In this document: piece by piece, positions 1 through 64,000 of the stretch
Position numbering within the stretch: the first letter of the stretch is position 1
How the letters are laid out: each line of letters starts with the position of its first letter
Source: Clitopilus passeckerianus
Lineage: Eukaryota > Basidiomycota > Agaricomycetes > Agaricales > Entolomataceae
Reading direction: 5' to 3'
Assembly (NCBI GenBank): GCA_944990035.1
Contig: CALYLX010000079.1
Location: forward strand, 479,390-543,389
DNA: 64,000 nucleotides
Program-made: the position numbers and the translations under genes
The notes under the pieces: generated by a model
Told to the model about the DNA's origin: nothing
What the model saw: the letters and a program-made list of their open reading frames with translations, nothing else
Databases searched by the model: none

Positions 1-1364
1 TACCCTCTCCACCACCGCTGCCTATCATCTTCCCCTCCTTGCTCAGAAGACGTCCCTACTCAGGGCCTTGAATCTCCTCGTTCATATTTCTATCGGTTGG
101 AGGTCCCATCTGTGTTCCTAGGTGCTGGGAGCAGCGAGAACAGCGGGCGATGGATGTGTCCATGAAGACAAGCATTGAGACGACGAGATGGTCCATCTTG
201 GGGCGGGGCTACGACCAGTGCCAGCATCGTCGTGAACCTCCGGATTGTCACCGTCGCCGACGGTGATTCACACCAGGAGGAACATCCTCGCGGTTTCGAC
301 TGCTCCCTCACTGTGTATGTACCGGAACAGTACCGCAGACACGTCAACCTTGAGTGTCGTATCCGGGATCCCCGCGCGATGGCTTTCCTCACGACTTGGT
401 TCTAAGCTCGAGGTAACGTGTCTCATACTCTACCTGCCTTACCTTGAACTGACAAATCGTGTTAAATTGCAGGTAAATATCATCGATCTACAACCCATGC
501 TATGCCGTTTGACCTTTCGCCATCATTAGGCCCGCAAACTGTACCTATTCTTCACATATCGAGAGATATTGAGGCTCGTAATATTGTTTTGATGACCTTT
601 TCCAGTCTCGTTACCCCCAATTCCGGATGTTATGTTATCGATCTGATCTATTAAAGTACGATGAGATATCCCTACCTTTAAGTTACTCGCTGTTGATACA
701 GTATTCAAACTTTGGTTTCACTGTTTCGATGTCTCTCTCAACATATGATGAAAGATCCATGAGCTCCCTTGATGATTTGATTCACGGCGCTCCTACGATC
801 AAGGAACTGGCATGTTCTAACCCTAAAATCTCAATTTGAGGAACACGAGACCTAGAGAGGTGAAAATGAGGTGAAAAAGATCAGACTTGGGACTCTTTTG
901 GATGTCCTGGGGCGCAAGGCTACCATAATGAGCCGTACCTATAGTATAAGTTGCGCCGGATAACCAATGCTGTCGCCCTTTTCATCAGATATCATTTAAA
1001 GGACACGTTGCTTTCGTGTGGCATGTAGTGTCAGGCTTCAACGTCCGTGGACTCTGTCGCCTCCATGTGACCACTGTATTGTGATACTTATCAGTCACCA
1101 TCACACTTCTATGACAGCAGGTCGTGGTGTGGAGATTCTTATCCATGCTCTCGCGATATAAGCTCTACTGAAAAGACGGTGCGAGCCACTCGCACCGTCC
1201 CAGATAACTACGTACTACCCCTTTCTCAGACCATAATCATTCATTATTCCCCACCCTTCATTCGTTGATACCGCCTGCTCTATTCGACAATCGCCGTCCA
1301 TCATTTGAGAAATTGGACGAATCCGTTCATTAATTGAATAGCGCGCACAGAACCGGTATCCGGG
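1..1364. other. No supported gene
   Basis: Short open frames occur on both strands, but none shows a start, plausible introns and protein-like composition together. A possible GT-AG intron lies near 416-472 (GTAACG donor, TGCAG acceptor) without a convincing coding frame on either side. The last 200 bases before 1365 are the likely promoter of the next gene. Confidence 0.5.
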
Positions 1365-2162
1365 ATGCCCAAGACATTCACGTACTCGGCCTTTGACATC
1401 GGGAATAGCCCTATCGTTCCAGACCAGGAAGGTTTACCCACCTTCACCATCGTAACGAAACGAAGCACTCTAGACCAGCTAAAGCACACGACTATCACAT
1501 CCTCCCAGGATAACACTGTTGTTGGTTCAATAGACTGGAAGAAGAAGACGATGGAAGTTAAGGGTTTGACAAAACCGTATGCAGATGTCAAGACTAAACC
1601 GGACGGGACATTTAGCTTGTAGGTTACTTCTTTCGTCAGTGATCCTAGGTTACTGGTAGCTCAATATAACATCTGGATTAGAACCCACGAGTGGAAATGG
1701 TCAACAACAAAGTATGTAACTACGTATAAGAAAGGCGCTTGGACGGTAAGAGATTCGTTCTTCATATAGATTGTGGCCGGCAGTGCTCATGCCTTCCCAT
1801 TACTAAAAGGCGAAATCCGGCAACGAGACAATCGCAGTATTCACTAATGTCAAATACCACCCCTTCGGAAAAGCCGAGCTCGCAACATTCAACTTCCTCG
1901 CTGACGTGACGGAGGAAGATATGGTTTTCCTGATGTTCGCTCTGCTTTTCCCGTCCCTCAAGATGCCACCAAATAAAACCCCGCTGGTGCGTACCTACTC
2001 TAATCTCAATCTGCCACGCTGAGACCTCAGCTGACTGGGTATTCTTCACTTTTTAAATAGAGCTTTAAAGCTGCAGCGGGCGCTGCAGGTGGGGAAATTG
2101 CTGTTACTGTGGCTGGTAATGCGGCTAGCGCTGCAGTCTCTACTTGCTGTATTATCCAATGA
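1365..2162 (+). CDS. DUF6593-like protein with C-terminal CaaX motif
   Basis: Four exons (1365-1618, 1682-1745, 1810-1986, 2061-2162) keep frame through three GT-AG introns and give 198 aa. The layout matches my recollection of the agaricomycete DUF6593 family: an N-terminal beta-rich half, a central aromatic stretch ending in a tryptophan (THEWKW, then KKGAW), and a C-terminal half with FGKAEL and VTEEDMVFLMFALLF. The family has no known enzymatic role. The protein ends in Cys-Cys-Ile-Ile-Gln, so its last four residues form a CaaX box; an Ala/Gly-rich linker precedes it. This suggests farnesylation and membrane attachment, which is inference. No signal peptide is seen. The ATG at 1365 is the first in frame. 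The gene frame is secure; the family name is moderately so. Confidence 0.72.
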
Positions 2163-2751
2163 TGAATTCGTATGAGTGTGTTTGTGACATAACTATCTAC
2201 ACGTACTGTACATACATACGCCCGTAGCTCAAAGGGGCTTCAGTTCACGTCAAACTTGGAGAGTTCTCTGTAGGATAGTAGGATCGATGGTTTATAACAT
2301 CACCTACGACTGCACGAAGATGTGTATGGATTAAAGCAAGACATTTGTTCTGACTTTGTGGATATCATCGCCTTCTGTCATCCAAGCGGCCTATCAGCTG
2401 TACCTATGTTCAGGGATTGGTATACGGTTGAAATACTCTAATTTCCAAGCGCTATAGGTCATTACTATCTTGGTGTGTATTCAATAGGGAGGCATTTGGA
2501 GAATTGCGTGCGTTCAGCGGGAAATCAATGACTTAGGACTTGGGCGCGTTGGCGCAACGCGGTTGGACCTGCCCTTATGCGCTCAGGCGGCCACGTGATA
2601 GTATTATTTTACCCCCTCTGAATTATTTACCTCTATTAGCATCTAAAGCCAACGGAAGTGATATTTTCAATCCCGCAATTATAGGGGGTCAACGTACCTT
2701 CGTTTACTACCAAAACCAATAACTAACCTACTAACCCATTAATTTCCATCC
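2163..2751. other. Intergenic, nothing recognised
   Basis: A 60-codon frame at 2540-2722 has no homolog I recognise and no splice context. The CT-rich 2700-2750 stretch probably belongs to the promoter or leader of the BTB copy that follows. Confidence 0.4.
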
Positions 2752-4734
2752 ATGGTCCTCGCATTAGCAAGCTCGCCCCACCACTCCGACACCTCTCCTT
2801 CTCCTCCACGCTCTCCTCATCGGCCATCTATATCACCTTCCCCTCCTCCTCCCCCTAGGCATGCGCACCGATGTACGTACTTTGAAGACCATTGAGATCT
2901 CCTACATTTCTCACCAAACTCTGCATTTAACGATCCCAAAGCCGAAATCACTTACCAATCCTCCGACGGTGTCTTGTTCCACATCCACACCGTCTACTTC
3001 CGCGCACACACCGGAACGCCCCTTCCACCGGAATGTCACTAGACGAAGTCGTTCCCTTGGCCGAAACATCAAGAGTACTAGAGACACTATTTACATTTAT
3101 ATATCCTCTCCCCAAATCTGATCTTTCGCGGATGCAAAGGTTTACAAGAGGCACGTCTTCGAAGTAGCTGAGGCGGCGGAGAAGTATCAAGTCTTTCCCG
3201 CAATGTATGCGTCTATGGTTGTAATGGAGTTCGTGAAATTTTTCAGTTGCATGGATTTTCAGACTATTAATTGCGTTTTCAGACAGCTTATCCAACAATC
3301 CCCAATCCGAGTCCTTAGCCACGCGCTGAAGCACGGATACATGGAACTCGCCAACAAAGCTGCTCTGGCCGCACTTGACGTACCCCCAGCAACCATAATC
3401 CAGCAAATTCCTCCTCAATTCCACGAACTCTGGGTGAGTTGAGCGCAGTTCCACATGACCATCCCGACCCACTGGTATCTAACCATTACTCGATCTTTAC
3501 TACCTTAGTTCACTTATCACGCCCAATGGGTCTCAATCCAGGAGAAGGTCCTTACCCAACACCTCCCCCGCTTTACCCCAACCTGGGAAATCGTCTCCCT
3601 CCTTGCCTCATCCCTCCGCGTCCTTCAAAAACTAGAATCGGTCCTCGGGATAGGTGAAGTGTATCGGAATTGGAGGTCGATGATCATGGATTTGGTCGAG
3701 GACGTGATGCCTCTTACAAAGGGCCTTTCGGCCACGGAGAAGAAGACAGGTTCGGATGCGGATGCAGTACAGCGGGGAAGGGTGAGGATAAGAGCTGGGA
3801 GACGGATGTTGACCCGGAGGATGCAATCACCCTCATCTGTTCCAGCGGTAAAAGATACACCTTATCCCGAAAAATCTTCTTCTCCTGCGCTCCCAGATTT
3901 GGAAGCTTGCCCTCAGACCTTGCTGTAATCGAGCGCCGACTCTCTGAACCTCCTGAAACTATCGACCTTCTCCTCAAATTCATTCGACCTGTCCCATCAC
4001 CTACCCTACATGATTTAACGTTTGAGACTCTCCTCGACCTTGCATGGGCTGCTGAAAAGTATCAGATTTTCCAAACGATGTACCTATGTCCGATATTCCT
4101 CAGGTGGTTGTTTTTTTATATCTTTCTGTAGAGTTTGTTACTAAAACGAAGCGAATTCATGGTTTGAAGGGATAAAGTTTCCGAAAATCCACTCGAGATC
4201 TTCGAATACGCCGCAAGATTCAAGTATCTCGAAATCCTGGACATAGCCGCCCCACTCCTCATCGGCAAACCTCTCTTCAAAACCCTCTCCATGCTCCCAC
4301 CAGATCTACATGTCGCCTGGGTACGTCTTTCCATCTTCATTCTCTAACAACCAAAACCTCCAGAACCGAGAACTAATTCGGTCTCCAATCTCATACAGGG
4401 CAGGTACTCGGACAGATGGAACTACACCTCCCAAAGATGCATGCGCACCGTCCTCGCGACATACAACACTCACTCCCAATGTACCTCCTGCAAGCGTGGC
4501 GGACCTGCGGCAGGATCTTCGTTCTTAACCTTTCACGGAAGTCCGATTATCCAAGAGTTGACGAAAGGACCCAAGGTGTTGAGAGATGTTGAGACATTGC
4601 TTAAAGAGACGGTTACGTGGGAGGGGTGTAGACTTGACGAAGAAGCGAGGGAGAGGTGGATGGGGGTTATTAGAGCATCGGTCGCCTCAATTGGCGATTT
4701 CTCATCATATATTAGAGAGACTTCCCGAGGGTGA
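2752..4734 (+). pseudogene. Double-BTB/POZ protein gene, copy A, frameshifted
   Basis: Homologous throughout to the intact copy at 21248-23118. It keeps the first BTB core (EITYQSSDGVLFHIH; later AEAAEKYQVFPAMYA), the BACK-like segment (LSHALKHGY to FHELW), the second BTB-like domain (LDLAWAAEKYQIFQTM) and a Cys-rich tail with CTSC. A first intron at 2873-2941 would join a Pro/Ser-rich leader starting at 2752 to the domain. Frame is lost three times: about 3011-3017, 3118-3130 and 3740-3800. No GT-AG intron repairs these. The final exon, ending 4734, is open. BTB domains usually mediate dimerisation or cullin-3 binding; the role of this family is unknown. Sequencing indels are the alternative explanation, but neighbouring genes do not show them. 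Confidence 0.7.
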
Positions 4735-6301
4735 AGCTTAGATATGGCTGCATTAACGACGAGACAAGGTAAAGGTAGATTAGATTGATAATTATAGTAT
4801 TCGAATTCTAAAGTACTAGACTGGAAAACCTTCAACATGCTACTGCGGGTCTCAAAACGGAATTGGTGCGAACAACTGTTTCGTTAGTGGAAAGAAGAAC
4901 ATTGTGATAGAGGCATTTCTGCCCCAGTAGCGTGATAGGTAGGAGAGACGATAGGAAAGTAATAGGATAGAGATCTCAGATAAGAACTTCGACATTGAAG
5001 TTTCGGCAGCGCTATTCCTGATAGACAGGAAAGACGAAGAGGACGACCCAAAGTGGTCCTCCAGCTGGCGATGACGATGCTAGTGGTGTCCCCCAAGACG
5101 GCCGTCATCATCTGGTCCTCCACCACCTGCCTCTCTCGCTAAGCGACACACCAGAAATGCATATGGGCCCAAAAAGGATGCTGCAGGGTGAGTGTGAGGG
5201 GTTGGGCAGGGCCATCTGCCAAGCGTGGAGCGAGGTGGGTGAAAACGATAGATGGCGGGGGTGACGGAAAGATAGCATGGCTCCGTAGGCGTTCTGGGTG
5301 GGCCTGATATGGTGGAGAAGCTTCGTGCTCTTCTCGGCCCTCGACCGACGGGGAGTAGGCGGGCCATTGGCGCGCTGGGGCTCCTCATCATCTTCGTCAA
5401 CACCGGCCGTCCTCCTGGTAACCTAGTCCTCCACTGAGACGGAGTTGTTTACCAACAACTCGCTGGACGTGGCGGGGTCAAAAGTGCCGGGGAATCCCGT
5501 TTGAAAAGTTCGAGCTCGAGTCCCCAACATCATACAGCAGGGTTGACGTGACGTGGAGTGAGAGAAGTTGTTTGGTGTGGTCAGAAGGCGCCACACCACC
5601 GCAGCATCTAAGAATGCCAGTGGAACTTCCACTCTGGAAAGTGAGATCCTTGCTATTGGCGGATGGAGGATAAAGGCAAACGGAGGTTCGGGAATATCAG
5701 TCTAGATCGAAGGTCCAAATCTCTGCATAAGGGAGAACGTAGACAGTGACGAGGGCGATGGTCGTCGAGTGTGGCAACGGTACGAAGATGTTGATTCAGG
5801 TCCTGGATCCTATCAGGAAGGTGCTGTCTTGTACTTGCGACCGACCATAGGTGGAGGAGACTGGAGACACAGATCGGTCAGCAAAGCTTGGATCAGGCAG
5901 ATTTAGGGCAGGTCGGCTCGGCTTTTTCCACCGCCTCGTCAATCTTCCACACTGATGGCCTCAGTGACGGCACTTCATCTATCTAAACTCTCTTTTCAAT
6001 GAGTAAGATAGGTCATAAATAACATAATGTTGAAGTTGACGCTGGAGTTTGTCATGTTTGCCGCTGATACCCTGATCTTTCGTCTTTCTCCGACCGATCT
6101 AAGTACCGAACTCTGTACAGATAATCTTGCCCATCACGACTCCACGACGCTGCCTAATTGACATACAGCGGTGGTGCCACTCATCTGACATTTCATTTCC
6201 CTCAATGACTATCGACAGAAGCACGCTTCAAGTATCCTGCGGTTCAATTTGCTCAGGTACCAGTCGACTTTCAACAGCTCAGGCACAACGGAGTCCAGAA
6301 C
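4735..6301. other. Intergenic, holding repeat copy 1
   Basis: No gene is supported with confidence. The section 4971-5400 is homologous to 9391-9800 (annotated separately). On the minus strand 5080-5391 can be read as an open Pro/Arg-rich frame of about 100 codons, and 5423-5632 as another; neither resembles a known family. Confidence 0.4.
4971..5400 (-). repeat. Dispersed 0.4 kb repeat, copy 1
   Basis: Aligns by eye over its full length to 9391-9800, same strand, with many substitutions and small gaps. Shared blocks include the ends (around GACAGSAAAGACGAA), GTCATCTGGTCCTCCA and GAGGGGTTGGGCA. On the minus strand both copies can be read in one comparable frame rich in Pro, Arg and Ser (PVG.G..RRA.S, then PCPTP, then GGxGGPDDD), so this may be an eroded gene rather than a mobile element. 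No terminal inverted repeats or target duplications were found. Confidence 0.6.
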
Positions 6302-6308
6302 TATAAAA
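6302..6308 (+). promoter_or_regulatory. TATA box of the membrane-protein gene at 6359
   Basis: TATAAAA lies 51-57 bases upstream of the ATG at 6359, followed by a C/T-rich leader typical of fungal promoters. This supports 6359 as the first start codon. Confidence 0.6.
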
Positions 6309-6358
6309 CGGCCCGTTCAATCATTACAACACAACGCTTCAATTCTCTCCACCTCCAG

Positions 6359-7357
6359 ATGAACATCACCTCAATATACTCTCCGGGCCAAACTCGTCAC
6401 ACAACCATGAACGAAGAGTTCAAAGAGCGAAGACGTCGCGGCATCATCACACCCTATCGCCTCTCAACCGTATCAATCCTCCTAGGATTTGGTACCGCTA
6501 AAGCCATTCAATCGCTTCATAATCACCAGGTGACCGCGACATGGATCGAGTGGGTAGGCGGTACCGCCTTGGCCGTCCTGTACGTACTCTATTTCATTCC
6601 TTCTTCAGCTTGAAGTCCTAACTCGTCGTTTTACAGCTGGTATTGCCTAGGTTTCCTCGAGTCACGACCTACCTTCCGATGGTTCTTCCACTTTGAATGT
6701 GGTGCCGACCTCTTGGCAGTTGTTGGACTCGCGGTTTTCATCCGTACGTGCCCTTTCATTCGTCTCGTAAGTCCATACCAATACTTACACCACAATTATT
6801 CACCCCTCCCAGCCCTGAGCGAAGGAACCGCATCTCTTATTCTCTCAATCGTCGGCGTACTAGTCGCCCGTACTGCTCCTGCCATCTCTTCCGCGTTAGT
6901 CCTGATGATAAGTAGCCTCGGAATGTGGGCTGTCATCTTCCTTATCATCCTGATACCCCTTTCCATCATGATATCTTGTGTTCCAGCTGGTCTCTTTCTT
7001 GGAGGGCTCTATTTACTTGCAGTGAGTATACTCTCTCTTTCTTCCTATCGTGAAAACTTCAACTTTGATCTAACGGCTGTCAAATTTCCCCGTCTAGAAA
7101 CACCTCGGTCTCTTATATCTCATTCCAACCCTCATAAGAGGCGGGGGTGGGTGGTGCGAGCGAAGGTGTAAGCTACCTGGTGTGTACTCCATACGTCTCC
7201 CCCATTTCATTCCAGTTGACATCGATTTTAGGTCTCGTTTACTTTATCGCCGGACTTCTTGCGGGACTCGGAGGCCTGTATGTTGCATTTCGCGTATTTA
7301 TCATATTCATACCTATCGCTTTTCCACCGTTTTCGTCTCAGGGTATGGTTTGAATAG
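6359..7357 (+). CDS. Orphan multi-pass membrane protein
   Basis: Six exons (6359-6579, 6637-6743, 6813-7021, 7098-7179, 7232-7277, 7342-7357) close in phase and give 226 aa ending in VWFE. After a basic N-terminus (KERRRRG) the protein has about five hydrophobic helices, including SIVGVLVARTAPAISSALVL and AVIFLIILIPLSIMISCVPA, with a short Gly-rich loop (RGGGGWCERR) before the last helix. I do not recognise the family. A second ATG at 6407 could also serve. Part of exon 1 and exon 2 is duplicated in inverted orientation at 8110-7940, where the copy is broken. Function unknown; a plasma-membrane or secretory-pathway location is inferred from hydrophobicity only. Confidence 0.7.
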
Positions 7358-7446
7358 CGTTATTTCATAGAAAGAGCGACCTTTTTAAGATTAGGATTAA
7401 AAATCCTATCCCCTCTAATACGACGATATCAGTCGGTGTAATCTAC

Positions 7447-8110
7447 TCAGCCGGTAAAAGGCACATTTGGAGTCATCCTCTTGATTTTCTCGATGTATAC
7501 TTCGCCTCTCAACGCACACTGTGTCACATCCGCGAATAGTCCATCGATGTCGGTAGGCATACATGGCATAGTCATAAGCTGCTCTATGAGCTTTAAGGTG
7601 TGGTTTTGTAGGAAGGTGCTCATGTAGAGCTGCTTGTTGCGGCGGTAGTTATCTGGGGCGCAGAAGTCGTCGGATATAACCCGAACTCTTGCTTCTCGGT
7701 ATCCCTGTCGGGAATAGAGAATGTGGCCTGGATCTGCGTGAGAGGACGTTCTGTGACATATTTCATGTCGAGGAAAACCCACCTGAGCAATGGCTACAGT
7801 ATATGTGAGAGACGCGGTCGATAATTTCCGGGCATGGTTCCCTTGTCCTGGTCACCAATGGAGCAGCTTCATCCAGTACTTCGCAAATAGGAAGGTCGGC
7901 TGCGACTCGAGGAAAGCTAGGCAATACCAACCGCAAAGGAGCCTCAAGTTGAGGAAGGGAGTAATGGAGGAAAGTGACAACGGAATACTTACAGTAAGCC
8001 AACACACTATCACCGACCCATTCAATCGAGGTCGCTGATACCTGATGAATATGAAGCGATTGTATTGCTTTTGCGTGCCAGTGCCGAATCACATGGTGTT
8101 TAGAATGCCC
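7447..8110 (-). pseudogene. Inverted decayed copy of the 6359-7357 gene plus an unknown tail
   Basis: The minus strand from about 8092 encodes KAIQSLHIHQVSATSIEWVG, nearly the same as KAIQSLHNHQVTATWIEWVG in the gene that faces it. The copy then shows a GTAAGT donor at the matching place and a second block equivalent to WYCLGFLES. It has a small insertion before the first block and an in-frame stop after the second. Beyond this, 7782-7447 is an open frame (RVRVISDDFCAPDNYRRN and onward) that does not match the active gene and that I cannot name. It could be the end of another gene. Confidence 0.6.
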
Positions 8111-8834
8111 ACATCGTCCGAGGGCCTACACGTGTCCTCCCTTTCCATCACCCTTAGCCAGACGGGAGTACGTACTTGGTGATTTCGGTCGAGATTGACA
8201 GCGTCGCTTAACGATATAAGGCGGGAGACTGTAGGAAAGGGGAAACTTCTATGGCTCGCCTTGTCAGGAACATTTTACTCAAATGACCTGATAAGGGCAC
8301 CTGAATTTTCAGGCCCGGCAAGGCATTATTATGCTATTTTGGAATCTCCAACAACGGCTGGAACGTTGGAATGCAAGGAACATTATGGAACGTGGGGGAC
8401 AAAAACGGAACGCAAAAGTGGATGGAAAGGAGTTATCGACACAATTAAAATGGTCTGCGGTAGGTCTGTGGTGTTCTATTCGCTGCTTCCTTCAAGATCT
8501 ATGAATTTTCCGAGTCGAGAAGATCACCTGAGAGTGATCATCACGTATAGGCCTGACATCTCGCCGTTCTGAGGTCGCAGCTGACACTCTTAGTGGCTAT
8601 TCAACAGATCGCTAATGGCATATGTACCATTCAGAAGCCTCGAGTCTCTAGAAGTTTGATTCCATAGGCATTCTACACGATAAAATCCAGGAACCGTAAC
8701 GTACATTGTCAAAGCCACAGGAATGTACATTTTGGCTAGACCGCAGCCTGAATATTGAATATCAAAAGCTGGTACCCCTGTGCCAACCCAATGTGGCTTG
8801 CCTCGTTATCGCTACTCGGATGCAGCCCACAGGG
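8093..8834. other. Intergenic, nothing recognised
   Basis: An open stretch at 8195-8572 lacks an ATG start and shows no family resemblance. The final part is the promoter region of the small peptide gene at 8927. Confidence 0.4.
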
Positions 8835-8840
8835 TATAAA
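8835..8840 (+). promoter_or_regulatory. TATA box of the defensin-like gene
   Basis: TATAAA sits 87-92 bases upstream of the ATG at 8927, leaving room for a short leader. It is the only strong TATA match in the preceding 300 bases. Confidence 0.6.
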
Positions 8841-8926
8841 AGCACTTAGAAATCCATGTCCATCCTCATCGAGTCGCACTATTCTGCGAGTCATCCGAAT
8901 CACTCAAACATCTAAACCTTCACACC

Positions 8927-9196
8927 ATGAAATTCTCTCCCATCAACACTGCTATCTTTATCCTCGCCGCTGGCACTGCTGTTCAAGCTATTGCCATTGA
9001 AATGCGTGATGTCGCTACCACCGACGCAGCTCCTGCTGCTGGCGAATGCCAAACCCAGGAGTATTGTGCCCTCGACTATTGCCCATCCCTCGGCTTCGGC
9101 ACTGGCTTCTGCATCAAGTAAGTCCAGTATCATGTCTTCGTACTCTTACTGACGACACATTTACCCAGCGACGAATGCTTCTGTATCACGCTCTAG
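8927..9196 (+). CDS. Small secreted cysteine-rich, defensin-like peptide
   Basis: Two exons (8927-9117, 9169-9196) joined across a 51 nt GT-AG intron give 72 aa. The N-terminus is a clear signal peptide (MKFSPINTAIFILAAGTAVQ), followed by an Ala/Asp-rich spacer and a compact C-terminal domain with six cysteines spaced C-x5-C-x4-C-x9-C-x4-C-x-C. The order, the G-x-C before the fourth cysteine and the closing C-x-C recall cysteine-stabilised alpha/beta defensins, but the second and third cysteines are four residues apart instead of the usual three. The last two cysteines come from exon 2, so the fold depends on the splice. Secretion is well supported. Antimicrobial, signalling or host-interaction roles are possible and undecided. 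Confidence 0.7.
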
Positions 9197-9390
9197 TAAT
9201 GGAATGGCGGTGTAACCATTGATGCAAGGAAATTGTTGTTTAGCTAGTGATATGGATGTATGAATCTCTTGTTTGTTAATCGGGAAACTACAACTCTGGG
9301 AAACCTGTGAACGATAGTCAACACAGAGATTCCGGATTCCGGAATACATTTAAGGACATAAGACCATATCGCCGCGACGAGGTAGTTGGC

Positions 9391-9800
9391 ATCCCAGATA
9401 GGAAGTTCGACACTGACATGTCGGCAGGACTGGTCCTAATAGACAGCAAAGACGAAATTCGAAGGTGTTCCTCCGAGTGTTAACAACGACGGTGCTGATG
9501 CTGATGGTGGATCGTCATCTGGTCCTCCATGAGCATGCCCGCCGCCTCCTAGAAATGTAGATGGGTCCGACAAGGATGTTTGAGAGGAAATTCGAGGGGT
9601 TGGGCAAGGTTCCGAGCGAGGAGAGCGAGAAGGGTGAAAATGACAGGTGGTGGGGGCGACAGAGGGAGTGTATGGCTCTGGACATGTTCTACGTCGTGGG
9701 CATGAGATGGTGGTGAAGCAACAACCGCTTGGTGCTCTTCTTGACCCTTGACCAACCGGGAGCAGACGGCCCTGTGCACGCTGGTCTTGGCCATCACGCG
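9391..9800 (-). repeat. Dispersed 0.4 kb repeat, copy 2
   Basis: Partner of 4971-5400. This copy lies directly 3' of the truncated BTB copy B on the same strand, so the repeat may have replaced the missing BTB exons. On the minus strand the comparable frame is open from about 9810 down to a stop near 9450 and is rich in Pro, Ser and Arg. No in-frame ATG is seen at its beginning. Confidence 0.6.
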
Positions 9801-9853
9801 CGTCGCGGAAAGAATGACGTTTGTGAGATTACAACGATAGCTAGTCAAGTAAA

Positions 9854-10261
9854 TCAGCGTAACGAGTAGAAAGCGGTACCTGAGACTCCTTCCATTTCTA
9901 CGACGTATGAGTGCATCGCTGGAAAGACTTGATATTTCTCGGCCGCCTCTGCCAGATTCGCTAGCAGAGCAATGTCAGGCTCCGGCCACGAGTCAAGAGC
10001 CGGTTGAGCCATTGGGTTGATGAACTGGAACAAGAGTTCCAGGATATCAGCGGTTTCTGAGAGTGAAACGACATCCTCCAAGGTGGATCCACTGGGTGGT
10101 GCCAACCCTTCGCTATGGGCTCTCAAGTACACCGAATGAACGCGAAATCGGACACCATCAGAGGACTCATGAGTTACCTCGGCCTTCTGGGCGTTGACTA
10201 TGATGCAGGGGTAAGATATAGCTTCGAATTGCTCGAGATAGACGCAACGAGGTGGGTCCAT
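9854..10261 (-). pseudogene. BTB/POZ gene copy B, first exon only
   Basis: A 135-codon frame starts at 10261 and covers the first BTB core of the family: AEVTHESSDGVRFRVHSVYL, APPSGSTLEDVVSLSE, then LAEAAEKYQVFPAMH. A GTACCG donor follows the MHSYVVEME segment, as in the other copies. The next exon of the family (ALKHGY to FHxxW) is absent; instead the strand runs into the 0.4 kb repeat. The gene is therefore truncated or rearranged. If translated as it stands, it would give a lone BTB core with a short unrelated end. Confidence 0.65.
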
Positions 10262-11045
10262 GTTGAGTGACTAGTGAAGAACAACTTGAATCATGCTCTC
10301 GACGCGTTTTTCATGATGTCATGGGGTGTCGTTGTCACGCAATGCGCTGCTGCTAGGCTTAAGGGTGTTGACGATGGGGCGGAACATATGAAAAATGATC
10401 CAGACTGAGAGGAATCTCTGGATGATGACGGTGGCTAGGATGTGGCCGATATTGCGATTGGGACCACGTCGAGAACAGGTATGATGAAACATTCAACTCT
10501 TCGGTGTGGATATTTTGCTTATTATGTCTATCCCTCCAGGAAGTTGGGCAGTTCTAAATACTGGACCTGCTTTTCGGGAACGGCACAGTTTCTTCTCTTT
10601 CTACCGCCGCTACTACATTTCCTGTTAGGATTAACTTTCTTGCGGGAAGCCTCTGCATCTGGTTAGAAATGTGCTTGGAAACCAGTGCGGTTTCTAGTCG
10701 ATATTCCGGAAAAAAGAATATTGATGATGTGGGATGTGTTTCCTGCACACGCTTTTCTTCGATTCCGCAGGTGACCTATACAACCATTGTATTCAATGAG
10801 TTGGGTTTTGAACTGTGAATCGTCTCGCCGTACACGTCTGTTTAAGCAGATGGTCAGCAGAGAAGACATCGCTTTTCCTGAGCCGGATCCTCAAGGGTGC
10901 TTGAGCGAGAACGCAAACCTGGCTATTTCATATCACTCATGTAGCCAACGTCTAAGTGGGATTATGGCCAGCGCTTCTTGCCACGCGGGACCGATGTGGC
11001 CGCCACGGGGCTGCTCCATTCTATTCCTTACGCCCATCAACTCCA
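10262..11045. other. Intergenic between divergent BTB copies
   Basis: Copies B (minus) and C (plus) point away from each other across this 0.8 kb, which should hold both promoters. Short frames here look like chance. No repeat shared with other BTB promoters was evident by eye. Confidence 0.4.
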
Positions 11046-12599
11046 ATGACTGAACTGAAAGGCGACGATTCTTCGTCCATCCGATACTTGGCAGAGTGTA
11101 AGACTTTCGCTATACTCTTACAAGCCAATACAGCGCTCATCGCCTCGTAACTTGCAGTTAACTCACCCGATGCTGAAGTGACATATCAGTCTTCAGATGG
11201 CGTTCGATTCCGTATCCATGTTATCTATCTCTCAATCCATACCGAAGGTCTTGCTCCTCCGCCTGGCTCATCCACCGAAGAAGTTGTTCCTCTCAGCGAA
11301 CCTGCTTCCGTCCTCGAGAATCTCTTCAAGTTTATCTATCCTGGCCCTCTGACGGAGTTTGCGGACAAGATAGCTGGGGTTGAGTTCGACGATCTGATGA
11401 AGCTGGCTGAGGCTGCGGAGAAGTATCAAGTTTTCCCTGCGATGTATGCCTGCACTACGCATATGCGGTAAGTGGATACAACGCACGCCTGGTATATATC
11501 CTGATGTTATCGCTAGATCCACCCTGCCTGAGCATGCTCTGACAATCCTCGCCCATGGATTGAAGCACAACATTTCAGATCTGATTGACGAAGCTGCCCC
11601 ACTTGTCTTAGATGACTCACTGGCAGACATACTCACGAATATCCCGGCCGAATTCCATATCGCCTGGGTATGCTCCACCGCCGCTCACATCCTATCCAGC
11701 CTTCTGATTTTTTTTCCACGTACATAGGCCAACTTCTACAGTCGATGGGTGAAGGTCCAAAGACTGGCGCTAACAGAGCATGTGGCAAGGTTTAAGCCCG
11801 ACAGCCAGAAGACAATACCTCTCCTGGCCAGGAAGTTGAGAGCCTTTATTGACGTCAAGAAGACCTTTGAATTGACCCTAGAGGAAGAATGGATTGATTT
11901 GCTCAAAAAGGAAGTCAATTCCATTCCAAAACTCACCGCATTGATCTCGGGGGTCGCTTCAAGCCCACGACACTCTCATGGAGTGGGCGGGAGACGCCTC
12001 CCTAGTAGCGGCTACACCGACAAGGAGGCCGTGCATATCTGGTCCAAGGATGATGTCGAATACTTGATCGGTCGAAAAACGCTCAAACTTTGTGCTCCTG
12101 GAATCCATCGTATGCTGGAAGGAACGTCGGCTGAAGTCAGGCTCTCGGAGCTATCACCAATCATCGATCTGTTGCTGTCTTTCCTTTGGCCTGTAAGGGT
12201 ACCATCAATTGAAAAACTCCCTTTCGACACACTTAATCAACTCGCCTTGTCGGCCTCAAAGTACTGTGTCTTGCAGACGATACCTGTTTGCAGGTACTTC
12301 ATGAGGTGAGTGGCGTTGTTATCCGACAGCAGAAGCTGATGATATTGACTGCAACCGCAACAGAAGTTCTCTTCCCAATCACAAGGTTGAAGTCTTTCGT
12401 TACGGCGCAACATATGTCTATAAGGAATTCCTAGATAAGGCAGCTCCTTTACTGGTCGACATACCCTTCGCCGAGTCGATATCACTTGTTCCCTCTGGGC
12501 TCTGCGTCGCATGGGTGCGTGATCTAAGCTCGAAGTCATTCATCACGTTTGCCTTATCCCGACAAATACGGACATGTATTACAGGCAAACTACTATTAA
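11046..12599 (+). CDS. Double-BTB/POZ protein, copy C, cut short by an in-frame stop
   Basis: Six exons (11046-11097, 11158-11467, 11517-11667, 11728-12305, 12364-12514, 12585-12599) keep frame through five introns and give 418 aa. Order: a short leader, the first BTB domain (EVTYQSSDGVRFRIH to AEAAEKYQVFPAMYA), a BACK-like helix region (LAHGLKHN to FHIAW), a linker, then the second BTB-like domain (WSKDDVEYLIGRKTLKLCAPG to SASKYCVLQTIPVC) and its own BACK-like exon. The stop TAA at 12597-12599 lies where the intact copy D has Gln in KYHQRW. The frame after it stays open and homologous to 12881, so about 94 residues are lost. The product may be a functional short form or an early pseudogene. 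Confidence 0.72.
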
Positions 12600-12881
12600 G
12601 GATGGAACGAACTCTGCTCGCGAGTTCTTAAAATCATTGTTGACTTCGGACGATTCAAGAAGTGTGGCTGTTGGAGCTTTTTCAACTTCCATCTCTCGAT
12701 CGTCCTACAGAACCTAACGCAAGGCTCGGCAGTAATTATAAATAGGAACGAGCTGTTCACAGCAGACGCCAAGCGTACCTGCTACGAAGGAGCCAAGCTT
12801 CTCAACGAATGCCAGGTACTGGTACGGTTCGAAGTTGAAAGGATGCCTGCTTTTAGCACTTTCCTGCCCCAGAACAATTGA
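12600..12881 (+). pseudogene. Untranslated remnant of the copy C tail
   Basis: After the TAA the same frame continues without another stop for 93 codons to a TGA at 12879-12881. It ends in MPAFSTFLPQN, matching IPPFSHFINQP at the end of copy D. This shows the stop is recent relative to the gene's divergence. Confidence 0.65.
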
Positions 12882-13491
12882 ACGAGAGAAATTGATGATT
12901 TCTTGTGTTAAATCTGCACGCGTCGGTCTGATATAAAATATCTTGATTGGCTAGGTCCTAGCACAACGCCTCGAGGCTTAACTCTAATAGCTGACAGGTA
13001 ACCAAATTCAGAACAAAGACTTGCAGAATTGACAGCTCCCGTTACCGGAAGCCCCGATGCGGGCAACACGAAACCGACCACACATTTCTGTCGAAACCCA
13101 GAACCTGATAAATCGCGAACTGTTGGGAAACAAGGAGTGACGTCAACTATACATATCCACTCTTTTCTACCCGATTTTCTACCAAGCAGCCTTCATCCCA
13201 TACGAAACGAGGAGTATGGCCGCCTACCGGACCGCCGCCGCCCATAAATGGACAATGTACCTGTAACGTAAACCCGACTCCGATTCTTCGCTTCTTTGCA
13301 TCCGTTCAGGATCCATCGTGATGCTGTCGAGCCGGCAATGTTCATGTGTCGAGAGGCGGTGTGAACAAACTTCCGTCCATATGAGGACCTACCACCACCC
13401 ACAACCACCCACAATCGCTGTATCATCGTCCTCTCGTTCTCGTTGGCATACCACCGGATAGCTGAGAAGGATAGCTCTCGAAGCTGGGTCT
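12882..13491. other. Intergenic, nothing recognised
   Basis: About 0.6 kb between copy C and the DUF2235 gene on the same strand. It should hold the terminator of the first and the promoter of the second. No TATA box close to 13492 was recognised. Confidence 0.4.
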
Positions 13492-16400
13492 ATGTCGACC
13501 GAGATGGAGGGCTGCAAATGTCCCCCGCCAACAGGAACTCGGAAGGGCAGGAATCTTGTGGTCTGTATTGACGGAACGTCGAACCAGTTCGGGAAATACG
13601 TAGGTTTTGTTGAACTTTCTTCGCGACCACGTACTAACAGTGATGCGCTGACTAGAATACGAACGTAGTCGAGCTCTATTCCAAGATCATCAAGGACGAA
13701 GACCAGATCACGTACTACAACAGCGGAATCGGCACATACGCACGGCCTTCGTGGAAATCTCTAAAGTATTGGCTGCAAGTTGTTGACAATGTTGTGGATC
13801 TGGCCATTGCCTGGTGCGTTTCCTCCACTCTGCTACTCCGTATGGGTGGTGACTGGGGGAATCCTTGCTAATTTGTGGATGTCTATGTTTAGGAACTTTG
13901 AGCGAATCATAATGGGAGCCTACCGGTGGCTGTCCGACAACTTCATGGAGAATGATAGGATATATTTACTTGGTGCGTCTGAACAGACAATTGGATTACC
14001 TCATCCTGCTGATCGAGTCGATGAATTACTCTAGGTTTCTCTCGTGGTGCCTACCAGGTCCGAGCTCTGGCAGGGATGCTTGAAACAGTACGCCTGCCGC
14101 CATTTAACCTCTACCTTTCCAGCTAATGAGACCTTATCCAGGTTGGGCTCATTCACCGAGGAAATGAAGAGCAGATTCCCTTGTACGTCCCTTCCTCTGC
14201 ATTGGTTCTGCTGTCCCTTCATCACACTTAACCTGTACTCCGTAGTGCATACGAGCTATACTCCCGCTCCCGACCCGACTTTGCCTCCGATGAAGCAGCT
14301 TCCAATTCCCTAGCTGCTCATTTCAAAGAAACCTTCTCCAGGAAAGGTGTTAGGGTTCATTTCGTCGGTGTATGGTACGTCTTGACGCTACTCCGTATCG
14401 GCAGAATTCATCATCCTAAACGACCATTTGTAGGGACACTGTCTCCTCTGTCGGTATCATCAGAGGCAAAACTCTTCCTATGACGCATACAGCCGAGCAT
14501 ATATGCTTCTTTCGGCATGCACTCGCTCTGGATGAGAGGAGGGTGAAGTTCCTACCCGAGTACGTCCATGGTGGAAAGAGCGTCAGTTTGGGAGATTCAG
14601 TAAATTCGGGCTCTGGCAACGCTACCAATGGTACGATATCGCTGGGAGAAAACGAGAAGGATCAAGTGACGACTGAGGTGACAAGGCCTCATGTGAAAGA
14701 GGTCTGGTTCCCTGGGACACATTCGGATATGTTGGTCGTTTTTCTTGCTTCTATTGGTCGCCACTCTTCTAACATTCGTCCTTTGATTCCAGCGGCGGTG
14801 GAAATCAACTAAATCCAACACTTTCCCTTGGCCGCACGCCAATGCTATGGATGTCATTCGAGTCCGTATCCTGTGGCCTCCGTCTTCGCCCAGGGACGAA
14901 GGTCGAATGGGCCTGGGAGCAACTCGGAGATGTCAGAGAGAGTATGCACGGTGTATGGCGTGCATTGGAATGGCTGCCCGTGAGGAGGCTCAAGTACATC
15001 GATCCCGAGTCAACCACGACGAAGTGAGTGTCGAGTCACGTTGATATGGGCGATTGTGGGCGTTTATATTGATTGCTTTGTTCTTCCGCGTGATCCTTAG
15101 GCCACATCGCGGCAAGGGCAGGAAGATCAGACCTGGCCAGCGCATTCATTCTTCTGTCGCGTTTTGTAAACCACCATATCATCCTCGAGCCAAGCTACCC
15201 GCTTCCGTGGCTTCTTCTACTCCTTTGAGTCCGTCTTCGTCGTCTTCCACCACCGAGCAAGAAAAGGTGCCACGTTGTTCAAAGTCATCGAGGTTTACGA
15301 AGTCGTGGTCCTCCATTATTGGGAATCCGGCTGCCGTCTCCTCGGCGGAGTGGAGAGAGATCCTCGAAATGGACATATTCGACTCGTCTCCTGGTGCAAT
15401 AAGGCATCTTATTAGAAGCTTGAACGTGCAGACCACGGGTCAGGGCGTCGGGGCGAAGGAGAGGGAGGATCAGAGGATGTGGATATACAGGCTCCAGGTC
15501 GTCACCTCCTCTGGTATGTTCATAGGGCGCCTTGCGTCGTGACACCTGTTGACCCAATTTTGAGTAGACGAAGGGAGGAGATCCCTCATCAAGTCACCTC
15601 AATCGATATGCGAGTTGATTGATGTGTACCATGCCTTACGCGGCGATTCTAGACACCTCGAGAACGCGGAACAGGTGTTGGCGTGTATTGTCAATATCCT
15701 CGATGCGATGTGTAAAGGCGAAGGTGAAAATAGTTCATTCATGGCTCTGGAATGAAGTTGACCGCTACAGCAGATGGTTTCTTCAGCTCTGACGAAATTT
15801 ATTGGTTGACCAATACTTGTCTCAAAACCAAGAATCCAGACTCAAGAACATTGAACCTGACCAGGTGGTGGATCTCCGTCGGAGCTGCTGACTTTGCTGG
15901 TGATACTCGTACGCCCGATCTCGGTGACTGACAGGGCTCAGTATGAGAGCTGACTGCAGTTCAAGCTGTTGGTACCGAAACTTTGTTCCTCGAGCCAATC
16001 CATTCTTTCCTTCTGGGGTCGCTAGACGATGACCAGCTGGCGAACGAGTTTGGGTCGCTGATTGTTCTGGGCATGAAATACGGCACGTTTCATTTTCAAA
16101 TCTTGGATCAGCTGGGAGATACTAACCTGTTATCACGCAGAGATTCTCTCGGATTCCTTCCTCTCCGACAATGATGTCCGTCATCTACTATCACTCGCTG
16201 AAAGGTCGGGAACCCGGGTTCAAAAAAGTGCGCAAAATGTACTTTTGAACATTCGGAGATGGAATACGTCCTCTCCTGTAACAGTGAATATGATCCTGGA
16301 GAAGACGGATCATCCAGATCCGTTGGTACGAACCCTGATGCTTGGACTGGTGGAGGCTGCGATTTCAGACGGCAAGTCGCTCTGAGCATGGCTTCCGTTG

Positions 16401-19400
16401 TGTTCGCTGACGTCTCCCTTCAAGGATGCGCCCTTGACGAAATACTTTTCGCCAACAAAGTCAAAGCACGCCTTGATGATTCTGACATGAGTGTCAAGCT
16501 TGAGGCTCTCAGACTTGTCAGTTCGTGCGTACATCTTGGTGCGTAGATTGCTTGGATGAAAGGCCTCGTATCAATATCAATCTCTAGAGAAATATGCTGA
16601 ACTATGGACGAGCCCGTCCATCATTACCGCTCTGGTAGATCTGTCCGTTGAGCCGAAGGAAGTAGTGGCCGCAGCCGCCAGAGGAATTCTAGGAAACGTG
16701 CAAGGTATGTTAGGTCAAAATCACACTAATCTAAGCTAACTCCCTTATAGTGACACATTTTGAACCGGAACTCTTTAAACCAAAGCTGGAGAGCTTTGAC
16801 TTGAATGTTGTAAAGAGAATGGTCGAGCTCCTAACTGCAATACTCGGTGAGTATCCTAACCCCTGGATGACGCTATGCTTCTAAGTCTCGGGCAGGTTCC
16901 AGCAATGCACCTTTTATTCCTCAATCGACTATATCATCCTTGTGGAAGTCCCTATGGTCCTCCGATAGGAAAGTCCAGAACTCCATCGTCAGCTTCCTTC
17001 TTACCGGGATGGACTGTAAGCACTTCCTCTCATCTTCTAACCCGTCATTCTAACAAACATCAAGCGCTGGTCAGGGATACGATATTCACGGAGCAGAACA
17101 TCTCAGAATGCATATCCATGATATCCTCCGAGTCCAGCTTTGATGCATGCCGAGTTGCTCTGCATTTTCTCTCTGAAGCGGTTGTCAAAGGTAGGAGGAA
17201 CACTGCGAGCGTCTCGGATATCTCTGATGGTTCTCCGGCAGATAAATGGGTCATGTTTCCGATTTCACGAACCCAAGGAGGTGTGGAGGACTGCCTATCT
17301 CGCAGCGAATGGCAGATACGAGACACTGCAATTTCCCTGTCTAAATCTTATATCTTGAGTGGTGAGGCTGGTTGGCACACCTTCCTCGGCTCAGCTTTCG
17401 GGCTAACTTCTATATACAGGTCATGCTCTCTCTGAGACGGCCAAGGCTAGACTCGAGGCTTGCTTGTGCGATGTTGCATCTCTAATACGAGACTCTACAG
17501 TCAGGTTTTACACTGAGGTGCTTCACTGCAGCGGTATGGCTTGCAAACTTCTCGGCTCGTTGTCCAGAACTCATATTGGTATCTAGTGGCTTTTGAACTG
17601 TTCAACACTTCAACGCTTGTGAACAAGCTCCTCAAAAAAGATGTTTCATGCGTCGAATTCTTTATCGCAGCTGTTTCCGATGGTAGGTTTGACGGTTGTT
17701 TGCCACACATTAGGCTGACCAGAATTAGAGTGCCTGCATACTTCGCTATTCACGGAAGCCGTCAAAAACATGATGGTTGAATGTCTCTCGATTGAATGGA
17801 TGTACTCATTACCGATTACGTTCTACGCGAAGTGCTGTGGTCACGGTACGAGTGGATAACTCCCCTTAATGCCCTCCTGCTGATTGAGAAGGGTAGCACA
17901 TCTCTTCCTTGCCTTCGTCAGTCAGGATGCCAAGAACAAGATCTGGGAACGCCATGTTCAACAGGGTGGATGGGGTGACGTGCTAGATTTCTACCGATGC
18001 GTGCTCAGAAAGGGTAACATGCTTCAATGATTCGGTTGCCAAATGCTGAATAATGTTCATCAGAGAAACTAGCGCCACACTACTTTGACCACCGGATGGT
18101 GGACGAGCTGACGAGCTTGCATCAGCTGCACACAGCGCCCGTGGAATACCTTTTGGCTTCAATACTAGAGATGAGTAAGTCCCTTGTGTCTCGATAGTGC
18201 CTTTCGGGAGTTAACATATGCAGGTGACTGGATCGAGCATACGGACATCCGTAAGATACAGGAATACTTCTCTCGTTGTTGGGTATCCGACCCTAGTTCA
18301 AGTGCTGAGACTCTTAGGCGCTATATATCTATAGTATCAAGAGCAGGTACGCTTTTCCTTAGAGTGGAAATATTTCGTCTCATCCAGGCCTCAGAAACCA
18401 TGTCCTCACATGTCATTCCTATGGACGTGCTGACGGCTGCTAACAGGTGCTTCGTCGATCTTGGGCCGAGTAGGTCAGATATCAGGGAAAGCTGTCTATT
18501 GTTTTACAAGAGACTACTCCTTAATAGTGAGTTCCATGACCGCCAAATTCTCGGCCAACATCCCTGAGTGCCTTACAGATTCGCATCCGGAGACGGTTTT
18601 CACCCCTGAGGTCGCAGCGTCTATATCACAAGCACTTGTGGATGAGTACCCCAGCACTAGGATTGCCGCACTTTCATTACTCCGCGAAGTTCCTCAATAC
18701 AGTATGTGATTTGCACTCTGGAATCTTAGCCTTGGGCGAGCTGATCATTATATGACACCAGATACGCCTCTCCGGGATAGGCTACTTACCGAGGACGCTC
18801 TGAGCGGCGTCTACAATAATCTTATGGAAGTGGATGTGAAGTGTGAACGTGATCATGCCATCGAGTTCTACACGGCCGTTCTGCGACACCAAGGTACATT
18901 TGTTCGTTCGTTCGGCTTCAGAAGCTCATGTACCTAGACTCAGACCTGCAACAGCACGTTCTGACACCTGCTGTCCTAGATGGCATATTGCGCTATCAGA
19001 AGAATGAACCACTGCGTTTTCGGGTGTATACCAAAGAGCAAGTCTCTCCCTTAAAGTTCTGCCTCGCCTCGCTCGCGGTCACATCGACGGAACTCCAGAG
19101 GAACATACTTTCTCCAGAGATCCTCACAAGAATGAGCACCAATCTGTATGCCGACAATGTTGGTGAAGTCAAGAGTCTTGTCGTCAGATTCTATAGGGAG
19201 GCTATTCACACAGGTCTGTACCCCGTGGTTTGACCAAGTACAGCTCTGACGATGAATGTTCCAGAATATTGTTCCTCAATCTTCACCCCGAGCACGACCA
19301 AGGCGTTGCTTGATGCAATCTCTCCCGGACATGTTAATGGCCGGGTCATACCTCTCGAGATGCATGATCCAGACTCGTGGCGCTCGAACAAGGATATCCT

Positions 19401-19915
19401 CGAGTTCCTCGCAGGGACGATATCTACAGGTGCGTTGGTTTAGTGCTTAGAGAATCCACAAGTCAGTGACATCTTCTCTTGAAGACGCCGTCAACACAGC
19501 GATGTTCACGCCAGAATCCATTGCTCATATCTGGCCAACAATACGACGCCTGGGGCCTGGGCTTGAGCTTACAGATGAACTCATGAAGATTCTGACGTCT
19601 ACCGGTAAGCACTGTGTATTCTCGCAGCCCTCTCAAATACTGAGAAACACACATAGAACGGATGAGAAGGCTGATCTACGATGCTCTCGTCGTCAGAGCC
19701 CTATGCGAAGAAAAAGATCCGGTATTCCGGGAGGGAGCTCGAGTTTTCCTCAGGAAGGCACTGAAAGATGGTAACCCTAGATTTTACCGCCATTAACTAT
19801 ATTGGTGACCGTATTTCGAACAGACGATATGCATTCACGGCTATGTACCTCCCTGCTGCGAGCGCAGTTCTCGTGCGCAAGAAATTGTACACAAATAGGT
19901 ACATCCAGCCACTAG
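13492..19915 (+). CDS. DUF2235 alpha/beta hydrolase fused to a long HEAT/ARM-like solenoid
   Basis: Thirty-two exons close in phase and give 1574 aa. Residues 20-350 form a DUF2235 domain: VVCIDGTSNQ at 23-32, nucleophile elbow LGFSRGA with Ser118, and WFPGTHSDIGGG from 281. DUF2235 is the family of the bacterial type VI lipase effector Tle1, so a lipid or ester substrate is plausible. A basic, Ser-rich linker follows to about 480. The remaining roughly 1,070 residues are leucine-rich helical repeats of 37-42 residues. Introns 9-31 are all in phase 1, and most exons there are 96-138 nt, so exon and repeat coincide. Two introns (starting 16071 and 16372) use GC donors; the one at 19430-19466 is only 37 nt and less certain. 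No signal peptide. Scaffolded hydrolase or self/non-self effector are both guesses. Confidence 0.8.
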
Positions 19916-21247
19916 TACCAATTGTAGGGGGAGGCGTAAAGATAGCATAGGATACGTTGGCGAACCAATAGAGTATCCGTTGAGTAAAAAGGTACGAAAG
20001 TAGACCTAATCTAGCCATGTATAAGAATTTTAAGTCCATGTATGATAAACGAGGAATAGTCAAACGTGGAAGCACATCAAATGAGTCGGAAAGAACAGAA
20101 TATCGAGCAACGTGTCTATGGTTCCGGAATCCGACGTCGGATATCCGAGGAAGTCAAATCTCAACGCAAAATCTTGGAATTAGAAGGGAGGCACACGAGT
20201 GCAAGGCTCCGCGTGCACCAAAGCTCAAGTAGCAGGGAGGTTCTGGATAACGCTCCCGGTCGGAGCCACCCAACCGGCCAAAAGGGGGCGAGTTGAGCAG
20301 GAACTTTGATATGAGCAAGTGTAAGCTCGCCGTATAGAATAAAATTCGCTGGCGCGACTGCCCCCGTGAGCAGCGGTTGCAGCACCGAGTTGCAGCGAAG
20401 TTACTGAATAATTGCATTTGTCAGTCAACCGTACACGCCCTGAAGGTCTGAACCCTAACCTCGTCGGCAGTTGCGACAAGTTTGACACTAGATCTCCTCC
20501 ATGGCGATAGGGTTGTATGCCAGGTAGAGGCAGGAGAAGCATGGACATCGGGTGAAATTTGAATAAACGGGTGCCTTGGAGGAGCACATCGACTACGAAC
20601 AACTCAAGTCAGTTAACTTTCCGACTCGTTTATGGAACAAGATCATACCTCGAGCAGGAAGCCCAGATTTCCCAGTTGACAGCTGCTCCTCCAGGCGAAG
20701 TGCTCAGCCTGAGACTTGGTGGCCCCAACGGTAGCTATTCAGCTATTCTGATGCTTCGTGGGTGGGTTGAGCCTCACTTCAGGTCTGCTCACGTTCAAGG
20801 CCGTTCCTATACTTCAGGCGATGGGTAGATGATGCTGGTGAGATTTTTCCTGTGGATGAGGTATATTAGACTTGTTGCTCGAACGAATGAGTTTCGAGAA
20901 CTTACCTTGGCTTGATCAAGTCAGATGCAGATGCATACAAATCGGCCCCAGGTTTCCATGGCTCATCTAAAGCAGCAGGCTTTCCTATGCAGTAGAGGCC
21001 AACGTTGCAGTAAGGCCCAGTGTGGCTTTCATAAGTAAGAAGGTAACGCTATTGGCCTTGGGCTTACGGTGGACTTTGGCCTGACTAATCAAACGCAGGT
21101 GATTGTGGCACATTCAACAGTCAGTCACTTGAGCTCTACGCACTGTCAGCGCGTCTGTCTGGCCAGTTTCTACTTGTACGACAGCGTATAGCTGAAACTG
21201 AAATCCATCTCCCAAGGCTAGCTACCGGAAAGTCCCATATTCCTTTG
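19916..21247. other. Intergenic, possible unrecognised coding relics
   Basis: Two frames have somewhat protein-like composition: plus 20592-20828 (LEQEAQISQL to GWVEPHF) and minus 20602-20225. Neither has a start and splice context, and I recognise neither. The end of the stretch is the promoter of copy D. Confidence 0.35.
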
Positions 21248-23118
21248 ATGGAGACCAACGTGAAGGATCAGCCAGTACCAGAGGTTCAGGCGATTGGGTG
21301 CCACCCGAAAACAGGTAAACGCAGTCGTTGGAAGGCATTATCGAGCTTACATCTACATTAGATGGCCTCCACCCTCAAGTGACTTTCAGATCGTCCGACT
21401 CCGCGCTATTCCGAATTCCTGTTGTGTACCTGAAGGTACATATGGGCCTAGCGCCCTGGGACGGATTATCTTTGAACGAGGTGGTGGATCTGGACGAGCC
21501 AGCCACGACACTTGGGGTGTTATTTGGGTTCATTTACCCTCGCCCTCCCCCTCACCTTGACCTAGGAATTATGTCCGATGACGACGCCATCAATAGCACA
21601 TTGTTTCTGGTAGCGGAGGCAGCGGAAAAGTATCAGGTCTTCCCCGCTATGCATGCATGCCTCGTTTGTATGGAGTGAGTGAATGAGAGGGATTCAATCA
21701 TTCAGACGGTGGGTCTCATTGGTTTGATTAGGGAATGCCTTCCTCGCGCGGCCCTGCCACTATTGGCTCATGCTCTAAAGCATGGGTATTCCGAAACTGT
21801 CGATAAGGCCGCCCCACACGTCCTCGACAAGCCTCCCAGTAAAGTCATGGAGACATTACCATTCGCCTTCCACGTCCATTGGGTGCGAATACAATACTTA
21901 AACTCTTTAACCATATCAAATAATCATATCCTCTCTCAAATTCATTCGTAGATGAACTATTATGAACGATGGCTCAATCTCCAGAAGAAACTTCTCACAA
22001 AAGTTGTACCCATTCATCCAAGAGGTATCGAGATTGTGGCGGGAGTTGCTTCCAGCCTTTATGCTTTATCGGTACCCGGCTGGAAGGTACCTCCCTTCAA
22101 CTACGGGGACACAACGTGCCAGTGGGATGAGATTATTCGGAAGGACATCAACAATATTCCACCTCTGTCAGCTCTAGCCTTCCCTCCTGAGCCACAATTG
22201 GACCCGATGTCACTCATGGTCGATGTCGACAGCTGGTCTCACACAGGCTTAGTTCCCACCACCACCGTGCAAACGAGCGATGAATGTACCCTCACTGTGC
22301 CTCGTGCCATCCTGGAAAGCTGCGCACCAGGTCTGAAGGATGACCTTTGCAAATCTTTGCCGGGAATTCTACATCTCGCCGAAACTTCGAAGATCCTACG
22401 ACTTCTTTTCCAGTTCTTGAGCCCAGTTCGGGTTCCAAATTTGTCCATGTTACCGTTTAACGATCTTTTGGCCCTCGCACACGCCGCCGAGAAATACAAG
22501 GTATTCCAGGCGATATACGTTTGCCGCATATTAATCAAGTGCGTGTCTATCCCCGATATATGTTTGGTTGAGGTTATGAACGCTACAAACAGGCAGATAT
22601 CCGTCCGAGCACCTGATGAGACCTCACCGTCCATATTTTTCTATGGAGCGAAGTATGGGTATTCGGATATCATGAACATTGTGGCACCATCGGTGCTCGA
22701 TAGACCTTTCGATGAAATCATGGAAAAACTCTTTGGAGATCTGGCTATTGCTTGGGCAAGTTTTGCGGTCTCTTTAGTCATAATTGAGGGCAATTCACTC
22801 ACTGAAACGAAACAGGCTAAATACCACCAGCGTTGGCAGCAGGAATCTCGCAATGCAATGAAGGCGCTTGTCGCCCAGATGTCGCGTCTATCAACACCTT
22901 GTCACTGCATAACGAAAAGGTCGTTTGGCGACGTTCACATCCCTAATGTTATCAGTCAATTGCTCCAATCGCTGTTGAATCTCAAAGATATTGAGGCCAT
23001 ATTGAAGAGGGTAGAATGTCGCAGTGGTACAACGTATTCCGTGGCCTGCATTGAGGCCGTCACGAAAGCTACGGAGCCAATTCCTCCCTTCTCACATTTC
23101 ATCAACCAACCTGCGTAG
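21248..23118 (+). CDS. Double-BTB/POZ protein, copy D, intact
   Basis: Six exons (21248-21314, 21362-21674, 21732-21882, 21952-22538, 22593-22755, 22816-23118) give 527 aa. Domain order: leader 1-22; BTB 1 about 23-130 (VTFRSSDSALFRI, VAEAAEKYQVFPAMHA); BACK-like 130-177 (LAHALKHGY to FHVHW); linker; BTB 2 about 260-370 (VQTSDECTLTVPRAILESCA, HAAEKYKVFQAIYVC); second BACK-like exon (YGAKYGYSD to LAIAW); and a tail of 100 residues. Introns 22539-22592 (54 nt) and 22756-22815 (60 nt, GC donor) are multiples of three without stops, so the DNA looks like one 388-codon exon; comparison with copies A and C shows that they are introns. This copy is the reference for the family. Partner and role unknown. 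Confidence 0.8.
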
Positions 23119-23489
23119 GCGTAGGCTAATCACAGAGTACATCATCCCCATTGTTGCAATTACCTGCCAATCTATCTTGACCCGCCTTCAAAATTTCGTC
23201 CCCGTGTCTCCGGTATAATAACCTTGGTCTGAGAGTCTGAGTTGTATAAACTTTCTTGCCTGCTATATGACAGCCAGTCGACTCATGCCGAGGCCAAACC
23301 CTCATTGAGGTGAGAGTCCGTTTGAGGACGACGGCATTGACCACTGGAAGGTGAAAGGAGAGCGCTATATATAGCACAGCAGGCTATGTATTGAGACAAG
23401 TACAAGTCATTATATCAGTCATATCCATTAATATAAGTACGTCCGATGTTAGTCCGTGGGGGTATGGTGTAGTTATTTCTCCATCCAGC

Positions 23490-25391
23490 TCACTCTTGTA
23501 TAGCTTGAGGGAAGAAGAAGGTCTCTTGGGGGTCGTAGGTGTCCTTTAGAGTTTGAAGGCGAGCGTAGTTGGAGCCATAGTAGCGGGTTTGCCCTGGGAA
23601 ATGCTGTCAGTATTCGAGGAGATGAGACATCAAACCCTAAAGACTTACAGTCCGCCAACTTGTCGTCGATGTAGTTAGCATAGGCCCTAGAAAAGGTCAG
23701 ACACGATGCTAAACGAGCGAAAAACCTGGTCAATCACCGGTAATTCCAATCGGAAGGAGCATTTGAAGTTATGCTGTCGACCATGCCTGCAGTTCGTAGG
23801 TCAATCTATCGAACCGGGAAAGAATGAAGTGATTCACGAACCATTGAGGAAATCAAACCCGTTCGATGGGAAGGGAGGCTTGTAGCTCGGGGAAGATGCG
23901 TAGAATTGGATCCCGAATGTCGAACTGCGACTCCCAAACGCAGTAGCATCCGGGGCGACTGCGTTAATCGCGGAGTTCTGACCGCCGTACAGCTCCACTT
24001 GAACGAACCAATTCTGTAAATTTATCAATAGATGTACATAACTCCCGGAATGAAGTTATAACCTACCAGATTCGTGTCAAAGCCTTCATTAGCCATATAG
24101 TTGGCGAACGCCGTGCAGACCTGTGGGGACATAGGAGAGCTAGCAGGTGTCATGAGAGACTTCGCATAGAAAGTATCAGTCTCGTCGGGGCCTGAAGTAT
24201 CCAATCCGCCACCGAGATACGATACGCTGTTGATGTAGGTACCAGGTACCTGCTTAATGCTCGGGTTCTTCGGCAACTGGTTGAGAAGGGGTGTAAGGGT
24301 GAAGTTGAGCTGGCTGGCGGCGCCGTACCACCCGCCGTCCAACCGAAGGCCGACATTGCCTTTTCTCCCGCTCTTGTACATGGTGAACTCAACGCCGAGT
24401 TCCTTGGGAATGTTGGTTGCGGCGAAGGACTCCAATGAAGCAAGCGCCTTAGCGGCATTCGCAGATGTCATATCCCAAGAATACTCGAAGATGGTGGCAG
24501 AGGAGGGAGCAGAGAAGGTCTTGACAGTGATTGCGGTGGTAATACCAAAGGATGGCGCCGAGCCTCTTAGGCCCTATCACGGCTTTAGTTGGGTGCCAAA
24601 TGAAATGGTAGATTGATAGTCTTACCCAGAAGAGGTCGGGGTAGCTGGTGCTTGATGCTGTAACGCTCGTCCCGTTGGCGAGGACAACATCGATCGAGGT
24701 TATGGTGTCCAAAGTAAGACCCCACATCCGCGATGTAAAACCGAAGCCACCGTGCGCTATGGAGGTGTTAAAGGTAGTTCTCGGATTCGAGCATGTAGAG
24801 ACTCACCAGAGTGTCCACCAATACCTACATAGGGGCAGGTCCCGTGAGGCAAGGCCCGACCAGAGTCAGCAAGAGTTTGAGCAATATTGCCAAGCCTGTT
24901 TCCTGTTTGGATAGTCGCGGTTCCCTGTGAGGAGTTAATGGTAATCTCCTTCATCTTGCTCATGTCGATGACGAGCGTTCCGTCCTGGCCACCGAGACCA
25001 TTGGCGATGTAGCTATGCTGTAAGGAAAGGATAGTTAGGGTGTGAACTTCGAAGTAGAGGTGGGACTTGGTTCACCCCTCCAGAACGGGCGACCACTGGG
25101 ATATTGTGGGCTACGCCGGCCTGAACAATCTGGGCTACTTGGGCTGTAGTCGTGGGGTAGGTTACCGCGGCTGGTTGGAAGGTAAAGCGTTGATTGACTG
25201 AGGGATCTCAGTCAATAATGGACAGGCCGACATGGGAATGAAGACTCACAAGCTTTGCTTGCTGAAGCATACGAAGAATCTCCTGGATAGGAGCCAGAGA
25301 TTCCAAGGGCAGTCAGATCACCCTTAAGATCGGCAGCCACGAAAAAGGGAAGCTGGAATGCGATAAGGGCCAAAGCAAAGAGGCGAGGCAT
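23490..25391 (-). CDS. Secreted berberine-bridge-type FAD-linked oxidase
   Basis: Nine exons (25391-25250, 25197-25076, 25017-24807, 24756-24626, 24573-24067, 24013-23842, 23786-23738, 23686-23649, 23593-23490) give 491 aa, the usual length for fungal members. A signal peptide (MPRLFALALIAFQLPFFVAA) leads into the PCMH FAD-binding fold: VVARSGGHSY with His89 and PHGTCPYVGIGGHS with Cys149. A His and Cys sixty residues apart is the pattern for bicovalent flavin attachment, as in glucooligosaccharide oxidase. The C-terminal BBE segment ends in SNYARLQTLKDTYDP. Substrates in the family are carbohydrates or alkaloid-like compounds, with O2 as acceptor; the substrate here cannot be read. The start at 25391 is chosen because it opens the signal peptide; an upstream in-frame ATG at 25472 would bury it. 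Confidence 0.9.
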
Positions 25392-26807
25392 GATGGGGCC
25401 GTTGTTGGATGGCCGAAGGCCATCGTGATCTCTCCTCCTCTTTATAGCGTTCCAGTTTCTGCATAGCGCCACCCTGTAATAGTTATGGCACTAGGGTGCC
25501 GAACTCCCAGCCCATGTCACTGAAACGGGCAAACGCGACCGTGAAACGAGGCATTCTGGATGGAAGCTGGAAGGCAGCAGGTGGATTCGGGGTATTTTTT
25601 GGCCGCTTTCTTACATGTCTGGTTGTTTTTTTTACTTGGTTTGCTCCGTACAAGGTGGTCGGTGAGCCCATTCGTGGTTGGTCACGGATGTAGCCTGCGG
25701 ATGATGTTCGGGTGCAGGAGAGACGTTCATCAAGCAATGATGACGTCATTTTTCGAGGCTGGTTGAGGCTGTGGGCAAGCGTCCCGTTCGATGAGTTTCA
25801 TCGCCTTCAGTACAGATAAATAGCTGCGATTTAATTTCAGCCACCAATATGACTTGTTAAAAGCTCAACGATGGCAGAAGAAGGCGTTGAAACTTGAAAG
25901 TTAAAGAACGGCTTCGCCGAGACACCGAGTCCGGCTTGAATCGATCAGGGTCAGAACGGATAATGTAAGCAACAAATCCATTCGCGCTTCCTTGGCGCTT
26001 CCAGCTTCCTCACACTCACTTCGCCGCCGGAACCTCTTTCCAACGGAAAACCTTGGAAAACCGGCTACAGAAACAGTACAGAAACCTATTACACTTCTTC
26101 TCTTCCTAAAACGGCAATAAAAGCTGCCTTTTTACCATTGAGAAATATACCCGAGGTGCCAATTCGCTTCCTCGCATGATTCTTGTTAGTGTAGGACTCC
26201 CAGCTCGCTCCTGACGCCTGAGGTATTACTTTAATCCGCAAGGTAGTAGTATGCGACCAAATAGCTACGAGCATTCGTGCACCATTATTAGACAAGCATC
26301 GACACGCACCGCCCATTCTTGACCTTCTTTGACTCTATTATTCCATCTATACTTGACGCGAATTACTTCTCGCACTCCTGAATTGTCGAGCACAGCAGAC
26401 GTACGGATCGAACATTCTCAGCCACAATATTCAGCCATGTGATTATGCATGGCTGTAAGATGCGACATTGGCTAACAGTCTGACGGCAGACGTAGTGGAG
26501 GTGCATCTCTTATGCTCAAAGATATCGGTGATAAATGTACATTTATCCATTGATCCCCCACGTCTGGCTCGGTACAAATCACGACCTATGGCTGACCACT
26601 CATTCAAATAAATGATGTTGAACGCGCCTGGTTCGAATCATTGTCTCATGGCGCTGGTAATAACGTTGGCCATGTTTATTCACCGTCGGTACGTGCTCAA
26701 CTGCGTCTTCCCCTTATTTGCGATCTGAAGTATCTTCGCATCGTGGGTGGAACTCCCAAGTTCCCTGTACGTATATGATTCATGCATCGAGCCACCGAAC
26801 CTTGTCG
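25392..26807. other. Intergenic, nothing recognised
   Basis: About 1.4 kb with no frame I can support. The first few hundred bases are the promoter of the FAD oxidase, which reads leftward. Confidence 0.45.
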
Positions 26808-27230
26808 CCCAGTCTTTCATCAACGTTCGTCTCACTCTCCCTTTGCTTAAAACCAAATCATCATTTCCTCGACTATACTACCTCATACCTCTCGTGCATC
26901 CCCTCCCCTTGCTCTCAAACCCTTGTAAGGCTGGCTCCTCGATGTTCCGCATAAGTACAAAGTAGGTGCTGAAAGCGTTCTGCACCACTGGGCCCGGGGA
27001 TTCGAGAAAGGACGGTGAAGCCAAGCCAGGCCGGAAGTCCTGAGCGCTGGGTTCCTGCAGCTGGAAGCCTGAAACATGGTCTGATTATTCGGCCAGCACT
27101 TTTGACCGATGGAGAGAGTGCGACCGGCAAGGAGGCCTTCAGGGTAGCCAGAGGGAGCTTGGAGGGTACACCGTTTCACGGAAACATGTTCCATATTTCA
27201 TTGCCGATGTTTCTACTCCAAGCTACGCGA
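26808..27230 (+). pseudogene. Decayed copy of the NAD(P)-binding protein gene at 30431-31389
   Basis: The plus strand aligns by eye to 30867-31340, the third exon of the intact gene. Recognisable blocks match TCATGAACGTCCTCCTCTCC, GGTTGGCTCCTGGACTC, AAAGTCGGTGCTGAACGTGT, CCAGCGCTCTTGACGGATGG and GATGTTGCCCATTTCATTGC, with substitutions and gaps. Stops and length changes break every frame. The first two exons were not found. It is a partial duplicate in the same orientation 4 kb from its source. Confidence 0.75.
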
Positions 27231-28061
27231 TATTCGCTTGATCGCAGCAATCCGATGATATCGTATACTTTAATCTTCCGGTTCAACGGATCCCGATTCA
27301 GCATGTGTGTAAGGCGCATCTCACAATCCAAGGCCGAGCGGCCGAAAAATCAAAACGTCAAAAAATAGATTGCACTAAGAGGGAATGGAACTCCGGCGGG
27401 TCAATGGCAACGGCCCCAGTAGTGAGACGAATGTGACGCCACCGTTTGCATGGTTTTCAAGCTGTCAAGTTTTAGATAACATCGCTGAAAGTCTGCTCGA
27501 GAAGGACATGAGAGCCATACCAACCGCCTTGAGATGGCCGAGGCAACGCACATGTTACGAAGTGTATCAGCAGAATCAGGGCTGCCTCGGCTGACGATCT
27601 ACTGATCGACCAGAATCAACACATCCATCTTTGATTGGCGGATGGATTTCCAAGCCTTTCATTTTCCAGGGCCATTTTGCTCCAATGCCCCACTTGTTGG
27701 CATGTGGAATCTGATTGGAACCTCCCACAGTTTCTAGGGACTCCATTCCCGTCGCCATGAGTTCGCGCTTAGATCAGACTTTCTCGCTTCAATTGCAATA
27801 TCTCACACGACGTGTTGCCTGGGTCCCAAGGCCAGGCGTCGTCATCTTGCCCTTCCCACTCATGTACACAGCATGCGGTTGATCGTTTTGGGGCTTGTTT
27901 TGGCCTGCGTGCTCTCATTAGGCGACAGCAGCAAGTATAAAACCCCTCGAGAATCATGTTGATTCTTCAGCTGGTCTCACCCAAACTTTCCTACCGAAAC
28001 ATTTTCTTGACGAAACTTCTCTTCTTTCCCTTAACTTACCACCTTTACATCTAAATCCATC
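27231..28061. other. Intergenic; promoter of the repeat-protein gene
   Basis: No gene supported. The last 130 bases hold a TATA box (annotated separately) and a CT-rich leader with CCTTTACATCTAAATCC just before the ATG at 28062. Confidence 0.45.
27936..27942 (+). promoter_or_regulatory. TATA box of the repeat-protein gene
   Basis: TATAAAA 120 bases upstream of the ATG at 28062, followed by a C/T-rich leader. A strong, well-placed match fits an abundantly expressed secreted protein. Confidence 0.65.
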
Positions 28062-29466
28062 ATGGTCGGAAAAATTCAACTCTCTACTGTCGCTGTCGCC
28101 CTTGCTGCTTCTGCCAGTGTCGCCGCTCGCCCCACTTACGACGCTGTCTACGAGCGTGACCTTGTCAACGACGAGGTCTATGGGCTCTATGCTCGTACAC
28201 CCGCCAGTCACGCTCTCAAGCATCTCGGCAAGGACGCCGTTGGCCACATCCCCGACGTCGTCGACAAAATCAACACTGGACTCGGTACCAAGCGCGCTGG
28301 TGAAGCTCAGAATCATCGCCACTCCTTCCTTCAAGATCACCCCGTCCACCAGTCGTCATCTCACAAGTCCTCCTCTGGTGGTGCCCTTCACAAGATGCCT
28401 AGGTATGGTACCCTTTTTCTCGTTGACATCTTCCTTACTGACGCCGTGTTTTTCTCACTTAGCATTCCCAAGATGTCACACGGCGGAAAGTCCAGTGTTT
28501 CCGGCGAGGTTGGCAAGCTAGTGGCGTCCAAGAAACCCTGGGGTGACCACAAGAAGCGCGATCTCTACGAAGCTCTATATGAGCGCGATCTCATCAACGA
28601 TGAGATTTTCGAGCTCTTTGCCCGTACACCCGCCAGTCATACCCTCAAGCATCTCGGCAAGGATGCCGTCGGCCACATCCCCGACGTCGTCGACAAGATC
28701 AACACTGGTCTTGGCACGAAGCGTGCTGGTGAGGCTCAGAACCACCGCCACTCCTTCCTTCAAGACCATCCTGTCCACCAGTCGTCGTCTCACAAGTCCT
28801 CTGGCGGTGCTCTTCACAAGATGCCCAGGTATGTTCACTCTTTCTCCATCCCGAATCCCGCTGACCCTCGACCTTCAAAGCATCCCCAAATTGCCCCACC
28901 ACGAGAAGCCCAGCGTTTCCCATGAAGTCAACAAGTTGGTCGCCGCTAAGCGCCCCTTCGGCAGGCGGGATCTCGAGGATGCTCTCTACGAACGCGACCT
29001 CGTCGAAGATGAGGTCTACGAGCTCTTCGCCCGCACGCCCGCTGGTCACGCTCTCAAGCATCTTGGCAAGGAAGCTGTAGGCCACATCCCCGATGTCGTC
29101 GACAAGATCAACACTGGTCTTAGCACGAAGCGCGCTGGTGAGGCCCAGAACCACCGCCACTCGTTCCTTCAAGACCATCCCGTCCACCAGTCGTCGTCCC
29201 ACAAGTCAAGCTCGGGCAGTACTAGCCACAAGATGCCTAGGTATGATACTTTTTGTTCCTCATTTCCATCTCAGCATAACTGACGATCCCGTTTCTTACT
29301 TAGCGTTCCCAAGATGTCGCACGGCGGAAAGTCCAGTGTTTCCGGCGAGGTTGGCAAGCTAGTGTCGTCTAAGAAACCCTGGGGTGATCACAAGAAGAGG
29401 GATCTCTCTGCTGCGGTCATGGATTACCTGGTGGCCCGTGCTTTGGAATTGGAGGAGCTCGATTAA
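28062..29466 (+). CDS. Secreted protein of three near-identical His-rich repeats with KR sites
   Basis: Four exons (28062-28402, 28463-28828, 28881-29240, 29304-29466) give 409 aa. A signal peptide (MVGKIQLSTVAVALAASASV) precedes three copies of one unit. Each holds an acidic start (ERDL..DE..L.ARTPA), an amphipathic stretch (LKHLGKDAVGHIPDVVDKI), a dibasic TKR, then a His/Ser-rich tail (NHRHSFLQDHPVHQ). Between units come KMSHGGKSSVSGEVGKLV and DHKKRDL. The KR pairs are typical Kex2 cleavage sites, so release of short peptides is likely; this is inference. Every intron lies at the same place in the unit, so the exon plus its intron was duplicated. Introns 1 and 2 can be read through in some frames, which hides the structure. 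Histidines suggest metal binding. Family not recognised. Confidence 0.8.
28149..28402 (+). repeat. Repeat unit 1 of the KR-repeat protein
   Basis: Runs from the ERDL block to the MPR at the exon end. Nearly identical in DNA to units 2 and 3. Confidence 0.85.
28578..28828 (+). repeat. Repeat unit 2 of the KR-repeat protein
   Basis: Same boundaries as unit 1, one codon shorter in the serine run. Confidence 0.85.
28987..29240 (+). repeat. Repeat unit 3 of the KR-repeat protein
   Basis: Same boundaries as unit 1; the linker before it is the most diverged (PKLPHHEKPSVSHEVNKL). Confidence 0.85.
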
Positions 29467-30430
29467 AGAATTGGTATATTACACAGAAGTTTAATAGAGA
29501 AATGTATCGTATAGTTAATCCCTTCCGAGATGTGCTTGGGAGGTGATGACTAGGGCCAGTAAAATGACATTCATTTATCGCTCATCAGTCGGATGTACCT
29601 TGAAATGGTTTAACAAAGAACTCACACTTCTTTCAAATGGGACTCATTCATTCTCCGTTCATATCGAAAACGAGAGATAAGAGACGGTGTTCTATTCAAT
29701 CTCATGGCCGTGGTTTGCTCCACCGGTGCGTGTGTCATATCGCATGAGGCTTAGCGAGTACTGCTTGCGGTTACACGGTACGTATCCGGTGCGCAGCACT
29801 TCCAAACCAGCATTGATCGCGGCGCAGTCGGGTCCTTGGGGTTCGGAATGAGCTTGTACTCTACGAGTGAGGTCGGGGCTATCGAATTTGCGTCCTCAAG
29901 CACGCCATCCCTCATTGTGGACTCTAATCTTCCCTGAACACAAGTACGGAATACGCGAGGTAAACGAATCGAAGCAACTGAGAAAGAAGGCTGATTGAAA
30001 CGTGATTCTTGACGACCAATTGACGACCATTACAGATAAATATGGGTAGCCTCAAAAGCCTGGATCTTCGAGATCTCATAGCATTGTAAGAAAGATTGCT
30101 CGCGAGAGAGATTTTTGGTTCAATTGAGTAGAAGATAAGTAGCGGGCGCAGCATGCATATATACACGAGTCTGTGCCGCCTGGGAGATTTCCTTCGGCAC
30201 GGCATAGCTACACCTAACTCTCCCAACAACCACGATCTGGTTCTGACGCCACCCACGGTCCTACCTCCTCTGGCCAGTATTAAAGGCGCAAGTAAAGGAG
30301 ATAATGCATCACAACCATCTCCTCATCTGAAGGCGTTGCCTGAACATAAGAAACTCGAAGTTGTCCTCAGCTTGCTTTCCACAGCACGACAGCTGCGCCC
30401 TTACTGAAACTCTCGACAAATCTCTGAAAG
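29467..30430. other. Intergenic, nothing recognised
   Basis: About 1 kb between two plus-strand genes. Short frames on both strands look like chance. It should contain the terminator of the repeat-protein gene and the promoter of the NAD(P)-binding gene. Confidence 0.45.
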
Positions 30431-31389
30431 ATGTTGAATATCCTCACCATTGGCGGCTCTCGTAACATCGGGTACTTTGCATCCCTCAGGTTCCTTGGTA
30501 AGCTGACAACCTCAACGTCCTCCAATCATTTCTAATGCTCTGCTCCAAACAGAGGCTGGACATACCGTCACCTTCTTGCTTAGGTCGACGGCAGTTTTCG
30601 ACGGCGACTTGAAGATGCAAGAATATATCACCTCTGGGAGGGCTCACCTCGTAAAAGGTGATGCTCTTGTACTCGACGACGTCAAACGAGCATGGGACGC
30701 TTCCAAGTCTCATACTGCCGACGGCACAGTCGATTTCTGCTTGTTCACTCTTGGTACGTTCTCTAGGTTGAACTTGTTTTATTCCATCGCTCACTTCTGT
30801 TTCTCTGATAGGTGGAACACCGAAGTTCGGTGGACTCAAGGGCTTCGTCATCTCCCCACCCAACCTGGTCACTCACTCGCTCATGAACGTCCTCCTCTCC
30901 CTACCTTCATTGTCAACCAAACTCATAACGATCTCCTCTACGGGTCTTACTCGTACCTCCCACGAATCCCTTCCTCTACCTCTCAAGCCTGTTTATGGTT
31001 GGCTCCTGGACTCGCCGCACAAGGACAAAGTCGGTGCTGAACGTGTTCTCCATCACCTCGCTGGGTGGTCATGGGACGCCCAGAGGGATGGCGAACCCGA
31101 GAAAGAGGTCTTGAGCCCAGACTGGTTCAAGATGGAAGGCCTACCAGCGCCTGGAACCTTGAAGCATCTTCTGGTCATCCGACCAGCGCTCTTGACGGAT
31201 GGGGAATGTGTCGCCGACAAGCTGCTGAAGAAAGGGAAAGACCCCAAGGAGAAGCTCCCGTATCGGGTCAGCGAGAACGAAATTGGAGGATGGACGGTGT
31301 CGAGGAAGGATGTTGCCCATTTCATTGCTGATGCCGCTTTGAATCGGTGGGAAGAAGTAGAAGGGAAAATTCTTTCCATTGCCTACTAG
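30431..31389 (+). CDS. NAD(P)-binding Rossmann-fold (epimerase/NmrA-like) protein
   Basis: Three exons (30431-30497, 30553-30753, 30812-31389) give 281 aa. The N-terminus is a Rossmann nucleotide-binding motif (NILTIGGSRNIGYFASLRFL) followed by GHTVTFLLRS, the second strand of an atypical short-chain dehydrogenase. A later strand ends TKLITISSTGL, and the C-terminal third has the substrate-side pattern HLLVIRPALLTDGE and SRKDVAHFIADAAL seen in NAD-dependent epimerase/NmrA-type proteins. No YxxxK catalytic pair was seen, so it may be a regulator or reductase of the atypical group. Cytosolic by absence of a signal. A partial decayed duplicate lies at 26808-27230. It converges with the ankyrin gene, whose stop is only 98 bases away. 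Confidence 0.82.
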
Positions 31390-31487
31390 GAGGCGAATGT
31401 CTGGACCACTGGTTTTCGCACTCCCCTCAGCTCTCTATTTATATTGCATGTATTGTTAACTCTATGAAGTCCACGCTTCTTAAACCC

Positions 31488-34460
31488 TCAATGTACACTC
31501 TTCATTCGCAATAGCGCTATTATATTATCTTTCCTCGTCTTCTTTGCCTCCTTCATAAGACGATCCGTCACCATTGCACCATGTTCTAGCAATAGCCATA
31601 CTACTTGCTCGTGGCCGTGCCGAGTGGCAAGCACGATTGGCGACGCACAGTCTGCATTACAACCAAGATCAGCCTGTGCACCTCTTTGAAGGAGAAGTCG
31701 TGCAATCTTGATCGACCCATTCGCAGAAGCACTATGCAGAGGTGTGCATCTATGAATGGAGGAGGTTTGCTAGCGAGAGAGAATATTTATGAGGATCCAC
31801 TGAAGGTGACTAACGATTGAAAGCTCACTAGGAAGATGCTATTCAAATTCGCATTACTGTCGAGCAGTAGCTGCACGATATCCAAATGGCCATGCTCACA
31901 CGCATGAAATAACGCCCCATCCTTGTCTTGGGCACCAGCATTCAGCAAGAGCTGAACGATTCTGTAGTCTCCGGCACTTGCGGCACTATGTAGCGTATGG
32001 GATGGAATAATTGCTCGTTCCTCGAGTAGTAGAGAGACGATGCTCTCATGTCGATATTTTACCGCAAATGAGAGAGCAGTCATTCTGGGGACAAGGGGGC
32101 CTTTGCTCTCTCGGGTTTCAGCATCGATATCTGCACCTGCTTGCAATAACGCCCGTACAATCCTGGACGAGCCATTCGACGCGGCAAAGCTGAGAGGCGG
32201 AAGCTGCTTAACCTCGTATCGATGATTTGGGTCGGCTCCGTGGTCGAGGAGGACCTTTACTAGATGGTAGTCTCCTCTTCGAGTTGCCAATGAAAGGGGA
32301 GGAAGTCTATCACGACCACCACATAGATTCGGATCGGCTCCCTTCTCGAGAAGACGCTGGATAAGACGAAGGTGTCCGATACGTATCGCGAGGCAAAGAG
32401 CAGGGAGTTTGTCTTGGGGAGGAATGGTGTTCGGGTTGGCGCCATGATTCAACAGGATCTCTACGGTAGGGTAGTGTCCGTTTTGAAGAGCTATTATCAG
32501 GGGGCACGAGGCGTTAAGACCTCTATGAACGGCACTTGGATCTGCTCCCTTTTCTAGTAGAAGCCGAACGATTTGCTCGTTTCCGCTGGAAGCAACTTCC
32601 AACAAGGCGGGAAGGCCGTTCGTCTCCGAGACGTAGTTAGGATCTGCTCCTCGCTCGAGGAGAAGCTTGACCGTAGCTACATCACCCTTTCTGGCTGCCA
32701 GGTTTAGTGAACCGTCGTTAAGAGCAGGTCCTTGAATCCTTTCTGCGAGAATTCTGATGACGGAGGGGTGATCCTGTAATACGGCTTGGTATAGAGGAGA
32801 TCTGCTGCCAGTTGAAATACTCGGTGTGATATCTACTCCGTACTCGAGTAGAAGGGAGACTATCTCCTCCCGGCCGTAATGAGCAGCCTCGGTCAGAACC
32901 GTCCAGCCCGTCGATCGATCCCAGGAATCGACATCTGCTCCGTTGATAAGGAGGAACCGGATGATCGACGGATTCCCAGTCCGTACTGCCTCTTGCAATG
33001 CGGTACGGCCTGAATGCTTTCCCCAGGCATTAATGTTGATGCCACGTTTGAGGACTTTCTCCATCGTGTCCAAGTCTCTAGTCGATGCGGCAAAGTGGAA
33101 GATAGTCTGCAGGCATTCTTGAGACGTAACCACGGCATCATCCCCTGACGAACGATTGACAATGTTCGCCAGGTTATTAAGATTGCCATTATCGGCGGAT
33201 TTGATGCCAGACCTCAACATGAAACGAGTCAAGTCCGTCTCCCCTTGTCGTACAGCCCACTCCAACACACGAACAAAAACCACGGGCTTGACTGATTTCA
33301 GCTCCGCCTCGTTCTTGATGATTCGATGGATGGTAGCGCCATTGCTGAGTTTCAAGGCCATCGCCAAACGAGTGTTTGCGAGACTTTGAGTCCGAGCGGT
33401 AAGCCATCTCCTGGACTTCGTGGTGGTTATCTCAGGGGTTCGATTATCACTGTCGTCTAGGGTAGGTTCTGGAGTGGGGAGAACTTCCGCGAGCGCGTCC
33501 CGAAGGGAAATAGGCTCTGATTTCTCCGGAGAAATGTCTTGGGGAGCTGTAGAGTTCGGGGAGAGAGAAGTAAGCGCTTCGAATAGGGACATAGGACGTG
33601 GAGGTAGGGGACGTAAAAGCTTTGTATCAAGTTTTATCGCGGGTGTAGGTGAGGATCCCGTGCTCGCACCAGAGCCACTGGAATATGTTGGGGAAGGGGG
33701 AACCAGCAATTGAATTCGCTCCGGCAATCCGACTTGAACACCATCGACATTAGCATCGAATGTAGACGAGCCCTCGTCGACTACGAATGCATTATTCTTG
33801 AGGGCGTTGACAAGCCATTCGAAGATGAATTGCTTATTGGCATCAAAAGCTGCTACGGTGATGCCTGCCTCTTCGAGTTCGTTCCGAATGGTCTGCCAAA
33901 TTTCTTCATCATTATCGGATATTGATTGCCTCGTCTCAGCGGAAATAATGGAGCTTGGTCGAGCCCCTCTCCTGTATTCCTCCAGGAACTCGTGCAGTCG
34001 ACGCTCTACACCAGCCTGAGAAATGCTGAGTACTTGAAAGTCAGAGCTTATCGTGAATATTTGAAATCCTCACTCACCAAAGCCATGCACTGAGCAAGGT
34101 CGTGTTGGTAGTCAACCTCGTTCTAAGTTCCCCTACATCCTCTAAACCCCATTTCATCCTGTCCCATGTGCGCTTGGTTTGGGTGCCCAAGCTACGATAC
34201 CTTTCGACTAGTCGCTCGAGATCGCTGAGAACAAGTCGACATCCTTCTCCAATTGCTCGAAGGCGCTCTTGCTTCTCTTCAGGAAGAGATTGAGAGAATA
34301 TGGTCTCCTCGGCTTCCTTGAGGACGGCGTGAAGAGATAAGACCTCGGTTGAAATACTGCCAAAGCTATCTGGTGCGTTTTTGCAGGATTTATAAACTCT
34401 CCACGCTAGTGCACCAACGGCGACAAAGTCGCCTATGCTATACCCGAGTGACATAGTCAT
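31488..34460 (-). CDS. Ankyrin-repeat protein with a fungal Helo-like N-terminal domain
   Basis: Three exons (34460-34078, 34025-31829, 31769-31488) give 953 aa. Residues 1-130 (SLGYSIGDFVAVGALAWRVY to RTRLTTNTTLL) match the N-terminal helical domain common to fungal STAND/NLR-like proteins, related to the HET-s-type Helo domain. A Glu-rich segment and a Pro/Ser-rich spacer follow. From about residue 330 to the end come roughly 15 ankyrin repeats (for example GRTALQEAVRTGNPSIIRFL, TPLHSASANGSIKIARLLLQ). There is no NACHT or NB-ARC between them. Such architectures occur in fungal non-self recognition and programmed cell death; that role is inference. An in-frame ATG at 34475 is an alternative start. 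The 59 nt last intron is partly open, which makes the long exon appear to end at 31787. Confidence 0.85.
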
Positions 34461-35308
34461 GGTAGGGAGACACACTCAACGAAGAAGAGAATGACACGAG
34501 GCGGGCTGCCTCCGTAGAGGGAGATAGGGAAGGGTTCGGGGGCGGGGAACGATTATGAGTTTCGCCCAAGCTTCGAAATAGTTCAGGCAACATGCTGTGA
34601 TGATCGGACAGCTAGGCTGCTCAGCATCTGATTCCGCCACTGGGAGAGAGGCAGTGTCCTAGTGCCCAATCGAGACCAGGGCAGCCGCCTGTCAATGAGG
34701 ATAGACGCCCATATGCTGGACGTCGCGTTATCACAGGCCCCGTGTTCTTTGACTTCGAATGTAGCATACGTAGTGCATGGCTAAATAGTAATACCTGTGG
34801 TCTACATGTCGACCATTGCAGTCGAATGAGGACCCCATCACAACTTCGTCTAGTGCTCTGATCATGATCCTTCTGTAATGGTATGAAGGTTGGATCTCGA
34901 AAGAAGGACACAGCCAAGCCTGATGGTACAGTATATGACAGGGTCAAAACCCCGCTGGATATCCCAGAGGTTTACCAAGGAGGTGGTCTGTGAGTGTCAC
35001 CATGTGAGCTACAAGCTGCTGCCCTTTCGTTAATCGGTTCTGAATCACTTCCCAGAAATCCCAGAAATTAGTCAAAAAACCACTTGATGGGATGCTTTGG
35101 GCTACCATCTTTCCCCATTCTGGAACACGTGATTACATTTGTACCAAACTACTTGCAGAAATCTCTGTTATCGATCTGATCCATTAGCACAAAATCCGTT
35201 TCGGTACTAAAGCGGGCAAAAAAATGGGTATCTCCGACACTCAGCCGTTCACGTGCTGCTAGAAGGGTGAGATATAAATTCCCAGAGGATGCTATCGAAA
35301 AATACAGT

Positions 35309-35385
35309 GCATTAATTATAGGGGGGAATCGAACCGCCCGGGGGGTCGATGGCAACGACTCAGGTTATCACTACCCCATTAATGC
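35309..35385 (-). pseudogene. tRNA-Gly(GCC)-like relic without intron
   Basis: Read on the minus strand, it begins GCATTAATGGGGTAGTGATA and closes with TTAATGC, so the seven-base acceptor stem is the same as in the true tRNA-Gly at 45731. The anticodon loop TTGCCAT carries GCC with no intron, and the B box GGTTCGATTCC is kept. A six-base insertion (CTATAA) separates the T arm from the acceptor, and there are mismatches in the anticodon and T stems. It is probably inactive. Confidence 0.6.
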
Positions 35386-35833
35386 GTATTGTGACTTGAG
35401 CGACTGACGGTTATTGGCAAGCGTAGGATCTCCCAATTCCACTGAGGGACGTGTGCTGCTTAATAAGTGTACAGCCACCAAAAAGTTGTCCTGGGCACTT
35501 TCCTGGCCATTCAACGAGCTCAGCTGCGCAAAACTGCTTGGATTGTGCTCAGTATAAATATAAATGTATGCAGAACCGGTTTTAAACAGCCATGCTTTGA
35601 TAAGCTACCTCAAAAAAATGCTCCAGACCCAGTTTTTGAGCTGAAATGGTACATTCCCACAGTGAAGTCACCACTGTGCCGCGGCCAAGATGCGGGCACA
35701 TGGGCCAAACTTGTGGTGCACGTACCCCCTCGCCACATCACTTTGAGGCTTAGTGCTCGCTGAGAGACTTTATTTAGGCAAAGAAATTAAGCTTTATATC
35801 CTAACCGATTTCTTATAACATGTTTAATCATTG

Positions 35834-35871
35834 AGATCCCTTCGAAACTCAGCAAACACCAGAAGGGATCT
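35834..35871. repeat. 10 bp perfect inverted repeat, 18 nt loop
   Basis: AGATCCCTTC at 35834-35843 and GAAGGGATCT at 35862-35871. It could be a hairpin or a remnant of a small element; nothing else marks the site. Confidence 0.6.
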
Positions 35872-36354
35872 TAGGATTGAAGATAGTTAGCAACATTCGG
35901 TTAGGATAGAATGCTTCTTTTCCTCCTTAGCAACAATTCTTACTGCGAGCACTTTGGCTGAAATGAGTGAGCGATTCAGAAATTGCACCGGACACGTTTG
36001 GATTCTCCCATAAGGAGGAACAAACTTATGCAAATAGCTTCCGCTTTGGCTGGCGTTGCCGCGTCCCACTTGAATGCAGTAGTCACGACTACCTTGGATT
36101 CGTCGCTGCCCTCACACTTTAAGTGACTGAGCAGAAGATCACATTAGGTTCATTGGTGAATTACATCCATGGTATATGTAGTTCCGATTGAAGATAGCTC
36201 CATCTCAAGATCAGAACCGACAGAGGAACAAGGAGATCAAAAACAAGGGTGAAACGGAATAATGATAACAAAACAAAGGAAGAAGAACAATGGTATAAGC
36301 GAGAGCAATTTACGTGCCCGTTAGGAACGAAAGTATAAGAAACAAGCAGTAGGA

Positions 36355-37695
36355 TTAATCCTCCGAATCCTCTGGCGCAGCTGGGCATGTCGCATAGTGC
36401 CGTTTCAAGGCATCCGCTCTGGAGAGTTCGGTATTACACCATTCACATACCCAAGTCTTGTGTTCATGACGATTTTCTATGTGTCGATTCAAGTCCCAAG
36501 GTCGTTTAAATCCTCTCGTACACTTGGTTCCATTGTCATTGAATCTTTGACAGATAAATTTCTTCTCCTCGAGGCGAAAGTCGTCTGGAGCGAGGCCGCC
36601 TAGACTGGTTGATGCTTGTGATATTTCCCCTGGCTGTTGTCGAGAGGATGGCCCTGGTCGAGGAACTTCGGACTTTGTCAATATGGAAGGCTTATTGTGG
36701 CGAGGTTTGCTAGTTGGAGGTTCCGCCTTCGGGATCGGAGGTGGTAATCTTCGACCTTTAGTGGTTTGGGCGTCCTTCTGACTTGATCCAGACCGTCTTG
36801 AACGAGTAGCTGGAGGAGGCGGAGGCGTGGAGGGAATGTACTCTTCATCGTCTTGAGTACGAGACGAGCGTACAGACTTCCTGGTCCGCTTCCGCTTTGA
36901 TTTCGATGGTCGATCTTCTTCCTCAGAGGAAGAAGCGTATCGGGATTGAGGCCGTTTTCCTTGACGTATACGCAGGCGCCGAGATGTCTCTTCCGTATCC
37001 GTGTCCGTGAGTTCAGCTTGCGGCTCCTGAGTACTAACATCTGCTGTAGAGGTACCTTCAAGCTGATAGCGTTGGCTTGGCTCGGAGTCCTTTCCAGAAC
37101 CTCGACCTCTCGCGAGTCCTGGAGCTGATACACCCGTGTAAGTATCGTCTCTCATTTCGTATGAGACAACTGTTCCATCAGGTTCAATGATAGCATATTT
37201 GATACAGAGAAGTGGGTTCGGGACGTCGGGCGTCTCTGGTGTGATATCAGGGGGCACATCATCGCCATAGAGCAATTTCATGACTTCATGTCGTATCTTC
37301 CTTTGCTTATCTGAGTACCCCCGGATGACCTCGCGCTTAGCGGTGAGATGTACGCGTCGACCGAGTGGTTCCTGTGACGCAGACATAATAGACGATGACG
37401 ACGATTGTGAAAGTGAATATGTGAGGGATCCTGAGTGGTGAATTTGTGTGGCGCTGGGCTCTGTCTCTGTCTCCTGGGATGCTGTCTCCTGAGTGGCGTG
37501 AGCCACTGAATCAGGGATTTGCAGGACATCAGGTGCAATGCCCATATCAGCATCATCAGGGATCGTAGTTGTCGCACTCGCAGCCTCAAACTGAGCGTCG
37601 AGGATAGAGAAAGTCTCGCTCCGAGGATTATTTGACGTGAACGGACTCTCCCCATACAAACTCTCCAACGAAGGCGTCCGGCCCAGCTGGTCCAT
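36355..37695 (-). CDS. C2H2-type zinc-finger protein, probable transcription factor
   Basis: A single open exon gives 446 aa from the ATG at 37695; the frame is open upstream to 37851 but that part is not protein-like. The first 350 residues are low complexity, rich in Ser, Thr, Pro, Gln and acidic residues, with a basic patch SKSKRKRTRKS that looks like a nuclear localisation signal. Two zinc fingers lie at the C-terminus. The first is C-x9-C-x12-H-x4-H around CTRGFKRPWDLNRHIENRH, and the second C-x2-C-x12-H-x4-C around CEWCNTELSRADALKRH. The long spacing in the first finger and the C2HC second finger recall agaricomycete regulators with paired C-terminal fingers. DNA binding is inferred; targets are unknown. 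No paralog occurs in the window. Confidence 0.8.
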   Translation of the reverse strand: MDQLGRTPSLESLYGESPFTSNNPRSETFSILDAQFEAASATTTIPDDADMGIAPDVLQIPDSVAHATQETASQETETEPSATQIHHSGSLTYSLSQSSSSSIMSASQEPLGRRVHLTAKREVIRGYSDKQRKIRHEVMKLLYGDDVPPDITPETPDVPNPLLCIKYAIIEPDGTVVSYEMRDDTYTGVSAPGLARGRGSGKDSEPSQRYQLEGTSTADVSTQEPQAELTDTDTEETSRRLRIRQGKRPQSRYASSSEEEDRPSKSKRKRTRKSVRSSRTQDDEEYIPSTPPPPPATRSRRSGSSQKDAQTTKGRRLPPPIPKAEPPTSKPRHNKPSILTKSEVPRPGPSSRQQPGEISQASTSLGGLAPDDFRLEEKKFICQRFNDNGTKCTRGFKRPWDLNRHIENRHEHKTWVCEWCNTELSRADALKRHYATCPAAPEDSED

Positions 37696-38686
37696 CTTCC
37701 TTCGTAGTTCAACCGACAGCGACGATCTAAGGAGCCTCAAGAGAAAGCACTTGCACGTATGAGCTCTTCGATATCGATAACGGGGAGGAGTGAGAGGATC
37801 AACAGGAGAGATACCACCACCATATATCGCCGTAGATAAACGAAAGACCATATTTCCGAGTATGGCCTCGCCACAACCCTAGTTTTCGCAACTTTGACAT
37901 ATGGAGGAAGAGCCACTAACAAACCAAAACAATCGACAGGTATTCCATTCCAGCACCGGGATAGTTGATTGGGTCAGTACACCTATTTTGAATAGGATGG
38001 TGTAATTGTGGGCGTCGGTTAGACGTGTTGGGAGGAGGAAACCCTAGGAAACCGACGCGCAAGCCATGCGGACCAGACGACCGCTCTGATGGACACCGCC
38101 ACATGTTCCGCGCCCTTGTAGAGATTGGAAATTGATGTCATTTTGCACATCTGGATGGTGTAGAGTGGGGCGAAGGGTACGAGATACCAGGTCAAAAGAG
38201 GGAAAAACGACGATTGTATGTGAATATGGATTTCTCGAAGGCTGGTAGCTTTCCCATGAGCGACAGTTGCTGATTTTCTGGCTGCTTACCCCTGGCGAAT
38301 TCCTTTTTCAGAACAAGCACATGGTCAGACGAGCGAGAGTTATGGCCTTCGGGAACGTCTTTGAACTGACATTCCTCAATATACTGGCATGGCGATAATA
38401 TGACATGGGAGACTTTCGTCGTTCAAGATTCTTGCGCCTGGTAAATGCCTCGTGATGCCCATGCTATGACCTGTCTCGGCCGTAACATCATCTATCCAGA
38501 AACAAATCAAGGGACATTGACCATGCAGCACAGCTTCACGCGCCGACAGGAGGTGGTTGAGAGCGATAAATGTACATTCCGAGAAATTTTCTACAGTTAA
38601 AGTTCATGTACAAGGCCTGCTCTACGAAATACACCGTTCCTCTCATATCCATACAGTTCAATAATGTTACATACGGAGCCGTATCG
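37696..38686. other. Intergenic, nothing recognised
   Basis: Holds the promoter of the zinc-finger gene (reading left) and the 3' end of the next minus-strand gene. No frame here is supported. Confidence 0.45.
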
Positions 38687-39918
38687 TCAATCCACATCAC
38701 CTATAATCCAATCAGCATTCATTCTCAACTACGTACGACGAGAAAATATGACATACCAAACAACCCCTGCTTCGTCGGTGGCCCACTCGGCAACGGGGCA
38801 GCATTCTGCACAGGCGTAGGCGCCAAAAGCGGGTTCGCTTTATGTTCACCTCAGTCACCATACAACCAACTTCAAATAGAAAAACGTACGTCTCCAGTTT
38901 TGCCAAGCAGGCACCTCTGGCATCGGCGGTGGCGGGGTAAGTCCCATAGGCGGAGGTGTAGGCTGGGACTGAGGTCCCCCACCGGTGATGGCTTTGCGTT
39001 TGCGTTCTGGGCGTTTGTACACGGTGCGCCAGCCGGAGGGTTTGGGTTCCAAGGGGGGAGGTGGCTCGTCCATGGGTGGGAGGTCGGGGGGCATCATCAT
39101 CATGCCGCCGTGGTGTGGGCCTGCTTCGATCTAGGAGGGGTGGTGTTAGTGGATGTCGGATGAAAGACAGTGGAGAAGGACGGGAGGAAAGATGGGCACA
39201 AGGAGGAGAACAACGAAAAGAACAGCGGACGGTAAAGCAAGGGTAGGAAGGGAGGAAAGCAGGCGCTGGTCAACACGTGGTGGCAGCTGGAGAAGTGGAG
39301 CAAAGACAGGAGAAGGATTGTGGAGCGAAGCGAGGAGAGCTCAGTGGCAAAAGGGATGAGGCAGTACGCCCGGCAAATAACAGGGCATAGGAATTGGAAA
39401 GGCGACATACTTGTGGCATCCATGGCTGGTTAAAGTCCGGGCCAGAGCTGTGCTTGGTCTTCAGAGTAATGAGTTCGGCAATTTCACTGCAATTGCTCAG
39501 TTAACGCTGCACCCAAGCGAACGAATGAATGAGAACACGTACTATTGCAAGCTCCTCCTTTCGTCTCTGAGTTTTCCGACTTCCTCCAAGAGGATTTTGA
39601 TCTCCTTCTGCAACGCCTTCGAGTAGTCCTGAATGTATCTGTCCCAAATCAGTCATTAGCCCGCAAAACTTCAAGCAACCACACGCATTAGACGAACTTG
39701 GGCTGTCCAGCAGGTGGCGACTGGGGTGATTTGGAATGATGCATGTGGTATGTATCTTCAGAAGTTGTGAAAAGTGTGACGGATGAGTAAGAAACGGTCA
39801 GCGGCCTGTACAAGGCGAAAGGCGATGGTGTTGGTACAGCATGAACCTGGTCGGACAGCCGACGATGGGCATGAGGCAGGAACAAATCCCGGGTCGCACG
39901 CCTAACTTCCATCCCCAT
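38687..39918 (-). CDS. Proline-rich coiled-coil protein
   Basis: Six exons (39918-39694, 39628-39543, 39486-39411, 39130-38890, 38849-38757, 38700-38687) give 244 aa in unbroken phase. The centre is a charged helix that should form a coiled coil (YSKALQKEIKILLEEVGKL to SLQYEIAEL). It is followed by GPHHGGMMMMPPDLPPMDEP, a basic patch (YKRPERKRK) and Pro-rich runs (PTPPPMGLTPPPPMPEVP). The ending GLFGDVD comes from a 14 nt last exon. I do not recognise the family, though the structure looks conserved rather than random. The first exon is uncertain: a start at the internal MHHSKSPQSP is possible, and the first intron has an unusual GTCTAA donor. The basic patch suggests a nuclear protein; weak inference. 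Confidence 0.62.
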
Positions 39919-40257
39919 TTGGGACGTTTATGCACCTGGCTTCGACCAAGGCCATCGCCACCATCTTCAGGCAACTCACTCATTAAACTCCGTATTTTCT
40001 CTGCTCCTCTCTTTTATTATCTTGACTGAATGAATATCCAATTTACCGTGTACGCTCCAGGGGTCTTCCTAAGCCCAGCCAGGACCCAATCTACCCCGGA
40101 CACCCCGGGCCGACCTATACTTGGTCAAGCGTGGTGACTCAGGAGATCGTCTTCTGACCCTTCTCTCATGTGTAAATCGAGACCATCATATCATCTCCAA
40201 TCTCCGTCTATTTAACTCGAACGGAACACGACTAGACACACTCACCATCCACCCAGC

Positions 40258-41347
40258 ATGTCCGAGTCCACCACCGCAGAAGTTCACCAGCCTCTTCACC
40301 CTTCCATCATTGATAAACTCGATCCTCAGTACATTGCGTTCCATAATAAAAACGTTGCGGCTCTTACGCCTGTTGAGCGTCTCAAATGGCACCCGGATAT
40401 GCGTAATGGTCCTGCCATCCCCGGATCATCGACCCCTCTTCCCGTCGGCGAGATCAAGGATTTCGATCTCCCAAAGACGCAAGTGAGGACCTACATACCC
40501 AAGGGAGAGAAACCGGCGAATGGCTGGCCTGTTCTCATCTACTTCCACGGTGGAGGATGGACGTATGGTAATATGAACAGCGAGGCTTCGTTGATCACGA
40601 ATGTTTGTGTTCGTGAGTACTGTGCTGCCTCCTTGCTTGATTCGGTATTCACCTCTACAGGTGCTAATGCTGCTGTCGTCTCTGTACATTACCGCCTTGC
40701 TCCCGAGGCACCATACCCTGCTGCTGTAGAAGACGCTGTCGATGCTCTCGACTGGGTTCTGACGAAGGGTAAGGACCTCCTCTCCCTGGACGTATCCAAG
40801 ATCGCAACAGGTGGTTCATCCAGGTCAGTCTCCTTCCCATCCATTCTATCCCCTTACTCATCTCCCCATCCCCAGCGGCGGCAACCTCGCCACAATCCTC
40901 GCCCTCAAGAACGCCTCCCGCCTCACCCCCGCCTCAATCCTCCTCCAACTCCTCATCGTCCCCGCTACCGACCACCTCGCCGAATCCAAAGGCCTCTGGG
41001 CACCCAACATCCACGCGCCCTGGCTCACACCCGACCGTATGCGCTGGTTCGTCCAGGGCTACCTCCCCAACGAAGCCGACAAACTCAAGTGGGATGCTTC
41101 CCCGTTCTACGCTCCGGACGACCTCATCAAGAAGCTGCCCAAGGCCGTTTTCTTGATGACGGAGTTGGATATTTTGCTTGGAGAGGGGAAGGTGTATGCG
41201 GAGAAGTTGAGGACGAATGGGGTGGAGGTGGAGGAGACGGTGTATAAGGGTGCGCCCCATCCGATCATGGCTATGGATGGGGCGTTGGATGTCGGGGCGC
41301 AGTTGGTTACGGATTCGGTTAATGCCATTGCTGCTGCGTTTAAGTAA
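40258..41347 (+). CDS. Alpha/beta hydrolase of the HSL (alpha/beta hydrolase-3) family
   Basis: Three exons (40258-40612, 40661-40823, 40876-41347) give 329 aa. The oxyanion-hole motif HGGG is at 97-100 (LIYFHGGGWTYGN), VHYRLAPEAPYPAA follows as in hormone-sensitive-lipase-type esterases, and the nucleophile is Ser172 in GSSSGGN. The acid is in MTELDILLGEG and the base in KGAPHPI, so the triad is complete. These enzymes cleave short-chain esters or lactones and are often found beside fungal biosynthetic genes. No signal peptide, so probably cytosolic. The GxSxG motif is assembled across intron 2, which supports the splice. Its 3' end converges on the decayed precursor gene at 41491-41815. Confidence 0.88.
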
Positions 41348-41490
41348 GGAATAGACTCTGGATGGTAGATATATAAATGGAACACAATTGATTGCACATG
41401 CACTCATTGTCCGAGAAATCGACCGTGATTTCGGCGGTGATACATACTGTGTTTCTCAAATATGGCTCATCCATTCAGCCAAATGTAACG

Positions 41491-41815
41491 TTAAACATAG
41501 GCACAAAAGGTAGTCAAAAAACAGACGCTCAGTATACAAATAACACAGTCCCAACGTTTCGCGAGAATGGCCAAGGGAAAATACAAATCCGTATCGGCCT
41601 GCTTGGGGGAATCTCTAGCCTTGACCTTCTCCCTGCATGGATATACCAGCCTACATCTGTGTCGGCAGCCGTGGGCTGCTCCCGTAGTGTGATGGGGTTG
41701 GGAGTCGATGAAGCCATATATCGACGTGAGCATTCCCATGACTCATGTTAGTAAAGGGAACAGAATAGGCACCAGCGACTAAAGTGATGAGCGCGAGCAA
41801 GGTAGAGAATTTCAT
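41491..41815 (-). pseudogene. Decayed sister of the W-repeat precursor gene
   Basis: The first 21 codons (MKFSTLLALITLVAGAYSVP) are a signal peptide almost the same as that of the gene at 43486. Where that gene has its first donor (GTTAGC), this copy has no GT. Downstream the DNA still aligns: a block with ADTDVGW where the sister has ADTDLIDLPIIW, with the G of the donor missing, then a block with KQADTDLYFPL. Read through, the gene gives only 54 residues. It could still make a short secreted peptide, but the repeat structure is lost. Confidence 0.6.
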
Positions 41816-41915
41816 TGCGGAAGAGGATGGCATGGGAAGAACGTTGGTAACGTAGGAGGGAGTGTACGCTCTGCCAATCTGAAGTTCTATCGACCGATAA
41901 ATACCGAGATGTGGA

Positions 41916-41940
41916 CTTCTGGAAAGCCTGAGAGCATAAA
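41916..41940 (-). promoter_or_regulatory. 25 bp promoter element shared with the W-repeat gene, copy 1
   Basis: Identical over 25 bases to 43627-43651 (core on plus strand GGAAAGCCTGAGAGCATAAA). It lies 101 bases upstream of the decayed gene's ATG. Flanking bases are similar but not identical, for about 50-60 bp in total. Confidence 0.6.
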
Positions 41941-42429
41941 AGGAAATAAATAAGGTGGCCCCGGGGATACAGACAATCACAATTAATCGTGCAACGGTAG
42001 GATTAGCTAACTACATAGCGACGCAATTCACCTAGGTGGGCACAATACGCACTAACCAATGCGGCCAAAAACGACAATCAGAAAAGGAAGGTATTTAGTG
42101 GCAACACGAAGATCGGGGTCTTCGTCTTGGGAATATGTACCCGGTACATATTCATCATATTTAAACGTCAATGACCGAAATTCATTGCACATGTACTCTG
42201 CATTTCGAGTCTTTCACACTGATAAAATTATTTCAAAGCCTTTCGCGGGATAATAGTACACGTCCAATTGATCTAATTTGAATTTCAGCAAAGATAGAAC
42301 GACCGTGACGACAAGAGAAACGAATGTCCAAGAGAAGCAGGGAGGAAAGGAGAGACTACATAGCAATCGCCATCACAATATCTGATATGCAACTAGCAGT
42401 CCGATTCACGATCTGGTAGCAGAGAATTT

Positions 42430-43486
42430 TTAGACTTGATTATCCTCTACTTGCTTTCCTTGCTGAAGATGTGTCAGCTCCTGATCCTTGTCGATAGGCG
42501 TATGCAGATAAACATACCCAACCTCCGAAGCCGTTCGGGATGAGCTTGAGGTCGACATCAGCCGGACGGGTGGTTTCTCCCAAGGTTCCTTCTTCTACTT
42601 GCTTACCTTGCTAGAAATATATCAACACGGGGGTCTCATCGATTGACACAGGCTGAAGAACCTACCCAGCCTCCGAACCCGTTCGGCGTAAATCTGAGGT
42701 CGACATCAGCCGGGTAGAGTGTTTCGCCCTGGGATCGTCCCTCCATTCGCTTGCCTTGCTAGGTAAATGTCAGCTCCCGGGCGTCGTCGATAGGCGTCTG
42801 CAGATGAACCTACCCAGCCTCCGAAGCCGTTCGGGATGAACTTGAGATCAACATCAGCGGGGTGGGGAGTTTTGCTTCGGGCTTCCTTCCCTACTTGCTT
42901 TATGTGCAGGTCAGCCTAGGTGCCTTGACATGAACGGTAGACACATTTGCACTTACCCAACCTAGTTTACCTGCATGCCAAAGAATATCCCCGGCGGGGG
43001 GATTTGGAGCCTGCTGGTCTCCCGAATTCGCCATAGCCGTCTTTATATTGCACGTTAGTCAAGGGCTGACATGTGTGCGTAAATGAACTTACCCAACGGA
43101 ACGGAAGGTCCGTATCAGCCGGCTTAGGAGCTTCTCCCGTCTTCAATCCTCCGAGGCCTCCTCCGCCCCCGATACCTCCCTTGAATATATGATTAGGTCT
43201 GCCAAAGAAGAACATCCAAGACCCTTGCTTGACTCACGAGGGTATCCTGGAATATGCACACGTCAGTCGAAGAGAGTGAGATCGAATGACTGAAAACCTA
43301 CCCAGATAATTGGCAGATCGATGAGATCCGTGTCAGCGCCCGTGCGCTTCTCCTGTTGGTTCAAGATGGAGGGTGTCAGCGAAATAGCATATGGGTGTGA
43401 GCATTACTATGACCCACGCTAACTATGGGAGCGGCGTAAGTTCCAGCGACCAAGGTGATGAGAGCGCAAAAGGTAGAGGATTTCAT
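42430..43486 (-). CDS. Secreted multi-unit precursor with six Trp-terminated repeats
   Basis: Nine exons (43486-43424, 43352-43302, 43246-43238, 43179-43093, 43040-42957, 42897-42814, 42758-42666, 42610-42518, 42462-42430) give 198 aa; every intron is in phase 0. Exon 1 is a signal peptide (MKSSTFCALITLVAGTYAAP). Six exons each encode one unit that ends in Trp at the splice site. Unit 1 begins EKRTGADTDL, with a Kex2 site; unit 2 carries PKPADTDLPFRW; unit 3 is diverged (GDILWHAGKLGW); units 4-6 share PADVDLxxxPNGFGGW followed by QGK. The plan resembles multicore peptide precursors (such as fungal RiPP or KEP proteins), but I know no family with this core. The 9 nt exon 3 is the least certain. 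No UstY-type oxidase is nearby. Peptide release is inferred. Confidence 0.75.
42518..42610 (-). repeat. W-repeat unit 6
   Basis: 31 codons from QGK to PNGFGGW; core PADVDLKLIPNGFGGW. Confidence 0.8.
42666..42758 (-). repeat. W-repeat unit 5
   Basis: 31 codons; core PADVDLRFTPNGFGGW, begins QGKR. Confidence 0.8.
42814..42897 (-). repeat. W-repeat unit 4
   Basis: 28 codons; core PADVDLKFIPNGFGGW, begins QVGK. Confidence 0.8.
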
Positions 43487-43526
43487 TGCGGAGGATGATG
43501 GCTGGGGAAGGACATCAGTGCCAGCC

Positions 43527-43534
43527 ATTTATAC
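43527..43534 (-). promoter_or_regulatory. TATA box of the W-repeat gene
   Basis: GTATAAAT on the minus strand, 41-48 bases upstream of the ATG at 43486. The close spacing implies a very short leader. Confidence 0.55.
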
Positions 43535-43626
43535 CTCCTAGCGTCGGGAAGCTTACAGCTCATTAGAGCGAGTGTACCTCCTAGGCTACCTCGGGCTGAT
43601 AAACGCCGAGAAGTGGAAGGGCTGGC

Positions 43627-43651
43627 CTTCTGGAAAGCCTGAGAGCATAAA
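43627..43651 (-). promoter_or_regulatory. 25 bp promoter element shared with the decayed sister, copy 2
   Basis: Identical to 41916-41940. It lies 141 bases upstream of the start codon and about 90 bases upstream of the TATA box, a usual position for an activator site. Confidence 0.6.
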
Positions 43652-44077
43652 GGGATAAAGGTCAGCTATGAACCGTGACTTCTCAGCTCAAGGAATACGC
43701 ACGATTAAAGATAATCATGCAACATCCGGCTCATCTCATGACATAACGAGGTCATTCACCAAGGCGGCTGGGATGGTCACCGACGAACACGATTGGGAAG
43801 ATACTGAGAGAAGAGAGATTAGCGACAGCATGAGGTTAGGGGCTATGCAACTCGAATTTACGTACCAAGTGGCCAACATATGAATGTGGGCTTCGTGATT
43901 TCCGCACCTAAATTTCGTACGTCAAGGAGCTTGCACACCTTCCATAGAAGAGAAGATCGACCTGCGGATAATATTAACCTCCGAAGGCCCAACCACGCTT
44001 CAAAGTACGACTCAGAAGGGTGCAGGCAGAAAGATCGAAGAAGATATCATATTAAGAGATCGTGAATACATAGTAGA
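43652..44077. other. Intergenic, nothing recognised
   Basis: Short stretch between the precursor promoter and the 3' end of LST8. A plus frame at 43668-43883 has no supporting context. Confidence 0.4.
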
Positions 44078-45610
44078 CTAGGCTACTGCTCCATCATGAA
44101 GCGCTACGCAGATAGTCGCTAAGGAATTCCATGAGTTTTAATCCTGGGTAATAGACTTCACCGAACCCACCTTTATGATGTCCATTATACTGTCGAACAG
44201 TCTCGCCAGAAGCCATTTCCCAAAGACGAGCGGTATGATCCGAGGAGGCTACGCGGTATTAGAAACAGGAAGCATGCAAAGGACACCATGCGTACCAGTT
44301 ACGAGATAAGCAGAGTCGGCACTAAAAGCGCAATCCCAGACCCATCTCTGGTGCCCGATGAGGGTCTTGACCAGGATGAACTCGTAGTGTTCCGAAATGG
44401 ACCATATCCGCACTGTGGTATCTGCGGAGCAGGTCGCGAGGTATCTAAGAAGGCTCGAGTTAGGAGGTGAAAGGTAGATGGATGATGAGAACGTACCGGG
44501 CGTCTGGGCTCAGCAGGCAACGTGTAAGATAACGCGTATGGGCCTGGAAGCGGGTGATAGCTTGGAACCTCGGCTGTGGCGAGTTTTCTTCGTTGACCTT
44601 CCAGACGTAACATTGGCCCTGCAAACCCCATCAGCAGATATTCGCAGCGAAGACGTGAAGTACCCACCTTGTTATTCCCAGCAATAAGACATGATCCATC
44701 GGAAGATAGCGTCACAGAGCGTATAGGAATATCCCCGGCCGGTGTCTTGTGGCCTCAGGGGACTCGTAAGTCAAAGTGGAAAGAAGGATGGAAGTAAGGA
44801 TGACGGCTCACAAGCTCGTGTGAGAAGATGTTCTCGGACAGGTCCCAGAGTCGGATGCTGCCGCCTTGGTCGCAGGAGATGAGTTCGGCCTGGTTTGGGT
44901 GAATCACGACGTCGTTCACTGCACGGATAGTCAGTCAGGTCAGTGAAGGGATCATGGATCTGGGAACACGCCTGGAGAGCCGTTTTCGTAGGAGTGGTGT
45001 AACTGGGTCGTTCTGAAGCAGGAAAGGTCAGACAAACGAGTGTTCTGAGGATTTTTTGCTCGAACCTTAGGTCCCAGATTTTGATAGTGCCATCCTCGCT
45101 CCCCGTAACCAGCCACTTTCCCTCGCTGTGGAAACACACTGACGTAACATTGGTGGTATGTCCTTCGAATGTTGCATACTAGAAGGCGCAGGATTGTCAG
45201 TTGTTTGTGTGGTGTTAATCGTAGGAGACGTTACGCACCGGTTCTGAAGCCGCACTCCCAATCTCGTAAATCCGGACTTTCTTGTGAATCGCCGCTGCCA
45301 GCAGCCGTTTACTGCACGCCTGTACTTCAGCATCATCAGAGAGAAGCAGCTTGCATGAGTACTGACTCCGGTGATATTGCCAATCGATTTACTTGCTAAC
45401 AACAGCCAGTCAGCTGGTCCGCTCAGCGCCGGAATTCAGTGCAAATGAACTCACCCCCGACTCGCCCAATCGTGGTATAGTCCTTGAGCAAATTCCGCTC
45501 CAAGCTTCCCAGAATCTGATTTCGCGGTCGTAGGAGCCAGTAACGAGGATCACGGACATGTCGTGTCGGGCAGGAGCAGACTTGTGCCCAGCCGAAGTTG
45601 AGGCAGGCAT
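44078..45610 (-). CDS. LST8: LST8-type WD40 protein, TOR complex subunit
   Basis: Many short exons on the minus strand assemble a seven-bladed WD40 propeller. Blocks in order: [97 protein letters not shown], a blade at [11 protein letters not shown], and [20 protein letters not shown]. This series is that of Lst8/Wat1, which binds the TOR kinase domain in both TOR complexes. The second-exon split (SP-D-KR) is rebuilt by a GTCAGT donor and TGCAG acceptor. The protein ends [11 protein letters not shown], somewhat shorter than the usual GAVCVAL ending, so the last junction may differ. The first ATG used (45610) adds about 18 residues before SVILVTG; a start at the internal Met is also possible. 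A single-copy housekeeping gene. Confidence 0.9.
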
Positions 45611-45730
45611 TCTCAGGTTTGACAGACGGGGAAGAGTGCAGAATTCAACACGGGTAAACAGACCAACTGCCAATCTTGGCGATATCGATCATCACAAGAT
45701 CATAGATTTCAACGTCTGTGGACCTTTCGA

Positions 45731-45812
45731 GCATTAATGGGGTAGTGGTAACCTGGGTCGTTGCCACCTCACGAAGCTCGACCCGCCGGGGGTTCGATTC
45801 CCTCTTAATGCA
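45731..45812 (+). tRNA. tRNA-Gly(GCC): tRNA-Gly, anticodon GCC, with an 11 nt intron
   Basis: Acceptor stem GCATTAA (45731-45737) pairs with TTAATGC (45805-45811). D stem GGGT/ACCT, anticodon stem GGTCG/CGACC, T stem GGGGG/CCCTC around TTCGATT. The anticodon loop plus intron is 18 nt; GCC is at 45763-45765, the intron about 45767-45777 in the canonical place after position 37. A and B boxes are present. The A at 45812 is the discriminator base. Confidence 0.93.
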
Positions 45813-45813
45813 G

Positions 45814-45824
45814 TTTTTATTTTT
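45814..45824 (+). terminator. RNA polymerase III terminator of tRNA-Gly
   Basis: TTTTT at 45814-45818 and a second T run at 45820-45824, immediately after the tRNA. Confidence 0.85.
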
Positions 45825-45937
45825 CAATTTTGTACGGCCTCAGTCATGTATTCGTGGAGAACATAATATTATTCTTGTTCTAAGGCGACGAAATACCCGT
45901 CTTGAAAGAACTTTCGTCAATGTCATATTGGATATGT

Positions 45938-47209
45938 TTAGGAGAACGCCCTTCCACCATTCGTGCCGTACTGGGGAACTATTGAGAAACGGCACTAGAA
46001 CTCGCGGAAAATTACATACGCTCTGACCTGATAAATTCCAAGGTGAGTGAACAAAATTTCCAGAACTCAGAAAAGACGAACCGGTTATAAAGTGTGAGGC
46101 TGGGGCAACGAGGAAGGATATCAAGTTTGCCACATCGGCAGGTGTACCGTTGTATCCCATTGGCGCACGTTCTCGACACTGAAGAATGTTATTAGTACTG
46201 TGAAGGCACCCTGATCGAAGTGACTTACGTCTTTGTAAAACGCCTCAACATGTCCTTCGGGCACGAGACTGGCGACTAACAGGTTTCGTGAGTTCGGTCC
46301 AATGTGCATGGAAACCATGAAACTTACGCATATCTGATTCGATGGCACCTGCGGTATTCATTTCAGAATTGAAGTCGTTAGAGTGACCGATATCAATACG
46401 TACCTGGACAATAGGCGTTGACCGTTATTCCATGTTGGCCCCATTCAGCCGCTACAATCTGCTCAGACTTCCACCCAGCGCAGAAAGTATTCACGGAAAC
46501 GCACCTGCTACCTGCGTCAAGCCCCGGACAGCAAATTTGCTGGCCCCATAAGCACCCAAGGTAGCGACTCCTGTTCGGTGTAGTGGTCAGAACCCTAGCT
46601 GGCGCACTGGTAGTATACACCTACCAACCTGTCCCGCTACAGACGACGCGCCCACGATGCGACCACCCTTGCCTTGCTTTATCATTTGCTTGGCAGCGTA
46701 TTTATAGCAGAGGAAGGTCCCGAGTCCGTTCACATTCAGTATTCTGTTCCAATCTTCGACGGAAGCTGATGAGGTACTCCATCAGTTGCTCACAGTAAAC
46801 CGAGGTGAGATGACAGAAAGAACATAACGCACTATCCAATAGAAGAGCTCCTTTCGCAACACCTGCGTTCGCCACCATCTATATCGTAAGTGGAGCATCG
46901 ATAAGAAATAGGATGACTACCACTCAATGATCAACCCACCACGTCCAGGTGACCCAAAGCACTGACGGTGCTTTCGATCATCTTCTCAACTGCGGCTTCG
47001 TCTGTGACGCTCCCTAGGAACACAAACACCTTCCTTCCCTTTGCCTCGATCTCCTCCTTGAGCCCCTCTACAGCCTGTGCCGTGGACGGCAAGTCGTTGA
47101 GTGCAATATCCAATCCATCGTCGGCGAGACGGTGTGAGATCGCTCGTCCGAGGTTCCCGGCGGCACCAGTGATAATAGCAACCCTAGCTGAAGTAGACTC
47201 GGGGGACAT
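45938..47209 (-). CDS. Short-chain dehydrogenase/reductase (classical SDR)
   Basis: About ten exons on the minus strand give a protein of roughly 260 aa. The cofactor motif is AIITGAAGNLGRAIS, then MVANAGVAKG (the NAG motif), VNGLGTFLCYKYAAKQ, IVGASSVAGQ with the active-site Ser, and YGASKFAV with the YxxxK catalytic pair. The later HGITVNAYCPG and the end ITGQSYGTNGG are also standard for this group, which includes acetoin/diacetyl and 3-oxoacyl reductases. The final exon was placed with acceptor CCCCAG so that the usual GQS-x-NGG ending forms; a longer reading ending at 45840 exists but is not SDR-like. Start 47209 opens directly before the Rossmann fold; an upstream ATG at 47233 is possible. 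Substrate cannot be read. Confidence 0.86.
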
Positions 47210-47653
47210 TAGACGGTTCGAGGCAAAGGTCAAAAAGTATCAGATGGGTACGGCAAGCATATTTCCTGCGTTTTTATAGTGCCAACTGGCCAGATTTCAG
47301 TCTGCTTCAAGAAGGTCAGGTTCCTGGGGGCCGATAGCCGGACTCTGTTCAATTCTATGCACCTGAGCCCTTCCGGTCTAGAATTGACTTGATCAGAAGC
47401 TTAGGGACCAGGAGATGTTAGCATCAGATTCGTCCTCGGCGAGGCTCAATTCTCTGAGGCGGCACATGGATATATCGCACAGAAGCAACCTCCGTTGATC
47501 CGGCACTCGTTTTGAAAGATCCGACGCCTGCTACGTTCAAAAGGCACGAACTCGACCAGTGTAAATGTTTCCGGGGCTCACATTGTAGTGCTCTGTAATC
47601 ACTTTGTGCCAATTAAGTATACAGGTACATCCATCTATTACTTTTGGGTCAGG
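47210..47653. other. Intergenic, SDR promoter
   Basis: No gene supported. Contains the start region of the SDR gene and the 3' end of the membrane-protein gene that follows. Confidence 0.4.
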
Positions 47654-49345
47654 TCAACGACCACTATTCTCTGAAATCGCCGTCAACTCGTAACCAACGT
47701 GCGGCCCTTCAATGGTCCAAGTTTGGGGAGATATTATTGACCGCGCCGTTCGCTGCCAAAAAGAGCCTGCTGGACGAGGAATCTCAGGGTCATGGAACTC
47801 AATAGCCGACATGGGGCCACTTCTACGGCTGAGTTGGTCCATGCTAGCCGCACTTCGAACATGAAGCACTATTCGACACGATAGAACGGAGTGCATAACG
47901 GGCTGGAAACTGCTCACAGAGATTATCAGCGCAGGTAAGACCACACCAGAGAAGAGGACGCACGTAACAAGAAGATCGAGTAGGTCAGCCTTTGAAGAAT
48001 TAGGTGGGAGGGTCAGAAAATACGGTGGTGGAGGACTCACTGGTCCGAGGAACAAGACGAGGAGATTTGCGACAGAGACCACTGATGTCATGGTTAGTAG
48101 CCACATCGGTCTGATCAGCTTGCATATCGTACGTGCAAGGTAGACGAAATATAGAATACCATCCCGGTATAATGTTGTCACGATGTGATTATGCGAGTGC
48201 CTAAACCTTGTCAGTCCGAACCATAGAGTTATGACCATGATGACTATGACCGGTTAACGACCCGAGACCTCTTTTGTATAGAACAACTGACCGAGCTCCT
48301 CGATAAGAACAGCCGTGAATCCGTATCGGACGATTGGACTGTGACGGATCGTATAACATCCAACGATGGAGTCGTAGGGAGGAGGGCCATCTACGATAAA
48401 TTAGAGCCGGAAGGTAAAGCATTCCGAGAGTGCTTACATTCAACCGATTCTAGGAACTTATTCACGACCCATATTCCTGGACCAAAGACGGCCTGCACTG
48501 GTCAATCGATCATTAATATATGTCAAGGCGAACACTCACAAACTGTACGCCAAACAAGAACACAAGGACCCGCCAGTTATTCCCAGACAAAGCAGTCGTT
48601 CTCATAATAAGAATCGCTGCGGAATCTCAATGTGATTGTCGACATGAGTCATCCAGAGGGCACATACCTTCGGCCCACCCGATTTCCGTTACCAACAACC
48701 CTAAGCACGGTCAATTCCAATGTTACGCAGTTGAAATGGCTCTCCATACATGTTCCAGCAGAGTAGAGATCGTGACAAGACTTTAATTGGTTAGGCTGGG
48801 ATTGCAGACGGCTTAGGGAACTCGTACTTTTGGTGAAAGATTTGAGGCAAAAAGATCTGAGCGAAGATGGTTTATTTTAGCAGTGAAGCTGATAGAATCT
48901 AGCTGACGTACAATATAACACCAAAGGAGCAGCAATGATGGCAGGATACCGAGCGAGGAGAAATAGAACCTTGCCAATACCCCACCCGGATCTCCAGATA
49001 AACTTTACCTGCCGTAAAGTGCTATTAGGCGGCTAGCCTTCGCGGAAAGTTATGCTGATTCAACTAACCTCTGGTTCCAAGGTAAGGCAGTAATCGTAAA
49101 GCTAGACACGGTCAGTGTTTTAAATGCCGCATTCAATGAAATCGACTTACCAAGACGACCACACTCGCGACTTATTATTGGAAGGGTTAGCAGAGAGGTT
49201 TCTGAGCTGCCGACAATTGCTCTACCTTTGACGTGCTATATATGTGCGTGTGAGTAACATTTTAGGCTGTTATGACAAGACATACCTTGACGAGATAAAG
49301 GAAAGTCACCGAGCGCTCTAGATCATGGTGTGTCGGCGCCTCCAT
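47654..49345 (-). CDS. DUF6533-type seven-helix membrane protein
   Basis: About ten exons on the minus strand. The DUF6533 signature is complete: VVVLLYDYCLTLEPE, then VKFIWRSGWGIGKVLFLLAR and ILIMRTTALSGNNWRVLVFL. Later helices include YGFTAVLIEEL, VTTLYRDGILYFVYLALVSV, NLLVLFLGP and FQPVMHSVLSCRIVLHVRSA, with a hydrophilic C-tail ending SENSGR at 47654. This family is expanded in agaricomycetes; members have seven predicted helices and are often called GPCR-like, without proof. Start MEAPTHHDLERS at 49345 is the only ATG before the first helix. The exon between 49284 and 49140 and the junction near 48250 are uncertain. A second, damaged copy follows upstream at 50123-51290. Confidence 0.72.
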
Positions 49346-50122
49346 ATGCGGGAGGGTACATCAACCGAGCGAGCGAGGGGAACCTGATCGAAAGCCCTGG
49401 CGATTATAAGGGCTGATCAAGGTGCCTGCGAAAAAGATGTCGGCACTCAGGTAAACCTGTAAGTGGGTCTGTGTCACTGAGCGATCCCGGCACAAAGATT
49501 GCCTGAGCGAAGTTGTTGGCAGAGCAAGGCGGCCAGGTGGCAGTTTGACGTTGATGGCATCCTTGATGAGGACCATGACACGTGCGGACCTGGATCCCCG
49601 AAAATAGTCCAATGCGTCTTTCCAAGGTCTTGTTCGGTTCGGATGAGCGCTGCCTCCCTCCTCCGTATTATGATCAGCTTTGACGAAATTTACATTTACG
49701 CTGGCCGTCCTTTTATTCCTTCAAAACATCTGAAGCAAATAGTCAACTCAAGTTCGACGGCGCTCTATCGCCGCCAGCCTTCATGACGGCTACCCTAGGC
49801 CGGCCGACGTTCCATAGATCCATGGATCTTTTGTCCCGTTTATGCTCCCGTACAACTAGGGCGTTGCTGAGGCGATCCCCACACTGCTGAACTTCCTACG
49901 ACAGCTCGGCGATGTAGTGGTGTGGAGCCGTGGTCAGCTGGCCCGGTTGCTAAGACAGCACCTCTGTGAACTCGCTTGGTCTCATTTTCTCGCGCAAGAG
50001 GTTGCGCCAGGGGACTCGAGTCCCTCAGATAGATCGATTGCGGCTATGTAACCTTTCCATATCTTGGACTGTCCAAGTTGTGTTATTAGATTTTCTTTGA
50101 ACATGGTGTATAGCTAGATACA
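49346..50122. other. Intergenic, nothing recognised
   Basis: Separates the intact DUF6533-type gene from its damaged copy. Overlapping short minus frames near 49361-49625 show no family likeness. Confidence 0.4.
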
Positions 50123-51290
50123 TCACCAACGCTCAGTACGCGGCTCCTCCAGAGTCCAAGCTTCGGAGGATAATATGGACCTCATTGTACGCGGCCGGGA
50201 AGAATCTTCAGGACAGGTGTCTTGGGGCCGATGGAACTCGCTCGAGGCGCCAACATCTCCTAGGTGGGTGGCCTGACCGACGCGTACCGCGCTTCGAACA
50301 CGAAGTATCACTTGACAAGACAGAACGGGATGCTTAATGGGCTGAAACCTATACTCGACTGTGGTCAGCGGCTTAAAGACGACCAAGCTTATTATTTTCT
50401 GCCTGTTCACGTCACTAGAAGGTCCCCAAGATCGGCTACATCCGCATCCCAGTAAGATTCGAAGACATAGTAGCGACGTAGAACTTACTGGATCGGGGAA
50501 TAAAACAAGGATGTTCGCGAGGAAAATGACGATAAGTAGTTGCAATTCGGAGAATATGGCTTACCTGTGTGGAAGAGGAAACACATGATCCCGCCCTTGT
50601 ACACAGTTGCAACGATACGATTGTCAGATTGCCTGCCACTCCAACCCAGGCTTTCAGGAGCCCGATGACTGTAGGTCATTGGTTAACCTGAATAGGGGCA
50701 ATATAATCTCGAAAAACTCACCCAACTCCTCTAGAAGAAGAGACGTAAATCCGTAACGGAGGGCTGTATTATGACATCCAGATTAGCATCCAGTAATCGC
50801 ATGGAAAGGAGGCTCGACGTCTATCCATCGCCTCAGATCTGGAGGTAGTTGAAGTGACAAACGACTGACATTTGAGCGAATCAACATGTTTCGTAGTGAT
50901 ACATCTCCCAAGGAAGGAAATCGCCTGTGGGAATAGCCGTTGAGTAGGATACGCATAGAAACCCGGGCAATCACAAATTCCAGGCCGAGTAGCAAGGTTA
51001 GCCCTCACGGATTGCTTCCTGACAGGGCGCGGGTTTGCATCGCGAGAATCGCTGATGAATTTGAGTCTACGCATGTTCGATGGGAGTTAGATACCACCGT
51101 ATCTTCATCCCGCCCAACACCAATCACGAGAAGCCCCGGAAGTTGCTCAAGCGGTGAAACCACGTAAGTTGTGGGAGACGTACAAGATGCGGCGGGATAT
51201 ACGTCATGGCAGAGCTGTCGCACGACGAGCGTAAAGGCCTCCAAGACGAAGAGAGCCTTGCCAACCCTAAACCCTGATGCGAGGAGAACC
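50123..51290 (-). pseudogene. DUF6533-type membrane protein, damaged copy
   Basis: Homologous to the gene at 47654-49345. Recognisable parts: RVGKALFVLEAFTLVVRQL (for GIGKVLFLLARY), AILAMQTRALSGSNP then stop then GLTLLLGLEFVIARV, VATVYKGGIMCF, LANILVLFPDP and FQPIKHPVLSCQVILRVRSA. The stop is TGA where the intact gene has an arginine codon, as expected from CGA to TGA. The first exon (LYDY motif) was not found, and one acceptor in the second half is missing. The C-terminal exon is intact to 50123. Confidence 0.65.
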
Positions 51291-51898
51291 TAACAAAGTA
51301 TCAGCCATCAGCCATCGACTTTCCCATCCTTGGCCTGAAGAACCAAGACGGCCGGAGGGGAAGATAACAAACTGCGACAATGATGTGGCGCTGTGATGAG
51401 GTAAATTTCACACCCGGGCCGCAGGGCCGATGGACTGACAGCAATGGCTTCGAGTTTTCCTCTTCCAACTCCTACGACGGATTTTTGTGAGTTCTGTGTA
51501 CTGAAGTATGTATTCCCTCCTTTCCTCTCACGGCTACTCAGTTCCATTAAAAGCGTCGTTTACATTGTTGCTGAATGTTGCATTCCAAAAGGCCCTGCGC
51601 GATTCAATTGGCAAGCCGACGAGTACACAGCAGTGTACGATGCACATCTAAGCTACCTATCAGATGCTCATTAATCGTCCTCCCCAGCCCCACAACATCA
51701 GCCCCACAACCACTGCGGTGGGGCTAACAGGGTCGATTTCCAATCGATCCGCCGCCTACGGGAACTAACTGATTGTGGAAGTTTATCTTGGCTGATCCGG
51801 AAGATCACTCTCACCGATCAACATACCACGTCCTCTACTCTACATACATAACATGGGAGGAATTTCTCAGAACGTCACCTGCTTCCTCGACCTCGACC

Positions 51899-53252
51899 AT
51901 GACACCTCACGAGCTTAGACTGCTACGAGGCGCGGGCGCTTCTCTCTCCTACAATCTCCCCGGCTACATTGTGCAGTGGATTATGTACGGTATGCTTCGG
52001 TTTACGTCCTGCCCGCTGCTGGACGCGCTCAAGGTTATCAACCAGGGATGTCCATCGTCTTGCTGGCCTATGCACTCGTTATATTCAGGTAGGGAATACT
52101 CGAGGCCTCTGAACCTGTTTGACGAGAGAGACACAGACTACGTGACATGAAGCTCCGCACCTCGTGGCCCATCTTCGTGGTCACCGGCGTCACTTGCTTC
52201 GTGGTGACCCTATTCTTTGTGGTTTGCGTAGGTGTCATAGCGATCTATCTTGAGCTATTGCTTCTGCCTTCGAGAGATCCGGATATTCTGACAAAGATAG
52301 ACGGACCAGCGGATAGGAGGTCGTTCTTCGTGATAAACGTTATACAGAGCTGGGTCGCATCGTTTGTGGTGAGTCTCGTCCTAGATTGGTGAGCTCATAA
52401 ACAGTTGACCTCATCTGTCATAGCCCATTCTGAGTGACGCTATTGTCATCTGGCGTGCTTGGTTTCTGTATCCCGGGCAGCTATGGACGATGATCTTACC
52501 TATCATTCTACTGCTCGGTTCTCTCGGTAATGGGATTCTACCTATCGGAAGCGATTGATTCATTCTCTCCACAGCGACCATGATGGCGGCAAATATACCA
52601 ATATCATCGTACAACATCTGGTATGAATACGTCAGTACATCTGACGGTATTCTTGCGACTTTGAACCAAGTGAGCGGATGGCTTTCACTTGCCACCAATG
52701 CTGCCACGACTGCGTTAGTGGGGTACAAATTTTGGTAGGCTTTCCTAACCTCTGGTATCCCTAGCTTTGAGCGCTTACCCTTGGATAGGATGTATCGGAA
52801 ACACATTCTCCCTCATATCCAGGCGAAGAGAGGAATGAGCTCGGTTGGAAGGACGCTAGCTCTGATGGTGGAATCTGGGGTGCTTTTCTGTCTTGTCCAA
52901 GTGCGAGCGTCACCTCCATTTATCCGAATTGACTAATGAAAGTCGTGTAGCTTGCCGTGACTCTAACGCAGATAGCTTACTCTCACGTTTCCACCGTGAC
53001 TACTTCACTCTACATTGGGACACTTGCGCTCACGAACTTCGAGATAGCGCTTGCGGTACGCTGTCATCTTGGTGCAAAAAATCTCCGCCTCACTCTACCT
53101 CGTTGCAGGCTGTTTACCCAATACTCGTCATCGTAATCATTCGATCTGGAAACTCGGCAACTGATACGTACCACTCACTCACACTACCAACTCTCGTAGA
53201 GAGTTCGACGCGTACCGTTGGCCAATCGCAAACCGTCGGCGAAGATACCTAA
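51899..53252 (+). CDS. Seven-helix membrane protein of an agaricomycete family
   Basis: About eight exons starting at 51899 (MTPHELRLLRGAGASLS) stay in phase to the stop at 53252. Hydrophobic helices in order: NLPGYIVQWIMYG-MSIVLLAYALVIF, WPIFVVTGVTCFVVTLFFVV, SFFVINVIQSWVASFV, MILPIILLLGSLATMMAA, WLSLATNAATTALVGYKFW, LALMVESGVLFCLVQLAVTL and a last helix at AVYPILVIVIIRSG. PILSDAIVIWRAWFLYPG before helix 4 and the VESG segment are characteristic of a large group of seven-helix proteins in mushrooms whose ligand and function are unknown. The C-tail is Ser/Thr-rich, which fits a phosphorylated cytosolic end. Intron phases around 52230 are partly open and could be read through. Confidence 0.75.
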
Positions 53253-54266
53253 TTCAATATTCTATACAATGTATAATACGATCATCCGCAAGGCAACGAT
53301 ATATCAACTCTACTGCAATCTAGAGAAGGAAATTGGTTCAGCCGGTCACCAGTTGTCGGCGGGGCGCAGTCATGGCTCTAGAAGTGAGATGATCTCTGAT
53401 AACATGGAGCTCAAAAGACGAGTCGACGTTCGAATCGGGATTGGAGTTCAGGGACCGATAAATTGAACCCTGCATGATGAGGTCAATTTTCTCTGGGCCA
53501 GGATTTGGCGTCCTACCATATAACCACGCTGGAAAGTCATTAGTTACACCTATTGGCTGAGGTCCAAACAGTGCATCCCGAGACACTCCAACATGACCTA
53601 CAGTGACTGAGCGAAATATTATTTCAAATATTTCATCGCATTTTACAATCACCATGATGCAGCGACGTTCCATGAAAACATGACCACCAATTTCGGGATC
53701 CGCAACTACACGAACTCTCAAACCGGACACCCTTCGCCCCATGGCATCAAGCGAGATCGAAGGGCTCATCCTCGACTCCACCCGCCAGCTTCTACGATGT
53801 GATCGCGGTGGCTATATGTCGCGTTTTGTGATGGAATTAGCAAACCCTCTGCAAATAGGCGCTGAGAAACAACATAACCGTTTCGAGCCCCTTCGGTCCT
53901 CTGATAAGTCTGGTCCGGGCACCACGCTGTCATCAGCCTCGAGGGTCTTCCTGACCGCTGTAGATATAAAACAAGCAACTTTTCTATGACGAAGGCACAC
54001 GACTTGACTTATGCCCGTCTTTAAGCGCCAGACACGAAAAGGAAGTAGACTCAGTCTACTTCGGGATAAGACGTTGGAAAACGGAAATGGTGAATCCCAA
54101 ACTTACTGATAAACTATCCAGTGTCTAACCCTTGGCGAACAAGATAGGGATGTTATGCCGAAACCTCAGGAGACAAAATCACTCGAGCGTGATTTTCGCC
54201 GTGTGCAGAAGTACGCTCCGCCTCCTACTAGAAGTGAAAGCCATTGACCAGTGAAACCACAGATCC
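53253..54266. other. Intergenic with one open minus frame
   Basis: A 147-codon intronless minus frame at 53338-53781 has balanced composition but no recognisable domain; see its own entry. The rest shows nothing. Confidence 0.4.
53338..53781 (-). CDS. Hypothetical protein, weakly supported
   Basis: An uninterrupted 147-codon frame with ATG start (MESRMSPSISLDAMGRRVSG). Strand-like stretches such as VRVVADPEIGGHVFMERRC and MVIVKCDEIFEIIFRSVTVG look more like protein than chance, but no family is recognised and there is no promoter element. It may be an orphan gene, a piece of one, or chance. Confidence 0.3.
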   Translation of the reverse strand: MESRMSPSISLDAMGRRVSGLRVRVVADPEIGGHVFMERRCIMVIVKCDEIFEIIFRSVTVGHVGVSRDALFGPQPIGVTNDFPAWLYGRTPNPGPEKIDLIMQGSIYRSLNSNPDSNVDSSFELHVIRDHLTSRAMTAPRRQLVTG

Positions 54267-56269
54267 ATGGTAGAATTGAGCAAAGTGGTAAGTTACACCA
54301 CTTCGAGCCATAGAGAGTATACACACTTATACGCGAAGCTTGGGGTATTCTCCGCTGAATGTATCCAGCTGGGTCGATCATACCCTCTGATGGTCGCTAC
54401 TAGGGACCTTCGCTCAGCCTTAGAGTTTCTCATGTTCCATTTTCGAGATAACGCCGCCGTTCTCTCACCTAGAATGAAAAGGCCACTCGAGCCAACTCTA
54501 AACGCATATGACACACCCTTGAGATCTCTACCAGAATGGTTGAGGCACGCAGGCGAAGCCTTTGAGACTCTACGAGATCGACTGGATGAGTTCAGGGAGT
54601 ACACGGTGAGGTGACTCTATTACAGTGTTTCGTTCTTAAAGCTCACTGGAACCTCGTTATGTAAAGGAGGAGAGCCGCACGATCAAGATGCTTCCGAGTA
54701 ATTTGAGTCGGGATATAAAGGCTCGTCTTAATTAGGCTCCATGATTCTCGAGTTCTGACTTTGCCATAGTACCGAGAAGCTTGCCCGGAAGAATTGGATT
54801 GTATGCGGTTCCGGCCAATCGATCTGGTATACGATCTGAACAAGCTGCCCTAGATCCCACCGAATCCCGTGAACTTCGTTTGTACATCCACGACATCTCA
54901 GTCGAAATCCGGGATGATATCGAGGATTTCACAAGAACTCTCAAATTCCTCAACCAGCACGGTCAGTTTGCTTTCTCCTTACTTAACAACCGAGTTTACG
55001 AAGAGTCTAGGCCTACCCGCAATGAAGTCAGAACAAAGTCGGGCAACCGAGATCGTGTTTACGGTTTCAACCGTCTCCACCTTTTTCTCGGCAGTCACGA
55101 TAACTTCCTTGCAAGTTTCGCTCGCTGTTGAGGACCATAGTCATCTCATTGGTCTCGTCAACACGTTCTGGTTCTGCTCAATCATCATGAGCATCGGTGC
55201 CGCTCTTAACAGCATTCTTGCGGTCGTATGGATGGCACCTAAGTTTCCTGTTCTGTTCTTACAAGCCTCCCACAGTGGATCCCGTGGTCGACGCCTACTC
55301 TTGTCGATAACTGTATGGATCCATGCGTCGCCCCCACTCTTCCTAGCGATATCCATCTCGTGTTTCTTCGCGGGTTTGGCCCTTTACTCGTATGCAGTGT
55401 ACCAGGTAGGTCTCCCAACGATATATTGTTAGGGCAGTGGCTAATCGATCACCAGCCTCACTACACCCAAGTCGTAATTCTGGCATCCACGGCAATATCA
55501 TCATTCGGGCTCATAACCACCATAGGATGGCTCGGGTATGAAGTATACATTGCGCCTCTTTGGCTTCCTGTTGCGCCATGGAAAGCGGATATTCTTTCGA
55601 CCAAGAATCCACTCCACGACCCTCCAGCCACGCACTGCAAACGATCCGGTCCATTACCGATCCAGGGCTAATTCGATCTCCCAACGATCTGATGGGTCTA
55701 CACATACAGACGTATCGTCTATGTTGTTTCCGGTAAAGCTCGCGAACAAACTCCAAGAAGAGCTCTTGAGAAAGCCGCTCCAAGCCAAGGAACTGTTTCG
55801 TTCGAAGTCAAGACACCTCAACGACCCGGAAGCCCAACAGCGCTCACTCCCTACACATCAATTGCCCTCTGAGGATGCAGAGCACGATCCTTCCCCGACG
55901 CATCGGCGTACCTGGAGATCATCCGCCAAACTAGCGCTTACTCTGAGGTCGGCTTCGGATACTTTTCTACGGACCCTTTCAATGTCAAATGCTAGTCCAC
56001 AAGCGACCGGCTTCCAACCAGAAAGTGCATCTCTTCCAACGTCGGACAATCCACCGACCCCAACCCCTCACCGAACTACGTGCCAAGCTCCGGATAATCC
56101 ACTGGTAGTTCCCTTATCTCATGGGGAGGTTCACGACATTGAGTTCTTCGCTCCGACCAACTTACTCGCAATTGCTTGGTACGTTGTTCTGTCTCGTCTG
56201 GGCTATATATTGTTCCAATTGGGCCTTCTAGCTACGACTCGCGATGATCTACTCCATGAATGTACGTAG
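54267..56269 (+). CDS. Four-helix membrane protein with long cytosolic tail, DUF6535-like layout
   Basis: The N-terminal part (VFSAECIQLGRSYPLMVATR to AFETLRDRLDEFREYT) is helical and soluble. It is followed by LRLYIHDISVEIRDDIEDFT and, after a GCC-starting exon, the membrane core: TEIVFTVSTVSTFFSAVTIT, LVNTFWFCSIIMSIGAALNS, WIHASPPLFLAISISCFFAG and VVILASTAISSFGLITTIGW. The arrangement of two close helices, a loop with GSRGRR and a second pair resembles the agaricomycete DUF6535 proteins; this is a layout match, not a motif match. A Ser/Pro-rich tail of about 230 residues ends at 56269. Intron phases fit except between 54605 and 54770, where a small exon may be missing. Function unknown. Confidence 0.55.
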
Positions 56270-57704
56270 CTCTCGTTTAAGGCGCACTAAATTGTTGTTG
56301 CTGAGCCTAGTACAGCCACTTCGAATTACTTCGAAGCATAGGTCGCCAAACTCTATGGTGAGACAGGTTGCGTGGTGAGAATCGTTTTTATAGTCTCGCC
56401 GACCTACTTGTGAAGGTATTTCCTTAGGTCTCCAGATGGAAGTTACCTTCTAGCTCGACACGATCATCACTATGAGATCATACATTCGATACGAGTGATA
56501 CATGTGGATTTGGCCGCATCTAACGTCAAATAGGAGCAAGTTACTAGAAAAGAAGTCAAACGGTGTCACCTGAAGGATGTGTCTGGCTCGCTAATTCAGG
56601 TAAAACTTCTACCGCCTTCCATCATTCAAAGCTGATTACGGGGTTAGAAACATTCCTCTCAGCTGAAAGAATCGCTGTTTATAAGATCGTAAGCTTTAGG
56701 CCTCTATCTCTTGCGTAAAACTCTGACGTTGTAGGTTCTAGTCATCGGATGGCCGCGTAATTATCTCACTTCTGCTCCATAGCCCTACTTTTATTTACTC
56801 TCACCATAGAAAATCACCAAGGTTGACCGATTCAAGCATCATCTCATCCGGGACCTGGCCCTTGTACCGAACACGAGTCTAATCTTGATAGCTTGTCTAG
56901 TGGGTCGTTCAGGGGAAGGCAACATAGAACCAACTCGTAGAGCGGAAAAACGAGTCATGAGTAGGTTCTCCGGTATATTTATATCTCTAACCAAATCGTT
57001 GACCTCATCGTTCCGTGCGCTGTAATCTCAGTCGCTGACGCTCTGCTTGTCAGAGAGTATTTGCCCCTGCTAAATGACATTCGCCATATCACCGTTGACG
57101 CGCATCGTCGCGCTCTGACCATGTAAAATGTGATTTATCCTTGGGATTCCATCCATCTACTTCCGCCGCTCCACGGCACGGTTCCCGAAGATCCGCACCT
57201 CCCATCTCCGAATCCCGATTAGCCAACATCCGACCCTACATCCACCTCCTCCAATTCAACGTAGGATTGCCCAGCGACGTCGCCGACACCTGGAATGCAT
57301 CGGAAAACGACCAACTACGACCAACCACGGGATTCCGACGCAATTGGATCAAGGGACTACAGCGCGATCTTCATTTTAATCCGGATTTCCTTCGCATTCC
57401 CTGTCCAGTCGACACCACACGAGTCTGACACGAGTCTACGCACGCAAACGTTCGGGAAAAGTAGGATATTAAAGTATCAGGTAGTACAACGTGTACCTAC
57501 AGTTAAATACTCTGTAAATACGTAGAAGACAGGGCAGTTTTATCTCACCCGCATTCTCGTTTCCGACTCAGTTTGACTGTCTCTCGTCGTTCTCTACCTC
57601 TCTCTTCGCCTTTCTGAACGTCGTCGTTGACATATCTCACGTCTCCGACATCGTTTCTCTCATTTCTGCGATATCCGACTCGTTTCTAGTCGATATCCGC
57701 ACCT
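56270..57704. other. Intergenic, nothing recognised
   Basis: About 1.4 kb. Frames at 57141-57428 lack an ATG start. The CT- and CG-rich stretch 57560-57700 may be the promoter or leader of the WD40-like gene that follows. Confidence 0.45.
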
Positions 57705-58408
57705 GTGCTTGAGTCCTCGTCTATCGGGTCTCACTTGAGCATATTTCCATCTCACTTGGTCGGTGAACGTTGGAACCCATCGCAAATTCTGATTTGCGAC
57801 CACTACTATCTACCAACTACGACTGATTCGTACGTTAGTAGAACGGACCGCATCTCGAAACCGTCTTATCAAGCCTCTCGGCGACCCGCCAGGGATACGA
57901 CGTATTCTTCGGGTGGAAATACCAGGTATGTGCACCTGAAAATTTCCTCCTCCCGTCGTTGTCAAACGTTCCGCAGGGCCAACCGGCTACCCCAATTCAT
58001 TACTCCCTTCGTCCTCGTTTATCGGGTACTCCCATCCTCCAGCAGGGAGGAATTCCGGCGCGGTCAGGTACCATTGGGAGGGCGGACTTCGTAGGAGATA
58101 ACCATCACCTTATCGCCTATTCAAGTCGTGGTATGCAATATTTTACTTCCTCAGGTCGAAAGAATCTCACAATGACCTCATGTCAGAGGGTGATATCCGG
58201 GTCGTTGACCGAGAGAGTGAAGACTTAGTATACACGATTCCTGTCAAGACACAGACAAAACCCCACCATAGACGGTCCGTAGCCTTTTCGCCGACATCTG
58301 AGGGAAGTGAAACGTACTGGGCTGCGACCGTGGATTCAGAAGAAGTCAAGATCTGGGGGGTGGACTTGGAGAAAGGCGGGAGAATATCTCGTTCGGCATC
58401 TACCTGAA
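57705..58408 (+). CDS. WD40-like protein, probably incomplete model
   Basis: The 3' part is convincing. The exon ending at about 58131 encodes ADFVGDNHHLIAYSSR and, with an intron to acceptor TGTCAG (about 58186), continues EGDIRVVDRESEDLVYTI, then HHRRSVAFSPTSEG and WAATVDSEEVKIWGVDLEKG before the stop at 58406-58408. These are two WD40-type strands sets. The 5' part (57705-57960) can be spliced in more than one way, and I could not decide which start and frame are used. With so few blades this may be a fragment of a former larger gene. Confidence 0.42.
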
Positions 58409-58542
58409 TCGACCATTTTGTAACATGAAACGTCTCAATATTCGCAATTTATCGCCAGAGCCATACTGTACATGACGACGATACGATTTAAACAATAGAC
58501 GACGGCTCGTATAGACGAACGGGAAGCACGCCATAGCATGTC

Positions 58543-58823
58543 CTAAAGCCCTGGCGTACATTGGAAGTCCTGTTAGAAGACGTTAGATGCAATCCTTACT
58601 ATGCAGGCGACATGATCAACCTACTTGACAGGTGAGATGCGCACAGCAGTCAGAGGCTGTTCCGCATACATCCCAGAGTTCATGACAAGCTATCGAGAAG
58701 TGAGTTTGTGTCACGCCGACGAGGAATGACAAGATTACCTGCAGCATCCTTGGATCGAGTATCGAGTACGGCAGCAGAGGCGACACCCAAGAGAACAAAG
58801 GCAAGGAGAGCAGTGAACTTCAT
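58543..58823 (-). CDS. Small secreted peptide with knottin-like cysteine pattern
   Basis: Three exons (58823-58739, 58689-58625, 58569-58543) give 58 aa. A signal peptide (MKFTALLAFVLLGVASAAVL) and a short spacer with TRSKD precede a 30-residue domain with six cysteines spaced C-x6-C-x5-C-C-x4-C-x4-C. This is the inhibitor cystine knot (knottin) signature. The last cysteine is supplied by exon 3; if the last intron were retained, the protein would end in CQVG with only five cysteines. Knottins act as protease inhibitors, channel ligands or antimicrobial peptides; the function here is not known. A TATA box lies just upstream. Secretion is well supported, the fold moderately. Confidence 0.7.
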
Positions 58824-58878
58824 TGTCGAAGGCGAATATGTCGCTGGATGGATGTGGTATTTGGTGCGTTCCCAAGGG

Positions 58879-58886
58879 TATTTATA
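58879..58886 (-). promoter_or_regulatory. TATA box of the knottin-like gene
   Basis: TATAAATA on the minus strand, 56-63 bases upstream of the ATG at 58823. Confidence 0.6.
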
Positions 58887-59259
58887 CGCCGAAATCTCCG
58901 CTGGTTCGGGGAATCGAACTTAGACCCCCGAATAAGGAGGATTTTATGTCCTTGTACGCTATGGAGTAACAAGGGATCGCCCGGGCGTGCAACCTAAAAC
59001 AATAGCTGAGACGCTGCCATTCGGCCGTGGTGCAGATGTCTCCAATGCCGAGAGTAGGTAACCGAACAGAGCACCACAGGGGAAGTCATTTCGCCGTTTC
59101 AAAACCTGGTATGTGCGCCTCGAGTCACGGTCCTCATCGGCGATTGTATCAAAAGTGATTGGATGGTATTACTCAAGAAATGCAGGAGCCCAGGATGTAG
59201 GACCGAAACTCATGCTCTTCGCGATTGCACCGCGTCTGCAGGGGGACTGGTAGAGTATT
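58887..59259. other. Intergenic, tRNA-like debris
   Basis: The minus strand near 58905-58970 contains GTTCGATTCCCCG and an A-box-like run but no cloverleaf; see rejected items. Nothing else seen. Confidence 0.35.
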
Positions 59260-59863
59260 TTAATTAGACTCAAGCCCGACGAACCGAGAGTAGTTGTGTC
59301 CTTCAAGCCCTCTCTTCAGAAGGAAGACGCAACGTTTACATGTAAGCCGCGTCCATAGGATACGCCAGATGGGGCGATGCTTTGCACAGGTGAGGGCAAA
59401 GTTTGGCAAGTCACTGCCTTGATCACCGTCATATTGATCGCAGGAGTGGTCAGAGCGTAGTGGGAAACGTTGTTCCACCATGTCGCATTGGGCATAGCGT
59501 CAGAGGCGAATCCGTACACCGGGATGAAGTCACTGATAGAAACGTGTTGAACGCGAGGCTAGTTAGACCAATTTGGTCTAGGTCAAAGGAATATAGAGGA
59601 ATTCTGAGAGCGAAACCTGAGCCAAGCAAGCGAATGCAAGGATACAACGTCGGTGTAAAAGTTGAATCGTCGACAGCTGGTGAGGATGAAAAGGCAGGAA
59701 CTGTCAGGTGTCGCACGCGGGGAATGTTCGGGGTAAAATGAATGTGGTGGCCGAGGTCGAAACACGTGGTGTATTGATCAAATGGGCCCATCAAATGATG
59801 GAAATAATTTCCCACAGACCCGGTCGTTTCCCATTCTCTCGTCGTTGTCGTTGACAACAACAA
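59260..59863 (-). other. Possible exons of an unrecognised secreted-type protein
   Basis: A minus frame from about 59533 to 59400 reads DFIPVYGFASDAMPNATWWN, then NNVSHYALTTPAINMTVIKA and VTCQTLPSP, with N-glycosylation-type sites and a Cys, which looks like a real exon. Upstream, 59863-59540 has further open frames that could join it by splicing. I could not assemble a complete model or name a family. It lies divergent to CHS7. Confidence 0.3.
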
Positions 59864-59930
59864 CCGCGCCGTCTTTTCTTTCTTTTTTCTTCTTTCCTCC
59901 TCCTCTCCTCCTTTCGCGTCCCTCGCCCAA

Positions 59931-61241
59931 ATGACCCAGTTCGGGGACTTTGAGCCTCTTTGTAGGACCGTTCCATCCTACACTTGGTGCAATCTTTTCT
60001 TCCGGCAACTTCTGCGAACAGATAATCTCCCAACCAACGAGACTTGGGCGGATCCCAATTCTGCTGGCGTCGGTATCAACCCGAAATGCTTCATCCCGCC
60101 AACCTTCACCGACGACCCCGCTGCTCCGACCCCACATCTTGGAAATATCGCCCAGATCCTAGCATGCGTCGTTTCGCTGGTGATTACTGCCCTCCTTGTC
60201 CTTCTCGCCCATAGGCGAAGAGCTGCCGTCGGTCGAGTCGAGTTCAGGTCGTTCCTGATTCTCTACGCCCTCACACTTCCCTTCAATGCCATCACCACTG
60301 GCGCCTTCCTCGTGCAAGGCGGTATGGCCCTAGCCATCCTCACCGCAATCCATGCTGGGCTTGTAGTGGCCTCGTTCTGGCTGCTGCTAGCAAACGCCCT
60401 TATAGCAACCCAGATGGTTGAGGACGGCACGATGAGCGCCTTGGTCCCATATTTCGGCTTCGGATTGGTTACATTTGGCGTTACAGTCTACATCTCCCTT
60501 GATGTTGCACTGGGAATAACAGACGTAATCGGTGCACCCGCAAACCCGCCGTCAAGCCTGAGGAGCATAGCCTTGTTCGTGCTGCTAATCATATGGCCGC
60601 TATTGTAAGTTGCTTCAGCGACTAAATTTTTGACCATGATCACCGATCCTCTTCTGCAGCTGCCTCGTCGCCTTCTTCGGTCTCATGACCTACATTATCC
60701 TTGCCGTCCTCCGCGAGCGACGGCCAATGATCTACTACGCTGCAGCAGCAGTCGTGTTTGTCTTGTCCCAACTCGCCTGGTTCCTTCTTGGACGGGTTCT
60801 TTGCGACGTACGTCATTTATTGCGTTACCTGCACGACCTCGTGTTTATATTTCCCTTTCTAGGCTTCAAATCAACGCGTGGACGGAATCTTCCTTGCGAC
60901 TGTCCTCGAAACTGTCGCCGTAATCGTTCTCTTCCTGGCTTGGAGAAGTATAACCGAAGGTCAGTTGCTTTCCCTTCCTTTCCATTCATCCATCCTCCAT
61001 TTCCGCCGTTCGTGTTTTTGGTATTGTACCCTGTGCCAGGCACACCCCGTGGTAGCCATGACGAAATTCTAGGCTTCCCATACCCCGCGTTTTTCGTGCC
61101 TAATGCTCTCCTCCTATCACCCCATCTGCCGAACTGCATCGATTCTGCCTTACTCTCCTTTTTACTTCCGTGGTTCCCATTGCTGATGTTCCTTGCTCTA
61201 TAGAATCATGGGAAGATTCACCCTACAGCTACCCCTCGTAA
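59931..61241 (+). CDS. CHS7: Chitin synthase export chaperone Chs7
   Basis: Four exons (59931-60604, 60660-60807, 60863-60959, 61204-61241) give 318 aa, close to the usual length. The family signatures are present: TQFGDFEPLCRTVPSYTWCN at the N-terminus, GVGINPKCF, RRAAVGRVEFRSFLILYAL, WLLLANALIATQMVEDGT, FVLLIIWPLL, RPMIYYAAAAVVFVLSQLAW, LCDASNQRVDGIFLATVLET and WRSITEESWEDSP. There are seven hydrophobic helices. Chs7 is an ER protein needed for folding and export of class III/IV-type chitin synthase (Chs3 in yeast), so it serves cell-wall synthesis. The last intron (60960-61203, 244 nt) is long for this genome; reading on without it gives a tail unlike the family. Single copy here. Confidence 0.92.
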
Positions 61242-61905
61242 TTGAAGGAGGATTTTTTCGCGGATACCACATCCATACCCATTTACCCGCATTCGAGCAC
61301 TATCCCCACCTTCGGATCCTATGCGACCGACTGCTATCATTCATTCAATACCGATCTTCTCGATTTATTCGCACCTGTTGTCAGTGTAACCCAAGTATTC
61401 AACTGTCCTCTCTCAAAATCGCCTGTCCACCCGGATTTTGACTCATACCTTGCATAATAATATCACGATCGCATACCCCTTCGCCCTCGCATCTTTTCGC
61501 CGCACCTACTGTATGAGATACCATCCGACTGCGGCAGAGTAGAAGCGCAATTGCTACACGCCTAGAACATTACGATTATGATACAAGCCGGGCTTGCAGG
61601 ATTTTACTCCTTCCTTTTGCGTTTGACTGTGAGATTGATATTCTCCTTTACCTTTCCTCCCATTGTATGCACCGGGCTTGGGCTTCTTTCTCCATTTACT
61701 TTTCTTCTGCTTTATTATTTCTACCGGCCAGGTGGCTTGTCGTGTTATCTTCTGTACCCCCTTCGTCACTACGCCCCTACGAGTGACTTGACGAACAGAG
61801 TCCTCTATCCGTTATCGTTTTGTATTACTTTGCCTGTGTGTACCTTCCTATGTTCGTGTCACAATTCGATATTCAATAACACCCCGTATCACGGGGTGCG
61901 AAAGC
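61242..61905. other. Intergenic, CHS7 3' region
   Basis: T-rich, with no supported gene. The CACCCCGTATCACGGGGTGC stretch around 61880-61899 is a perfect inverted repeat just before the BTB copy E. Confidence 0.45.
61880..61899. repeat. Short perfect inverted repeat
   Basis: The two halves, around CACCCCGTAT and CACGGGGTG, pair with a tiny loop immediately upstream of copy E. It may be a stable hairpin; nothing shows a function. Confidence 0.5.
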
Positions 61906-62900
61906 GTGATGAGTAGTGGGAGGTTGGGCGCTAAATGCTGTGACCCCTTGTGTACCCAGTCCACCATTCGATTCTCTTCCATGGACGACCTCAAGGACCA
62001 TGCACTTTCGCCCTCTCCACGTTCCACACTTTGTAAGCCTTGCTCTACCCATAGATTAGGGAAGTACCTGACGATTGCCGCCTTGACAGTTTCTTCAGAA
62101 GACGCAGAGATTTCTTTCAAATCGTGCGATGGTATCGTTTTCAAGATCCACGCCAGGGAACTTCGCGTAACAACAGGTGGCTTCAGTCCTCCACCCAACG
62201 CCAGTTTTGAGGAAAGTGTAGAGTTGGCCGAAGAGTCAGAAACTCTGGAGCTGCTGTTTCAATTCGTGTACCCCTCAATGATTCCCGATATTGCCTCCCT
62301 GCCATTCTCTCAGATCGATCGCCTGAGTGAGGCTGCACACAAGTATCAGGTTTACTCAGCAATGGACTTATCGAGCTTCTGTATGAGGTATGCCCGAATC
62401 ATCTCATCTCGTCTTTCGAGCCTGACTGGTGTCCGAACCAGAGAGTTCACGCAAGACCACCCCATGCAGGTTTTCAAATTTGCTACTCGCCATGGGTATA
62501 TGGACATAGCTGACGCGGCTGCTCCTCTAATTGTCGACAAACCATTAGACGAGATGGTTGAGAAAATTCCAATGCACCATATATCGAGATGGGTAGGTGG
62601 GCCGACGACTAAAGGTGGTCGACTCATGATCGATGATCACCTTATTCTCAGTTAAAATACCACGGCTACTGGACAAAAGCCGCACGAGCTGCCATAATTC
62701 AGCACTCCCCAAAGACAATTGACCACGCGGAGTACAGGCTAATCGTCCAGAAGCTGGCGAGGAAACTCCGTTCCTTGCAAAATTTGGGATGCGTTTTCTC
62801 TGATTCTATGTCAAGCGCTGCAAAGGAATGGCGGGTAAAGGTACAGGATGACGTCAACCGAATTCCAAAATTCTCTGAGCTTGAGGTAGGCCTATCATGA
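61906..62900 (+). CDS. Single-BTB/POZ protein, copy E
   Basis: Three exons (61906-62387, 62442-62592, 62652-62900) give 293 aa. The BTB core (AEISFKSCDGIVFKIHAREL to LSEAAHKYQVYSAM) is followed by the BACK-like exon (KFATRHGYMDIADAAAPLIV to HHISRW) and the exon that begins LKYHGYW and ends NRIPKFSELEVGLS. This is the first half of the double-BTB plan of copies C and D, closed by a stop at 62898-62900. The first intron is 54 nt and open, so the first two exons look continuous. The 60 residues before the BTB core contain two Cys-x2/3-Cys pairs (CDPLC, CKPC) not seen in other copies; they may be coding or may reflect an upstream start choice. Confidence 0.68.
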
Positions 62901-63063
62901 AACCAGGTGAATTGCTCTAAAACCTCGAAATTCATGAAGCCTCGCGACCTAAATGACGCACTCTGTACAGAGAAGGAAGTTAGTTGCCTGTCTAACCATT
63001 TGAAGCCTTTTCTGATCAACCTCCTTTACTTCTCAATCGTGGCTGGATCTATAACAGATTGGT

Positions 63064-63795
63064 ATGTCTTCCCGACAGACTGATATACGCCTCTCGATTA
63101 ATTGCACTGTTCAAGTAGAATGTGACACCTCCAATTCTGTCATCAACTACCAGTCTCTCGATGGCACTCTCTTTCACCTGGAAGAAGTATGGGTAACCCT
63201 TCATATCAAGCCACAGCTTAATTTGAAGATCGATACAGTCCATAATTCGGCAAAAGATTCACCTCCTATCGTCCTCACAGAGAGTTCGAAAGTGCTTGCG
63301 GATATATTCTGTTACATATCCCCAACGCCAAATCCGCGATGTAGTGCATGGCAATTCAACCACCTCGAGCAAGTCGCTGAGGCGGCCGAGAAATATAGAA
63401 TCCGAGCTGGCATGCTGGCGTGCAGCTATCAGATGAAGTTAGTTGTTTTGGTCTTTAGAACATATTTTAATCAACCAATTGAACCCAGAAAGCATCTTCG
63501 AACATACCCTTCTCGAATTTTCTGCTTCGGGGCAAAATACGGCTACACCGATCTCATGAACTCAGCTGCGCCGTTGGCTCTGGAATCACGTCCCTCGGAC
63601 ATAGGGGCGAAGCTTCCGGAAAAACTAATTCTGAGTTGGGTAAGTGCTACGCAATATGTTTTCATGGACGAACGTTATGAAGGCTTCAGCTAGATCCGCT
63701 ATCATGACGAGTGGGCTCAAATAGCTGCAGAGACGCTTGATAAGCGAGATATTGTGCGGTTTACTACAGTGGATGTCGAGCGGAAACAGCCAAAA
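63064..63795 (+). pseudogene. BTB/POZ protein, copy F, cut by a telomere-type repeat
   Basis: Starts at 63064 (MSSRQTDIRLSINCTVQ). BTB core SVINYQSLDGTLFHLEEVWV to VAEAAEKYRIRAGMLACSYQ; then, after an intron with AACCCAG acceptor at 63488, the BACK-like exon FGAKYGYTDLMNSAAPLALE to KLILSW. A further exon opens with IRYHDEWAQIAAETLDKRDI, equivalent to KYHQRW in copy D, and runs in frame to ERKQPK, where it meets the (TTTAGGG)n array. Translation would go on a few codons into the array and stop. The rest of the gene is missing or lies beyond the array. Confidence 0.65.
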
Positions 63796-63941
63796 GGTTT
63801 AGGGTTTAGGGTTTAGGGTTAGGGTTTAGGGTTTAGGGTTTAGGGTTTAGGGTTTAGGGTTTAGGGTTTAGGGTTTAGGGTTTAGGGTTTAGGGTTTAGG
63901 GTTTAGGGTTTAGGGTTTAGGGTTTAGGGTTTAGGGTTTAG
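63796..63941 (+). repeat. Interstitial (TTTAGGG)n telomere-type array
   Basis: About 20 head-to-tail copies of the heptamer TTTAGGG, with one hexamer TTAGGG unit near 63817. Unique sequence follows to the window end, so this is not the chromosome end in this assembly. The heptamer is the plant-type repeat; most basidiomycetes described have TTAGGG. Confidence 0.95.
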
Positions 63942-64000
63942 CTGATGAGTTCTCGTAACAGGACGCAATTAACCTTAGCAATACGTAACTGAACGAAGTA
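63942..64000. other. Unique sequence after the array
   Basis: Fifty-nine bases, too short to assign. No continuation of the BTB frame is visible. Confidence 0.5.

Follow-up and report, generated by a model that had tools for sequence, protein, structure and literature searches.

What does a gene make when its protein opens with a signal-like peptide and continues as six repeats, each ending in tryptophan and each carried by an exon of its own? Such a gene, here called W, lies on the minus strand (43486-42430) of a 64,000-nucleotide stretch of the Clitopilus passeckerianus genome, the window (C79:479390-543389 in an assembly of 64.8 Mb and 160 contigs), and a sequence-only reading had proposed that it is a multicore precursor of separately released peptides. 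Our analysis favors, at a probability of roughly 0.55, an account in which W is a diverged relative of the Kex2-processed repeat proteins (KEPs), with most Kex2 sites lost and the units joined as one or two chains.

The nine exons of W are all open and have lengths divisible by three, its eight introns (52-71 nt) all run from GT to AG in phase 0, and TGG (Trp) forms the exact end of exons 2, 4, 5, 6, 7 and 8, not of 1, 3 and 9 (Table 1); the proposed structure of nine phase-0 exons and six Trp-terminated units, one per exon, therefore matches the sequence base for base. Units 4-6 share PADVDL(KFI/RFT/KLI)PNGFGGW. The start of the protein was judged signal-like by eye, as it is hydrophobic and common to two relatives, A (26774-27694) and B (from 28760), on contig C141; a signal-like exon followed by six repeated units matches the description of a secreted-looking multi-unit precursor. 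A Pfam search with the spliced protein (query without the microexon) returned only DUF3485 at E 0.0037, a sub-threshold match that was taken as chance, and the PDB yielded nothing for W at E <= 1. Together with the absence of cysteine after the signal, where glycine makes up 18% of the protein, this bears out the view that W consists of repeats and not of a known domain. In a protein database, neither the W precursor nor a shortened form of the KEP at C93:87k matched anything at E <= 1; a control UstYa protein from this genome gave three matches in the same database, one of them named (from Mycena epipterygia, with 47% identity across 65% of the query), which indicates that this database is poor in fungal relatives and that absence says little for W or the KEP.

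Table 1. Positions of the parts of W (window coordinates) and of KEP-like and UstYa-linked places elsewhere in the genome (contig coordinates).
Feature	Position	Strand	Description
Exon 1	43424..43486	(-)	Signal-like peptide MKSSTFCALITLVAGTYAAPI, 63 nt, phase 0; same start in A and B
Exon 2, unit 1	43302..43352	(-)	EKR (Kex2-type site) + TGADTDLIDLPIIW; EKR also in A and B
Exon 3	43238..43246	(-)	9-nt microexon DTL; in W, A and B, synonymous third base
Exon 4, unit 2	43093..43179	(-)	GGIGGGGGLGGLKTGEAPKPADTDLPFRW; close match in B
Exon 5, unit 3	42957..43040	(-)	TAMANSGDQQAPNPPAGDILWHAGKLGW; matched in B; in A a single exon replaces exons 4 and 5
Exon 6, unit 4	42814..42897	(-)	QVGKEARSKTPHPADVDLKFIPNGFGGW
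Exon 7, unit 5	42666..42758	(-)	QGKRMEGRSQGETLYPADVDLRFTPNGFGGW; sole internal dibasic site of W, GKR (allele A: GKQ)
Exon 8, unit 6	42518..42610	(-)	QGKQVEEGTLGETTRPADVDLKLIPNGFGGW
Exon 9, tail	42430..42462	(-)	QGKQVEDNQV + stop; resembles beginning of another unit
Introns 6, 7, 8	42759-42813, 42611-42665, 42463-42517	(-)	55 nt each, mutually similar
Second-copy remnant	41655..41842	(-)	Gene start MKFSTLLALITLVAGAYSVP...; stop after 54 residues if unspliced
KEP-like places	C93: 38k, 87k, 94k, 97.9k, 176k; C142: 46k, 88k, 94k, 188k
KEP-like places	C141: 286k, 556k; C74: 295k; C26: 338k; C123: 135k; C59: 374k
KEP-like places	C139: 262k; C79: 305k; C83: 193k, 268k; C82: 198k
UstYa-linked KEP-like regions	C93: 35.8-38.7k, 87.1-90.0k, 94.0-97.9k, 173.7-176.4k
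UstYa-linked KEP-like regions	C142: 44.5-47.3k, 87.7-90.6k, 94.2-97.0k, 186.8-188.7k
UstYa-linked KEP-like regions	C141:554.1-557.0k; C74:295.0-297.9k; C26:338.6-340.6k; C123:133.7-135.1k

Searching the genome with the W protein revealed C142:87.8k (E 1.1e-5) and C93:87k (E 1.6e-5), both of which are KEP arrays, and at least 20 KEP-like places occur in the genome, several of them probably mutual alleles. Thirteen of the 20 were read in sequence, while C93:176k, C141:286k, C123, C139, C82 and C83 (twice) are search matches alone, the weakest at E 0.0012. A typical unit has the form KR-(E/D/G)EA..ADxD...W...KR. The arrays at C93:87146-87925 (8 units) and C142:87751-88302 (5 units) read ERR-GEATKADDDIVFLPQSVGGWAPG-KR-EEATKADDDIV..., with near-identical units on a single exon, each bearing a Kex2 site, and one intron immediately before ERR. 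Genes with a Kex2 site per unit in the same genome agree with the earlier remark that W resembles known multicore precursors in plan. These two arrays, which are allelic, differ in that the core reads QS-V-GGW in 7/8 units of the first and QS-I-GGW in 5/5 units of the second, as if units had been homogenized within each copy.

Trp-containing cores were found in every array read (for example ADSDATFHRSSNGGW, ADTDLGFRLGSPAGW, ADADATFLYNW, AEDIFFYNW and EADTFLQRGIYW), and C142:188k additionally has two stretches without Trp between or after cut sites. The AEDIFFYNW-type KEP at C59:373.5-374.3k has NKQ rather than KR at one unit boundary, the same type of loss as in W. At C141:556.1-557.0k, an array nearly identical to that at C93:38k differs in its frame after the first intron relative to ERR and is either a broken copy or an assembly error. 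Kex2-type P-domain matches are present at C125:698k and C125:703k. A pattern match on C111 was rejected as a relative, its flank marking it as chance.

A UstYa gene beside a precursor is the dikaritin arrangement. The genome contains at least 68 matches to PF11807 (UstYa, DUF3328), many of which are exons of the same gene, and 13 of the 20 KEP-like places have one of the listed matches at a distance of 0.8-2.1 kb (Table 1); C93:94k and C93:97.9k share a match, and that of C142:88k is 2.1 kb away, with the gene start at about 1.3 kb. Again among the matches listed, none falls within 10 kb of C59, C139, C79:305k, C141:286k, C82 or the two places on C83, and none is near W, A or B, the only ones on C79 being at 119-590. 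For comparison, 103 of 1680 basidiomycete KEPs (6.1%) have a DUF3328 gene as one of their 15 closest gene neighbors, according to the portions of PMC7329392 covered here, and Pleurotus has sixteen UstYa-like genes, probably for dikaritins, in the corresponding portions of PMC8893723. Judged from sequence and against the portions of PMC7329392 covered, the thirteen linked places look like a Trp-core dikaritin-like set of unusually large size. Within the window itself, a Pfam scan of 20 of the 55 listed ORFs gave a zinc finger, Abhydrolase_3, WD40, a short-chain dehydrogenase, ankyrin and Chs7, with nothing in 13 of the 20 and no tailoring enzyme, and a scan for HxxHC gave four isolated matches, all without a Pfam match. 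Elsewhere in the window, at 28035-28922 (+), a signal-like start precedes two copies of a ~100-residue stretch, separated by TKR/KKR; the two overlapping ORF stretches scanned there had no Pfam match.

Dibasic sites number 2 in W, 1 in A and 2 in B, as against 9, 6, 10, 4 and 3 in the five KEPs counted. Those of W are EKR and the GKR of unit 5, which is polymorphic, allele A having GKQ at this place. A KEP boundary reads WAPG-KR-EEA and a W boundary W-intron-QGKQ-VEE, so that in units 4-6 and the tail the intron follows the core Trp and precedes what was once a Kex2 site, which suggests that each such exon corresponds to one old processing unit of site, leader and core. The precursor would enter the secretory pathway and be cut by Kex2 after EKR. 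The KR sites of the KEPs are mostly KQ or KE in W, and its units would therefore stay linked and be released joined, not singly, as one chain of ~174 residues or, in the window haplotype, as two (106 + 68) through GKR. In silico, Kex2 cutting after EKR gave fragments of 106 and 68 residues and no others. More probably, then, Kex2 trims the front of W, and what remains is one linked chain or two. The release of six separate peptides, as the sequence-only reading inferred it, is not supported by a single dibasic site among five internal boundaries.

W could nevertheless function as a multicore precursor and release separate, possibly modified Trp peptides through single-basic cuts or through other proteases that have replaced cutting at KR. 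Its relatives in the same genome do carry a Kex2 site per unit, one internal GKR remains in W, and C. cinerea KEPs expressed in yeast gave products cut after single Arg (PMC9769878, in the portions covered); such single-basic cutting, known for some KEPs from the same portions, means that more could be released from W than we infer. Against this stand the scarcity of dibasic internal boundaries, with none at all in A, and the lack, among the matches listed, of any UstYa gene in the vicinity of W, A or B, and we consider this reading clearly less probable than that of linked chains.

Comparison of repeats and introns suggests how the units multiplied. Units 4-6 lie in three 161-nt copies at a spacing of exactly 148 nt, the second and third sharing 70% and 76% identity with the first, and this repeat is not due to chance. 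Introns 6, 7 and 8 also resemble one another (z 9.7, 5.0 and 3.3, reached by 0/200 shuffles, the number used in each test), which indicates that exon and intron were duplicated together in 148-nt blocks. Introns 4 and 5 are likewise similar (z 4.7), and intron 4 of A resembles introns 4, 5 and 6 of W (z 4.7, 7.2 and 5.7), thus tying the groups 4-5 and 6-8 together. Intron 2 resembles introns 4 and 7 less strongly (z 3.5 and 3.4). Intron 1 resembles none of the other W introns (z at most 1.2), and an origin of the remaining introns from it was rejected as unsupported by this comparison. In A, a single unit exon occupies the position of exons 4 and 5, giving five units where W has six, which upholds the idea that units are gained and lost in frame; unequal exchange between blocks of exon and intron would insert or delete whole units in this way. 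Among the KEPs, C93:97.6-97.9k has one readable unit and after it a second intron (placed by eye) that is similar to the first intron in each of three sister KEPs (z 5.6-6.9, 0/200 shuffles) and is unlike its own first intron (z 0.4). Introns can accordingly be copied to unit boundaries in the KEP family, although this does not show that W arose likewise.

The window from 32650 to 63998 aligns with C141:1-38000 in reverse order and in blocks with unmatched gaps between them. Five long co-linear blocks have 85-91% identity, with 80% across the 3' part of W, in an alignment from which C141 20001-20999, standing as N, was left out. The two regions would represent two haplotypes; the ~9-15% divergence in the long aligned blocks is high for haplotypes of one individual. 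By position, A would be the allele of W and B an additional copy. The boundaries of exons 1-3 are common to all three genes, and the microexon reads GATAC C/A/T CTC among them, a synonymous third-base change. B is slightly closer to W in the first half of the gene (80%, A 77%), and the second half of W matches A at 85%, which may reflect exchange between copies.

Lost cut sites, haplotype differences and an adjacent remnant could also mean that W is a decaying KEP copy on its way to loss of function. The remnant at 41655-41842 and the missing KR sites fit such decay, as does the state of the copies on C141: the last intron of A has no AG at the homologous place, which leaves the tail of A uncertain, and B reads beyond exon 5 into a unit with a stop codon. 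W itself has kept nine open exons and eight intact introns, and its coding exons are under purifying selection relative to the copies on the other haplotype. W and A differ by 26.5 nonsynonymous and 23.5 synonymous changes over 130 codons in six comparable exons (dN/dS 0.30, Fisher p 6e-5), and W and B by 20 and 27 over 98 codons in exons 1-5 (dN/dS 0.19, p 2e-7). In gapless exon pairs of both comparisons, differences at codon positions 1/2/3 number 10/12/27 with 153 sites each (p 0.0011), those of W-A alone being 4/4/9 and not significant (p 0.11); in three gapless intron pairs the differences are evenly spread, at 9/10/8 of 58/55/55 sites. Exons are more conserved than introns (W-A 88.5% vs 81.4%; W-B 84.4% vs 77.3%), and W-A length differences are 6 and 3 nt in exons and 7, 1 and 3 nt in introns. 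In view of this constraint, decay appears unlikely.

Descent from KEPs was assessed within this one genome. A profile of 17 distinct KEP units scored A at E 3.1e-5 and W at E 0.023, both above all 9000 composition shuffles, in a test that is not blind because the units were drawn from sequences first found with W. The same profile gave 1.7 for B, which does not stand out, and the units of W taken singly score weakly (9.1 bits at best). W and the KEPs have a plan in common: E[KR]R right after intron 1, a leader, an ADxD...W core and a partial unit as tail. Their first introns show no clear similarity (z -0.1 to 2.1). Alternatively, W could be a secreted repeat protein with no relation to the KEPs, such as one of the cell wall or matrix, its likeness to KEP cores having arisen by convergence. 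This would suit its linked, Cys-free, glycine-rich repeats and a profile similarity that is moderate for W and absent for B, but it is very improbable given own-genome matches at E about 1e-5, the score of A above all shuffles, and the features that W has in common with the KEPs, namely E[KR]R behind intron 1 and a partial unit as tail.

KEPs are a defined class in the portions covered of PMC6339444, PMC7329392 and PMC9769878. W has the internal repeats of this class, but dibasic Kex2 sites between repeats are confined to the single boundary noted above, and after in silico cutting W has no fragment similar to at least two others, the criterion given in the covered portions of PMC9769878. As far as sequence can tell, W most probably derives from KEPs, yet lies outside the KEP definition itself.

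The genome holds both ends of a possible path, with single-exon arrays cut by Kex2 on one side and an exon-per-unit gene with hardly any internal cut sites on the other; together with the two haplotypes, this makes a transition from array to modular secreted protein testable. The relatives with Trp cores and a linked UstYa gene offer concrete candidates for modified peptides. A more speculative extension, to which we give little weight, is that a Kex2 array became a cassette gene, with introns at old processing boundaries, Kex2 sites almost lost and splicing rather than proteolysis determining which Trp units are combined in a secreted chain, and that the relatives constitute a branch of UstYa-linked precursors with Trp cores. 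Any internal exon of W with phase 0 at both ends can be skipped in frame.

Among known systems, C-terminal Trp is described for KEP cores of C. cinerea, L. edodes and Pleurotus in the main-text portions of PMC9769878, where QYKAPSW, SGVAADW and SGTGEASAADW are among the agaricomycete cores, so the statement that no described core of this kind was recognized does not extend to Trp-ended Kex2 cores in general; these portions hold no example of ADxD...GGW. No fungal precursor that combines an exon per core with loss of Kex2 sites was found in the main texts of the open literature, as far as covered, and the words 'intron' and 'exon' are absent from the main texts of PMC7329392 and PMC6339444. The Agaricomycete Trp-core KEPs described in the covered portions of PMC9769878 resemble W in their signal-like start, short repeats, core-terminal Trp and Kex2-type site before unit 1, but their cores are flanked by dibasics, whereas W has one dibasic among five internal boundaries and an exon per unit. 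The closer parallel in the same genome, the arrays at C93:87.1-87.9k and C142:87.8-88.3k, shares with W the intron before E[KR]R, the ADxD...GGW core and the partial tail unit, and differs in carrying all units on one exon, with KR at every unit and UstYa within about 2 kb. Proximity to UstYa/DUF3328, as in dikaritins of the ustiloxin type, is shared by 13 of the 20 KEP-like relatives and not by W, A or B. In gene architecture, the Xenopus magainin/caerulein precursor genes are comparable, as they too have multiple tandem peptide-encoding exons feeding one secreted precursor, and unequal crossing-over is named as the route of their copy-number change in the covered portions of PMC3731216. They are animal genes with no known sequence relation to W, and from the same portions their repeated exons are almost identical, whereas the units of W have diverged.
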